Assembly: GCA_015039465.1 (NCBI GenBank)
Contig: MU130357.1
Location: 334,367-398,366 of the forward strand
DNA length: 64,000 bases
Origin: Phlegmacium glaucopus
Taxonomy: Eukaryota > Basidiomycota > Agaricomycetes > Agaricales > Cortinariaceae
Reading direction: 5' to 3'
Shown: positions 1-64,000 of the stretch, piece after piece
How positions within the stretch are numbered: the stretch's first letter is position 1
How the letters are laid out: each line of letters starts with the position of its first letter
Made by a program: the position numbers and the translations under genes
The notes under the pieces: generated by a model
Databases searched by the model: none
What the model was told of the DNA's origin: nothing
What the model saw: only the letters and a program-made list of their open reading frames with translations

Positions 1-679
1 CAATTCTAATAACGGGCGAGCAACATCCGGATCGAAGCAAAACCTAAAAGGGGTTATTCAAGTAGAGTCAAGGAAGATGATAAAACACACCAGATCACAT
101 GGATCTGATCCATAACTTCGTTCGATTTCGCCTTCTCATGTATGAAAGACAGAACATCCTCGAGTTCCTCCTCACTCCCTGCCTCAAATCCACGCGAATC
201 GTGGAATATGAATCGTGGGTTACTCCTGAAGGTGAATGCACGACGAACATCATGCTCCCCTCGCTACAAGAATAGAATCAATGTTATTATTTTAAAAAAA
301 TACATGGACATCACTGAGCTGGCACCTTTTCGGTTGGGTTAATCTACCGGTGAAGGGACAATAAGAGTGAGCGAGGCATCAAGTGAAGCTGATATCTTAC
401 ATCTTCGTATACCGGATCATCCTTTGTATTGCAGACCCGCTTGAGCAGCGTCGTTTTCCCTGCGTTTGCCCTGCCGATAACGAGGATGCGAAAGTGGGAA
501 TACTTGTCTCGGAGTTTCTCAGCTTCTTCTGGGGTTATGGTCACACTTGAAGCGGGATCGACTGGAGGCGTGGGGTTCGAGCGGCTTTGAGGCTCGCTCT
601 GAGATTTAATTTTGAACACTTTCTTCAGTCGTTCGCGAATTCCTTGGGACTCTTTGGCAGTCTGGGTGCGTTCAGCCAT
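1..679 (-). CDS. P-loop GTPase (G-domain protein), 3' end outside the window
   Basis: Partial gene; exons 679..401, 343..326, 263..91 and 43..1 and beyond, all joined in phase. The start is the ATG at 679 (MAERTQTAKES). A Walker A/G1 motif GRANAGKTTLLKR is followed after splicing by RGEHD, then FIFHDSRGFEAGSEEEL, which carries the G3-type DxxG (DSRG), then the IHVIWFCFD segment that precedes the base-recognition region. This order matches the AIG1/TRAFAC-like GTPases that are strongly expanded in agaricomycetes; their cellular role is mostly unknown. The second exon is only 18 nt and supplies six residues. The N-terminal 70 residues are polar and probably disordered. The G4/G5 motifs lie off the left edge, so intactness cannot be judged. 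Divergently placed relative to nothing obvious; the next gene upstream is a receptor pseudogene. Confidence 0.85.
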
Positions 680-951
680 ATCGATGAAGGTGGGAGACAA
701 CAGTTCGCAACACGGACTCATCAGTAAAACGTGGAAATATTGGTATGTAGTTGTAGCTCCGACCACCAGGTGGCGGTGTGGTCATGGCAAGGCAAGATAT
801 AGGATTGTATCTAGGTCATCGACATGATATAAAGATCATAGGATCCTATCGTTATGCTTCGATAATATAAGTTAGCGCCATGTCATATCAATCTGATCCA
901 ATCCTATAATAAAGTTCCCAGAAAGATTCAACGAATGCAAGAGATAGATCG

Positions 952-3623
952 TTATGTCAAGTGGGGTATAGGTATCTTGAATTTTTCAGTTGATGGAGCA
1001 GGATCAGGGGTAAGCAACAAGCCTATGGTCGGTATATAGGAAAAGATGAAATAATCGGAAGCACATTCGCTGGATACTTCGATATCGTAGCAACCAGCCC
1101 TGCATGGATAGGAAGGAAAGTGAAGGCTCCAGTGGGGCACCATTGCAACACGGGCAGTTCTCGTGAATAGGATTTCTATGATCATGTAAGTAGGCTGACA
1201 GTTCATAATGGATGAAAGTACTCACGTCGATTTTGAGGAGACTGACTACAGGCTTCACCACTTCGTCCCACAAAATTCTCAAAACAAATTTGAAAATATC
1301 GTCCGACGATCGTAATTGATTATCCCTCAACCTCAGCCCGCGGGTCTCCCCAAGAAGAGCGGTCACACCCCCCATAATTGTGTCGATGGAAGAGCGGGAG
1401 ATTGTCATCTGTGAGGCGGCGGCTTGTACAAGGCGGACGAAGTCCTGCATGCCGCTAGTGGGTAAGCTTGGGATATCGATGTGATGAATGCTGGTTGACG
1501 TCAGGATGAGGCAGTGACTCCCTTTATCATTAGCCACTAGAATGACCACGGGGTATGCTGAGGCAGCTTTTTGTAGCAATGAAAAAGGACTGGGTCGAAG
1601 AAAATCCTCAAATCCCTTCAATTTTCTCACTTCATTAATACCCTTCTCCCATTCTTCGTTAAGGCGATTCAATCGGGATGCTTCTTGATCTAAGGATAAT
1701 TTCTTCCGATTGTCTGAGATATCAACCGAAATATCACGATAGGAGCCAAGCTCCAGTGCAGTTGCAATACCTCGTAGCTTACGCGCAAGTTGCGGTTTGA
1801 TATCATGGAGTTGATCGAAAGGCGACCGCAGAGATAGGGACTGTGACCAGAAAATGCTTCGTCCTGCTTCAAGAAACTCTATTGCTTTCCAGTTAGAATA
1901 GCGCATATTGACGCATCCCCCGCGAAACCATCGCTGCCGGCACTCAATGCTTCCTGGCGTGATTGTAAATTAAAGCTAAGAGCAGCCAGTTGAGGTAAAG
2001 TTTGCAAGGTAGCTCCATAAGCGTGAATTGCAGAAATATGCTGGTGGTTTACTGCATGACGTATCCATAACTTCGCAATGGAGAAACGTGTAGATGGTGA
2101 TTGAGAGGAAGAATGCATAGCAGTGGAGAATGAAGACATGGCGTCCTCCAAAAATGTGAATTTCCATCAGTTGATGAGTGAGCGCGTACAAGGGCAATCC
2201 CTAAGGCACAGAGGGAGGACGATCGAAGGGGATCGGAGCTCGAGAGCTAGCCTGTGGAGAGAAATGGCTTCATCGAGGTCACTTTTCTGGCCTCCTTGGT
2301 CAAATCGTTTCGACAGTGCATTTGCAAGGCTGGTAAGAGAGAAGGATCGATCCGGATGGGCTGAAGGGAAGAGCTCAAGAGCTTGTTCATTGAGAGAAAT
2401 GGCTTCATCGAGATCATTTTTCTGGCCTCCGTGCTCAAATCGGGTCAACAGTAGATTTGCAAGATTGTTGAGATGAGTAGAGTGGTCTAACAATGAAATT
2501 CAGGAATTGTTTGGTGATCCTCCAAGATTTGCAGTCAGGATTGGCTTCCACTACATCCAGGATTAGTTGGGACAGACAGGGAAGATACCCACTGGCAGCC
2601 AACTGAAGACAGATGGTGGGAATGATGGAACGAACATCACTGGTGTCAACCCGAAGATGAGAAGAGAAGAAAGTACCACCAAGGGATTCCCTTTCATCAA
2701 GGATTTGACTGAACGAGTAAGCAATTGTTGTTTTGCCGGTTCCAGCCATCCCATTGAGCCAGTATACCTTTGTAGCTGTATTATCACTTGCCCACACTTG
2801 CAGTGTATCAAGGATTGCCTTGCGAGTGTTCTCCATACATGCATTTCGTGGAGCAGGAGATGCTGCGTCGTATTCTGCAAACTCAGCGCGAGGTAAGAGA
2901 TTATCACGTAGTGCAGCCTATAAACTGGATTTTAGCGATGATTGTCCCAGCCCGAAGACTAAACGCCCTCACTATGATTGGATATCTAGATTGTTCGTTT
3001 CCATCAGGATTGGATGGTGCGTGCAAGTTGATCTAGCACGACGATAGAACAGTCAATACACATAGATTGGTTTGATGAATGCTTACAGTATTGGCCATGA
3101 TGATTGTCGAGTCATGCAGAGTCACATCGTGAGCATCTTGGAAGACAGTCATTGGAGTTATGCCCTATATATATGAGCATTGATTAGTGACGATGGTCGT
3201 GAGCGCAAATATGGACGCTGACCGTGGGTGGAGTTTCTGATGCTGAGCTTCTAACGGAACTGGGTTGCCTGTGCACAACAGGTATCGACGCTGAAACGGG
3301 TATGTAAATGGGAGGAGACACTGCTTCCGTACTTGCAACCACTGTGGCAGGGGCGTGGTCGACGCCGACCACAGAGACCATATTGAGTGGTAAATTACTT
3401 GAGAGCATTAGTAGTAATCGATAAATTGCTGACGACATGATCCAGTTACTCACCTCGTTCGTGCTGCATCTGTTGTTGCCATGCGATTGTCAGAGCTTGA
3501 ACCCACTTCGGTCGACGATAGTTTGGACGGGCGCGACCGATTAAAAAGAGAAGTTATCTTCCCTTTGACAAACCGAGCAGCTTTGTCTATGGCATCTCTT
3601 TTAGATGGTTTCTTGCTCGACAT
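952..3623 (-). pseudogene. Decayed NACHT-TPR-CHAT (NLR-like) receptor gene
   Basis: Remains of a fungal NLR-type immune or heteroallelic receptor. The 5' exons look normal: start ATG at 3623 (MSSKKPSKRD), donor at about 3451, a small exon at about 3169-3088 (ITPMTVFQDAHDV), then the NACHT P-loop LNGMAGTGKTTIA near 2740. The NACHT domain stops after KQFLNFIV (about 2490) and the text jumps, in another frame, to tetratricopeptide repeats (ANLLLTRFEHGGQKNDLDEAI, about 2480-2240), so Walker B and the rest of NACHT are missing. Further frame changes occur near 2237 and 2160, near 1885 (GKQ stop against AIEFLEAGRSIFWSQ) and near 1100, where two extra bases split LPIHA from GCYDIEVSSE. The CHAT part (WCPTGAFTFLPIHA) ends at about 952 before its His/Cys catalytic region. 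Several independent lesions make this a pseudogene. Introns cannot explain the breaks because no suitable splice sites lie there. Confidence 0.85.
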
Positions 3624-3639
3624 GATGATAGTCAAAGAG

Positions 3640-5386
3640 CAATGAGACTGTACAAGTTTGTTTTTCTCGTAATGTAGTCCAAATATAGGTATTTGGAGGC
3701 CCTCTGTTTACAAACTGCTGAGTTAATCCACGAAGCGTGACGCGCCTCTGTTGCGGGGATAGAGGCGGCAGCGGGTTGTAAGCCTGTTTTTGATGTGGTC
3801 AGCACACCATAAAGGAAGAATAGGGAACACCTACATCGTGGGAGATATACTGAAATTTGAATGGTCCAGTGTACGCGCTAGTTCCGACAATTTCCAAAGC
3901 CTCACTCAAATTAATAAAGTCATAAGAAGATTTGTCGTTGCTAGAAAAAAGTGAATTAACAATCAAAACACGAGCAAGAAAGAAGACCAAAAGTGAAACG
4001 CACGATGTATATTCACAAGGTTTAACATATTCAGCACCGTGACGTGGGTTTCTTTCTGTTTCTTTGTGTTCGAAGATCTGCTCGAAACGCCCCCGGACAG
4101 CCCGGACCCAATCTGGATTTTAGCGCAACAGATCGTTGTGAAAACCATGTTTGGCCTTGTGTTGAGCATCAACGGCAACTATCTGCCGCCGACCAACCCG
4201 CATGGAGCCTTTTTTTTTTGTTGACAAATTTGAACCAAGCGTATCCCATCCCAGGAGATTTCGTGCTTTGAAAACGTTCGCCAGAATTCCCATACGGGTG
4301 CAGGAGCTATCGAGCTGTTGCGAGTCTTTCCGACTTGAAAGCTTGAGAAGTTACAACCACCTCTTTTCTACACGCTTTAGAAAGTGGTTTTGATCAATAT
4401 ATGATAATTGGTATTTCAAACTGACTCGTCGAATCTGATACCAACGGATATTTGAGAGGTACCTCTTTCTTTCAAACCCAACAGTGTTTGGAAGTATAAC
4501 ATGGATGCATAGGTCCACGACGCGATATCCGGGTTTCAATCATCGACGAGTCAGCCTCGTAAGGCCGCTATGAAGACCTACATGCCCGCCCACAGACGTG
4601 TCGTATGTTTCTTTGCCCATGTCGCGTTCACCTGTTTTGGATTGACAGAAAAATTGCCCCACTTGTTTGAAATCTTACTTATCAGGCCATAATATTTGAG
4701 CGAAGATCTAGCCAATGCACTTCTACTCACAATTTTTGGTTTTGGCCTGGTCTGATAGACTCCCCATCTGGCCTTCGATCATTGACTGTCCGCATACGGG
4801 GGCTGGGGCTAGCTATATTTCGAGGACATAGACTTGAGCACCAACCCGATTGCTTGAAATACGATGGTCCATGACGCCCTCGGACTATTCTCTTGGGCTC
4901 ATCAGATTATTGGAGCCGTGGACTTCCAAATCAAACTGTATCCTAAACGCTGCTTGGTCTCATGCATCTATTGACCAAGGATGGCAGAGGGTCGATCAGC
5001 TCCTCGCAGGTCGATCCATCATTTCATTTGACAGTTGGGTGAAATTCAATATCATTATATGGTCGACTAACTACAGGTGGGGGAGTGATTTTGAAATCAA
5101 GGAAATTCAAAACCGAGCGATGGAGTTTGAAACTACAAAGCCCCCGCAACGGTTATGGAATTCATGAATGGTCGAGTGACGCTGCCTTGGAGTCGACTTT
5201 TCATGGAATCTGTTTTTAGTGATTAACGATTTCGGACCCCTAAGAGTGTAAAGTGTTAGACGCACGGGTGGATTCATCGACGAGAGCAGCTTGTAACATA
5301 TATATTCATACGTGAAACGAATAGTAAGTACATTTGTTTCTTTGACGAAATCAGGAAAGATAACTAATGTAAGGTTGCTCGCCACA
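3640..5386. other. Mostly non-coding stretch with a possible F-box-like fragment
   Basis: No convincing gene. A plus-strand open stretch at about 4870-5167 reads WSHASIDQGWQRVDQLL, which resembles the C-terminal tryptophan/VDxxL pattern of agaricomycete F-box/LRR proteins; compare DWARVDHVL at 51376-51654. No start, F-box or splice structure could be found around it, so it is at most a remnant. The rest (3640-4860) shows no coding signal. Confidence 0.3.
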
Positions 5387-5791
5387 CTAAACTTTGGCGT
5401 CTATGAATTTAAGAACAGCAAATAAATCTAAATACTCTCTCAAGCTCTGAATCTTTCCATCTTTGATAACAAACTTCAACACAACATCATTCTCATAAAC
5501 CCTCCCATCTTGAACTTCTATCCTTGGCGATGCTTCAACGACAACTGTGTCGCCCTCTGTGGTGATCCCTCTTATTGTAATCTTGGATGATTTTTTTTCT
5601 TTGAATATCTCCCCCATCTGCTGCTCCCTCTCGGCGTAGGGGTAGGTGCCGGTGTAAGGGGACATCTCTTTTCGTCCAGAAATCCACCACGTCGCGTCTG
5701 GTGCACCTAGCGCGAAAAGCTCATCATAACGACTGTCGGTTAGGTATTCAATCCATTGGAGAGCAATGCGGCGGTTTTCTTCTTCTGACAT
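5387..5791 (-). CDS. SnoaL-like / NTF2-fold protein
   Basis: Single-exon 134-residue protein. It begins MSEEENRRIALQWIEYLTD and ends with ALREYLD-type residues (SLREYLDLFAVLKFI), the helix-start and beta-sheet-end pattern of small SnoaL-like domains (cone-shaped NTF2 fold). Motifs typical of the family are the early Trp pair (ATWWISG), the EVQDGRVYEND hairpin and the closing K-I-x-x-L-R-E-Y/E-Y. Such proteins act as small cyclases, isomerases or ligand-binding proteins; the substrate cannot be told from sequence. The length is usual for the family. The ATG at 5791 is the only sensible start. No operon-like context; upstream is a long non-coding stretch. Probably intact. Confidence 0.8.
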   Translation of the reverse strand: MSEEENRRIALQWIEYLTDSRYDELFALGAPDATWWISGRKEMSPYTGTYPYAEREQQMGEIFKEKKSSKITIRGITTEGDTVVVEASPRIEVQDGRVYENDVVLKFVIKDGKIQSLREYLDLFAVLKFIDAKV

Positions 5792-5899
5792 TTTGGATGA
5801 CGCGCTTTGTTGCTGAAATACTTCTAAAGGACTCCATTATAGTGATCACTGGGAGACGACAATCAGTGCACTTACGATTGACAAATGAAGATGCCTAGA

Positions 5900-7820
5900 A
5901 GTTGAAAACGAGTCGCTGTTGAATAAACCTGGGGGGGCCTAAACTCTCTTTATACTTATACTGTCCACTAGCCCGCAGCCGCCAACGGTTTATATCATGT
6001 CTCAAGGGGCAGTCGACCTGATAAGGATAGAAGTGAATTGGAGCGTACGCGCGTTCTAGTAGTAATCAGTACGCGCGTACATAGAATCGGCCCGAGTACT
6101 TGTTTTTTCAAGTTGATTCTCAAGACTAGTCACTTCGAGTCATGAACATTCGAAGTTTGAACTCGGGGTACATACTATATATATACAGCTTGCTATTACA
6201 GCATTGGCAGTTACGCGTTTTATTTCTCAAATTGAAAGATTGAATCCCAGCGTACAGGTCACCCCATGGTCTTCAGGGTAGGCTAGTACTATACTAAAAG
6301 TATTGTATACTACCGAAGTTCGCTTCCCTCGTCGTGAACTGACTCTTTATCATCGCATGGTCATTTCTTATCACTTTATCTTATTATTCATTATGTCGTC
6401 CTGATTTTTCGTCAATTTTAGGTTGATCCTTCATTCAACTATCTATTTCCTTGGCTGGTAATTATTTCTTTTCTTTTCTTTCACTTTGCACTCATTTTGT
6501 CTTCTTGTCTTTATCTTTCCTTTATCACACAGATTTAAATTGTTTGATTATCCTAATAGTACTTTCTGGTTATCAATACGGAGGTCCGTGTAGATAATAA
6601 GAATTTAACCAGTTCCTCAGACCTCTGTGTGCCAAAACATTACTTCAGTTATGATAGTAATACCACAGTCACTATTGGGAGGATATCATTAAACTGCGGG
6701 ATTAAACCAAGTGCCAGGCTTCAGTAGTACTCGTATAGCATCATCACACTGCCACTGATTATCTGGATCAACAACGCCTACATCAAGAAGCTCATCCCCC
6801 AGGTTGTCGTCGCAGTAGGCTTCAAGCTTGATGTGTTGTACAGGCTGCAATGGCTGCAACTAGCAGAAGATTTTTTTTAAAAAAAAACAATCCATTTATA
6901 ACCCTCATAAATTTACAAGAGCCTGTGGATCCATGGTCAATGAGCATCGTCGAGAAGTGGCGTCCTAAAAAAACAAGGCCTAGAGAACCACAACTTTGAG
7001 CGCGTTTGAGCCGCCGTTCAGGATCTTGGGTAGGAGCCGTAGAGTGGAATAATTATGTTGTCCCATACCCATGCTAGGCTTTTTCAAGGTTATGACATGG
7101 TAAAAAAAAAAAAAGAACCGTCAGCCAGGGCCCAGGCTTATAGGTAGGGGTAAATGCCTAGGTCAATGCATAGGAAATTAAATCCCACACTCCGCGAAGG
7201 TTTGATCAAAGATCAAAAATTAAAGAGCTCTATCGTAGAACGCTCATTAGAACTGATAATGATATATATACCCCGGGCCCGTGCGAAGCACCGCAACGCG
7301 CTATCAACGCGCGAAGCATTTTTTTTTTCTCTCTCACACATCAATGTGGCGCGTATACGGGAATAAGTTTAGTATCGCAAAACCGCGCCCACACATAATT
7401 GCCATAAGAGCGTGCCATTTCTAGTGTTCTATAGTCATAGAATTACGTTGATGATGGTGGGGGGAAAAGAGTACGTAGTTCACGAAATGTGACATAAATA
7501 ATTGATAGCAATGGTGCGAAAAAAGCGTATCATGTGTAGGTAAACTTTTATGCTAATATGTACACCAAAAAAAAAAAGAGATGCGAGGGCGGCAGTGGTG
7601 ATGGAATTGGAATACAAGAAGGAGGGGTATGTGGCAATTGAATCCATTTTAGTCAAGTGGGGACAAATGACAAAAAGAAAGCAAGATTTGATCCTGTGAA
7701 ATAAACAAAAAATGTGATGTGATCCAATTCAAAAGACATGCATGTGGGGAAACTGAACCGGTGTGAAAACACGACCTCAATTTTTTTTTATTGTTGTGTG
7801 GTTTTTGAGTGGCACATGAT
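5900..7820. other. Long intergenic stretch, no gene seen
   Basis: No coding signal on either strand. It contains homopolymer runs (for example A or T tracts at about 6871-6888, 7101-7113 and 7321-7329) and pyrimidine-rich segments at about 6370-6530, which would be compatible with a promoter or an untranslated region. The part from about 7649 to 7826 is probably the 3' untranslated region of the velvet gene. Confidence 0.5.
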
Positions 7821-7826
7821 GATTTT

Positions 7827-9345
7827 TTACCCATCTTCACTAGTATACCCATGAGTTTCAGAATCCATATGCTTCCGTTTGCGGGGAAGGGGTGCATACT
7901 CTGGGCTAACACTCCTTCTCTCATTTCTTTTTCGCCGTCTCCGTTCAGTTTCTCGGATATTAAGACGAACACCCCATCGAGCAAGATGCTATAATACAAA
8001 AAATGAAAATGAAACCTGTTGAACAGGAGAATCATGTTCGAGAACTTTTCTTTTTACCTTGGTTAGCTCTGTCGATGCTTGCAATCCCGGGAACTCCTTG
8101 GTGGAATAAACACGGAACATACCACCATAACATTCAGCAGTGATTGCCAAATCGTTCGTGTCATTGTATGGTCTTGAAAAAATATCAAAGACTCGATACC
8201 GTAAGATGAACGTGCCTTCGATCTTGACGGCTAAATCCTAATGAGAATAAAATTCATCAGTAAAACAAAGGAAAAAAACCAGAGAAAAACAAGAAAAAAG
8301 ATTCCGAACCGCAAAAACAAACACAATCGATTTGGCACCTTGGTAATCTACCAGAGCAGGCTGCACAAAAGTTGCTCCTACTAAAGCTTGGGTTTGCTTG
8401 GAGGTCTCTGTGATTGGGTAATTGCCAAATCGGTGCACTACATCCGAGGACGAATGTGTAGGAAGAATGTATCCAGAATAGTGGCTTGCAGATTTTTTGG
8501 ATCCTGATGATTTCGAAGTTGAAGGTGATTCAGCATCAGAAACAAATCTGTAGCTCGGTGGAGAACCATGAGATTGATGATATTGGGTAGGACTATGTGT
8601 AGTAGATGACGAAGAAGACGGTGACGCCGGTGAAATTGAAGATGGCTGCGCTGGTGGAGGTGGAGGTAATGTGCCTTTGTAAGAAATATCTGGGGTAAGA
8701 TTTCCAGGCGATGGAGGTTCCACTGCTACTGGAAATAAATCCACAGTACATAACAAACCAAGTACTTGAACATCACTAATGTTAGTAAAACAACAGAAAC
8801 GGATAAGCGAAGAAAAAATAAATTTAGCACTGGGAGACACGGAGCACGGAGAATAACGGACTCGTAATTCAGTTCTCTCTCCGTCTCCCGATTTGAGCCA
8901 GGATGATGGACAAGGAACATTCGGAGGAGGACAACTGGAGGCGGATCAAGGGGTCGGCGATCGACTCGTGCGTATCTGATTGAACGCTAACCATGAGTTG
9001 GCTCACTCCAACAGAAAAAGGGAAAACAAAAAAAAGGAGATGGTGCGATCAGACTGACTTTCTCCCTAGATCAGCCTTTTGTATCTCCTGCAATTCCATG
9101 CGAATAGTTTGACCGGCAAATTGGCCGGTTGAAAATTGCACAGCACGGCCGATGAGGTCGGTACCATGCGTTTGGTAGCGATGCATATCATGGTTACTAG
9201 GAGACTGGTTCAAGTCAGTCGGTGAAGCTGGAGGACTGCTTGAACGGTGATAGCGGTAAGGCTGGGGAGGGAGTGCGTCAGGATCGTGTTGTTGATGTTG
9301 ACGTGAATGATAGGTGTCGTTTGACAGGGAATGCTGAGAATACAT
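7827..9345 (-). CDS. Velvet-domain transcription regulator, VelB-like
   Basis: 402-residue protein spliced from exons 9345..9059, 8975..8862, 8775..8310, 8237..8058 and 7988..7827; the joints are in phase and sum to 403 codons. Velvet proteins are fungal NF-kB-like DNA-binding regulators coupling light and development to secondary metabolism. After a disordered Gln/His/Pro N-terminus come IGRAVQFSTGQFAGQ, the core YARVDRRPLDPPPVVLL, VQVLGLLCTVDLFPV, then a roughly 100-residue Pro/Ser insertion, and finally VFVFADLAVKIEGTFILRYR, VFDI and AECYGGMFRVYSTKEFPGL. An interrupted velvet domain is known for VelB, so VelB is the best guess. The usual QQPxRARMCGF segment before the core is replaced by a diverged one, so VelC or a basidiomycete-specific class is possible. 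The C-terminal RETERRRRKRNERR is a likely nuclear-localisation signal. Confidence 0.9.
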
Positions 9346-9359
9346 TGACCAAGGATATC

Positions 9360-9852
9360 GATATGTTATTGAATGTTAGATGAGTAACGTTGAAATGAAG
9401 TATTTTGAAGAAAACGCCCTTCAGGCATTGAGTAAAAGACGAAGAAAAGGGGGGATGTAGCCTAAATATCCATTCCCAGGTATCAGGCTCAAGATCCATT
9501 ACCCGATATGGAAATCAAGCCACGAACCTGTTATCTGGCATGACATACTCTACAAGAGCTTCAGGTGGGGCTTTATTCAAGGTCATCTGCCATGCTTTAG
9601 GCATGTGGTTTGATCATGAGATACACATCTGTCTTAGGGTTGTGATAGGAAAATGCCTAGTTGACATTCAGTGGGAGGATCCAAGATAAGCACATGTGGC
9701 AGAGGAGCAAGAAAGGTTGGATTCAGAGCATTTTACAAGGATTCCTTCTCTCGAAGATGCTTCGCATTATTGTGCAGTTCATAACTCGGTTTTTTAAAAA
9801 TGACCTTGTGTCAACAGCAGTATGAAAGGTGGAGCACAACGGAACCGCGTGA
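9360..9852. other. Intergenic between velvet and SOD genes
   Basis: About 490 bases. It holds the velvet gene's upstream region and the SOD 3' untranslated region. No coding signal or recognisable regulatory motif was seen. Confidence 0.5.
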
Positions 9853-10954
9853 CTACTCTGAGGCTTCCAAAAGTCGCTCCTCGGCTTCTTGGAAGTTGAT
9901 GACATTCCAGATAGCGGTGAGGTACTAAAACGAGCATATCCATGTATGAATACAGACAATAGAAGGACAAGAATGAGGCCAAAAAAGGACGTACATCAGG
10001 TTTCACGTTCTTGTACTATTTATACAAGGCAAAAACAAAGTCAGAGCAAGGATCTAATGAGGTCACTAATGATGTCAAACTTGCCTGGAGGTAAAAAGCC
10101 TGAAAAAACGAAGAAGGACATTGAGGCGATGACGATGATAAGTTATTATAACGTAAAGAAAACGTACATGTTCCCAGATATCAACGCCGATAATAGGGAC
10201 GTGAGCTAACAACAACAATAAAAAAGATATAAGCCACCATAACGGCAAACCCAAAAATCAGGAAATGCGAAACGACGTACACAATAGTGGATCTTGATTA
10301 GCAGTAGTCACAATCTCGAGTTTCCTGGAAAATGTGTCATAACCCTATAAACCCATATAATGAATTTTCTGATCATAATAATAATCCGGTTAGACGCACA
10401 AGCCATCCCCATCCACTCCCCTGGATCCCAGCAGTCGTCGTATTAAAAATCTTCTTAAATTCGTCAACAGAGCCGAAATCCCGAATGAGGGCTTTTTCAA
10501 GAGGTCCAGAAGTAAGCTGACCACCACCAGCCTTGGCAGGTGCCAAATTGGTCCAAAACAATGAGTGGTTAATATGTCCTTTTAGAATTTCATGAGGTGT
10601 GGGGTATGACATAAGAAATAGGGTCACAGACCTCCACCGTTGAACTTCAAAGCAGACTGCAATGCAATCTTCTTCGCAGTCGAATCTGTCTTGGCATAGG
10701 CCTCTTCAGCTGCGTTGAGACCATTGACATACGTTTGATGGTGCTTGGTGTGGTGAAGCGTCATAATTTCCTTAGATATATAAGGTTCGAGAGCCTAGCA
10801 GGGTTTCATTCGTTGAGTGAAATAATTTTGAAACTGAACTGACATCGTAAGCATAAGGAAGAGATGGGAGAGTATGCTTGAAAGCACGACTCGATGGCGC
10901 CGCGAAAGTGCGCGTGAGTGTGGGTTTGAGAACGCTTTTAGCAAGGGAGAGCAT
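9853..10954 (-). CDS. SOD2: Manganese superoxide dismutase, mitochondrial type
   Basis: 220-residue enzyme that dismutates superoxide to hydrogen peroxide and oxygen. Exons: 10954..10844, 10794..10632, 10578..10400, 10344..10281, 10205..10168, 10099..10085, 10015..9995, 9924..9853; phases agree and sum to 221 codons. The basic, acid-poor N-terminus ([17 protein letters not shown]) is a mitochondrial presequence; the mature part starts near [15 protein letters not shown]. Metal ligands are visible: His in [12 protein letters not shown], His in [11 protein letters not shown], and Asp/His in GVDIWEHAFYLQYKN. The GGxQ-type and DxWEHAYYLQYKN signatures fit Mn/Fe SOD. Two exons are tiny (15 and 21 nt) and the intron after the 15-nt exon starts with GC instead of GT (GCAAGT). 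The gene appears intact. Confidence 0.97.
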
Positions 10955-11039
10955 GGTTGGACACGAAGAACGCGAATATCTCCGTGCTGCGTCATACAAT
11001 CTCCGTCACGTGACTCCGTTATAGGATCACGTGCCATCC

Positions 11040-12249
11040 GCGCAGCGGGAGAAAATTAATGCGCGTCAGTGTGGATTCCAAATTTGTGTCAAAAAAAGCT
11101 AGACGCGTTCTACATAGCTCCTCCGTACTCTACGATCTATATTAGAAGCCTGAATCGTTGTAGAAAGAGGCCATTCAACAAGAATGGGCGGTTTTCGTGT
11201 GACTGTGCGTTGACTGTACTAAATCGTGATTCATTATGAATATACGGCAAGGGAAACAAACCCAGCCTTTGCACATTGAAAATGAAGTTAAATTAAGCAT
11301 TAAGAAAAGCACTGGCAGTTTGGGCAGAATAAGTCTAGTTAAGCTGAGCTCTGGAGCGCTGAGCTGTGGAGGAGTAGGTAGCTTTGTGGAAAGGAGAGTG
11401 GTTTGGGCCGATAAAACTTGGAAGGCCTGTAGTAGTAAGAGTAGAAGAAAAAAGAAAGAAAAAAAAACAAAGCAAAGCAAAATATCAACGACGGGAAGAT
11501 AAGCAATAATAGTAGGGGGTGTGTGTTGTATATTGGTATAGGATTCATGAAAGTGTATTGTATTGTATGATACGGTATATGTTTTTTTTCTGAAAAATGA
11601 GATGAAATGAAAACCAAGGAATGGATGCCGACTCTAAAAGAAATCATAGAACTGAAAAAAGAAAATGGTATAAATGGGGGGTTTATATACATGCAATGCA
11701 ATGGTGTGTGTGTGTGTTGATGATGTTCCAAAAAATGAAAATGTAGAAGAAAAAAAAACTATTGGTGATTATAATAAGAATTCCAGTTGCAAAAAAAAAG
11801 TAAGAAAGCAAAAAAAAAAGACGACAGGATGGTGAAAAAGAAAGAAAAAAAAATGCAATAAGGATGCAAACAAGAATGAATGAGAATTAGTAGCAGGGAA
11901 TGAGTGGAATTGGTACAAGTTTTCTTTTCTTTTTTCTTTAGTTGTTGTCGAGGGTGGATAGAGACGCCGGGAGAACGGTGATCAAGCGGCCCACGCTTGA
12001 GCAAGGGATGCATCATGCCGGGGTAGGTAGGACAGCACAAACGCGAAGTGAAAGTGACGAAGTGATATCTTATCTTCGTCCCCAAGCTGTGAGAGGGCTT
12101 TTCAACCAGTAAAGGTCAGCCCTACACACATTAGCGATAATACGCATTGATTTGGACAGGGGTCACAAAACGCTTAAATAACAGAACACGGATCAGTCCA
12201 ATTTCCATTAGAAAAACATACACATACCTCATCGCAGGGAAGGAATGAA
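11040..12249. other. A- and purine-rich intergenic stretch
   Basis: About 1.2 kb with many A/G-rich runs on the plus strand and a TG dinucleotide run near 11704-11717. Open frames here are low-complexity (Phe/Ser/Leu) products of pyrimidine tracts and are not genes. It probably includes the long 3' untranslated region of the gene ending at 12250 and the SOD promoter. Confidence 0.5.
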
Positions 12250-15200
12250 TCAACAAACCACAGGTCCACCAACACTCTCTAAAGCGTTCGTCGTGGCAGA
12301 CTGCTGCTGCACCTGACCACGATGAGATTGATTCGAATCAGCACGATTTTGATATAACTGCAAATATTGCATCTTTCTCATCGTCTTCTTCTTCCCCCCC
12401 AAACCACGTCCAGAAGAAGATGATGATCCAGAGAGATGGCGAGGTACATCCATAGCCAAAGTAAACTCTTCTTCGTCGTCTCCTCCTTCCATTGACATAC
12501 CGCCTAATAAACCTTCCTCTAATAAAAGTTCATCTAGATGAAGTCGAGCATGGATCATTGAATTATGCCTGTGCTGGTGGTGCTGGTGGTGCTGATGATA
12601 GGACCCCAGTCCGAATTGTCCGTAACCTGATAATTCATATTCGTCGCATAGTACCTCATCGTGACCGTAACGGTGTACAGCTTCGTCATTCTGGTGTTGG
12701 TATTGATATTCACGTTTATGACGACGCGGACGAAGACGTGAAGCATGACCAGGTATGTCTTGCGCTTGGGTACCACCAGTGTGGTGGTTCTTTGCACTTG
12801 GGTTGATACTCTGATCGTCCCCAACATGAACGACACTGACATCTAGATCTGCATAAACGTTCGGGGCAGGAGATGACATGCAGAGTTTCTTGGTTGTGAA
12901 AGATAAAGGTGATGATACGAATGTCATGTTGTTTGCTGCAACATGGATGGCATCTTTGGAGGTTTCGGGGGTATTCTTTGGCGACGTGGTGGTGTTATCG
13001 TTTGGAGGTGGATTGACATCTGTCATTGGAGTGCTAGCAGTCGGTGTAGTCGCGCTTGCACTTGTACCTGCCTGCGCAGGCGTATGCGAGATGGAGAACG
13101 ATACAGGTTGACAAAGGAGTGGAGTAGTAGTCGACGAACAACCTTGATCTTGGTCTTGATTCCGATGAAATTCATGTTCAAGCTCGACTTGAGCAGGTTC
13201 CCTTTGATGCTGCTGAGATTTCGTACTTGAACTAGTAGAAGTCGTACTCAAAGTCGAGCTCGTCGAAGTTCGATGTCTGAGTTGCTGCTGCTTATCCCAT
13301 TCTTCTTCCTCTTCTTCCGACCTTCTCAACTGACAAGTCTTATTAAGACTCCTTCCTCTACTCCCCAACCCAATCCCGATCCCGATCCCATTCTTCCAAC
13401 TACGGGATCTCCTAACAGTACGATCGCCGTTGCTTTTACCCACACCCCAATAACCCCAACTGAGTAACCCACCACTTCGAGTAGACGAAGAAGTGGAACT
13501 GCCAGAACTGATGGAATCATCGTCCCCCCCAGGACCACTCGAACTATCTCTGACCCTAGGTATTATCGTCGGTCGTTCCATTTCGAATGCTATACGGATA
13601 CTTTCTCCACTTCGTCTTTGTTCAGAAGAATGATGACGATGATGTCGGTTTTCTTCTCCAACGAAAGAATGGGTAGGAGAGGAATCATGTATCCCAAACC
13701 CCAACTCTAAATCCAGTTCACGTGGATCTTCAAGTGAGAAACCATCGCTCAAGCTATCCACATCTCCATCCTGGACGAACTCATCTCGGTGATTATTGTT
13801 ATCATCGTCAGAGCAACCATCCAAGCCAGGTGGTGATTTATACATTTGAACATCGATAATAACACCGTCGGGATTAGCGTTTTGATCACATTCGTATTCG
13901 AATTCTTCAGTGACGGGTAAGAGTTTCTTGAACCCTGACCCTCCTCCATTTGTATAACGGGATCGGCGGGATTGGCGTCCTTGAGTGTGGACGCGTACGG
14001 CGGGAGGTCCGTGGAATTCGTCGTATGGGAAATCATCTTCGTCCTCCTCGTCTACCTGTTGTTGTGCATTAGGCAGACTAGCATTTGCGTCGTTGCCAGA
14101 AGCCGTAGTAGACTCGTTCAAGCCCGCACTCCATGAATACCTTGCTAATGGTGAACTCTTGAATGGAGCCGCGAAACCCCATTGCATCTGTCCTACTCCG
14201 TTGTCCGTACCAGTAGCTGCACCATCACTCATTTCCCATACACCTTTCCTAACTCCCAACTCCCCATTCAACCAAGCTCTCCTTCTTCCTCTAATTAAAA
14301 GAATCTCTTCCCTATTCCTTTTCTCATCATCTGCTATTCTAAGCTGAGAGTCTGCGAAGAGAATAAGAGAATGGAGACGTTCACGGAGACGAGAGAGTTG
14401 GGTGTATTCAAAGTGGAAATGAGGGGGTAAAGGTGGTTGAGGGTTGGAAGGAGGAGATTTAGGAGGCAAGGGAGGGGGTTGGGTGGTTGATGTTAATGTG
14501 GAGGAAGGGGATGAGGTAGGCGAATCGGGTGGAGAGTCACTAGAACTGCCTCCCATAAACCCAATGCCGATATGAGAGGTCGAAGAGGGTGTATGGACTG
14601 AGCTGCCATCTGTGACAGTCTCTAGATCGTCTTCAACTTCTTCACCGTTTCCGTTTGTAACGGTTGTGGGTTGATTCTCGTTCTCGATAGAGCCACCTTC
14701 ATCAGAGAAGGAGAGCGGTACAGTCATAGTAGTCGCGCTAAACCCTGCTTCTTCCATGCTAAATCTCGGTCCAAAGGGTTGCTCATCAACTCGGATGGGA
14801 CTGCGAGCCCGTTCTTGCTGATACCGATATTGCTGGCCCTGTTCCCGTTCATCATGCTCATGACGTTGTCGTAGCTCTAGTATCTGCTGTTGCTGGTGTT
14901 GTTGCTGCTGCAGTCTAGCAGCTTCTTGAATTAAATCTTCCATCCTGTCCAAAGCTCTTCGTCTCATACTATGCAATATCCAGACGCCGAACCCGCCTTC
15001 TTTTGGAAAGCGGCGAGTGAGTTCGGGAAGGACATGTCTGCGGTAGGTATTTACTAAATTTGAACGGGCTGTTCGACGGAGGAAGCGAGCACGGTTGGAG
15101 GATGGAGGAGTTGGAGCTGGGGTATTGAAGGTGGGGGATGGAGGTGGAGAAATAAAAGATTCTGGATGGGATGGGTCTACGAATGTAGGTAGATGTGAGG

Positions 15201-15890
15201 AAGGGGGTGAAGAGGTAGATGTTAGGTTAACGATTGACCTATAAAAATAAAAATAGTCAGAATACATGTATTAAAATGACAGGTATTAAAAAAGAAAACA
15301 ACATACGAGACGATCTGCATGAACAATGAACGTTGTTTTTTATGTCTGGATTTACCGCCATTCGCATTCGTAAATGCCAGCGGGCTTGGTCCAGGAGACA
15401 TGGGTAACCTATTCAGAGCACGCGACCGATTATTATTAGCTTGCAGTTGGGATTGGACAAGTCGTTCGCGTTCTCTGTCGTCTTCCTGCGTTGATTCTTG
15501 GACATTGCGGATAATGCATTCGAGTGCAGATATCAAACCTGCACCCTCTGATGAGAGACCGCTTAAGACCCAATCTTCAAGGGCTCCATCCACGAAACGA
15601 CACGTCACTTGAACAGCTTTTTCGTCAATAGATTGATCCCCCCCGCCGCCTCCGCCTCCGCCTCCAGTACCGTCCTTAATCTCAAATACAACTTCTTCCA
15701 ACAAGCTCATCAACCCTACAGATTTATCCAATGAATGGAGGGTATTAGGTACTTCTAGATCTTCCACTAACAAGTGGTTTATTTGAGCGGAATATGATTG
15801 TGGAGGGTCCAGATAAGGTGGAAATGTAGGAAGAGTTAGGGAGAAGTGAATTGTAGGTTGAGAAGGGAGGGGGATTAGTTTGAGGAGCAT
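12250..15890 (-). CDS. Large low-complexity conserved protein of unknown function
   Basis: 1190-residue protein from two exons, 15890..15307 and 15238..12250 (584 + 2989 nt, in phase). The start is the ATG at 15890; the triplet before it is TTG. Ordered-looking blocks are limited to the N-terminal 190 residues (YSAQINHLLVEDLEVPNTLH, LISALECIIRNVQ) and a basic helix-rich block VNTYRRHVLPELTRRFPKEG / ILHSMRRRALDRMEDLI at roughly residues 250-300, followed by a poly-Gln/coiled segment. The rest is Ser/Pro/Gly/Asp-rich with acidic and His-rich patches. No transmembrane segment or enzyme motif is visible. I do not recognise the family; the ordered blocks suggest a conserved scaffold or signalling protein. 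Codon phase is maintained over nearly 3 kb of low-complexity sequence, which shows that it is a real gene. Confidence 0.8.
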
Positions 15891-15899
15891 CAAGGCAGA

Positions 15900-18114
15900 C
15901 GGGGGGTGGGGGAGGGTGTTGGGTTATTAGGCGAGTTCAGAACGTATTTGCACTTTACTTTACGCAGAAAGAAAGAAGAGAAGTTGAAAAACCTTGCCAA
16001 CCACTAAGGAACAAAAGCCATCAGAATTACAGGTGGCGGACGAAAGGCTATTGAACTAATCCCTTTTAGGTTTAGTGCCAGTGGATTTTCAAATTCAAAT
16101 GACAGCGACGTATTACGCTCCTTTCTCTACTATACTTTGTGCATAGAGATTTGGGCTATTTCAAGTTCTCCAAGTTCTCTGTCGATCAACTTTTAATATC
16201 ACTATCAATTAAATCAACGGAGGTCTCTTCCATCAACATGTAACGTGCCACATAATATAACATTAGTCTTCTCGCCACTCAGACTTAGTACGCAAGATAT
16301 TTCGAGTACTTCTACATGTGTGAACGAGGGGGCGGAATGTACAGTCTTTCTTTTTTTTCAGGGTGAAGCACTCTCTACCTGTAATTTTTTCGTGAATTTT
16401 CAACTTTTATCTTCTCATGTTATGTAGATGTCGTGCAAGAACTCTGATAAAAATAGCTCAGGTCAACCTGCAGCCGGACCCTTTTGGTCCGGGATCCACG
16501 TCCCACCACCCCTTGTGTGAACCATCCATCCAGCGAATATGGATTCAGTTCACAAGCAAGGCTTTCTACTTCCTCGTGAAAATTTGCAAGATCAGAGACT
16601 GAACATGCCATCCATGGTAATTATGATCGGGTGTCGGACATTGCTTAACGAAAGAGAGAGGCAAAATGAAGAAGAATAATATATCTCATTGCGGTGAGAT
16701 AAGGGATGCAGTAATTGATAACAATTTCATACACACAAGACCTTCCCTTCTAGGTTTGACTTCGTTCCGTACGACACCTTTCTGACAGGTGGTTCCCTCT
16801 AACCATATATCAAGAATTCAGAAGAAAAGACAGGCATGAGACAGAGGACCGACTTCCGAGTCGCATGATCAAAAGTTCACTCAAAAACATTTGCAGGATT
16901 AGTTGCAGAGGCGTGTGTAACAACATTACAAGACAATTAGGTGAAAAATTCTTTGCTTATCGCTAGTAATATGGGGGCAGGCAATGCAAAGAAATTTTCT
17001 GTACAAGCATGGGCTGTATGACACGGGTTTGTGAGGCTTGGGAAATCGGGCTGGCGTCAGCCTCCCGACGCAGCCCGACGCGAGGGCATGGTAACTTCAA
17101 ACTCCACGCTAAAGCCGATCTGTGCCGGAAACCGATGCTATCACGTGCTCGCTAATATCCTCACTTGATACATGCGCAATAGTACTTGAATAGGCTTGAA
17201 TATGCTCGAAAATAATAAAGACAAGGGTGGTGAACATGTACAAAGGAAATGAGTGATGGTCGGCGAGTTGACTACGTGTTTGTGGGATTACAGAGGATAA
17301 GCGATTAGTTTCCATTGCATCTTCATGTTCAGAATCATGTCGAGAGGACAACTGTCAAAATATATGCCACAAACAGTACCTGAATATTGAACATCCGTAG
17401 GAATCTATTTGGAATCTATCGATATCTATCAAGGACAGGTTGACCTATTCACATGTTCGGCAAGTAACCGGCATCAAATCTATAGACGAACGATTGGCTC
17501 ACTAAGCCGGGCTTGCCGGTGAAAGAAGAGGAGGCACGTGCCCAGATAGATGATGTAAATTACTAATATTACCGTATACAGAGTGGTACAGAATGGTACC
17601 TGACGTACAGTTAGTTCATCGCGAGTTGGTTGAACAAAAGAATTCGACCCCTAGCTCTGTTTTATCCATTACTAGCACCCTTTACATCCGCGTTTCATCA
17701 ATGAAACAAATACAACGTATGTTAATCATATAGCTCGGTGATCAGGGTCAGAGTCGCAGTTTTTTTTGTCACAGTTGAGAAACCTGTTTACAGGTATCTT
17801 CTTAGTCATCGTCGACTCCAACGCTGCCAGGATTTAATGAGGCATGTGTATATCCAAGCTGATACTTCAGTTTGGTATTTGCATTTAAAGTAGATAGAAT
17901 GGTTCGTCAATACCGTCAAAAAAGAGGTCCCCGAGACTTACTGACGTAAGACTCGTAACCAATAGTCACGAAGCTTACGGCAACAGAATTTATGATCGAA
18001 TTGACCACAATCCCGGATTATTGATCCTTTTTATCATCCGAAAGTCGATGCCGAACTCTTTTTCCCCCGTTTTCTCCTCCTCTCTTTCCACCATACATTT
18101 TCCCAATAGCCCCA
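15900..18114. other. Long intergenic stretch, no gene seen
   Basis: About 2.2 kb separating the divergently oriented large protein gene and the ceramidase gene. Several open frames of 60-80 codons exist (16245-16427, 16420-16611, 17109-17351) but show no domain, no splice pattern and no family resemblance. It is presumably promoter sequence for both neighbours. Confidence 0.45.
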
Positions 18115-19567
18115 ATGATGGATCTATCCACTGTCGCCCCATGGCTTCAAAATAAAGGTGTATATGGTCCAGTAACGGCAACTCTGGACTGGTGTGAAGT
18201 AAGATTCGCTTACCCCGGTTCAAACCGATATTGAGCAATGTGAACAGATCAACTTTCAATTCTCGCCTTATATCGCTGAGATTGCGAACACTTTTTCAAA
18301 TCTCTTTATGGTCGGTTTGGCGTTGTGCGGTGCTTTGCAGGCGACAAAAGAAAATCTACCGACGAGATTCCTGTTAGGTTACGCGGTTCGTCTCCTGCCA
18401 AACTTTGCCCCACATCCCACTAACACGTCTTCCTACAAACAATAGGGCCTCGCTCTGGTCGGCGTGGGCAGTTTTTTATTCCATGCAACTCTCCTCTTCG
18501 AAGCTCAGCTCGCCGACGAGCTTCCCATGATCTACGTAGGCTCTATGAGTCTCTTTCTCCTCTTTGACAATGAACCGGGTTTTGGATTGCATTCGACGCG
18601 TTCAAAACTTATTCTTGTGCTTATAGCATTATTTAATGTTCTTTTTACTTGGAGCTAGTGAGTGTTCTTTCTTTGCGTTGTCTTTCTTGTCGCTACGCGA
18701 TGTTCAAACTTGATATCTCTCTCTCTCCCCAAATATCACTTTTCATCATTCTATCTTGCCCCGTTTTACTGATAACCATGTCTCCAACGCAGTATGGTTT
18801 ACCGCAACCCAGTATACCACCAAATTGTCTTTGCTTCTATAATCTTTTCTGTAACCGGTCGTGTGACCTACATCCTCAAAATATCGGAGGCCTCTCACCG
18901 TATCCCAGCAGAAGCGAAGAAGACTATTGCACATTTCTTCAGTATAGGCGCGGTGTTGTTCGCTGTAGGGTTCTTGATTTGGAATGTGGATAATATCTTC
19001 TGCCATACGCTTACGAAGTGGAAAGTGAGCATCGGGTGGCCAGTTGCTTTTTTGCTTGAGGGTGAGTTTTTTTTTTGGTTTTGTTTATGTATTCCTTTTT
19101 TTATTGAACGTGTTCGGCAATAGGTCACTCGTGGTGGCATATTTTAACTGTACGTCCGTTTTTTGCATTCTATCTTGTAGTAAGATTTTTCCCGTTCTAA
19201 CGAGATTATGGTAGGGCGCTGGAGTTTATTACAAATATATTGGTATCCACTGTACGTTTTTTTATACATTTTGCCTTTGATGGGCTTGCTGATTGTATTT
19301 CCTCGTTTCGTGCGCCTCCAATCTCTTAACTCCCGCCAGACATGTAAGTGCAAATCTCATTTCCCTTCGCACATCCATTCCTTTAAACTAACTTGGCCTT
19401 TCTTTCCCCCTCGCTTCCCTTCCATCATCTTCCCATTTTCCAATAACCTTCATCTCCACGTCTCCCAACACAGAACGCTCTGTACAAAAGACGACCCCAA
19501 AAATTATACCGTCGTATACCGATATGGACTTCCGCATGTTACGCGTTTGCACGTTAAAACTTCATAA
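18115..19567 (+). CDS. Alkaline ceramidase
   Basis: 287-residue membrane enzyme that hydrolyses (phyto)ceramide to sphingoid base and fatty acid in the ER/Golgi; relatives of yeast Ypc1/Ydc1. Exons: 18115..18198, 18248..18385, 18446..18657, 18793..19061, 19124..19149, 19215..19251, 19340..19343, 19474..19567; total 288 codons with stop. Family motifs in order: TATLDWCE then SPYIAEIANTFSN, GVGSFLFHATLLFEAQLADELPM, hydrophobic spans, NVDNIFCHTL, HSWWHILTGAGVYYKYIGIHY. The conserved Glu, Ser, Asp and the His residues (FHATL, HSWWH) that bind zinc in this superfamily are all present. The seventh exon is only 4 nt (ACAT) and is required to keep the frame between GIHY and ITLCTKDDPKNY. The alternative start at 18118 would drop one Met. 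It is intact, but a decayed 3' copy lies at about 24.5 kb. Confidence 0.95.
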
Positions 19568-20661
19568 AGGGTTGGGGTTTGGGGTTGTTGTTTTACATCG
19601 AGACTTGTTAATATGGTGTTTTTTATATTGCCCGCTTCCTTTCTTGATCAGGGGATGTACCAACTCAGAAGGAGGTGTGAAGAAATAGAAGAAGAAGAGA
19701 CGAATTGAAAAAGGGAGCAGAGAGAGAGGGGGAGCTCTGAATGACTTGGACTGTTCATGTTGTAGTATTTGTTTCATAGGTCTCTCAAGTTTGCACGCAT
19801 CTGATGATATTCAACTTGACTGGCTAGGGATCATCCAAGATAGCATTTCATATCGCTGAAAATATAGGTCTTATCAGGCTCCTAAAACCAGATTTTATGC
19901 GAACGCGAGGAACGAACATAGAATTTTGTCTATGTGGAGTTACGGATTGTGACGACGTGACCAGCTTTTCTGCTTCATGCCTTGACATCAAAAGATCACA
20001 TAGCCTTGTAGTGAGAAGCAAGCCCTCTTAAGTTTGACAAAGATCGGTGTAGAATTGGTAAATATCTGGCTTGATCTTTATAAGTTTACAAACACCTGGT
20101 TGATATAGTATTAGTATATCATGTACCGATAATTGTTGGAAGGGGCATTGGCTACTACTGGTGTGTACATGATCGTCCTTTCTTTCATCATGTTTTTGTA
20201 CAATACTTACCGTTTTCTCAGTCCCAACTAGGATTTTGTTGGTAATTAAACGCCTACTGCAACATAGGCTTGGTTTTTTAGCAAGTGCTATCCAAACTGG
20301 CGCTCCACAAACCCAGGAAACCTGCATGCGACAACGTCTCAGATCTGGGTAACTTTCACCCGTTATTCACGTTCCCGCGAACAAGGCTATGCCAGTCCAG
20401 GCCAGTCCTTTGAAAACTCCTCTTGTCTCCGCGCACTGTCGGTCCAACTCTTCGAGTTCCATCAGAAGTACGACTTGAAGAGCTGTGTTAATGGTTTCAT
20501 AAGACCCATTACACTTACATACTGGGTTTTCGGAGGCAGTGACACCGGTGAATATGGACGGGCGTTAAACACAAATCTGAATGGCTTTTAAAGGAGGCGT
20601 TTACCATCCCCGTTTCTCTCGTTAAGTCGTCGAACAAGATTGCTAATTTGAATATTCGCCA
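19568..20661. other. Intergenic stretch, no gene seen
   Basis: About 1.1 kb between the ceramidase and the first DUF6533 copy. Only scattered non-homologous open frames (for example 20028-20327 minus) were noted; none has a supporting feature. Confidence 0.45.
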
Positions 20662-21881
20662 ATGCCCAACCCATTCGATATATTGTGTTCCCTTCCGCCT
20701 GAGTCGGCCCTACAGATACTGGCTGCGAGGTACATCACAATCGGGACCTTGTCTGTGAGTTGGTTAGTGCTTGCCAACTGGCTAAGTGGGCTGATTAGAC
20801 GCAGGTATTCGTTTGGGAAACTCTAAACAACATGCGCAGTGATTACAAACTTCTCTTCGAGCGTCGGATACGTTTCCCGACAGTTATGTATTTTATATCA
20901 AGGTAAGCTTACTTTTTTTGTTGTTGCAGTTTTGCCAATTTACTGTCTGCTTGTCACAGACTACTTTGTTTAGGATTGACTATAAGCGCTACAATATTCC
21001 AGAGTGAGGCCGGATTTTCCAATACTATTTCATAACCAACGCTCTGATTCTTCCTCAGCAACACCTCTTCCTGGTTGTAACGTGCTTGCTAAAACCTTGA
21101 ACATCCTTTACGCTCTCACTATCATATCTTCATCTCTCCTTTTCTTCCTCCGTACTCGAGCTATATTCGATAAGAATACATGGGTAATCGCTTTTTTTTT
21201 AGGCTCGTGGCTGGTTGTTGTAGCCGCATGCATGGCTTACGCTGTTAGACTTGACGAAACAAAGATTAGACCAGACCCGGGATTCTGTGAGGTCCTCGGA
21301 GTTGTCAAACCATTTGAAAGACTCGTCAAGCCATTTTCAGCGGTGGCAACCATCGTACCCTTGATCAACGACACTCTTGTTTTCCTTGCCATAGCGTGGC
21401 GTTTATTCTGTAATTCTTACGCTCCTTGCACACTCAGGAACGGCGTCAGAATTTTTATCTTTGGTGATTACCTGCCGGCATTCTCCAAGGCATTGTTACA
21501 AGACGGACAGGCCTACTACTTGTTAGTACTTCCAAATTTAACATCTCTATGCTTAACCATAGCTAAATATATTCTTCTTTCCACAGGACCACTGTTACTG
21601 TTAGTCTCGTAACAGTGATTATGTTGTTCGATTATTCGGTCCCTGAAATTCTTCAAGTAATCGTCGAGATTCCCAATGTCACACTGATGAACATCATGGC
21701 CTGTCGAGTATTCAGAAACACAATTTTGGGATCTTTTGGGGGGACACAGATCTCTACTGACCTTATTTCGAAAGAGCTCAATGCAGACCCGCTGTTTGTA
21801 TGGGAACAAGGGTTGGGCGCGGTGGGACGAAGGAGGCATGAAATACAACTCTTTAATATCGATGGTATCGCAACTACCTAA
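20662..21881 (+). pseudogene. DUF6533-type multi-span membrane protein, copy A (probably frame-disrupted)
   Basis: Member of the large agaricomycete DUF6533 family of seven-span membrane proteins of unknown role. Exon 1 (20662..20754) encodes MPNPFDILCSLPPESALQIL and ARYITIGTLS; exon 2 (20805..20902) VFVWETLNNMRSDYKLLFER; exon 3 begins at 20960 (RLLCLGLTISATIFQS). The last exon (21587..21881) encodes LTTVTVSLVTVI through IPNVTLMNIMACRVFRNTIL. Within exon 3 the reading frame changes twice between about 21000 and 21080: the ATIFQS frame reaches a stop, FITNALILPQQHLF lies in a second frame, and CNVLAKTLNILYALT in a third. Comparison with copy B suggests small indels. From 21083 to 21521 the frame is open and shows strong family features (LLFFLRTRAIF, VPLINDTLVFLAIAWRLF). 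Undetected short introns are possible, so a rescued model cannot be excluded. Confidence 0.7.
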
Positions 21882-22432
21882 ATGGTCAAGCGCACGTATG
21901 ACTATTACGGGCCACAGTGAAGGCATATATCATAGTAAATTCGGTAAATGCAATACATAGGAATCTCCACTGCTGGATTTGATCATAACATTTCTTACTT
22001 ATTCCTTCTCAAAGACCCTATTGCTATTATCTTATTAATGTAGCTGTGTTGCTTCAACAATATGACACTTATTCAATAGCAAGCTTAGAGCTAATCTCAT
22101 CTACTAGTAGGTCTGATCAAAAAAATTTGTAGATCTCACACCGTCACACGCGGAACTACTCCGCACATTGCCTCCAGCAGGTGATATATGGCCAATACAG
22201 CGATACAAAGTAAGATTAAATAAGATTTCATGCAAACGGGACTCTTGATGTTGTCAATAGACCATCCTTGTTGGGATACCTTAATAGATTGGACCAGATT
22301 TGGACATCCCCCAGTAGTCACTGTCTCATATATAAAGTAAGAAGACATTGATTTACTCCACATCCTATGGCAAAAAATGCCGAACATGTATCACCACAAA
22401 TTCCAGATGGAATCTAGGAGAACGAGCTGGTT

Positions 22433-22678
22433 GTGATTGAGAAATACCCGTTTGACCTGGTACTGTTGGTTGAACCCGTTTCCGGATCAGGCACAATAGA
22501 TCCTAATTGCACCTGCGATTCGTTTGGGGCAGGAATCCATCGCATTTGGCTCATGTCTGGAGTTTTTCCAGCCGCATCCGAGAAACGCCAATCCGGCAGC
22601 TTTGAGCGCTACTATCATGTTGCGGAAATTGCCGCAAAGGCGCGTGGGATTGTACCCAAAAAGAAAAAGGATGCATGA
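22433..22678 (+). CDS. Unidentified open frame between the DUF6533 copies
   Basis: An 81-codon open frame ending in a Lys-rich tail (VPKKKKDA). It contains balanced composition with GIHRIWLMSGVFPAASEKRQ and FERYYHVAEIAAKARG, which looks like genuine protein text and not random sequence. The first codon is GTG, so it is probably the 3' portion of a larger gene or an isolated fragment; no convincing upstream exon was found at 21900-22430. Function unknown. Confidence 0.3.
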   Translation: MIEKYPFDLVLLVEPVSGSGTIDPNCTCDSFGAGIHRIWLMSGVFPAASEKRQSGSFERYYHVAEIAAKARGIVPKKKKDA

Positions 22679-23026
22679 GCCAAGCTAAGGCCAAGCCATG
22701 GATATAGGTATATGTCTCAGAATCGGATGCGACTTTCTATAACTCTGTTCTTCTCCAGCTGCAGCGAAATCCAAAAATTCAGTTCTTCAGTTCTTCATCA
22801 AAGGTACGATATATAGTACGATTGACGGTATTTTGAAGAAATCTGCTGAAAAGATCATTCTTACAGGGTTCCTTCCTGCAAAGGGATATGATAACGGTGC
22901 GGATTCTGAATCGTTTATCAGTCCAGGCGTTTAGATCTATTCAAACTGAAGGGGTCCAACCTCGTTTCTCTAACGCGTTAACGAATAATTTTGTCGAACA
23001 AAGTCCTTGATTTCAATAGTTCACCA

Positions 23027-24253
23027 ATGTCCAACCAATCCGATCCGGTGTGCTCCCGCGTTGAGTCTGATTCGGCTTACCAGCTGCTGGTTGGGAGATA
23101 CATCACGGTCGGGACCATTACTGTGGGTTGGTTGGTACCTGCCAACTAGCTTATTGAGCTAACTAGACTTAAGGTATTCATTTGGGAAATGTTAAACAAC
23201 ATTATCAGGGATTACAGACTCCTCTCCGAGTATCGGATACGTTTCCCGATAGTTATTTATTTTATATCGAAGTAAGCTTGTTTTTTTTTTTGTGTTGCAG
23301 TTTCCTAACTCACTGTTTGCTGTTACAGGCTATCTACTTTAGCATTTGCTTTATGCTGTACGATATTCCAAAGTGGGGCCAAATTTTCTCAATACGTAAC
23401 CAATGCTCTGATTCTTCTTCAGCAACACCCCCTTTCTACCTGTGACGCGCTTCAAAATGTCTTGGACGCTTTTTCATTCTCTCTATCACATCCTCCTCTG
23501 TCCTTCTCTTCTTCCGTATTCGAGCCATATTCGATAGGAATCCATGGATAGTCACTTTGTTTTCAGGCTTGTGGTTGGCTGTTGTAGCCGCATCCGTGAC
23601 TTAGTACCTCGTTATGCTTGAAGTGCATGAAGTAGAGCAGGTTGGGCGGGAATCGTGTGTGGTCATCGGAGACGTCACCGGATATTCAGCGGCGGCAAGC
23701 ATCGTTCCCCTGATCAATGATACGCTTGTTTTTTTTGCCATATCATGGCGTTTGTTCCGTAATTCTTACGCTCGTCGCACACGCAGGGATTCCCTCACTT
23801 TCGTGATTACCTGCCGGTGTTCTACAAGGCATTTCTACAAGACGGACAGGCCTACTACATGTTAGCACTTCCCTTAATCTATATCTCGTGTTTAACCAGC
23901 TAACAGGTTATTCCTTCCACAGGGTCATCGTTACCGTCAATGTTTTGACGGTGATCATGTTTTTCGATCGATCGATCTCTGACTCTCTCCGAACAGTTCC
24001 CAATGTCGTACTAACGAATATCATGGCCTGTCGAGTATTCAGAAATACGATATTTGGATCTGTCAGAGAGTCACAAATTTCTACGAGCTTCGTTGCGAGA
24101 GAGCCCAATGTAGACTCGGTGATCCCACTGGCTGTGCGGGAAGAAACGTCAGGTGATAGTAGTACGAAGCAAGCAGGAGATGGAAGCTTCAAAATTGACG
24201 GTATCGCAGTCACCCAAACGGTCGAGCGTAAACATGACTACGGGACGCAATGA
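23027..24253 (+). pseudogene. DUF6533-type multi-span membrane protein, copy B (broken)
   Basis: Paralogue of copy A with the same exon plan: exon 1 from 23027 (MSNQSDPVCS, GRYITVGTIT), exon 2 VFIWEMLNNIIRDYRLLSEY, exon 3 with LSTLAFALCCTIFQS and SQYVTNALILLQQHPLS, last exon FDRSISDSLRTVPNVVLTNI then MACRVFRNTIF. Exon 3 has a frameshift near 23480 (DALQNVLDAF against SLSITSSSVLLFFRIRAIFD) and then an in-frame TAG just after VAAASVT at about 23600. The distal half (ASIVPLINDTLVFFAISWRL) is open in one frame. Two clear lesions mark it as a pseudogene. It lies 1.1 kb downstream of copy A in the same orientation, consistent with tandem duplication. Confidence 0.75.
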
Positions 24254-24479
24254 AGACCATATATATGGCTGTGAAGTCCATAACGTCCATTGCTGGATCC
24301 GATACTGGATATTCTTATCATTTATTTATTTAATACTTTTCAAAGGTTGTAATGCGCTCTTATCTTCTTAACAGTTCACGTCTCTTTTTGGAGGACTCGT
24401 AGTGGCAGCATTGCTTCAAGAAAGAAAACTCATCTAGAATCCCAAAGGTCACTTCTCGTGTATTTTTGTCTGTAACCGA

Positions 24480-24800
24480 ATTTTCCGCTTATGAGCTGGG
24501 TTTATTATAAGTTCATTGGTATCTAATATACCTTCTTTTCATTATCACCTTGATGACTTTGCTGATGTACTTAATTCCTCGCGCGCTTCACGCTCCTCGA
24601 TCGAACACAAATCATTATCATATCCTCAAACTCGCCAGATGTGTGAGTAGAAAGCTGCTCATCTCATTCCCCTTCACTCATCCGTTCCTCTAGATCAACC
24701 CTGCCTGTTTCCTTTTCCCTCCATTCCTTTCTGACTATCCTCCCATTTCCAACACCGGATTTGATTTCAAAGTGTTGAGTTACTTTTATGTCCGTATCAT
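24480..24800 (+). pseudogene. Remnant of the 3' part of a duplicated ceramidase gene
   Basis: Non-coding now, but clearly similar to 19215-19440 of the intact ceramidase gene. Matching blocks are the GAGVYYKYIGIH exon (here gagctgggtttattataagt), the following intron (TTTGCTGATGTACTTAATTC against CTTGCTGATTGTATTTCCTC), the GCCAG acceptor with micro-exon region, and the pyrimidine-rich intron after it. An in-frame stop replaces the residue after GI (TATCTAATA), and the final exon is not recognisable. It lies directly downstream of DUF6533 copy B, whereas the intact ceramidase lies upstream of copy A. Confidence 0.7.
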
Positions 24801-25035
24801 CCTGATTGATCATAATTCATAATTCTACGTGAATCATTACAATTGAAATATTGCTCGCCATAATTGCTACGGTTACAGGCCATATACTGGCTACGGACAT
24901 AAAGAAATCAAATGATGAAAAAATTGACAATGCTGGACTGGTATTGTGATCCAGAGGATGATCGATGTACTCTGGTGTAGATACTGCAGGAGAAATTGAG
25001 GAGAAATTCACAGCACCAGTACTACTGCGAGGCGA

Positions 25036-25477
25036 CTAATATGGATGAGATCCCTTCAATTGACGAGTGCGCTTCTGCCATTCCTGCGAGGTTAGCGTTG
25101 TTAATCTCCTCAGGCAGCGGGAGCACACCCCTGATATAGGGGTAGGATCCTCCGCATATTTTATTGTATGACTTTTAGAACGTTGTCGAGTCAGTGATGA
25201 TCGTCTTGTATAAATCCAGTGAATTCCACGAACTCTTGTCGGCAGCCTGAGGCAACACAATTGAAACCTCCACAATTCCGAGGATGACGGTAGCTGTTCT
25301 TGCAGCGTGGATCTCTGCAGTCAACCTGGAAATAAATTAAAAGAATGAGAATAAGGAATGAGCTAGATGGCATGCAAGAGATGGACAAGCCTTTGTAGAC
25401 TTCATCGCTCCCGACACAGATTCACTGTGCGTACAGCCCGAGAACCATATTTTGTCGAAGAATGTATATTCACACAT
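25036..25477 (-). CDS. Small cysteine-rich basidiomycete protein
   Basis: Start ATG at 25477 (MCEYTFFDKIWFSGCTHSES). A later exon carries VDCRDPRCKNSYRHPRNC followed by GGFNCVASGC, and a last exon reads PTPISGVCSRCLRRLTTLT to a stop at 25036. A short MC-x-YT start followed by spaced Cys/His pairs and a closing CxxC is seen in many small fungal proteins of unknown function, which may bind a metal. Exact splice sites are uncertain: keeping phase between the first and second exon would need a GC donor (GCATGCC) or another donor that I could not fix. It could also be slightly degraded. No neighbours suggest a role. Confidence 0.4.
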
Positions 25478-25479
25478 AA

Positions 25480-27283
25480 TGGACCGAGAATTGCTTGTTA
25501 CACAGTGCTGGGGGGAATGGGTGGATAGTCGTTTTCCGAGTCTGAGGTGGCCGAGTGGCATTCAATCTCTTTAGCCTTATATATATACCTGTTGGGCCAA
25601 CTTAAACACATGATGATGCCGTGTGTACAGATCGTATTTCTCCTTCTCAATATCCATCAAGACTTTGACTCGAAAACGCGAGTCTCTTTTGGACCAATGT
25701 TTTTGTCCCTAGTTGGAAGTTGGAACGTTAGCAACGTTATTGGAAAAATCAACAAATAACACGTCAAGTACCCGTCAAACTTGCGAGATCTGCAAGTGAT
25801 TTTTGGACTAATATCTTATCTCCAGATGGCATGTTCAAAGCATGTTGTCGCGGATAATCCCAAAAAAAGGGAGAAGACAGTATATCAAGATTCTAGAACG
25901 ATGGCAGTGTCCCGGAGACACGAGACGTATGTGCATAATTATATCGGCATCGGATATTTTCACGATACATTTCATAACTAAAATTTACATGTCCACCCCG
26001 CACCACGTTATTCCCAAAGAAGCCTTGTGAGCAGAAGCGGACTTTGCTGAGTTTTGAGCACTGAGTCAGGTCCAGTTTCGCCTTAAAAAATTTTTTTACT
26101 TGAACGGCCTTCGACTTACAGATCGCTGAATTCAGGGTTGGCTTCAACTGTAAGTTACAATACTAGTCTACTACCTCATCTAGATACACATGCCGATGGC
26201 CGGGTTCCGAGTCCCGTACTAGGGCCGTAATTCGACCTATAGAATTTGGTATGAAGGTAGGATTGTTAGAGCTCAACAATATCTCACCGAGAGATAACAG
26301 GGTTGTTTCATACCTTAAAAGTTTTTAAAAGACTTGATGGACTCCAGACGGGCGCTTAAATCACCCGTTTTCCCACGATCAGCTTGACTCGGAGATTAGT
26401 TTCAATTATCAATGTCAACAGCAACGACGCAAATCTCCATCGATCTCAATCCCGCACACCCCACGCACTCATGACTCACATATTCTGATGGATTGGGACC
26501 ATTGCGATGCAGAATCGCTTCAGATCAGAGGTCAGTCCAGCAAGGGATGCTTATGAGAGTACAAGATCGATAAGATATTTGGTACCTAGTAGTTTTTTTT
26601 TTTTTTGCTGCACAAGTTCCCTCCGAAGGGATAAAATAAGTTACATTGATTTTGGACCCATATATGGACATGACTCATAAGATATCAAAACACTTCCACC
26701 GCGAATCAGTGGCTGACGGTTGTTGGAACAACGAAAACTGCTACGTTATGAAGAAGCTTAGGCTTAGGGAATTTGTGAGCATCATGGTTGTGGAGCCGCT
26801 AATAAAGTGTAATCGACATGATTCGAGTCAACTACACGTTCGCAGTCTATTCGGCCGCAAATCTCGCAAATCTTTTGTAACTGAAGGCTATTTTTAAGAT
26901 ATTTTTCTAACCTTTCGGGACATATAATTTATGAGAAATTTATCTAAAATCGGTTAGAAGAGATTCCAAAAGTATGAACTTGAAGTTGATCGAGTCATTT
27001 TTTTTCGAGCTAGGTACAAACATAGGCATAATTGGGTGGCAATCATCTCAATTTGGACGCAACAGCACAAAGTCTAACAAGTTACAGAGGCCACCTCATG
27101 CTTCTGACGGGGAATGCAACAAAACAAGACATCATCATCGATGTTTGTTGAATATCATTCAAATCATGAATCATAGCGAACTGAAAAATATCGTAGGATT
27201 CGTAAAAAATATTGTTCATACCATATTTATACTATACATTTCTTCTGTTTCACACGACGTCCCTCCAACTTCAAGCCAGAAAA
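25480..27283. other. Intergenic stretch, no gene seen
   Basis: About 1.8 kb. Contains an isolated tRNA-A-box-like string near 25547-25557 without a matching B box and several unsupported short open frames (25547-25759, 26646-26897, 26974-27318). No gene recognised. Confidence 0.4.
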
Positions 27284-28805
27284 TTACGGACAAAAGGTCA
27301 AAGTATAATCTGCTTTGAGGCCCGAGTTGCAAGTCCACAAAGCGGTATTGCTCGATTCGTCGTACGCGTAGGCGTATGATCGCGGGCAATTATTTTCTGT
27401 GAAAAATATCAAACTTGTCTGTCAATCAAGCAACTTGGGATAATTAGGAATCGCGCACTGAAGTAACTGTAGAAAGCAACGCCTAAATATATGCGTGAGC
27501 GTTTGATAGAGGGAGGATACGGGGACAAATTAAATGGAGGGGAGCTCTGACCTGAAGATGGGCAAGTAGCTGGTGTGCTAAAACTGCCAGAACAGCAGTT
27601 CGGAGAATTGCCTAAAAATAAATGAGGATACAAGTTAAGTCATGAATAAACCGACGGTCCGAAGTTAAATTTACAGCACCTTGGTTTCCATCGAGATTAG
27701 CAAAACAAGCAGATTTACAACCAACAGGGAATCCAGAGGGATCAAATGGACCTTTCAAAGGGCCAGGGCCTATGAAGGGACATGACAGGGAACAAAGCGT
27801 CAATGGACGTCGCGGCGAGAAAATCGGAGGATCAACGACATACAATTGGGGCCAAGGTCGACAGGACAGTCTGCAATTGGACAACCGACGTTGTTGGTGA
27901 TCCTGAAATGGACATTGATGTTGATCGAAGCTCATGAATGTTTGTTTTATTTACCTCACGGGAAGATTGTAGCCATCAACGAGGGAGACTGTTATCAGTG
28001 AGAGATTAGTGCCATTGGCTATCACTTACGAATGAGGAAAAAAAGACTAACCGTCATACCAGTCGGGCGAGCCGTTATCCCCCAAAGTCCACTCCGCAAC
28101 AGTGGCAGGAGGTACACCCTACATACCATTTATGAAAATGATCAACAACCAGAAGTCAAGATGTGTAAGGAAGATAACTAACAGTCCCGCTATGTGGATC
28201 GCATTCCAGCCCACCGTTGCATCCACCAGTCAGACAGGAATTAGGTCCCGGATTGGTAGTGAAATCGCAGTTGCGTCTTCCCTGGAGCAATAAAGTAGAA
28301 TGAGGATGAGTCTACCATGATTCTGGGATCTACTGACCCATATTCTGCCTGATTTCCAGTTGTCGGGTACAGCGAAGGAAACTTGAGATCCGGCGGGTGC
28401 CTCCCATCTAAGTAATCAGTGAGGACTGTATCAGTATCGGCCAAATAAAACATATCAAAGGAAAAGGTCAACAAAATACGCACCCGGTCGGGAAGCTTGG
28501 CACATTTTGCGCAACATTCAAGTCGGTAAATATCTACTCGGGTGTTTGAGGTCACAATTCTCAACAGATATTTGATGAAGAATTACCGCAGGCCTATGAA
28601 TATAAGATAAGCCAAGCGACAGGTAAAAAGACAACTTGCTTGTAGACTTACCAGACAGTGAACGGACAGGCATTGCGCACCTAGCAACGCGGAAAGTCAA
28701 CAGGATCCAAATAAACTTGACAAAAAAGCGTACAGTGAAAGTCCGAGCAGCAGTTCCAACCGCACTGGTTAAAAGCGTCAAAGCAGAGACGAAAAATAAT
28801 TTCAT
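27284..28805 (-). CDS. Thaumatin-like protein, secreted
   Basis: 257-residue secreted protein from 13 exons: 28805..28734, 28680..28652, 28594..28588, 28533..28484, 28407..28338, 28281..28183, 28118..28052, 27988..27955, 27902..27844, 27769..27680, 27611..27552, 27482..27459, 27396..27284; phases agree, 258 codons with stop. The signal peptide MKLFFVSALTLLTSAVGTAA is followed by RTFTVRNACPFTVWPAIFTD. Family motifs include GWEAPAGSQVSFAVPDNW, SGRIWGRRNCDF, TGGCNGGLECDP, PATVAEWTLGDNG, DWYDVSLVDGYNLPV, CKSACFANLDGN, SPNCCSGSF, NNCPRSYAYAYDESSNTALW and TFCP at the end; 16 or so Cys would form the usual disulfides. Thaumatin-like proteins often have beta-1,3-glucan-degrading or antifungal activity and act in mushroom wall remodelling. 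The third exon is 7 nt. Complete and apparently functional. Confidence 0.96.
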
Positions 28806-28809
28806 TTTG

Positions 28810-29595
28810 ATAATTCAGACAGATGAACTAGAAAATCCAGGAGAAAATCCTCGACTTCTTGGGGAAAAAGGAAAGCTACTGTGGATTATAAGTCGTTCCT
28901 CCACTCGTCTTTTATATGGATAATGGAACCCCATCTTGTCATTGAGAGTCAGGTGGGTTGGGCAGCAGAGGCAGAGAGATGGTCCAAGTACAGTGTGAAA
29001 CTGGAACCGCGTGTTAACGACAATCGCTTAGCCATTATTGGTTGGCTACTAGTATGTATTACTTGCCCCGGAGGGTCTGTCAGCAGGCCTGAGCCCACTA
29101 AACAATCAGAAATTGTTGACTTGGCCTCTGTTCTGAAGAAGGACATGTGTCGTCCTTGAGCACAACTTGAACTTTGTCGGTGTGGTTTCGGTCTTGATTG
29201 ATTAAAAATAGCCCATTCTCGAGGACACGGTAGATTGACAAATGGGCATCAACGTAAAGCAGCAGTTGTTACAAGTCAGGGGCTTCTGGTATACATATTG
29301 GGATTTTCACGAGCACCCCACGGTCTCATGTGGCAGTCATGGCAAAGAACCATCATCGGCCCGGGAATCCTAATTAGGTTATAAGAAACCTTCAAAGATG
29401 TGATTTGTACGGTTCAACAACCGTCAACTGTATGATAAATATACGTGAATTGCTTTACTGAATATTCACATGGTTTTAGTTGAAACACCTTAAAAATAGC
29501 ATTCAAGAGTTTTAGTAGATTTAAATAAATAAAACTGACAGACGATAGCGGCCATTATTGTTCATTGCCTTCTGAAAGGAGTTGATATAAGGAAT
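28810..29595. other. Spacer between thaumatin gene and thaumatin pseudogene
   Basis: About 790 bases with no gene. It would contain the promoter of the intact thaumatin-like gene (read on the minus strand) and old 3' sequence of the pseudogene. Nothing distinctive seen. Confidence 0.45.
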
Positions 29596-30360
29596 TTACG
29601 GGCAGAACGTGAGGGTGTAATCAACAGCGAGAGCCGGGTTACATGTCCACAAGCGGTGCCGCTCGACTCGTCAAATGCGTAAGCATAAGCGTTTAGGCGA
29701 CTGTTTCTGAAATAACAACGCCTAGACACGGACACTGCGTGTTAATGTCAGATGTCATACGGATGTATGTAGCAATACTCACCGGAGCTTGGGCATGTAG
29801 CAGGTGTATTGTGAGATCCGGAGCAGAGTTGGCTACCGAGGAAGGATAAGTTAGCCTAAAAGCATCTGACCTTGGTTGCCGTCTAAGATAGCTATGCAGG
29901 CGCTCTTGCATCCAACTGGGAACCCCGTGGAATCGAAGGGTCCTTTAAGAGCAGCTGGGCCTGTAAAACCACCCGTGTCAGGCGAAATGGTTTGGGTGAT
30001 CTCAGAGAAGGTAACAAACAGTTGGGCCCCAAGTCCACAAGACAAGAAGCAACAGGGCACCCTTGGTTGTATCGATCCTCATTGGAAAATTGTAGCCGTC
30101 AACAAGTGAAACTGTAAGATAGAACGGTCAATATTGAGAGCAGAAGAATTAGAGAATCCCTCAGGCTCCCCATAGGAGAAGGGGTTTCCAAGGGGTTTCC
30201 GTCTCCTTGAAGAATGAATTAAACCACAGTAGCAGGTGATAATCCATAAACGGAGACAGGCAGATTGAGCTTCAACCTGCTGTATTAAAAGCCTACAGTG
30301 CCAGTGTGTGGAACAAACCTCCATTGCAACAGATTGCAGCCTCCAGGCCATCGACGCCAT
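29596..30360 (-). pseudogene. Thaumatin-like pseudogene, 3' part, interrupted by the Plavaka insertion
   Basis: Tandem relative of the intact gene at 27.3 kb. Recognisable from 5' to 3': PGGCN..PHTGT near 30330, SPATVV then a TAA where the intact protein has AEW (near 30220), VSLVDGYNFPMR near 30100, GPAALKGPFDSTGFPVGCKS near 29920, SHNTPATCPSSG near 29800, AYAYAFDESSGTA near 29670 and a TFCP-stop at 29596. One-base losses shift the frame after NFPMR, in the SPNCCSG block and in the TALWTC block. The intron between the DGYNxP and GCP exons of the intact gene is absent here. Its upstream continuation (CDFTTA, minus strand) lies at 41484-41510 on the far side of the inserted element. Confidence 0.85.
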
Positions 30361-30814
30361 CAGGGAAAACCCAAATTTAAAATTTCATGAAATTTTCGTA
30401 AACTTTTCAAATCTATGAAAGTTTCAAAACTTTTCATTAATTTATGAATATTTGACAGGGGGGTTATAAAACTCTAAAATGTCTCAAAAATCTCCTGAAA
30501 TTGGTGCGTATTTTCTGGCTATTTTCACTGGATTTTCACATCTTCAAAATCTGGCGTCAGGGCTTTTCTACATTTTATTCCGCATGTTAGAACTTATATA
30601 ACCCATTGTTAATCAAGGTTTAATACTAGTACAATACACGGTACAGGTGTTTGTCCGTAAAGGAATTCAAGAAAAAGGTATTACATTTGTCCATGACGTT
30701 GCTACTCGTCCACTCTACTGGGGCAACTGGGCCAAATTTAGGCAACAGGTGAACACTCCGAAAGATATTTGCGACTGGGACAATGGAGGAAAGTGGAGAA
30801 CCATCAGAGGATAA
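30361..30814 (+). repeat. Duplicated Plavaka left terminus, copy 1
   Basis: 454 bp nearly identical to 34248-34701, including the terminal CAGGGAAAAC and the last 60 codons of the transposase (minus strand). The only difference seen is G at about 30501 against A in the other copy. Identity stops abruptly at a 20-plus A tract (30812-30838). Confidence 0.95.
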
Positions 30815-32095
30815 AAAAAAAAAAAAAAAAAAAAAAAACAATAACAATGATCGGACGGGCATGTGAGGAGCAACAAAAGAGGAGGAGTACGGGCATGCAT
30901 GGAGCAAGTGAGAAGGACGGGCATGCATGGAGCAAGTAAGACGGACGGGCATGCATGGAGCAAGAGCGAAGGACGGGCATGCATGGAGCAAGAGAGAAGG
31001 ACGGGCATGCATGCATGGAGCAAGAGAGAAAGACGGGCATGCATTGTAGCAAAAGCGAAGGACGGGCATGCATCGTAGCAAGGGAAACAAAAGGACGGGC
31101 ATGCATTGTAGCAAAACGTGGGGAAAAGAGACGAGGAAAAAAGGAAAAAGGATTGATTTCATTAGACGAGGATTTTTAAGAGAGGAGAGGAAGAAAGGAC
31201 GAACGCGATAATCTCTCTCGTTATCCTTGAGTTTGCGATCGTCCCAATATACTCGTTCGCGAGTCTTTCTAATTATTTCTTCATTAATGCGAGAAAGATT
31301 GTAGGCACCACGGGGGGAAGTGATAGCAAGATGCCAGAGTCTTCGTTGTTCAGCTTGGTAGAGAATTAAAGTCTTCTGATCAAGCGGGTCCCTGGAAGAG
31401 CGGAGTTCGTGAATTTGTAGGTTTCCCCAGAACTTGGCGAGCATTGTGACACGATCCAGTGGCCAATCAGCCTCTTCCATGGCAACGATCATCCGAGGAG
31501 CAGCCTGACAAAAATCTTCCCAGGAAATATCTTTATCATCCAAAACTCTGGTAGCATCCCTAGCAGATGCCGAGGGAACCCAAGAAGATGAGCCATCAGG
31601 ACGGCGAAGCATAACCATCGCTTCATCATCAATAGTATTCGAGCTCCGTAAAGCATCATCTAATCCAGCATTAGTGTAATACCACAACTCAACGTAAAGG
31701 CCCTTGTCCATTTTTCTAATCGCGTAATTAGAAGCGATAACCGGGGCTACAGTGGGAACGTCTCTGTCTGGAATTGGGGCGTATTTGTTTTTGTTTTTCT
31801 TCATTTCCTCCTTGCGAAGCGCCTCTGCTTCGGTTATTTCGGTCTGGACTCTTAGCAGATCCGCCTCTGATTGCACCCGGTTAAGTTCGGCCAGGGCATC
31901 ATTGTCGTCGTCAATCTGTTGACGCCATTTGACTCTATCTGCCTGGTTGCCTGCAGTCCATATATCTTTTAAGAATTGGATTGCCTGGTCTTCGGTGGTG
32001 GTTAAATTAATAAGGGGAGCCCGAGCTGCTGCGTAAACAGGAGACGCGAAGTCAGGGCATTCTAAGAAGCTGGGGTCGACCTGGATTCTAGCCAT
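30626..32095 (-). CDS. Gag-like element protein fused to a transposase tail
   Basis: 489-codon open frame from ATG 32095. Residues 1 to about 300 form a charged protein (MARIQVDPSFLECPDFASPV, SNYAIRKMDKGLYVELWYYT, QAEQRRLWHLAITSPRGAYN) that I recognise as a repeated, gag-like hypothetical protein of agaricomycete mobile elements; its function is unknown. From about 31180 the frame enters a minisatellite (repeats of CMPVLL-like text), then a poly-Phe run from the poly-T tract, and finally the last 60 residues of the Plavaka transposase (SSDGSPLSSIVPVANIFRSV), in frame, ending at 30626. The natural protein probably ended or was spliced near 31180 and the rest is a fortuitous read-through, but the intact frame across the junction is notable. 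Confidence 0.55.
   Translation of the reverse strand: MARIQVDPSFLECPDFASPVYAAARAPLINLTTTEDQAIQFLKDIWTAGNQADRVKWRQQIDDDNDALAELNRVQSEADLLRVQTEITEAEALRKEEMKKNKNKYAPIPDRDVPTVAPVIASNYAIRKMDKGLYVELWYYTNAGLDDALRSSNTIDDEAMVMLRRPDGSSSWVPSASARDATRVLDDKDISWEDFCQAAPRMIVAMEEADWPLDRVTMLAKFWGNLQIHELRSSRDPLDQKTLILYQAEQRRLWHLAITSPRGAYNLSRINEEIIRKTRERVYWDDRKLKDNERDYRVRPFFLSSLKNPRLMKSILFPFFLVSFPHVLLQCMPVLLFPLLRCMPVLRFCYNACPSFSLAPCMHARPSLLLHACPSFALAPCMPVRLTCSMHARPSHLLHACPYSSSFVAPHMPVRSLLLFFFFFFFFLSSDGSPLSSIVPVANIFRSVHLLPKFGPVAPVEWTSSNVMDKCNTFFLNSFTDKHLYRVLY
30850..31110 (+). repeat. Minisatellite, about 20-bp unit
   Basis: Roughly ten imperfect head-to-tail units of the form GACGGGCATGCATGGAGCAA, the later ones with CATTGTAGCAAAAG in place of the end. 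It is free of stops in several frames. It sits between the duplicated Plavaka terminus and the gag-like gene. Confidence 0.9.
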
Positions 32096-32099
32096 AGCT

Positions 32100-32640
32100 T
32101 TCGAAATACTTTGGTTTGTATTTAAATAAAAACCTCCTTAATGTGCATATAAAAGGCCTTGCTGTCTTTATTATTCTTTCTTTTTAGACGAAATTAATAG
32201 TAGAGCTGCTCTTATGCCGAGCAGGAAGGTGTAACGCGAGGTTGGGGTTGTGGCCATGAAGAAAGGAAGAGATGGTCACGTCACAACCCAAATCTTCTCA
32301 TAGACTAAATTCTATGTTCTCACTCGATTCTCGTGTTCGCTTAGAATAAAAAACAATGTCACCACGTCACCACGTCACAACAACAAATCACCGCTTTCAC
32401 CTGCCACGTCAACAACAACAATGGACACGACAATGGTAAACACTCACTTTGGGTTTTTTTTTCCTTTCTTAGGCCATGGCACTGACAACGACAACCCCCC
32501 TTATTCTTTAATTCTATAGGCATTACTCTGACAATGGGGAACAGCAACAACGAAGACCAACTATGTGCGTTTTTTTCTTTCTTTTGTAATTCTCTTTATT
32601 AACTACAAGCAATACGAGCACAACCATCTCACCACATTGC
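32100..32640. other. Non-coding segment upstream of the gag-like gene
   Basis: No gene seen. Contains CAC/GTCAC-rich direct repeats near 32350-32400 and a pyrimidine-rich stretch near 32450-32475; probably the promoter side of the gag-like gene at 32095. Confidence 0.4.
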
Positions 32641-33235
32641 TGGCATCTACCACATTGTATGACCACATACAACAACATACAACCGCATCTGGCGACGTAC
32701 AACAACATATGGCGACGTACGATGACATCTGGCGACATATGACGGCATACGACAACATACGATGGCATACGACAACATATGACAACATACAACAACATAT
32801 GGCGACATACGGCGACGTACAACGACATACGACGGCATATGACAGCATATGATGGCATACAACAACATACGACAACATACGACAACATATGGCGACATAC
32901 GGCGACGTACAACAACATACGACGACATACGACGACATATGGCGACATACGGCGACGTACAACAACATACGACGGCATACGATGGCATACGACGACGTAC
33001 GACGACATATGGCGACATACAGCGACGTACAACAACATATGGTGACATACGACGACATACAACGGTATACGATGGCATACAACGACATACAACGACATAT
33101 GGCAACGTACAACAACATACGGTGACGTACAACAACATATGGCAATGTACAACGATATATGGTGATGTACAACGACATACAGTGATGTACGATGACATAC
33201 GGGCAGGGCATACAACACACAAATGACATACAACG
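32640..33235 (+). repeat. Minisatellite, ACATACGACG-type units
   Basis: About 590 bp of degenerate 10-12 bp units (ACATACGACG, ACATATGGCG, ACGTACAACA) arranged in a higher-order pattern. Because units are built on a triplet-compatible period, stop codons are rare on both strands and long spurious open frames of 190-240 codons arise (Tyr-Val-Val / His-Met / Cys-Arg text). These are not genes. Confidence 0.95.
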
Positions 33236-34247
33236 AATAATGAACAACATGGTATAATGATTTTTATTTTTATGTGTAATTAGACAAGCACATTGTAGGT
33301 AGTTGGACAATATACATAGAGTATTTTTTTTCAAGTACTTGGCTTTGAGTAAAAATGGTTTGAAAAATCACTCGGAAAAAAATAAACCAATACTATTTGA
33401 GCAGCAAATTGAGCTCAGTACAGAGTGCTATGGAATAACAAGGAGCTATTATGGAGTGCTATGAACTCCCTAGGTGATGCTATGTAGTACTATATAGTGT
33501 CTGCTGGACACTACAGAAATAGGGACCCATACTATGGCACTATGGTGCTATAGAGCGTTACATAATGGTCCATAGCAGGGCCCGGGTTTGCTGATGTTGC
33601 TAAAATCACTCGTTCTTACAGGTTATGGGCCCTGCCCGTTAGTGATTGTTACGGGTAACCCTGGGGTTTTCCAGGGCTACCTGTACCCTTACCCAGCAAA
33701 CCCTTACCCACTACCAAGGGTAGGGGTTTTAGCGGGTCAGGGTAAGGGTTTTATGGGGGTTTACGGGTTTTTACGGGTTTTACGGGTTTCAAAAACCCAC
33801 ACTCAATTTGGAGAAAAGTAAGCAAATACATGATAGGAAGTGGCGGAACTAATCTAAGATAGCATCCCATCCAACAGCTAGGTCATCTTCCTTTGCGTTA
33901 GCGGGAATCCTGGGTAGTACAACAACAGCCCTAATATCACTATCTTTTACATATCCCATATGGCTCCATACACCAAGACACATCAAGGCATCAGAAAAAA
34001 CCTCAATTGCTGATTTGTGGCAATAAGTTTGGATCAGCCTCGGTAAGTGGGAGGGAAGCTGATTTTGACTGACCTACTGAAATAAGCTGGAGTCAGTGAT
34101 ACATCAGCCAACGGTCAGCAGGCTGGTCACTTATTAGATACTTATTCTTGTTCATTATTTACTGATCCTTTGCACATCCAACTGCACATAGAAATATAGG
34201 AAATTGGTCCAAAAAGACTATTTAAGAAATATGCAAGTACACAACAT
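33236..34247. other. Repeat-rich non-coding segment
   Basis: Contains a CTATG-rich direct-repeat patch (33425-33560) and a GGGTTTTACGGGTTT-type G/T-rich patch (33700-33795) with inverted GGGTAAC/GTTACCC-like partners just before it. The latter looks like the end of another degenerate transposon (starting CAGGGCCCGGG near 33579). No coding sequence. Confidence 0.5.
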
Positions 34248-34701
34248 CAGGGAAAACCCAAATTTAAAATTTCATGAAATTTTCGTAAACTTTTCAAATC
34301 TATGAAAGTTTCAAAACTTTTCATTAATTTATGAATATTTGACAGGGGGGTTATAAAACTCTAAAATGTCTCAAAAATCTCCTGAAATTGGTGCATATTT
34401 TCTGGCTATTTTCACTGGATTTTCACATCTTCAAAATCTGGCGTCAGGGCTTTTCTACATTTTATTCCGCATGTTAGAACTTATATAACCCATTGTTAAT
34501 CAAGGTTTAATACTAGTACAATACACGGTACAGGTGTTTGTCCGTAAAGGAATTCAAGAAAAAGGTATTACATTTGTCCATGACGTTGCTACTCGTCCAC
34601 TCTACTGGGGCAACTGGGCCAAATTTAGGCAACAGGTGAACACTCCGAAAGATATTTGCGACTGGGACAATGGAGGAAAGTGGAGAACCATCAGAGGATA
34701 A
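34248..34701 (+). repeat. Plavaka left terminus, copy 2
   Basis: The terminus attached to the complete transposase gene. Starts CAGGGAAAAC, is A/T-rich with repeated AAATTTTC/GAAAATTT-like motifs, and includes the transposase C-terminal coding part. Differs from copy 1 by one visible base. Confidence 0.95.
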
Positions 34702-37700
34702 GGACCGGGTGACTTTGTACATGCGGTGGTTGGGATCTGGTGCATTAGAAAAAGGTGAAAACCACTCGACGTAGGCAAGATGTCTTGGAACACGAACACC
34801 GGGAAGAAATAATCTTTCGGCAACCTTCTCGGACAAGGAGAACACCACCCGCACACGGGCAACTCGGCGGCCTGGTAAGAGAGATAATATTAATTGAGTT
34901 TGACTGCGAAATCACAACAAAATGTGAGTTAACGAACCTTTAACCCCAGCCTCTGTTCCCATTCCATCGTTAATGAGGACTGTATCGAATCTTGCAGGAA
35001 TGGGGCGGTCACGTCCATCTCGTCGTGCTGGCTGGGCATGGATAGCATCAGCTGTGAGTGTTACACCAGTGACGGGATCTGTACGAAGGTATTTAATCCG
35101 ATGCCAGACTGGGAGGTTTCGACAGGGCAATCGAATATTGGCGATTTCCCGTTCCAGATCATTTTTGCTTGTCATTGTTGGGTAGTTCCGAAGGACAACA
35201 AACCGTGCTAGAGCGGCCATAAAATTTATGGCACCATAGGAGGCACCAGCTTGGATGCGGTCAAGAGGGACGGAGTATACAGTTGGGGACTTTGCCATCT
35301 TGAGAGATCTGTCGAGGTCAAGACCAGGCGGAAGCCATTCCTTTACGTCTGGAAGCCGGCCTGTGGATACGTCAGTTTTCCACCAGATAAATTTGGCATG
35401 GCGTGCCATCTTTTCCTTTCTTTCGAGCCACCGAGTCATTTGAGGAAACTCGTCCTTGTGATTTGTGGCATCATAGGCGTCTTTGGCAAGATCAATGTGG
35501 AGGCGCTCTGTGTATTCGGTATTGAAGTTGTCAGTTGTTCCAAAGAGTTTAATTGAGCGAGCGTAGTGGAGGGCGAAGTGGAGTTTTGGAAGATTAAAAT
35601 TTGTTCGAATTCCAAGCTGGATAAAGACATCCTTATTATCATGGAACCGTGTTAGTGCATTGTTCATGGCGTCTATTGTGTCTGTTGTGTGGATGGGATA
35701 CTGGGCGAGATAGAGAAAATCGAGCATAGCACGAACTGCTCGAACTAACATGTGAGATGTGGGACGAGGTTGGTTTGCAATTGGGATGTCCAGAATGAGC
35801 GCAAGGATAAACTGGCAGATCTGGCTATGCTCCTGCCCAGTTACACGAGAGAGGGAGCTGATTCCCTTGAGAAATAAATGGATGTTATGGTTTGGGGGGA
35901 GGCGGCGACAGCGAGCATCAATCTCAGCGGCACCATATATATCTGTAATCCATGCGATGAGGTGCTTCATGACACCTTGATAGAGCTGGTGCAAGATATC
36001 CGGTGTAATTGATCGATATACGTGGGCATAGGGAAGGTCCTTCCAAAATGGTTCAATAACAGGTTTGAGGCGCCGTGCCTCACAGAGCTCATAATAGGTG
36101 CCGGGGTTCACATCAAATTCCTCAAGGGCTTCAAGTACGGAAGCAAGGTGACGAAGGCCTGGAACTGGCGTGAAGTCCTGCAAATTATCTCGAAAGGTAG
36201 GGCACTGGACGCAATCACCCGTTGTGGTACAGGTAACGAGCACTTGCTCAGGATAGTCCCCAATGAAGCATGCGAAAAGAGGATGTCCCCGACGGACAAG
36301 GCCATCACCACTTTCCATTGGGGTTCCCTTCGTTCCGGCCACCTTCAGAGGTGAGAGAATATTCCCAAGGCAAGCATGGTAAAGATTCGAGAGACATCGT
36401 CGGCGAGAGGCAAGGGATGGGATGTGTGTTAATCGAGAGGTCGGAAGGTATGCCAAAAGTACATAAGCGCGGAATGAGGGCTTACGACGAATTTCCTTTG
36501 GGATATTCCCAATTGTCATGTAAAGGGGATACGCACTCTTGTTTCGGAAATCCATCAGCTGGGTCTTGTCTGTGGAGAGGATAATTGGAATCACTGTTGC
36601 ACCAGGCCGTGTATCGCGGTCCAACACCTCCTACTAAGTGTTGACTTCGGTCAGAACTTGAAACAGGCTGACTTCAAAATCAGTTGAGAAATCCCATAAC
36701 GTACTTGGGTTGACCACCACCACTCCCCGGTGTTCATATCATGGTACATGCGCGTGCCACATGCCTCATCCGTGAAGTGACGCTCTGGGGCATTGAGCAG
36801 GTAGGGGGCAAACTCGGGATCACTATAGAGGGCTTTTACGCAGGCAAGGATATCTCGAAAATAAACGTCAAACATCTCACCACCTACTTCAACTGAGTGA
36901 CGTTGAAAGGCAGGACGGCCAGGTAGTTTCATGTCAATGATTTTATTGAGCTCCACACTGTTCCTGAATGAAAGTCCAAGCTTTTCAACAACCTATTTAT
37001 TTTCAAGTTTGTGATTCATAATGTAAGCAAGAGAACTAAAACATACGCCTTCAATCCCCATGAGCTCCGAAAATGCTGTCGAGCTTGGTCCTCGGAACTT
37101 AGCCCACTGAGAAATTTCCCATTCCATCCGATTGGCGAACGGGGCATAGATATTTTCGGATATATTTTGAAGGGATTCCTGGTACTTCTCGTGGCTGGAT
37201 TTCTTTGAAATATTGGGTTGCACCGGCTCGCCAGCATGGTTCCCATACTTCACGGCAAAGGGGCGTCGTTGAAGCTGCTCTTCTGTTTCTTTCCGTTGTG
37301 TAAGGTCTTCAATTTCAAGTTCCGAGTCCTCCCCCTCTGCTTCCAAGTCCTCTGAGTTGAAATCATCCTGACTATCTGCACCGACGCCACTGCCATGAGG
37401 ATCTGACACAGTTGGCCGGGCTAATTCTGGCACTGCCTCTTCCTCTGCTTCATCTGCTTCGAGAGTTGCCTCATTATCTGGGTCCTCATCCTCAAAATCA
37501 ACAGGTTGGTCTGAGTCGTTACTATCTCCATTAATTAGACTCTCCTGATCCACATCCATTTCATCCTCCTGCATCTCAAGGTCATCGTATTCTCCAAAGT
37601 AATCGCCTCGTGGTGACACCATAGGTGCTTCAAAATCAAAGGGGCCCGGAAAGTTATCATCAGGTGGGCTGAGATTGGGGGCAGATTCATTATCAGACAC

Positions 37701-37850
37701 TGAGTTGGAGTCAGCAAGCTCTGCTGTGCGGATCTCCTGCAAATAAACTTGGCACTGAGGATTGCGGCTGAGTTGCAGGTGTTGTAAAAGATGTTTTCGA
37801 GAAACTGTGGCCCCACATGCTTTGCACTGGTACAACATAGATTTGGGCAT
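34513..37850 (-). CDS. Plavaka-family transposase (complete)
   Basis: 1047-residue protein from exons 37850..37047, 36992..36705, 36630..34938 and 34871..34513 (804, 288, 1693 and 359 nt, in phase). Plavaka is a fungal cut-and-paste DNA transposon group related to CACTA elements with an RNase-H-like DDE nuclease. The N-terminus has a C2H2-type finger (YQCKACGATVSRKHLLQHLQ) for DNA binding, followed by an acidic, disordered stretch. The core contains WWSTQ, GATVIPIILSTDKTQLMDF (typical start of the catalytic block), NIPKEIRRK, FVPVPG-like and IYGAAEIDARCRRLPPN motifs, and the C-terminus ends with AYVEWFSPFSNAPDP and KFGPVAPVEWTSSNV. No frameshift or stop was found, so it may be active or recently so. 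Its 3' end is duplicated at 30626-30814. Confidence 0.93.
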
Positions 37851-38034
37851 TTAGGTGGACTCGGATATATTGCAAAGATCATCAAAATAACAGGAACAGA
37901 GCGGTGGTTGAAGTTCTGAAAATTTGGACAGAACAAACCGAATTGCTGCCACCAAATAAACCCCTGTCCAACTTTTTCATCCCCTACATCCAATATCTCA
38001 CTTACAACCTTTTATTTCCTCTTTTGCCGTCACA

Positions 38035-41000
38035 ATGTCTAACAAAAATCAGACACAGACCAACAAGAAGCAACTTACGGCCAACGCAAAACGCCAAGCG
38101 ACCCTAGCAGCTCGTCAAGTTGAAGAAAAACAGGAAGCCCTCCTCCTCGAGCAAGAAACTGCAGGCAAGTACCGCCCAGTAATTTTAAAGAAGCTACATG
38201 AGCTTATTTGTGTCCTTGGTAGGCGGGCGCAGGTCCAAGAACAAGGCTCTTGAGGACATGAAAACCGCAGGTGAGTTGACACATCATCTTATTGTCTACC
38301 CGAAGTTGGGCATAAAATGACTCAGCCGTCTAGATTGGAATCGCCACCGCAAGCGTGCTGGGTCAGATGGAAACCAGCCGCCACAGCCAAAACGAGTCAA
38401 GGATGGATCCTCCTCAAAGCCTGGTATGTTGCTTTATCCAAGTAGCCCAAGAACTTTGAACCAGTGTTGACAATGACTCCAGGAAAACCGACAAGAAAGC
38501 CTGCTGCCCAAGAAGATATTGATACAGAAGCGTGGTGTACCCAAGAAGGGACACCCAGGCTCACGGTGACTGAATCACTTCCAGTGAAGTATCACAATAA
38601 AAATAAAAGTGTCCAAAGCCGAGAGGGGCCTGCAGCTCCAGGTGACGGTGCGGGTTCAAGCAAGCGCAATAAGGGTTTGCAGTTGCACAATAACGAGAGG
38701 GATGATCTATGGGAGGAAGACGCAGCTCCCAACATGAGTAATGGAGAGGGGGAAGGTGGAGAGGAGGAAGAGGAGGATGGTCGCAGTGGAGATGTCGACG
38801 TTGCTAACCAGGACTTTGAGGTAAGTGTCACATTTGAATTGCCTCCATGGGAAATTGATGGATTCCCAATAAGCGGGCACAATGGCGCTCAACGTCAGCT
38901 GCCAGACATGGGAATGATATGCCGAAAGGAGTCAATAACTATGAGGAAGATGACTCCGATATATACCTACTGCCAGTGACAGACATTGATACAACTGATT
39001 CCGAGCAACACAGCAGCTGGAATGTTGAAGATGACGATGAAGAGGACAGTCACGCTGCTACTAGTACCCAAAATGAGGCGACTCAGTCCAAGCCTCAAAA
39101 ATCAGTACAGGTTCCAAAAAAATCCCTGCTGGTTTAGGGTTACCAAAGTTCAGTTCAGTTCAGTTCTTCACCTCCTCAGCCTGAACTGAACTGAACTGTT
39201 TGCATATGGTCCTGAACTGAACTGAACCATTTAAGAACTGGTTCGGACTGAACTGAACTGAAGAACCATTATAAAATCTGAAATTTTACCTTTTTCTGAC
39301 AATTTATTGTACAAAGACCTTCCTTAGCCCTTAGCCACTTGATTTCCACTCATACATGATCTCAGAACTCCTTTAGAACACAGAAAACCATTGATTTATA
39401 TTTATTTTCCTAAATAGGCAGAAATAATCTATGCTGACATAATCACATCACATACCAAGTCTGGCCATTACCTCCTTCCTTAGCCATTATTTCATGCTAA
39501 AAAGGACTGCCAAACCCTTCCAATGTTCATAAATTACTGAAGGATCACTTTCCAGAAAATATTGAGTCAAAAGAAGAGAATTGCCTGGCCCTCTAGGACC
39601 TAATGGTTCAGCAGTTCAGTTCAGTTCGAACTGCATGAACCATAAATCTCTAAATGCCTGAACCTGAACTGAACTGAACTGAATTATCAGTTCAGTTCAG
39701 TTCAGTTCAGGTTCATGAGTCAGTTCTGAACTGAACTTTGGTAACCCTATGCTGGTTCCGCTGAAGAAGAAATACGCAGGCAGAGGTAAGTTGTTACTAT
39801 TATAATTATGTAAGCCTGAGTATTATAATACTTACAGCAACCAACGTGGTCCACGCTGGCCCATCCTCAAGGCAAGAAAAGAACGCAGGTATGCCACTGT
39901 GAGATCTTCTTGGACCTGACGAACTTACCTGTGTAAATATACCCAAGAACCCTGTGGTCATTAGCGATAGCGAACCTGAAAGCCCTAATCTGGGAAACGA
40001 ATCTAGGGAAGAGTCAGAGGTGGATGAACTCTCCGAGGAGAATTGGGCTCCCCGTACACGCCTGGTCTTTGACGAAGGCCAGCGTTACATAGGTCTCAAA
40101 TCCCAAACACCGACCATCAAGTCTGTAATTCATGCAGGAATGGATGGGATGATAAGATATGGCATCATTGAGAACACCTTTCCATCCCCCGACGACATCA
40201 ACTCAATCATCCACAAAATCCTTCGCAATGCTGCACGTAGCTCCCCTATTCAGGCTCATGATATAGCAGATCGACTGACGAAAGATGTCGGGTATGGGGA
40301 TGCAATGGGCCATCTTGTGAGTGATCTGGCTGAAAAACATCTACTTACTCATCACATCCAAGTCTCCAGATAAAAGCCCGCTTCTCTTCAATTCGGACTG
40401 ATGTACGTGAGATTGCTGCTCATAAATCTGAGAGTCATTACCAGCTGCGAGCCGGGCCTGGGTGTGCTGCGAAGGTGAAGGCACTTCTCAAGGATGATGC
40501 GTTCATCTTTTCAGCCGATGTATGTTCCCCTTCTGACAGCCATTTCCTTGAGAATGACACACTGGTTGTAGGACAAAGGCCTTCCAATTTCAAGCAAGCC
40601 ATACTGTCACGATGCAATCATCGCCGTTCTGCAATGGTTTTTTAAAGACAAATCGTCAATTGGCCGCCGCAATGCAAGCCACCTCAAGTCAAGTATGCCT
40701 GATCATGCCGAACACAGTAAGGAGCTAGAGATACCTGTTGCTATGCTCACGTTTTCAGTAACCATGGTATGTGGGCTATTTGTGAATCCTGGCGTGATGC
40801 TTACTCATGCTGCCTGTATGACCAGCTGTACGTCGAACTTCTCGACTGGCACATGGGAAAGCAAGTTCGGTCAAAATTTAATGCAGATGAATTGGTTTCA
40901 ACCTATCAACACCATGTCAATGTCATCAACGCTATCCGAGACAAGCGGCCTGTCAAGTTTCATCGACTCATGTCGAACTTGTATGTCGAGGCAATGTCTG

Positions 41001-41129
41001 TTCAGTTTCATGAATTCAAGAGAATTCCCTCTGATCTCATTTTCTAGATCTCTTGGTCAGGCTGGTGTACCCATGGTAGACGACAACCAAACCCTTGCCC
41101 ACCTCAACCTCGATGCGATGGAGGATTGA
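38035..41129 (+). pseudogene. DUF6532-like passenger gene of the Plavaka element, disrupted
   Basis: Divergent from the transposase, start ATG 38035 (MSNKNQTQTNKKQLTANAKR). Exons join with small introns: ...QETAG/GRRSKNKALEDMKTAG (GC donor at 38168)/DWNRHRKRAGSDGNQ/GKPTRKPAAQEDIDTEAW to about 38820, EEDDSDIYLLPVTDI to 39134, then after the nested 615-bp element KKKYAGR, ISDSEPESPNLGNES (39954 on), IKARFSSIRTDVREIA (about 40371 on), PYCHDAIIAVLQWFFKDKSS and YVELLDWHMGKQVRSKF. The second half matches the DUF6532 pattern of agaricomycete proteins (charged disordered N-half, helical C-half ending in an EW/H-rich helix). Besides the nested insertion, a one-base shift near 40768 separates AMLTFSVTM from WAICESWRDAYS. 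The role in transposition is unknown. Confidence 0.65.
39135..39749 (+). mobile_element. Non-autonomous hAT-type element (family 1, 615 bp)
   Basis: Inverted termini TAGGGTTACCAAAGTTCAG and the matching right end CTGAACTTTGGTAACCCTA, extended by GTTCA-type subterminal repeats. It is flanked by an 8-bp direct duplication TGCTGGTT (39127-39134 and 39750-39757), the size expected for hAT elements. It has no open frame of note. It interrupts an exon of the DUF6532-like gene; removing the element and one duplication copy restores the frame KSLLV-PLKKKYAG. Confidence 0.93.
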
Positions 41130-41538
41130 CTAATGATGTGGCAAACGATACCAGCTACTAGTAGTGCTATATGATTCCCTTATTTACCATATAGTTTTCT
41201 CCAAAATCTACAAGCTTTTTCACAAATTTAACAAAGAAATCCTGAGAAATCCTAACCATATTTCGTGAATTTACAAGACAAACTTGAGAAATGTCCTGCA
41301 GCTTTGATGAAATCTTGACACCCATTTTTGAAAATATACCGAAGGTTTCTGAAAATCTTGAAAATTTTCAAGGGGACTTAGATATTAGAAACATTGTTCA
41401 AATCTCCACAATTTCAAGAAATTCTTGAAATAGTTCAGATATTTTCGAATATTGGTGAAAATCTTCAATTCCAGTTTTCCCTGATGGCGGCTGTTGTGAA
41501 GTCACAGTCACACATGATCATCACAAGTGGATGCAAAC

Positions 41539-42247
41539 AGGACCCTGGTATATGCTGTCAGATGTCCGATCCGTATGCGGACGGAAGTGGGTCCCAAAAT
41601 CGGCCTATGTCCGATCCTTGTGCGGACGGAAAGCGAGAAATTTGGCCAGAGGTCCGATCCATTTTGGGTCCATAAATGGCCAGTCGGTAGCGAGGTCCGA
41701 TCCCATTTGCGTACGTTTGTGGCTGTTGACGGGAGCCTCAAAAAATTCTCTACCACCCATCTCACCTGATGATCTACCTCCCTGGACCAGACCTCTCGGT
41801 GGGCGCGCCCTTTGTCGCTCTTGATGACGATAGCCCATTTAGAATTTAGAATAGTGCAACTCATCCCAGGGCGCCTTTGTGTGGTGTTGTGTGATCAGGT
41901 GCTCCAGAAAGGGGTTTGTTCGGGAACAGTGGGAGATACAACAGACACTGTTGTAGAGGCTCTGGAGAGTGATAGCGAGGACGAGGAGAACCTACTCTGA
42001 CCTGATTACAGTCGTTTTTTCGTCCATTTCTGTTTTATGCGTACATTTTGGCCTAAATTCTATGTCCGATCCTCTATGAGGACGGATCTCGAGCCTGTAG
42101 ATGTCTGATCAGTATTGCGGACGGAAATGGGTCTAAAAGGTAGGTCGGATCCGAAGTGCGGACGGAACCGCCGAAAAATGGCACGTACATAAGTGCCGAA
42201 ATTTGGCAGTTTTGGATCGGACATTCCACAGCATATACCAGGGTCCT
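41539..42247 (+). mobile_element. Non-autonomous element (family 2, 709 bp) with 8-bp duplication
   Basis: Inverted termini AGGACCCTGGTATATGCTGT at the left and the mirror-image ACAGCATATACCAGGGTCCT at the right, continued by imperfect GTCCGATCC repeats. The flanking 8-bp duplication is ATGCAAAC (41531-41538 and 42248-42255). Internally there are several copies of GTCCGATCC..GCGGACGGA, partly palindromic. No transposase. The size of the duplication fits hAT-like insertion, although the terminal bases differ from family 1. Confidence 0.88.
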
Positions 42248-42255
42248 ATGCAAAC

Positions 42256-43343
42256 CATCTATGTTGCAAGAATGGCAAAAAACATATTTTCCATGCTGCA
42301 AAGAGAGCAACCAGAAAAGGCCAGAATTGGGTGTTGAATTATCTTCTCTTCTGAAAGTAAGTGCATAAAATAGACTTTTGGTTGAATAACTCGTCAGGTG
42401 GATATTGTCCATATGCTACAGATGGATGCAAAAATAAGCTGGCAACGCATCAAACCATTGTCAGTTCCATAAAAGTACTTCAAAAGACAACGCACATGGT
42501 ATTTGTGCACAAAATTATACGATGCCATATTTTCCCTTCAATTCTGTGGGATGGTAAGAATCACAGTTTAACCGTACGCGCAGGAGTGAGTAGGCAGCCA
42601 AACCATTCGAGAAGAAATTTTTACATTACCGCAGGCCCAGAAAACGTCTAGTCGGCATTCCTAGGCGACAGCGTACCGGATCGCGATTCGCGAAAGATCA
42701 AGCATTTTTTACCTCTCTAAGTCTAAAGAATTAGGCCCTATTACGCGTAAGTTAGTGGACGAACTGTGAAAGTACGTCACGGTTCAAAGTGTGGATGAAA
42801 TAAAAATGAGTCTTTGTCACATACTTTTAGAGACAGTCGATGGTAAAGGGTTTTGGCGAACCTCTATAACTGGAGCTAGAATTGTCTCTTCTGACGATTC
42901 AGCGAGGGTCACGCCATGCACTAGACAACAAGAAAAAAATGGAGCAACTTCATGAAAAGGGCAAACATCATCGTTCCAAGAACAGTCACAATTCATCCTT
43001 AAGAGCTGCAAGCAGTTAGTCCGGGCGAGTATTGTAGCATATCCAAAGCTACAACCAGTCACCAAGTACACGAGACAACTTGAAAATAAGTCAAGAATAC
43101 AACCGGTAAACGACCGACCATTCGAAAAGTAAGCGGAACAACGCTAAGATGTGGTTTCGTGGATGACAAGATCATGGTAATATTGTCTCTCGTATGGTAG
43201 GCGTACACTAAATGTCCGTGCGGTAGAAAGGATCCACGAAAAAAGGCCAGGAGAAGATTTCAGCACACCGTGGGAAGGATTAAAAAGATAATGTTAACAG
43301 TGTGGAAAAGTCTATGAGGGTTCGTGAAGATTAGAAAAGTCCT
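42256..43343. other. Intergenic stretch between mobile elements and the glucan synthase
   Basis: About 1.1 kb. No gene recognised; open frames at 42361-42651 and 42817-43071 lack family features. It holds the 3' flank of the glucan synthase gene. Confidence 0.4.
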
Positions 43344-46300
43344 TTACAAATTGTCGCAAAGGCTGCATGTGAATTTTAGGCTAGTGCGCAAGGAAACGGC
43401 TGAGAACAGACCAGGAGTCAGTATACCATATAAAATAAAAATGGATCAGGTACGGTTCAAAACTCACGCAAAGCAATTAAAGCAATGAAAATGCCGATGA
43501 CGACGAGATATACAATTCCATACTTGATGATCTATAAAATGTTTGTTAAACATAAATATGGGATACCAACAGAGAACTCTCACAATCCAGCGTCGTTGTC
43601 TCTTTTGCTTGATGGAGTACAGAGGTGCGCGAATCTGTTTTGATGGGCGTAACCAGACTGTTTGCAGGTAAAAGAAAGGACTGTCAGCACTGACAAGCAG
43701 GCTAGAGCCAGAAATAATAAAACCCACATAGTAGAGTTGCGTGGAAGCGATCAAAGTAGGGTATAAGGATAGGGGGCGTAAGCATGAATAGTAACATATG
43801 TCCAAGGAGAAGATCCGAGCTCCATAACGAGAGCTCAATAATCTTGACGATGAACTCGCGAGCAGGCTGCGACATCGCATAGGCACCAAGTCCACGGCCA
43901 TACCAGCGACCAGTCCACCATGCCCGATTGGTCTCGTCGTGTTTGAATTCACGAGAAAGGAAGACAGAGATGAGGATCTTGTGAATAGCACGCTGAATGG
44001 CAATCACGCAAATAAGACCTAGGACGGCATGAGAGACATTCCATGCCTCAAGGAACCACTAAGGGGAAGGAAATCAATTTCTGAATGATTACTTTGGATG
44101 ATAGACCTACGAGGAACTCGAAGAAGCCGAGCATTCCGATGACACCAAAGAAATGCGCAATGAAAGCCATGACTGAGCCAAACTTGGGGAAGACCGGGTC
44201 TAGCATGGGACCAAGGAATAGCGAGAACAAGAAAAGGACCAAGAGGATGGCTGCATTCCACACGATAGGACCAATAGAAATGACGGCGATACGAATTAAA
44301 GGGCTCGGTGGGAACTTGCCAGTCGAATCCGGGAACGACTTCACAAACATATAGGCGATGACGAATAAGATGGCCATAAACACAGGGAAAATGACCTCCG
44401 AAAAGATGACAGCACGCCAGCCAGCCCTTGGAACGTCTCCAGACAACTTCTCTGACGGGTGGCCGAGTTTCTTTTTCTTGTAACCCGTGATCATGGTACG
44501 TGAAAGTCGACAGTAACCGATCCAAGAATTGTTATGGGACCTTGAGTTACCCCTAGACATCCATCGCAAAAATTCACTGTTAGAAGAGAGAATAAAATAT
44601 TTGAGTTCCACCAGAATTGAGACCAAGGGAGAGAAAACAAAAGGCATACCGATAATCGATGATGAAATCCGAGAACACGAATTGATGTGGATTGAACAGG
44701 AATGGTGCTATACATAATGAGAGGATAGAAACCCAAAAGTAGATCAACCAAGGCGTCCACAAAGTCAACGTCACGTAAAGTAACATGATCAAAATCCTCA
44801 TCCCTAAATAGATGCTAGGGCCAGCGAAGCGAGAGAATAGGATGCTGAAATATATCCTTGTTGTCGCAAATCCACGACCTGTCGCGATGTATCGTGCACC
44901 ACCAAACGTTAGATTGCTCAGAATGGAGTGAGTGTAGATCTGCGTTGAGAAAACTTCGAAGAGTGGTGATAGCGACCCGAACTGCTTGGCTAGACGGAAG
45001 ATCGCTTTCCAGGTACCACGTTCCACAAGTTCTAGATATAAAAGATGAATGACGAAGGATACAAGAGAAAATTTGTGGTCATACCTTGAAGGAAGAGAGG
45101 CAAGAATGCGATCATGAAGACCAAGAAAATACTGATGATGGAGCGTTGAATCCAGTCAAACACAGGCACAAGGTTATAGCACCCTGCTTGACCACCCAAG
45201 AACTGACCCGAAGCCGTATACTGACAGATCCTCAAATTTGAATTCAAGGTGCCCAGGAAAAGCACTGATTGCCACCAAAAGAATTAGTAAACTTATAACA
45301 AAGACGCGAAGACCACATACTCGTTACAACGAACACCTGAACGGAAAGAATGACGAGCATGTTATTGATCTGGAATCCAGGATGGCCATAGTAAAACGTC
45401 AAGAACCGATCGATAGGCAGCTGTGTCCCAAGATAATAATACTCTCGACTAAGCATCTGTTCACCCATACCAGTCCCAATCTTCGTCTGGAAATTCAAAA
45501 TCGTTCCAAACCCAAGATCACGTCCCTTTCCACATTGGTAATATTCTGTATGTTTAATCCTCGCTCCTCGTCCAAACGCGTTCATACCAGCGTAAATATC
45601 CTCGTTGAGATGCAAGCCCTTCTGCGCCTTGGAAACACCACCACGAGTGGTCATATACACCGCATTCAGGAAGTCCGGATGTCCATAATGCAGTTTGCCT
45701 CCGATCCAAGCCATGGAACGCGCCGAAAGGGTACCAAACGTCTGCTCCTTCCCAGCTGCAAGATCACCCAAGATACCAATATTCTCCGAAAAGATATACT
45801 CGCGAGCGCCGACGATAGCCACAGGTGATTTGTGGATATCCTTGGGGTTCCACTGTCCATACGGGTTATGGTCCGCCATATCGTATTCTTCGAATTCAGC
45901 CAGCACGTTTCGGATTTTAAGGCATTCTTCGAGGTAATTATCCTGATTGGCATCGATGAGCTGGAGGTATTCGCCTCGGTAGAAGATGATCGCATGATTC
46001 TGGTTGTCTGATTTTCCATCACCAAGAATGGGGTTCCCAGGCAACTCAATACGGAACTTGGGTACTCTTCGCCCCGTGTCGCGCACAAACTCGCTATGAC
46101 CATCAATCAAAGACGAGAAGATTCTAGGATCGCCGCCTTCTTTACGTGGAGGCTCTTCTTCCAAATAAGCAATCTGTAAATCAGGATAAGCACGTAGCAA
46201 GAATTCCGCGTTCTCGTGTTCCTCCTTGTTGAATTTTGAGTAACGTTGCATCGACACAACAAACTTGAATTTCCTCCTTGCCATGCGTTCTAGTTCCCTC

Positions 46301-49300
46301 TCGAGCTTGTCTGTGTTTCCTCCAAATAGTTGTACCACTTCCGGATTTTCAACGCGGTAGAGCAGCTTGATAGCCTTGGAATAGTTCATCATGCCAGAAA
46401 CGGTTCTGTAAAGCGTCTGTGCGCGAAGAGAAGCCCAAATACGTGTTCGGAGAGTAAACTCTGGAGCAGCGCTCTTGAAACCGATGAAGTAGAATGGCAG
46501 ATCATCGGCTTTGGATTGACCTTTCTCATCATTGGCGAAAGGATTGACACCATTGAACATAGCTGATTCCTCTGCGAGGATCTTGGTATCCTTGACGAAG
46601 TTTTCCCACTCGATAGGATGCAGCTGCTTGAGGTACTCTAGGAGGGTAACACGAGTGTTCTGATCTTCCTCACGAATGATCTCACGGAGTGACAAGAGAG
46701 TCTGTAGAGCATTGTTAGCCTCACAAGGCTCAATAAAAAGGACGAAGGAAAAAAAAATCCCACCTTTTCGCTGTAATGAGGAGTAAGCACCGTGAACGTA
46801 GGCATCGCATCCACAGGTAGAGGTTGAGGGATACCAGTAGTCAGGGATTGAGCAAAGAACGAAATTCTTCGCTCTGCCTCGCTGCCAGGTGGGAAGAACT
46901 CGCCCTTGAATCCTTTTTCGCCTTGAGAAATGAAGAAAGGAGGTGCACGAAGACTACGTCTTCCGCCAGCCCCAGTATCCACTTGATGATAGAGTAACTT
47001 CTGGACGTGGTCGATGGAGAGAAGATGTTCTCTGTACATGGAAATTATAATCGCGTTCCAAATCTGCGACACCAAAACCTATAATTCTCGCATATAAGCA
47101 CCAAAAAATAAGCTATATATAAATAAACATACCTTGGGTTTATATTTTACCTCCATATCACCTGAAGCTAACAGCTTCGCATATATCCTCTTCGGGAGCC
47201 GGGTATAGATATCCCTCCACGGCGTCCAAATCGACAACCCTAATGTAAATGACCTCGCAATACTAAAAACTGTGTTCCAGATAATATACCAAAGGAAGGT
47301 ATCCAAAAAGAACAACACCAGATCCATAATATACATGATCGTCAAGGTGAACGCAGCATGGTTTGTGCAGAGCGCATTTCCGAAGAACCTGTCTTCGCAG
47401 CCCTGGATCTTCATCCCGACCATCACCTTGATAGGATCGGAAAATGATAGTGTCAAATAGAAGTATGATTCCGTGAATTTGCAGAGGAAAACGAGAAGCC
47501 ACAATCCGATGGAGCCCATCCTGTTCTGAGTACCTAGAGTGGGGTAGCTAGCGGTAAATGTCTGACTAGCAAGATATTTCCGTGACTTTCCAGCAACGCG
47601 ATCCCCGAACATGCGTCCTGAAGGCATAGTTGCGAATAAAACAGTGGCAATGACGGAGATGAAGAATTGTACGATTCCTAAAATGAGTGCAAGTTGACCG
47701 CCAGTGTTGTTGTGCACTACGATTGCAATGTAGAAAGTCGGACCACAGGTGAGACCAAGAGTGATGAGCAAGAAGATGAGTCGGCGAGTAAGATGTGAGG
47801 TATTGTTCCAGGTTGTTGGGATATAAGCAAACTCGGCAAGGGTAGCAAGAATCATGATGACAGTGGCAACTGCGCCTCCAAGAGCAGTGGCGGACCAAGT
47901 CATGGCTGGAGATGATGGTTGGCCTTTGACCTGATAAATTGTAGGCGAGTTGAAGGCAGTATAGAAGTAGAACATGGCGATGTGGATGACCCAGATACGA
48001 TTGAAGTTGACGAGAAGATGACCAAAGGAACGCTTCTCATAATACGTCTTGAAAAATGCCCTATTCCAATCTACACGATCAAACCTCATAAACCGTTGCG
48101 AGGGTGGTAGGTCAACGAGGCGTGTCTGCAATCAAAGTCATTATTTTTCAGCCCGTCGAGGAACTAGTGGACTGACCTTGTCATTCAACATAATCCTAGC
48201 AATACCTTCTGGATACCAAAATAGTTGGTTCACGTCGTCATACCCAATGATATCCTCATGGTCCCTCTCTCGTCGCACAAACTTCCCATCAACCACCTCA
48301 TAACCTTGATCACGGATGAACCTGTACAGAGGTTTGATTACAGCCTTGAGATAAAGACCTTCTGGCACCGGTTCCAGACGACTCTGACATTCGGATGATC
48401 GGTAATAATCGTCGGCGCATTTGAAGATGAAACAAAGGCATTCGGGGGCAAATCGGACTTGAGCGGCCTCTCCCCAACACAGAAGATAAAGCGCTATCTG
48501 CCGTAGACGATCATACTGACTCATGTTGTTCATGGCATCTCGCCAGCGTTCAAGGGCAGTATTGAGGGATTTTTCATGAAGAGGACGTTTGGTAGAACTT
48601 TTTGACTTGAGACGATTCAAGCCGGGGTTCTGAATTTGACCAACTGCATCGTCAAGGTCCAGCTGAGCAGCAAAATACCATTTTCGGTAATTAGCATTTT
48701 GACCCCCAATATAATCGGCGTGCAAGGTCAGTAGAGCATGGTGCGGCGACATTCGAGAAGCTCTACTGTCGAGAAGTTGCATAAGAAAGTCAAACTGCAC
48801 TTTTTCGTCAGCATGACCAAGGAAATGGACAAGAAAGAAGAAGTGGACTAGAAAGAGAATATAGAAATTACGAATAGAAAATACAAGGACTTGGGGTGTC
48901 TTGGCTAAACGACCAAGGGAGGATCGAAAAACAAGATTAACGCACCATATTCCGCATTGAATCCCTTTGGAAACCGAATTTCTGTGTTAAATCTAAAAAG
49001 ATATCTTCGATTTCTTCCTTGGAAAGCGGGATCTGGCGCTCTGCATTCCAAGCGGGGTAAGCTTCCCGGGCACCGGCCGGTCCTCCGTACTCCATGAAAG
49101 TTGGTGTTGAGGAGTCCGGATAACCTATGCGACCGCCTGGAGGAGGGCCAAGGGACTCTGAGGAGGGAGCTGGACGTTGACCATAAACATCAGGATCGGA
49201 GTCTGTATCTTGAAGAGCTAATGAAGAATATGGACGAAAGAAATGAGACAAAGGACGAAAAAAGGAGCAGAAAAATAGTAGGCGCACGATATTCGTAGTT

Positions 49301-49516
49301 GCCATTGTGGTCATAATCATTTCCGGCTGGATTGCTTATATCTGATGCATAGGTCTCGCGGTGCTCCCGCCGACCGCTAAATTCAACATGGTCTGATTCG
49401 TTATCGTAATAGCGCCTTCCTTGAGAGGGGTTGAAGGGGTCATTTGAATGGGCATCAAGTGATGGTGAGGATGACGGGTAGCCCTCTTGGCTCGCAGGCC
49501 CAGCACGGGCGGGCAT
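43344..49516 (-). CDS. FKS1: 1,3-beta-glucan synthase catalytic subunit
   Basis: 1778-residue plasma-membrane glycosyltransferase (GT48) that polymerises UDP-glucose into wall beta-1,3-glucan under Rho1 control. Exons: 49516..49288, 49208..48946, 48794..48177, 48125..47133, 47063..46764, 46701..45321, 45265..45086, 45031..44650, 44576..44111, 44058..43728, 43657..43584, 43531..43468, 43399..43344; total 1779 codons with stop. The cytosolic N-terminus contains the FKS1 dom1 segment ([20 protein letters not shown]); six membrane spans follow, then the large cytosolic catalytic domain (residues about 700-1260: [55 protein letters not shown]) and a C-terminal membrane block. The echinocandin hot-spot equivalents read [10 protein letters not shown] and DWIQRSII, different from the ascomycete FLTLSLRDP and DWIRRYTL. 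The start follows an in-frame stop; an extra 5' exon is possible. Intact. Confidence 0.97.
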
Positions 49517-49519
49517 CCA

Positions 49520-51375
49520 GTTGGAGGGGAGGTTGGAGCGAGGAGGTGGTGGAGAGGGTGAACAGTTTGTGTGGCCTTGTTATGGTGGCAGACACAAAAA
49601 CCGCTAGCTCGGCACAGCCACATTTAGCCTTCTGGGCTGACTTGGGCCGTTTCTCGACCGTCGCTGTCACCAATCCCATGCTCTTTGTGCGTGGTACATA
49701 TACGTTACATATTGTCCTCACGTTTCTAGTAATGTCCAAGTGGAGCTACACACCTTTACCTGGCCATCTTGTCATCCGCAGGTATTCGTATTCATCGTCG
49801 TCCCACGCGGGCCCGTTGAACACCAGTGAACGGTAGTGAACGGTGCGGCCGGAGGCTGAACGTTAAACTGTAAAACCTGACTTTATTTCTCATGCTCAGC
49901 TGCGCATATGACGTATAAGGTTGGTAGTGCCCGCTCTCGATCGCGAATATCCGGTCATCGCCATCTGTCTACCAATAATAAAGCGCAATGTATGGAAACA
50001 CTCCACTGATTAATCATCACACAAGTCACCAGGTTACGCTATATTACACTACATATTCAAAGTTGGGAATAACCACCCCAGGAGCCTGTACCCCGAGCCT
50101 GGCTGATGGACTTGTTGTACATGTCCGTGTACGGATGGAAATCTATGCGACAGGATCGGTGTAACAGCGATGGCCAACCGACGAAGGGTCGAACCGTAAA
50201 ACGCTCTATATTATGGCATTGGGAAACTGGGCTATACTCAATGGATTATACATCGAGTGATTCGAGTCGCAGTACGTTCTTCCTCCCGCATTCTTCTCCT
50301 AAATTTGCGGGAGTAACAGTCGAACCCCAGCTTCACATGTATGTCGAACGACTAACGATCGATCGACAGCACGATCAATCATCACAATATGATCATCACG
50401 TACTCGTATAGTTGATTAAATCATCTCAGCATTCCATCTACCCTGTCCTGGTGTCCATTCTTGAATTATATCACCTCAATAGCGTTCAAGCTCCTCGGGC
50501 TAGGTTGTACGGATCCGCGTGTCTATGGGCGCAACAGTCAGTCTCACGATAGTTATACTGTTCGTAGGTTTTCACCTGCCTCTTCCTAAATATCTGAATT
50601 GGCGCAGATGTTTCAGTCCTATTAACAGTGTCACGTAAAACTTTAATGGAACTATGGCGTCCAGACCGTTCCAGATCCTCAAGTTGAATATATTAATGAA
50701 AACCATCCATTCAAGTATCTTCGTACCCTTCAGTGCAGTGATTGTTTTCATGATTGAGTAAAGATAGTCCGAGTCTGTGCGTGAAAACTGCCTGGCTTTG
50801 AATGGTGTTCCTGAGCCTTAAATTATAGTTTTGTTCAAAATTATTTTTTCTTTAAACGCAAACACCAATTCCATCTCACCTATCTTCATCAGAAGAGGGA
50901 ATGCGTAAACCGAGTAGGTGAGGGACCATATTAGTTAGTCGACGCCAAGGCCGTTATCACCGTGTTCATCAACCAAACGTGGTTTCAAGGTCAAGTTTCG
51001 GTGATTATTTGATGTAGAACCTATCACGCAAAATCTCATCTAACGATTCAGGGTCTGGGGTTTTCCAGAGCCCATCAAACTTTCCCCAGGTCAAAGAAAA
51101 AGAATTCATTCATGTAGATACAAATTTTGACCGAGCTAGTTATGAAACGTTATTCAGGGGCACCAACGTATTTCATCATCATCAATGGTAAATTGGAAGT
51201 CAAGATAGTCAGTCGTTGCTGGCAGAGGAAAGTCGCAAAAGTTTTGTCACCCTAAAGTCCGTCAGCTGACATAGTAATGCCTCTTCCCCCATGGGCCCAA
51301 CTCATCGGTGGCATCAAGATAAGTCCAAAACTTAATACTGAGTTTCTTCAACTGTGGAAAGGCGGATCGATCTGC
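49520..51375. other. Intergenic stretch, no gene seen
   Basis: About 1.85 kb upstream of the glucan synthase. It should contain that gene's promoter and leader. Open frames at 49444-49836 and 50106-50411 are antisense or unsupported. Nothing else recognised. Confidence 0.45.
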
Positions 51376-51880
51376 TTAGACTAGGACGTGGTCGACCCTC
51401 GCCCAATCTTGGTTAGCGAAGGTGTGAGACCAAGGTGCCCATGAGATGAGAGTGAATTCGTTGATACAGTTTGGATGATAAGCCAAAGAATGTAATGCAT
51501 TGATTAATCCAGGAAATTTATCAGAAACCGCGAGGCTCTCATCATCACATTCACCGATGTCCCATTCTATTGTCAGTGAACGTAGAGTAGACAATGAAAT
51601 CACGAGCGCTTGAGCGAAGCTGTCTTGAATCAGCGCTTCTGGACAAACTAACAAGGGAGTTATTGATCCAAGGAGTGCATAAAAGGAATTATAAAAATAC
51701 CCATAAAATACAAGCGTTCCAATTCAGGAGTTGAGCGCAAAATCTGCTCTAAATCTCTTTCATCCGCTGGTCCATGCATCACATGGATATTCAACGATTG
51801 AAGAGAAGATAAATCAAACATGGGGAGTCTATCAGCCCGCCTGAGAGTGGGTTAGCGAAAACATCAAGATGAGATAAATC
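51376..51880 (-). pseudogene. C-terminal part of an F-box/LRR-type protein
   Basis: Leucine-rich text in two exons: LSSLQSLNIHVMHGPADERD and LEQILRSTPELERLYFM, then across a short intron (donor at about 51699, acceptor at about 51648) VCPEALIQDSFAQALV, LSTLRSLTIEWDIGE and DWARVDHVL to a stop at 51376. The pattern is that of agaricomycete F-box proteins, which recruit substrates to SCF ubiquitin ligases. No F-box or N-terminal half is present; the text is directly preceded by a truncated kinase. It is therefore a fragment. Confidence 0.5.
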
Positions 51881-51904
51881 ATGATAAGAAACGTAGATCC
51901 ATGC

Positions 51905-52367
51905 ATTATTTTAGCTTTGTGCAAGCCACAGAGTACTCCAGAAACAGTGAAAACGATCTGCTGCACCGCATGAACAGGGAGCCGCTGGTTCTCAGCATCT
52001 CGTTGCAAATGCTGAATGGAGGTGCCGAATGGGTTCATCACGAAGCAAAGATGCGATCCAGCGCTGCTTTCTTCCCAGAAACTGCCCTGAAGTCTCGGAA
52101 GATCCAAATAATGCTTCTTCATTGCCTCGTGGATTGGAAGTTCCACAGTCTTTGCGCGCTCTGAGGCAGCGACAGTGAAGATCTCCACCGCATAGTATTC
52201 TGGATCGGCAACATGTAAGGCAAGCCACGTAGATGAGCGAGAACCATATCCAAGCTTGCATACAATTTCATACTTGCTGCCATAAGTTTTTGGTGAATCG
52301 CAGCTGGGTAGTATCCACCACCCTCAGATGGAGACAGATTTAGAGGTTCTTCAGGGAAAGGAGACAT
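51905..52367 (-). pseudogene. Truncated SRPK-like protein kinase
   Basis: The 5' part of an SR-protein-kinase-like gene. It begins MSPFPEEPLNLSPSEGGGYY, then PAAIHQKL; the continuation YGSKYEIVCKLGYGSRSSTW lies in another frame (one base missing near 52284), followed by HVADPEYYAVEIFTVAASER, HEAMKKHYLDLPRLQGSF, HLCFVMNPFGTSIQHLQ and VLCGLHKAKIMHG. It stops where the catalytic HxDxKPxN loop should begin. Gly-loop and beta-sheet residues are present (KLGYGSRSSTWLA), but the invariant Lys is replaced (AVEIFTV) and the whole C-lobe is absent. The break joins it to the F-box/LRR fragment downstream. Confidence 0.7.
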
Positions 52368-52560
52368 AAGCGTATAAGCCTTCTGCGTCGCGTTTCGGTG
52401 GTCAGAAGCCTCCGTTTCGAAGTGAAACCCAGGGCATGTTGGAAAAAAAAACACCCGCTGAAGTTGTTTTTATATCAGAAACCCCTAGGTCGGAGTTCAA
52501 TAACAGTGCCGAACTTGTGCCGGCCTCGTTGAAGTCCCAACTTATTTAGGAATAGTCGTA

Positions 52561-52735
52561 GAGGCTCAATCAGATCCCCTCTCACTTGTCGACTTGGGTA
52601 CGAGACAGTATCAAATCCCCTCTCACTTGTCGACTTGGGTACGAGACAGTATCAAATCCCCTCTCACTTGTCGACTTGGGTACGAGACTGTCTCGTACCC
52701 AAGTCGACAAGTGAGAGGGGATTTGATTGAGCCTC
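52561..52735. repeat. Large hairpin with internal tandem repeats
   Basis: Three direct repeats of about 41 bp (each containing CCCCTCTCACTTGTCGACTT and GGGTACGAGACAG) are followed immediately by the reverse complement of one unit. The outer arms extend the symmetry: GAGGCTCAATC at 52561 pairs with GATTGAGCCTC ending at 52735. The result is a near-perfect long inverted repeat with a repeat-filled centre. It lies 117 bp upstream of the ATG at 52853. Confidence 0.95.
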
Positions 52736-52852
52736 CTTGGAAACGGGGTTTCTGCCGTTTCGGCAAAGTTAACATAAGCCTAATACAGGTCTCTAGTAAT
52801 TCTTCCTATCCCACCACCTCATTTCCACAACAGATTTAAGACCGAATTGCAA

Positions 52853-53596
52853 TGCCAGACCAAGTTAGTTTCCCAGAGGTCCGTTCTGCGCCTATAGTCA
52901 TCATCACATACTGAATAAATTATCCTCTTCTTTCAAAGGACGCTGAGCGTTTGCCAGAGGGGTTTAAACGCATTGCATATGATAGCGACAGCATGAAGTT
53001 TACTTTCCGTGATTCCAACGGTCAACTATACCAGGGTGAAGCCGGATCGGATTATGGGACCCTGAGACCTATGTCTGCCTCAACCACCTCTCTATCTCGT
53101 TCGAGGCCGAATGCATTTGCATCAGGTGCGTTCTCAGCTGCCCTCAAAATCTAACGCCACTCATCTGCCGTTACCTCCACGATCAGAATCATCATCAATA
53201 CCAACACCTAGAAGGCCGCAGCAAAAGCAAAAGTCAACATTCCAAGATATCCTACCTCCCAACCTCATTACCACCTCCTCTCTTTCCGAAAGGAATCCTG
53301 AAAGCCCTAGAAAAATAGGCTCAGGTGCGGTGCCTCGCGAACAATTCGTAAATGCCGTTCGTAGAACAGTATTGCCGAAGATGCAGGGCGTCGTGCACAA
53401 CCTTCGTCGTTCGGTCACATCCATCCGTGGCAAGCGTCCAACACCCCAGTTGGACCGTGATAAAGAGCGGAACATCGAACGTGATGAAACACGGGGTTTA
53501 GTTCGTAGTGATTCCCTTACTTCTGCTTCATCTGGTGGCACGGATATACGCAGGTCGGTAACGTCGCATCCGCGTTCGAAGCATCTCCCTGGTTAA
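52853..53596 (+). CDS. Small protein with basic, Ser-rich tail; function unknown
   Basis: 207 residues from exons 52853..52879, 52939..53125 and 53187..53596 (27 + 187 + 410 nt, in phase); the second intron has a CTAAC branch site. The N-terminal part LPEGFKRIAYDSDSMKFTFR followed by DSNGQLYQGEAG looks like the YDxDTxxYTFRDxDGxLY block found at the end of many agaricomycete proteins, some of them annotated as LysM/CBM50 proteins; no LysM is present here. The rest is basic and Ser/Arg-rich (NLRRSVTSIRGKR). No membrane segment or signal peptide. A large hairpin lies just upstream. Confidence 0.7.
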
Positions 53597-53599
53597 TCT

Positions 53600-54222
53600 T
53601 CAAGAGCTCCTTTTCGATTGTATCGTGTATTTGTGAGTATTCTGTAAAGTTGATTGGATAGTATCCCCTTCTTTTATATTTTTAGTTAACCATTGAACGA
53701 ACTATGTATTGTTATGTTATCATCATTATCAAAAATGCCTGAAGATTTACAGTGAATTTGAACTGCAGCGTTTACATTATATAACTGTTATAGAATACGA
53801 AAAAGGGTTATATAATGAGAAAGCCATATTGGGGACTTGGGCATGCAATTTACTCCCCTCGAAACTATTGTCATATAGCTACTAAGTCCATAACTTGATG
53901 CCGAGTACCTTCAACCGTTGAAAGCTGGTAGGTTCCATCCGATAGTTAGTAAGTGGACGGTTGTGAGCGACCTTTAGTTGTTACACAACCAGTGTTGTCG
54001 TTGGTGACAAACTTTTAGTTCTCGGCCTCTCAAATACAAACTCAACACATTTATCAATGCAGTATTACTATGATGCAACACATCGGACGACGAACGGCCC
54101 TCATTATAGAAAAAACTCCTTAAGGACAAACCACGCCTACAATGAATATCACGCAACACTCTCGTTTTCTTGGCGGTCGAATAACCCAACTTAAAATCAT
54201 ACAAGTTCAATATCTTCCCCAA
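53600..54222. other. Intergenic stretch between convergent genes
   Basis: About 620 bases containing 3' untranslated sequence of both neighbours. No gene seen. Confidence 0.5.
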
Positions 54223-54712
54223 CTAAATCGCTTCATGTTCTTTCAACACCTCTTTTGCGTGTTCTTTAGCTTCCTGCGACACATTGGGATCTGTTAAACA
54301 TTAAACGACGAGAAAAATTGTCATCAAGTCAGTAAAAAGATCACGAAAACAGGAACTACTGAACTCTTTAAAGTCGCTTTGTATCCTCCAAGAACACGAT
54401 GTTCTTCTGGCATGTCGTATCCTGCTTGGACATGCTCTTCATGCCTCAAGTCATGGGGCTGTGTCTCCTCTGCCGGTTTGGCTTCTTTTGCCTTGTGCGA
54501 AGGCATTTTAGTCTCAGTATCCACGCCCATCTCCTTGAGTCGAGCTTGAGCTCGAGACTTAGCCTCGGCAGATACCGTAGGGTTGTGCAAGGTTGCTTTC
54601 AGACCAGCAGCGACGCGTTCTGGGTTCTTTTGTTCTAATCTCAAAAGGTTAGAAACTTTCCGCCAGACTTGGCTTGTGCGAAATGAATATCCTACTCACC
54701 GTTGCTTGTCAT
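54223..54712 (-). CDS. Conidiation-specific protein 6-like (Con-6) protein
   Basis: 116-residue hydrophilic protein from exons 54712..54700, 54634..54365 and 54290..54223 (13 + 270 + 68 nt, in phase). Two Con-6 repeats are visible: NPERVAAGLKATLHNPTVSA near the N-terminus and HRVLGGYKATLKNPNVSQEA at the C-terminus, each followed by a helix with EAK..A. Between them is a Lys/Glu-rich linker. Con-6 proteins accumulate in spores and under stress in fungi and are thought to be small disordered protectants. Complete. Confidence 0.92.
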
Positions 54713-55439
54713 TTCCAGAGTGTAGGACGTATACGGTGCTGTACAGCGTTACGGTGTGAGATTGAGGTAGGTGATTGTTTATATAACATGATTCAGATCG
54801 AAACTGAATAGAACTCCAATTGTCTCATCATGACCTAAGTACTTTTTTGTTGTTGTTTCAGAGTTACAGTGGGCCGCTTTCCGCAATCAGTACGACAACG
54901 ATTGACTCTGAGTTAGCTTTGAGTTAGCTTTGAAGGGATGCCAACTTGCTACGTTATATGACCCATGCTCTACGTTCCAACCTGGCCTGAAGACTTGAGG
55001 CTGCGCTAATTCTCGAGGAACTTATTACGTGTCTATCGCTGGAATCGAGGCCATGAACATTCTGGAGTTGGCGACGGAATCATTCTTTGGTATACTGTGA
55101 CCTCGGCAACGCACATTTCCCGAGAGGTGCAACTCAACGCTGTTCTCGCAGATCAACATGGACGTGATTCTTCAATTTCAGCTTGGATAGGCCAATGGAG
55201 GACTCTCCCGACGCATTGAAGATTCTTCTTGACGATATTACACACTTCTTGGTGACGATAACACGCTCGCTATTGAAACGTTTGCAGACTACGCATCTCC
55301 AAACTAGGATAAACTATCACTCAGCGAATGGTGAGCAAGCTGAGAGCATAACCTTCAGGTTCGACAAGTGCAGTACTAGGAAAGTGCATACTACCGCCAC
55401 CAACAGTGATTGGGAGTTTCATTGACAAGCCTACGAATG
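54713..55439. other. Intergenic stretch, no gene seen
   Basis: About 730 bases including the Con-6 promoter. An open frame at 55183-55425 has no supporting feature. Confidence 0.45.
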
Positions 55440-56431
55440 CTAGTACTCCCATGGCTCGAGGATAATATTCATCTCCATCATCTCAAGCAAACGGCCTAGA
55501 GTACCGACGTGTTCGTAATAATGCTGTTTAAGTGTGTAGTCTGTCTTGCGAGCCCTATCGAAATCGATTATCCGATAATTATGAATACAATTGTGATATG
55601 GACAAGGTTGGGCAGGAAGGCTTGAAGCAGAGATAGGAGCTGTGAGGATGTTTGAATAGCGCATGTCTGGTTGCTCAATTCCGAGGCGAGCAATATCGAT
55701 GAATACAGCCCATATATCTGAGCTGCGGATGCGATTTTACTATTGTTATCAAAGAAAACATAGAAGAACAGGACTGACCGGTCCGGAATTCGTTGACCAA
55801 GTGGAAGCAATTGACCAACTCTTTCTAGAAGTAGAACAGAAAGTCGTTTCATGGTGGGTTGTTTCTGACCAAAATTCTCTAAGAATAGAGGAGTTGAAAA
55901 GTACGTCCACTGTTTGGGGTCCAAGTCAGCCTCGAACCAGCCGTAACAGCGTGGTATGCTGATTCCTTGCAAACTTTCCATTTCATCGTACATGGACGCT
56001 TCGCTTGCTAGATCCTCAACGTGGGCTGAATCAGCGACTTTTATCACAAGTTCAGGAAGATATGGTAGGCCAGGTTTCAGAACCTCAGATGATACGGCGG
56101 AAAGATCAGCGAGACAGGAAAGAGATGTAGAAAATACATTTCCACAACGACCGTCGCCAATGACTGTTTCTGCAGATAAAGTCAACTGAAGAGATCCGTT
56201 TGGAGGTAGGGTTGAAGGAAGACGAGATGGAGGACCGTCTGGTAGGCGTGAGGGTTTCCTGGTAGAAATACCTCGTACTGCAGACGGAGTACGCCTTTGT
56301 AGTGTTAGAGTTAAAGTCTGGTCATTTTCGCCCTTGACTAAATGGTCGAGAACCAAGGCGCTTATTGCATTCAATGGCTGATATGCGCCGTTCCTGAGAA
56401 CGAATGGAATTTTGAACAAAAGAAATAGCAC
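55440..56431 (-). CDS. Fungal kinase-like protein (atypical protein kinase fold)
   Basis: Main exon about 56430-55790 and second exon about 55711-55440, joined through a GTCAGT donor and GCAG acceptor to give RIPDRSDIWAVFIDIARLG. Kinase-like features: a glycine-rich loop GDGRCGNVFSTS, a Lys in LPELVIKVADS, an acidic helix EASMYDEMESL, the hinge-like RLSVLLLERVG, a catalytic-loop-like PDMRYSNIL (Asp and Asn spaced as in HxDxxxxN, His replaced) and RIIDFDRARKTD in place of DFG. Such atypical kinases are greatly expanded in agaricomycetes and their substrates are unknown. The 5' end is uncertain: the first in-frame codon is GTG, and an upstream exon with a GTTAGT donor near 56434 could not be joined in phase. 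Confidence 0.7.
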
Positions 56432-56449
56432 TAACTAGAGGTATGGGAT

Positions 56450-57159
56450 GCATCTCCTGCTTAAGAGGTGCCAGTACGTGGTCATAAATGAGTGGCTACT
56501 CCATCGGTGCCAAGATTATTACAGCTGTCCGGCGTTGCCAAGTTCCGACTAGATGCAGACTTCGCACGAGTCTCAAGAACATCGATGTCATTATTGATTT
56601 TGATTTTTTTTCTTTTCAATCTAAGGCCGCCGGAGTCGTCTGTTTACACTCTGACATCCGAGGTCTGAGTCTGAGTAGCTGACAAGGATTGCATGGCATA
56701 ATGTTGAGACGATCAAGCCAAACTCAGACAAAGGTGTTACAACAACGTTACAAAAAAAAAGGCGATTTATTTTCTCACAAAAACGCGTTGTCTAAGTTCT
56801 AGTAAAGATTTCAGCCTCCAAGTGACCGAGTCGGCAGTGTTTTGCTCTAAATACTTATGCGGGCTATGTAAATCATATGTATTACTTGAGGCGGTGAGAA
56901 GGTCAAAGCTCTAAATGTTAGAAGTTGGCAGGGGCGTGTCGTCGAAGTGAAGCTTTGGACGGGATCAACTGACGGTTCATGGTTTCACTGAAGAGTGAAC
57001 TTCTGATTATAATTAGGCACGATAATCCATCAATAATGACGAAACCGTAGAAAAGGTGATGACGCTCGTGAGTAATAGTTCTTTTGGAATGGGTTAGAGG
57101 TTTTGTAGTTGTGCAATGTTGAGTGCTGCTTCGCAGATTCCACTGCAGCATGCTAGGAT
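56450..57159. other. Intergenic stretch, no gene seen
   Basis: About 700 bases upstream of the kinase-like gene. No recognisable gene or repeat. Confidence 0.4.
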
Positions 57160-57287
57160 ATAGGGAAGAAAAAGAGCATGAGGATGAGAGGTATGAGCAC
57201 AGAACTGAGAGCAGTGAAGATGAAGATGACGTTCAGTGATGGACGAATGATAGCGATGTAGTTCAGTCCTGGAGGTGCGCCGCCCAT
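57160..57287 (-). pseudogene. N-terminal fragment of a membrane protein
   Basis: From ATG 57287: MGGAPPGLNYIAIIRPSLN followed by a hydrophobic span (VIFIFTALSSVLIPLILMLF) and then an early stop (PIS-stop). The start resembles agaricomycete receptor-like membrane proteins in which an extracellular N-terminus precedes the first of seven spans. Nothing of the remaining spans was found down to 56900, so it is a remnant or an unrelated small membrane protein. Confidence 0.3.
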
Positions 57288-57430
57288 GACCCTGCTGTGA
57301 ATATAAATTCAACGATGGACATTTATGCGTCGGGTCGAGTCACCTAAACAATTAAATTCTGATGATCTGATGGATACGCACTAAATCCCAAAAGTAACCA
57401 AGGGACAATTTGAACGTACCATATTTTTTC

Positions 57431-59490
57431 CTACATGACATCAGTACTATCCTTCACACGTAAATAAATCATTGGTAATGAAAACATTAGGCCCGCAACA
57501 ACGAGGATCCAAGCCGAAACAAAAATGTTCATGAATCTATCAAAATTTAATGTAAAATGATTTTAGCTACATGGCAGTTCAATTTCGCAACTTGGACTAA
57601 CGGATATTTAACAGCATCAACACGCCAGATACCCGCAGCTCCAGCAGATTGTATAGATTTATCTATCAAAAAATGTATCATCAATCAGAGATCTCTGATA
57701 TAGATAGAAGTAACATACACAGTCCCATAAATTGAGCAAGTTTTGCGGGATCATTAGACATAGCCCCTATGATCCAATAAACAAAAATTTGCGTCATGGA
57801 ATCAAGACTACCACAGAGAATGTAGAGTAAAGCATGTCCAACATAACTCCTTGTTCCAATGCTTATTTTATCTGGATTTAAAATAACAGATTCTCGAGTG
57901 TAAGTTCTAAGGCAGCAAGTATTTTGTAAGTAAAATCAATTAAGATACGAGAGTTTGAGAGAAACGAAACCTTTCATAAAAGTATGCCCAGATATAAACG
58001 GCCCAGACTACAATGAAAACTGTAGACCACCCAGAAAATGCGCGAATCCTACGTCTTAACCTTTTATGGTCGAGAATAAACCCTATGAAAAGGGATCCTA
58101 TAATCTGAGCGATCCAATAGAGAAGGTTATTCAATGAGCGCGCGCGAATGGTGAACAAGGGTCTATTGTAGTTGTTGAACTCTGATCCAGAACCGTCATG
58201 TGTCTATGTCGTCGTTAAGAGATGAGATAGGACTCACCCCAAGTATAAGCCCAGTTTGACGCAAAGAACATAGGAAAAAGCATGATAATAAAGGGATCAG
58301 TCTTGATAGCGACCCAGAGCCCGTAAAATGCCACCTTCCACGAAGGACGGGGTGCAATGAGAACTTGTGTACCGTCAGTGCGACACATCTTGTTGGGGTC
58401 TACCATTAGCGCAGGAATACAGACACCGGTCATGGTGAGGATAAGAAAAGCGATCTGCAATTCAATGAAGACCGTGGCAGAGACGATGATGTAAGTGACA
58501 CATACATAGGTCCCATTTCCAACTAACACAGTACGAAAATCAGTTATACCAAACTTGGTATCCTGGATGTATCATACCAGAGTTCGCCTGCAAGAAATGT
58601 CCCAAAGTTTATTTCAGTCATGCACTACCTTTAAGATATCTAAACAGAACCCATACCATAGACTTGAAATTTAAAGCTAGAGATGCTGCAGCTCCAACGA
58701 CCCCACCTAAGTTGTAGATACACCAAAATATACTGATAAATCTTCCTTTCTGACTTTCAGTTGGATAAGACAGGATTAAAGATCCTTGAGCAGTCCACAA
58801 AAGGCTAGCAGAAATGCCGAGTAAGACGCCTGCAGCAATGACGAATCCATCCACTTGAGGGTGGATGTTTAGAGCACTGCCACAGAAATATATTAGTGGA
58901 TTTGTATGTGCGATACTGAAGAGCCAACTACGTACAGGTAAGAACCAACATAGAGTGCATAACCTGTGGTTCCTAAGAGAAGAGTTAAACGAGAACCAAG
59001 TTGGTTGTTGATTGATCTGAACGATTTATGCTTATAGCGAATCAGAAGATAGTGACGAAAGACTAGACATCTCACCCTGAAGGGATAGAGAAACAAGCGA
59101 ATGCCGCGTACAGAGCTGCATTAGCGTTTGCACTGGTAGCCGAATCTACCTGGCCCGAAGCACCCAGTCCATTTAACGCGTTGAAAAGGCCTATGTAGTA
59201 TCGATTGAGAGATTGAATTGCAGTGAACATGGGTTGACACAATGACCTACCTGGACACATGAAGCAAACTAAGCCCAGCATCGTCACCTAGACAAAATTG
59301 AGCCGCAGAACTATAGTAAAAATAAATGGAGATGTTTGACCTGAGTGACGGGGTGGGAGTAGATTCTGATGCAAGCCTGAGGTCTTTCGGAGACGATCTG
59401 CTGAGGTCCTAGATTCTGACTGCTAGTTTCAATGTGCAGTTCGTACCCTCCTTCATCTTTGACGGTGGGATCTTTCGTCGTTTTCGACAT
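57431..59490 (-). CDS. UNC93-like major facilitator superfamily transporter
   Basis: Multi-exon membrane protein, ATG 59490 (MSKTTKDPTVKDEGGYELHI) to TAG 57431 (VKDSTDVM). First exons 59490..59341, 59287..59251, 59190..59076; further exons give GSINNQLGSRLTLLLGTTGY, LNIHPQVDGFVIAAGVLLGI, SASLLWTAQGSLILSYPTES, FWCIYNLGGVVGAAASL, FLILTMTGVCIPALMVDPNK, WKVAFYGLWVAIKTDPFIIM, SLNNLLYWIAQIIGSLFIGF and a last part with AWILVVAGLMFSLPMIYL. About 11-12 hydrophobic spans, the LFNALNGLGASGQVD and TAQGSLILSYP motifs and the WxxYNxGG block are those of the UNC93/DUF895 family of fungi. The substrate is unknown; some relatives affect ion or siderophore handling. No stop or shift was seen in the exons examined. 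The more distal splice sites were not all fixed. Confidence 0.85.
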
Positions 59491-59499
59491 CTTTATCCC

Positions 59500-60545
59500 G
59501 GCGGAGGAAAAACGTCGAAACAACCAAGGTCAAAATTTCCAGTCGACCTTAAGTAATCGAGAAAGGGCCCGGTATAGATCCATAACTTCCAAGTAGCTTC
59601 ATCATGTGGCTTTCATAAGAACACGTTTCTAGGATCGATTGACTAAGTGCCAGCTGCAGTCATGCCTTTAATCCTGGACTGACGTTCGATCAATCAACTA
59701 ACCTGATTTGAGGAATGTACCTGTTGATCCACTGGCAAGATATATGTCACCAGGTACATTTCCGCGGTGTCTAGCAGTCTTGTGGGAAGCTCGACCATTA
59801 TTTAGTCTAACGAGTTAACATTGAACTCGTTCTTGTGTGAAAGAAACAAGGGCTCCTTACCCGATTAATTGGCCATGTGTCCTGTTCGGACCGACCACAC
59901 TTCGTAGTCAGCCATACACATTACCATTCTAATCCAATCCCCAGGCTGCAGCGCAACCCGGCGTACTTCATATTATAAGGCCCTTTTCCAATTCTAAAGG
60001 ACAGGCTACGGCCGCTACGCAGAAGTCCACTAGAGATGTGGGCACGGCAATTTGACGGCAATACGGTTATTATATAGAATACTTATTATTTTTTAATTGA
60101 AATAATATTTATCTATAAAATAATTTATTATTAATAATTATTTTACAAAATGCAATATATTTTGCTTATTACAAGCAATTACCTGTTTTGTTGTCAGATA
60201 GAGAGAGTAAAGAAGTGAAAAACAAAAGATAAATTAATAAAGGATTAAAAAATGAACATGGGAGTGGAGAGGTATATTTGCTCCTACTGTTTACATAATT
60301 TACTGGTCTTAGTAGTAGTACTAGTAGTTATAAGAGAGATTCTCGTGCACTGTTTGTTCACAAGAAGGTTCACACGACTTGCGTCATATGATGCCAATAC
60401 TTATTATTTATTATTTTATGTAAATAAACTAAACCTTTTCTAAAAATATATAACTCAAAATAAGTCTCGTATACTGCTGTGCAAAGCAACGGCCCACCAC
60501 TCTAGTCTGTTATTCGCCCCAAACTCTTGAATGTGCTTTCCATGG
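59500..60545. other. Intergenic stretch with an AT-rich patch
   Basis: About 1 kb. 60060-60250 and 60400-60450 are strongly A/T-rich; no gene or terminal repeat was recognised. It includes the UNC93-like promoter. Confidence 0.45.
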
Positions 60546-61829
60546 GTACAGAGAAAATTGACAATCTCGACTTGACCTTGGCAGATGGAATAGTGATCAC
60601 ACGAGCAACAATAATACTAATAGGCGAAGCTGTAGTTCTCGTCATTGAGGAGGACAAGAACGAAATCGGCAACGGAAGCTCCTGTTATGAACGTCTGGTA
60701 TGGTCCATGACCCCATTCCTTTTTCTCCCGTTTCTTTACTGTACATTGCATCTTCCTTCATCGTTCCCTTCTTACACCACCTCTTTCCCTACTTACCCTT
60801 TGCCCTGAACCTTCCATGTACTATACTTAGCTATCGCTTTCGTTCCCTCTATCTCTGACTTGTACCGACTTGTACTTCCAGCACGGACCATTCCCTTATC
60901 TCTGACTCGACCCCTTAGTATATAAGAGCCATACCCATAGCCATGATCCCTAGTTTAGACCTTTGTATTCCTACGGTCTTAATCTACACAGCTTGCTCAG
61001 AACCTGCTGTCCTCAGTCTTACTTGTTGAATATGATTGCAACTGTACAGACAGTCCCTAGTTATTTGGTCTATTGGCCCAGCACCGAACGCGAGTGCAAG
61101 CTTATAGTTGCCGTAACAGCTCCGATCATCAATAGTGTTACCAAAGTTCGGTTCAGTTCGGTTCTTCAACTATTTTTGGAGAACCGAGAACCGAACTGAA
61201 AGGTTCCTGGATGAACTGAACCAGAACCGGAACTGGAACTGAAAGAACCGGTTCTGTCGGTTCTGTTCAGTTCGAGAACCGGTTCGAACCATCGAACCAA
61301 TGAAAAAAAACCCCATTGCCAATGGTAATTTATTCATTATTACATTATTACTAGTAGCCTGATAAACTAAACTAAGTGGGTCCAAACTAGTGGTTAGTGT
61401 CTAAATGAGTGAGTTGTTCATCCATTGTAGCTTGGTATTAGAAATAAAATGACTGCCAGGTTGCTGCCTTTGCTGCCACTCATTCGTCGCTGCCGTTCAT
61501 TCAGCCATCGCGAGTCCATTTGTTTGTCATCCCTTTGTTGAACAAGTAGGCCGTCATTGTGTCGTGTGTTTGTCGTTCATCCATTGTACTCGACGCTCAT
61601 TCAACACCATTTGCTCGTTATCATGTGTCTGTTGTAGTTTAAGTACATTAGAATTAATTTTAATTTGAAAAAAATACCTTCCAAGAGGGTGGGGCCGGTG
61701 GGCAAGCTACATAGGTCAGGGATTACTCTGATGGTTCCAAAAACATGGGTCAAGCTGTCAACTTGAAGATAATGAATGATAAGGTATTTTATGAACCACA
61801 GCTGGCATACCTTGGCCCATGATGTCGTT

Positions 61830-62100
61830 TATGACACCCCTAAGTCGTCATCCATTCGTTTGTCATCCATTCATCATCTGTCAGTCATCCATTTGTTCAT
61901 CGTCCATTTGTTCGTCGTCCATTTGTTTGTCGTCCATTTGTTTGTCGTCATTCACTCGTTGTTCGTTCATCGTCATTCATTCGTTCATCATCATTCACCA
62001 TCCGTCAGTCGTCCGTTTGTTCGTCGTCCATCTGTTTGTCGTTCATTCGTTCATCGTCATTCGTTTATTCGTTGTTGTCACTTATTTGTCATTGTCGTCG
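61830..62100 (+). repeat. TTCGTCGTCCATTTG-type minisatellite inside the hAT element
   Basis: Imperfect units of about 15 bp (TTTGTTCGTCGTCCA, TTCGTTCATCGTCAT). Related TCGTT/GTTGTTTG runs recur at 61490-61620, 62450-62510 and 62900-63010, all within the element. Confidence 0.85.
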
Positions 62101-62103
62101 TAG

Positions 62104-62848
62104 CCTAAATCTTGCAAAATGTTTTGGATATGAGTGTCAGATTTGGAATAAACGATGAACAACGGGAATTTGGATTGTTTGCAGTTCCGAATGATGGAGA
62201 TATTGATTTCGGTGAAGCACTACAACAAATGATATGGTCAGCCAGCATTAGATAAAATTGATAGAAATAATTACTGTATCATATACCAAGATGACGATAT
62301 CAAAAATAAAAAGGGCTTGTTCGTTGAAGTATTGCGACCCGGGCATTTTAGGAGTGCCAGCACCTGAATAATCAAACCAGACAAGACGATTGTATGGAAT
62401 TTTCTGGTGAGGATCAGGATAACGAGCGATAGCCTTGGTAGTTAACCTGGCGTTTGTTCGTCATTGTTGTTTGTTCGTCATTGTTGTTTGGCATTGTTTG
62501 TTCATTTGTCTGTTGTAGTTTACATTAGAATTAAGTTAGAATTAGAAAACATACCTTAGAAGACATACCTCCAGGGGGTAGTGCTCGTCATCGTGACGTG
62601 GTGAGATGGTGTGGCTCTTATGGGAGGCCTGATTGATGAGGATGGTTAAATGCTTAAGGATGCGATGGGTGAAGCTGAACAGTAAACATCTTGAATGCTC
62701 TGCCAGCGACTTGAATAATTTGTGCGCTTGCAGCCACAGCATTCACGGGAACGGATAGCATGGGATCGGCGGTGCTTGTTTTGATGGTCGATGTTGAAGT
62801 TGGTGGTTCAGAGCTTGAATCCAAAGCATCGTTGATGGTCAGAGGCAT
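62104..62848 (-). pseudogene. Fragment of an IRG/IIGP-like GTPase gene inside the hAT element
   Basis: Minus-strand text from about 62450 to 62275 reads AIARYPDPHQKIPYNRLVWF followed by DYSGAGTPKMPGSQYFNEQA and LFIFDIVILVYDT; after an intron-like gap, an exon from about 62216 reads CFTEINISIIRNCKQSKFPL then FIVYSKSDTHIQNIL. This is the G3 (WDxPGxGTP, here WFDYSGAGTP) to G4 (xKxD, here SKSD) region of immunity-related GTPases. Further upstream, from ATG 62848, MPLTINDALDSSSEPPTSTS could be a 5' exon of the same gene. The P-loop exon was not found. Conserved intron position and GTPase motifs argue for capture of a host gene piece. Confidence 0.6.
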
Positions 62849-64000
62849 GCGGCCGCAGCAGGAACGGATAGCATGGGATCAGCGGTGATCGATGTCAAAG
62901 TTGCTGGTTCTCGTTTGTCGTCGTTTGCTGGTTCTCATTTGTCGTTGTTTGTTCATGTTTGTTCATTCATTGTCGGCGTTCGTTGTTGTTGTTTGTTCAT
63001 TGTTGTTTGTTGAATCGTCATTTGTCTGTAGTAGTTTATATTAGATTTAAATTAAATTTTTTAAAAAATACCTGCCAAGGTAGTACCGGTGCTTGTCATC
63101 GTTGTGCTCGACATTGTTGTCCGTGCTTGTGGTAGTCATCCCTGTGTACTGTCATATACTTTAATTAAATCGAGAAATTTACCAAAAATAACTCCCCCGG
63201 TGGGGAGTTGTTGGCGTTGTTGGTGTGGTTGTGGTATTGTTGGTGTTGTCAGCGTTGTTGATAATGGGAGTCACTGATTTTTCAAACTCCGAAATCCAAA
63301 ACATTGGGTTGGGCGCCTAACAATATTTTATAGATTATAAATTCAATTCTCTGCGGAAAATTTAGAAAAAAAATCTACATAAAGTTCGGTTCAAACTGGT
63401 TCGAACCCAGTTCTCAAAATCTTAGAAATATGAGAACCGAGAACCGGACCGATGGTCCAAGATTCTTGGACCAAACTGAACTGAACCTGAACCAACGGTT
63501 CAGTTCTTTCGGTTCTTGGTTCTTGCGCCAGTTCGGAACCGAACTTTGGCATCACTAATCATCAACCCAGGCAGGTTTGTTTATGGTCAGTCTTGTGCAC
63601 AATCAAACATACGTGCTTTCATATCTTTCCTAATCTTTCTCACTCATCGAGGCTGTTCCTTAGCATGCCAAAATTTGACAGAACTGCTGCTGTCCCACTC
63701 TCCTCATCGCAATTGCTGGTGCATCGATTGCTATCCTCGATGCTATCTGGACAGATGAAATCATTGTTCAACGCCTCACCAACTACATCTGGCTCGGTCA
63801 CGATACCATCTCAAATGATGAAGCTATATATCGCAATGCGTGTATCTTGCACGCGCTTGCCCACAATCTATGCAGGCTGGACACATTTTACAAATCTCTC
63901 AAGATTCAGCCTCAGCCTCAGCCTCCTAATCCAAAGAAACTTGAACCTCGCTATTGTATGAATTGGTACGAGTATCGAAGGGGATAGAGTCTTTTTAGAC

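Follow-up and report, generated by a model that had tools for sequence, protein, structure and literature searches.

A probable Pack-type hAT element with a captured piece of an IRG/IIGP-like GTPase gene in the mushroom Phlegmacium glaucopus

The element and its family

Positions 61133-63557 of the window (the whole 64,000-nucleotide stretch of DNA that was analysed) very probably constitute, in Phlegmacium glaucopus, a non-autonomous hAT element of the Pack type (a transduplicating element), the backbone of which took up DNA from a GTPase gene. The element is 2425 bp long, carries 22-bp imperfect inverted ends and is flanked by an 8-bp duplication. The short inverted ends of hAT elements begin with the consensus YARNG, and both ends start here with TAGTG; the 8-bp target site duplication of the superfamily is present in exact form, as an earlier note on this DNA had claimed. 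The kinship that the note saw with a 615-bp element elsewhere in the window is borne out as well, the latter having the same type of ends and its own exact duplication. The features concerned are the following.

61125..61132, no strand: target site duplication ATCATCAA, left copy, exact match to the right copy
61133..63557, no strand: non-autonomous hAT-type element, 2425 bp, with paired ends and two full-length relatives at 93-94%
61133..61154, plus strand: left terminal inverted repeat TAGTGTTACCAAAGTTCGGTTC, from end comparison
63536..63557, minus strand: right terminal inverted repeat TAGTGATGCCAAAGTTCGGTTC, matching the 5' side of transposase-bearing relatives; presumed promoter role
63558..63565, no strand: target site duplication ATCATCAA, right copy, exact match to the left copy
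39135..39749, no strand: 615-bp relative, ends of the same type, exact duplication TGCTGGTT

In the 60.5-Mb P. glaucopus assembly the terminal pattern TAGNGNTNCCAAAGTTYRGTTC was found at 326 forward and 323 reverse sites, against 11 and 10 (21 in all) for the reversed control in the same assembly. With 649 terminal motif copies, the hAT group with these ends is very abundant in this fungus. Pairing of the ends gave 24 combinations, from which three cross-pairings between neighbours were excluded. The 21 elements left comprise 16 with an exact 8-bp duplication, three with one mismatch and two with none (L013, and L018 at 3663-5503). Four loci without paired ends (L050-L053) stand outside this count.

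The captured GTPase piece and its donor

The interior of the element holds a piece of a host gene, adjoined by minisatellite-like repeats.

62088..62443, minus strand: 356 bp captured from the IRG/IIGP-like GTPase gene BYT27DRAFT_7339271
62275..62442, minus strand: captured exon part 1, 168 nt, containing DYSGAG (presumed G3)
62220..62274, minus strand: captured intron, 55 bp, with its splice signals preserved and 50 of 55 bases shared with the parent
62088..62219, minus strand: captured exon part 2, containing SKSD (presumed G4)
61859..62077, no strand: minisatellite-like repeats of the GTCCATTTGTTCGTC type, adjoining the captured piece

The minus strand of the piece encodes TTKAIARYPDPHQKIPYNRLVWFDYSGAGTPKMPGSQYFNEQALFIFDIVILVYDT, followed by the intron, with its GT, CTAAT and AG signals, and then by CFTEINISIIRNCKQSKFPLFIVYSKSDTHIQNILQDLGYDDND; we take DYSGAG and SKSD to be the G3 and G4 motifs of a GTPase. 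When the two exon parts are joined they reach 29.8 bits against the Pfam IIGP family (PF05049, cut-off 24). The ORF holding exon 1 scores 16.4 bits, under the same cut-off, and exon 2 by itself gives no PF05049 match, so the match depends on the exon join. The earlier note had read a G3/G4 region with an intron on this strand, and had named failure to match any GTPase profile as fatal to that reading; the profile is matched, and the reading holds. Its placement at 62100-62850 is right in part only, since the piece does lie there but is confined to 62088-62443, and 62618-62844 belongs to a different, dispersed repeat.

The parental gene that the earlier note expected in the genome is located on contig C148. 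At C148:54809-55162 it is 92% identical in DNA to the piece over 354 bp, across exon, intron and exon, while the next paralog is 83% identical and the other seven gene copies 73-80%. Over the query, the donor does not differ in sequence from BYT27DRAFT_7339271 of P. glaucopus; it encodes a 407-residue protein that scores 84.8 bits against IIGP. A DNA search placed the piece at 12 sites of the genome, three of them in elements and nine in the gene clusters of C148 and C62. Between the ends there is thus, as in Pack-TYPE elements, a host gene piece with an identified donor. Since the intron is included, genomic DNA was copied and not a spliced transcript; and because the donor gene is still whole and is a member of a cluster of similar genes, the direction of transfer was from gene to element.

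IRG/IIGP-like GTPases are a family best known from the immunity of animals. The P. glaucopus genome gives 12 PF05049 matches, of which C148 has nine and C62 three, and clusters of such genes in a mushroom are visible at C148:47-82 kb and C62:80-86 kb. Among the papers listed in literature searches, none had a title on such clusters in mushrooms.

State of the captured piece

The piece starts past GGSGSGKS of the donor, and so without the P-loop (G1) of a complete G domain, and covers about 100 of the 407 donor residues; with its start beyond the P-loop it cannot be a working GTPase. It differs from the donor at 19-23 of 285 exon bases and at 5 of the 55 intron positions. The dN/dS between piece and donor is 0.49-0.62, and among the donor and three gene paralogs 0.23-0.37; the higher ratio of the piece, from just 19-23 changes, suggests relaxed constraint, and the substitution figures, as read from the sequence, show no clear selective constraint. 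The piece is preceded by an in-frame TGA, with six codons and no ATG in between, and followed one codon later by an in-frame TAA; its first in-frame ATG is internal. Splicing from an upstream exon could alter the reading past these flanking stops. Given the missing P-loop, the in-frame stops on both sides and the lack of clear constraint, the cargo is probably inert.

An alternative would be that the captured piece is in use, either as a sense transcript or through small RNAs acting on the GTPase cluster. In the transposase-bearing relatives described below, the transposase domain lies near the end corresponding to the left end of the window element and reads towards that end; transcription would then start at the right end, the presumed promoter end, and run in the same direction as the GTPase piece, which would be in sense orientation. 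The piece also shares 56-97 of its 336 21-mers with the donor and only 0-5 with each of six paralog loci, and neither a stop nor a frameshift was found inside the two exon parts in any of the three copies. Use of the piece is nevertheless quite improbable in view of the close flanking stops and of a dN/dS above that among the gene paralogs. A search for a gene model covering the piece points the same way, no database protein of 55-175 aa sharing three words with it.

Transposase-bearing relatives

The hAT dimerisation domain (PF05699) has 116 matches in the genome, of which at least two lie between paired ends of the same type, among the ends listed. The first such element (L069, on C9) is 5602 bp long, has the exact duplication CTAAAGCA and holds 2121 N; the second (L070, on C23) is 5634 bp long, without a matching duplication and without N. 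The ORF at 5236-5484 of L070 scores 34.4 bits against PF05699 (cut-off 21.4), and a PF05699 match lies inside the L069 element too. Relatives with the same ends thus encode a hAT transposase domain, as expected of a hAT family. Their ends resemble those of the window element over about 160 bp at 76.5-77.5% and about 250 bp at 83-87%, and the other pieces in common are minisatellite-like. As to the window element itself, the earlier note had described it as lacking a transposase, and this is upheld: six ORFs of the window scanned against Pfam matched no hAT family, and DNA comparison with L069 and L070 agrees with that scan.

These relatives bear on whether the GTPase text could long have belonged to an autonomous hAT element as an integral component, which the earlier note had named as a finding that would overturn its proposal. 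There is a precedent, as the captured H3-like gene of Pyrenophora is described as sitting in a transposase-bearing hAT (PMC3538342), and the interior of L069 is incompletely known. However, neither relative with a transposase domain showed GTPase DNA, a result that is complete for L070 only, where nothing but the ends and minisatellite-like pieces is common with the window element. The 12 DNA matches of the piece are confined to the three elements and the two gene clusters, and relatives exist that do not contain it (L017 and L018, below). An origin within an autonomous element is accordingly very improbable, and capture from the C148 gene remains the preferred reading.

Movement after capture

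Two other full-length elements contain the GTPase piece, one on C128 (L010) with duplication GTAGGGGG and one on C144 (L011) with duplication GGCATGGA. The 300-bp flanks of the window copy, L010 and L011 have no mutual similarity at E 1e-3. Among the three copies the GTPase piece is 98.3-99.7% identical and the remainder of the element 95-98%. Three sites with different exact duplications and unrelated flanks imply at least two moves after capture, so that capture was followed by transposition, as in Pack-TYPE elements. That the ends merely enclose gene-derived DNA by chance or through a nested insertion at one place, with no mobile unit, is suggested by an interior that is a mosaic with other repeats but is next to impossible with the whole mosaic present between the ends at three unrelated sites. 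With the donor at 92%, the intron kept and three insertion sites, the Pack-type gene capture put forward by the earlier note is well supported.

Two cargo-free elements, L017 (C219) and L018 (C132), align to L010 on either side of the GTPase piece. The alignment ends at 861 and 859, respectively, and resumes at 1285 and 1300, the piece occupying 922-1277; 31 bases (L017) and 17 bases (L018) lie between the two aligned parts. The alignment crosses minisatellite-like repeats and these edges are approximate. A 12-mer lies across one junction of the GTPase piece, a length reached by 1.2% of 1500 random positions, and the other junction gives 7-8. None of 12 cargo-free elements contains this 12-mer, and two of the three copies have it only 15 bases beyond the cargo. 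As a signature of capture, microhomology finds no firm support here.

A further pair, L012 (C24) and L013 (C225), was considered as one backbone with swapped cargo and dropped, the middles being 640 and 807 N. Their backbones (L012 4148-6567, L013 3751-6103) are near-identical, and L012 has about 125 bp of differing sequence before the N gap.

In the account that we favour, an older backbone with internal minisatellite-like repeats received 356 bp from one gene of the IRG/IIGP-like cluster, the donor retaining its own copy of the captured stretch. A break in the minisatellite array may have been repaired by copying from the wrong template, the GTPase gene. The resulting element would then have been moved in trans by the hAT transposase of the relatives of about 5.6 kb that have the same ends.

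A second captured gene

Other elements with the same termini carry different cargo, as the earlier note had anticipated. One of them, L042 201-2239 (on C87, duplication TTGGAGTT), which belongs to another sub-family, carries DNA of the VPS54 locus, from C131:324820-325472, aligned over 401 bases at 90% identity and over another 79 at 86%. The only Vps54 (PF07928) locus of the genome is at C131:325589-326109, and the captured stretch lies on its 3' side. The copy runs across a GTGAGA...TTCTAG stretch, a putative intron, between two exon-like ORFs, presumably VPS54 exons; a 174-bp stretch of the gene is missing from L042. Three minus-strand ORFs of the region were scanned, two of which gave no Vps54 match and the third 24.6 bits (cut-off 27), and querying PDB by sequence with one of the region's ORFs returned nothing useful. 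The VPS54 piece is also found at a C20 locus (L052, 85%), as 32-34-bp remnants in L048 and L049, and at further matching places. On sequence comparison, then, at least two host genes have been captured by the family with these ends. The VPS54 piece is in sense orientation in L042; sense in two of two captures is too few to carry meaning.

At L041 860-1240 (on C72) sub-family B has a cargo of 357 bp whose relatives lie clustered on C128, C219, C13, C146 and C176; it matches them at 70-92% (40 of 72 candidates scored). A repeat of high copy number makes up the inside of the 1266-bp element in L017 (40 of 602 candidates scored).

Intron-like cassettes and other modules

Outside the GTPase piece, the element contains three intron-like cassettes and a second module.

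63026..63071, minus strand: intron-like cassette 1 (GTAT...TCTAAT...CAG), splicing presumed
62510..62554, minus strand: intron-like cassette 2, splicing presumed
61629..61677, minus strand: intron-like cassette 3, splicing presumed
62618..62844, minus strand: second module, fragment of a repeat or gene family that is dispersed and in part clustered; the ORFs scanned gave no Pfam match

The three cassettes are similar, 45-49 bp long, start with GTAT and end with TCTAAT...CTAC(A/T)ACAG, resembling fungal introns. By a pattern that covers the 3' part only, 16 of 17 elements about 2 kb long have at least one cassette; the four short elements and the two with a transposase domain (one of which contains N) have none, and two of the four unpaired loci have one. 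It is conceivable, though unlikely, that the elements of about 2 kb are built-in exon traps, in which a backbone with repeated, splice-ready cassettes (GTAT...TCTAAT...CTACWACAG) and minisatellite landing sites would gather host gene pieces in sense orientation and splice them into chimeric transcripts starting from the transposase-type promoter end. If this were true, agaric fungi would have in these elements a machine for exon shuffling.

The gene model BYT27DRAFT_7341178 (190 aa) appears on a related element, L015 5281-6024 (C189), its residues 48-138 matching at 99% and residues 1-49 and 165-190 at 96%. Such elements have therefore entered the gene catalogue.

Apart from the five closest elements, 35 places match the module at 62618-62844 with 80-91% identity (40 of 188 candidates scored), and at least two of them lie inside other elements of the family (L014 and L015). 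A relative of the module gave eight protein matches, all hypothetical, six from Phlegmacium glaucopus and two labelled jgi; none of the ORFs scanned had a Pfam match at the cut-off. The module may represent a gene family or another mobile element.

Comparison with known gene-capturing transposons

Pack-hAT elements have been described for maize (PMC8903248), and the P. glaucopus element resembles them in being non-autonomous, in having the inverted ends of an autonomous superfamily and a target duplication, and in holding host gene pieces inside. It departs from the plant Pack-TYPE elements described there in its fungal host and in the minisatellite-like mosaic and repeated intron-like cassettes that surround the cargo. 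Within the fungi, a hAT of Pyrenophora tritici-repentis multiplied a histone H3-like gene, a case termed the first fungal transduplication, and exists in a 5.6-kb form and a shorter, 2.3-kb non-autonomous form (PMC3538342). In Pseudocercospora fijiensis and its relatives it was a different hAT that captured H3, and the account in PMC6710886 describes both H3 captures as transcripts. Common to these cases and to P. glaucopus is a fungal hAT that captures and multiplies a host gene. The H3 captures, however, are those of ascomycetes and, by that account, of transcripts, whereas in the basidiomycete P. glaucopus intron-bearing genomic DNA was taken up, from two unrelated genes, and no transposase was found in the elements. 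Among basidiomycetes, capture of genes by another kind of DNA transposon, the Helitron, is described for Pleurotus (PMC4289320); Helitrons are rolling-circle elements, and the P. glaucopus element has instead inverted ends and an 8-bp duplication.

The earlier note had stressed novelty, and here its basidiomycete part stands, as an extension, but hAT transduplication in fungi has been in print since 2013, in ascomycetes, as far as PMC3538342 and PMC6710886 describe it. Among the titles listed in literature searches none concerned hAT gene capture in a basidiomycete, which is not proof of absence from print. The intron-bearing capture by a non-autonomous hAT element in an agaric is an extension of a known kind of transduplication. 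One mushroom offers here the donor, relatives free of the cargo, insertions at three sites and the capture of a second gene, with which tests of the gene-capture mechanism outside plants become possible. Moreover, capture from an IRG/IIGP-like cluster is a possible route by which such genes could be reshuffled.
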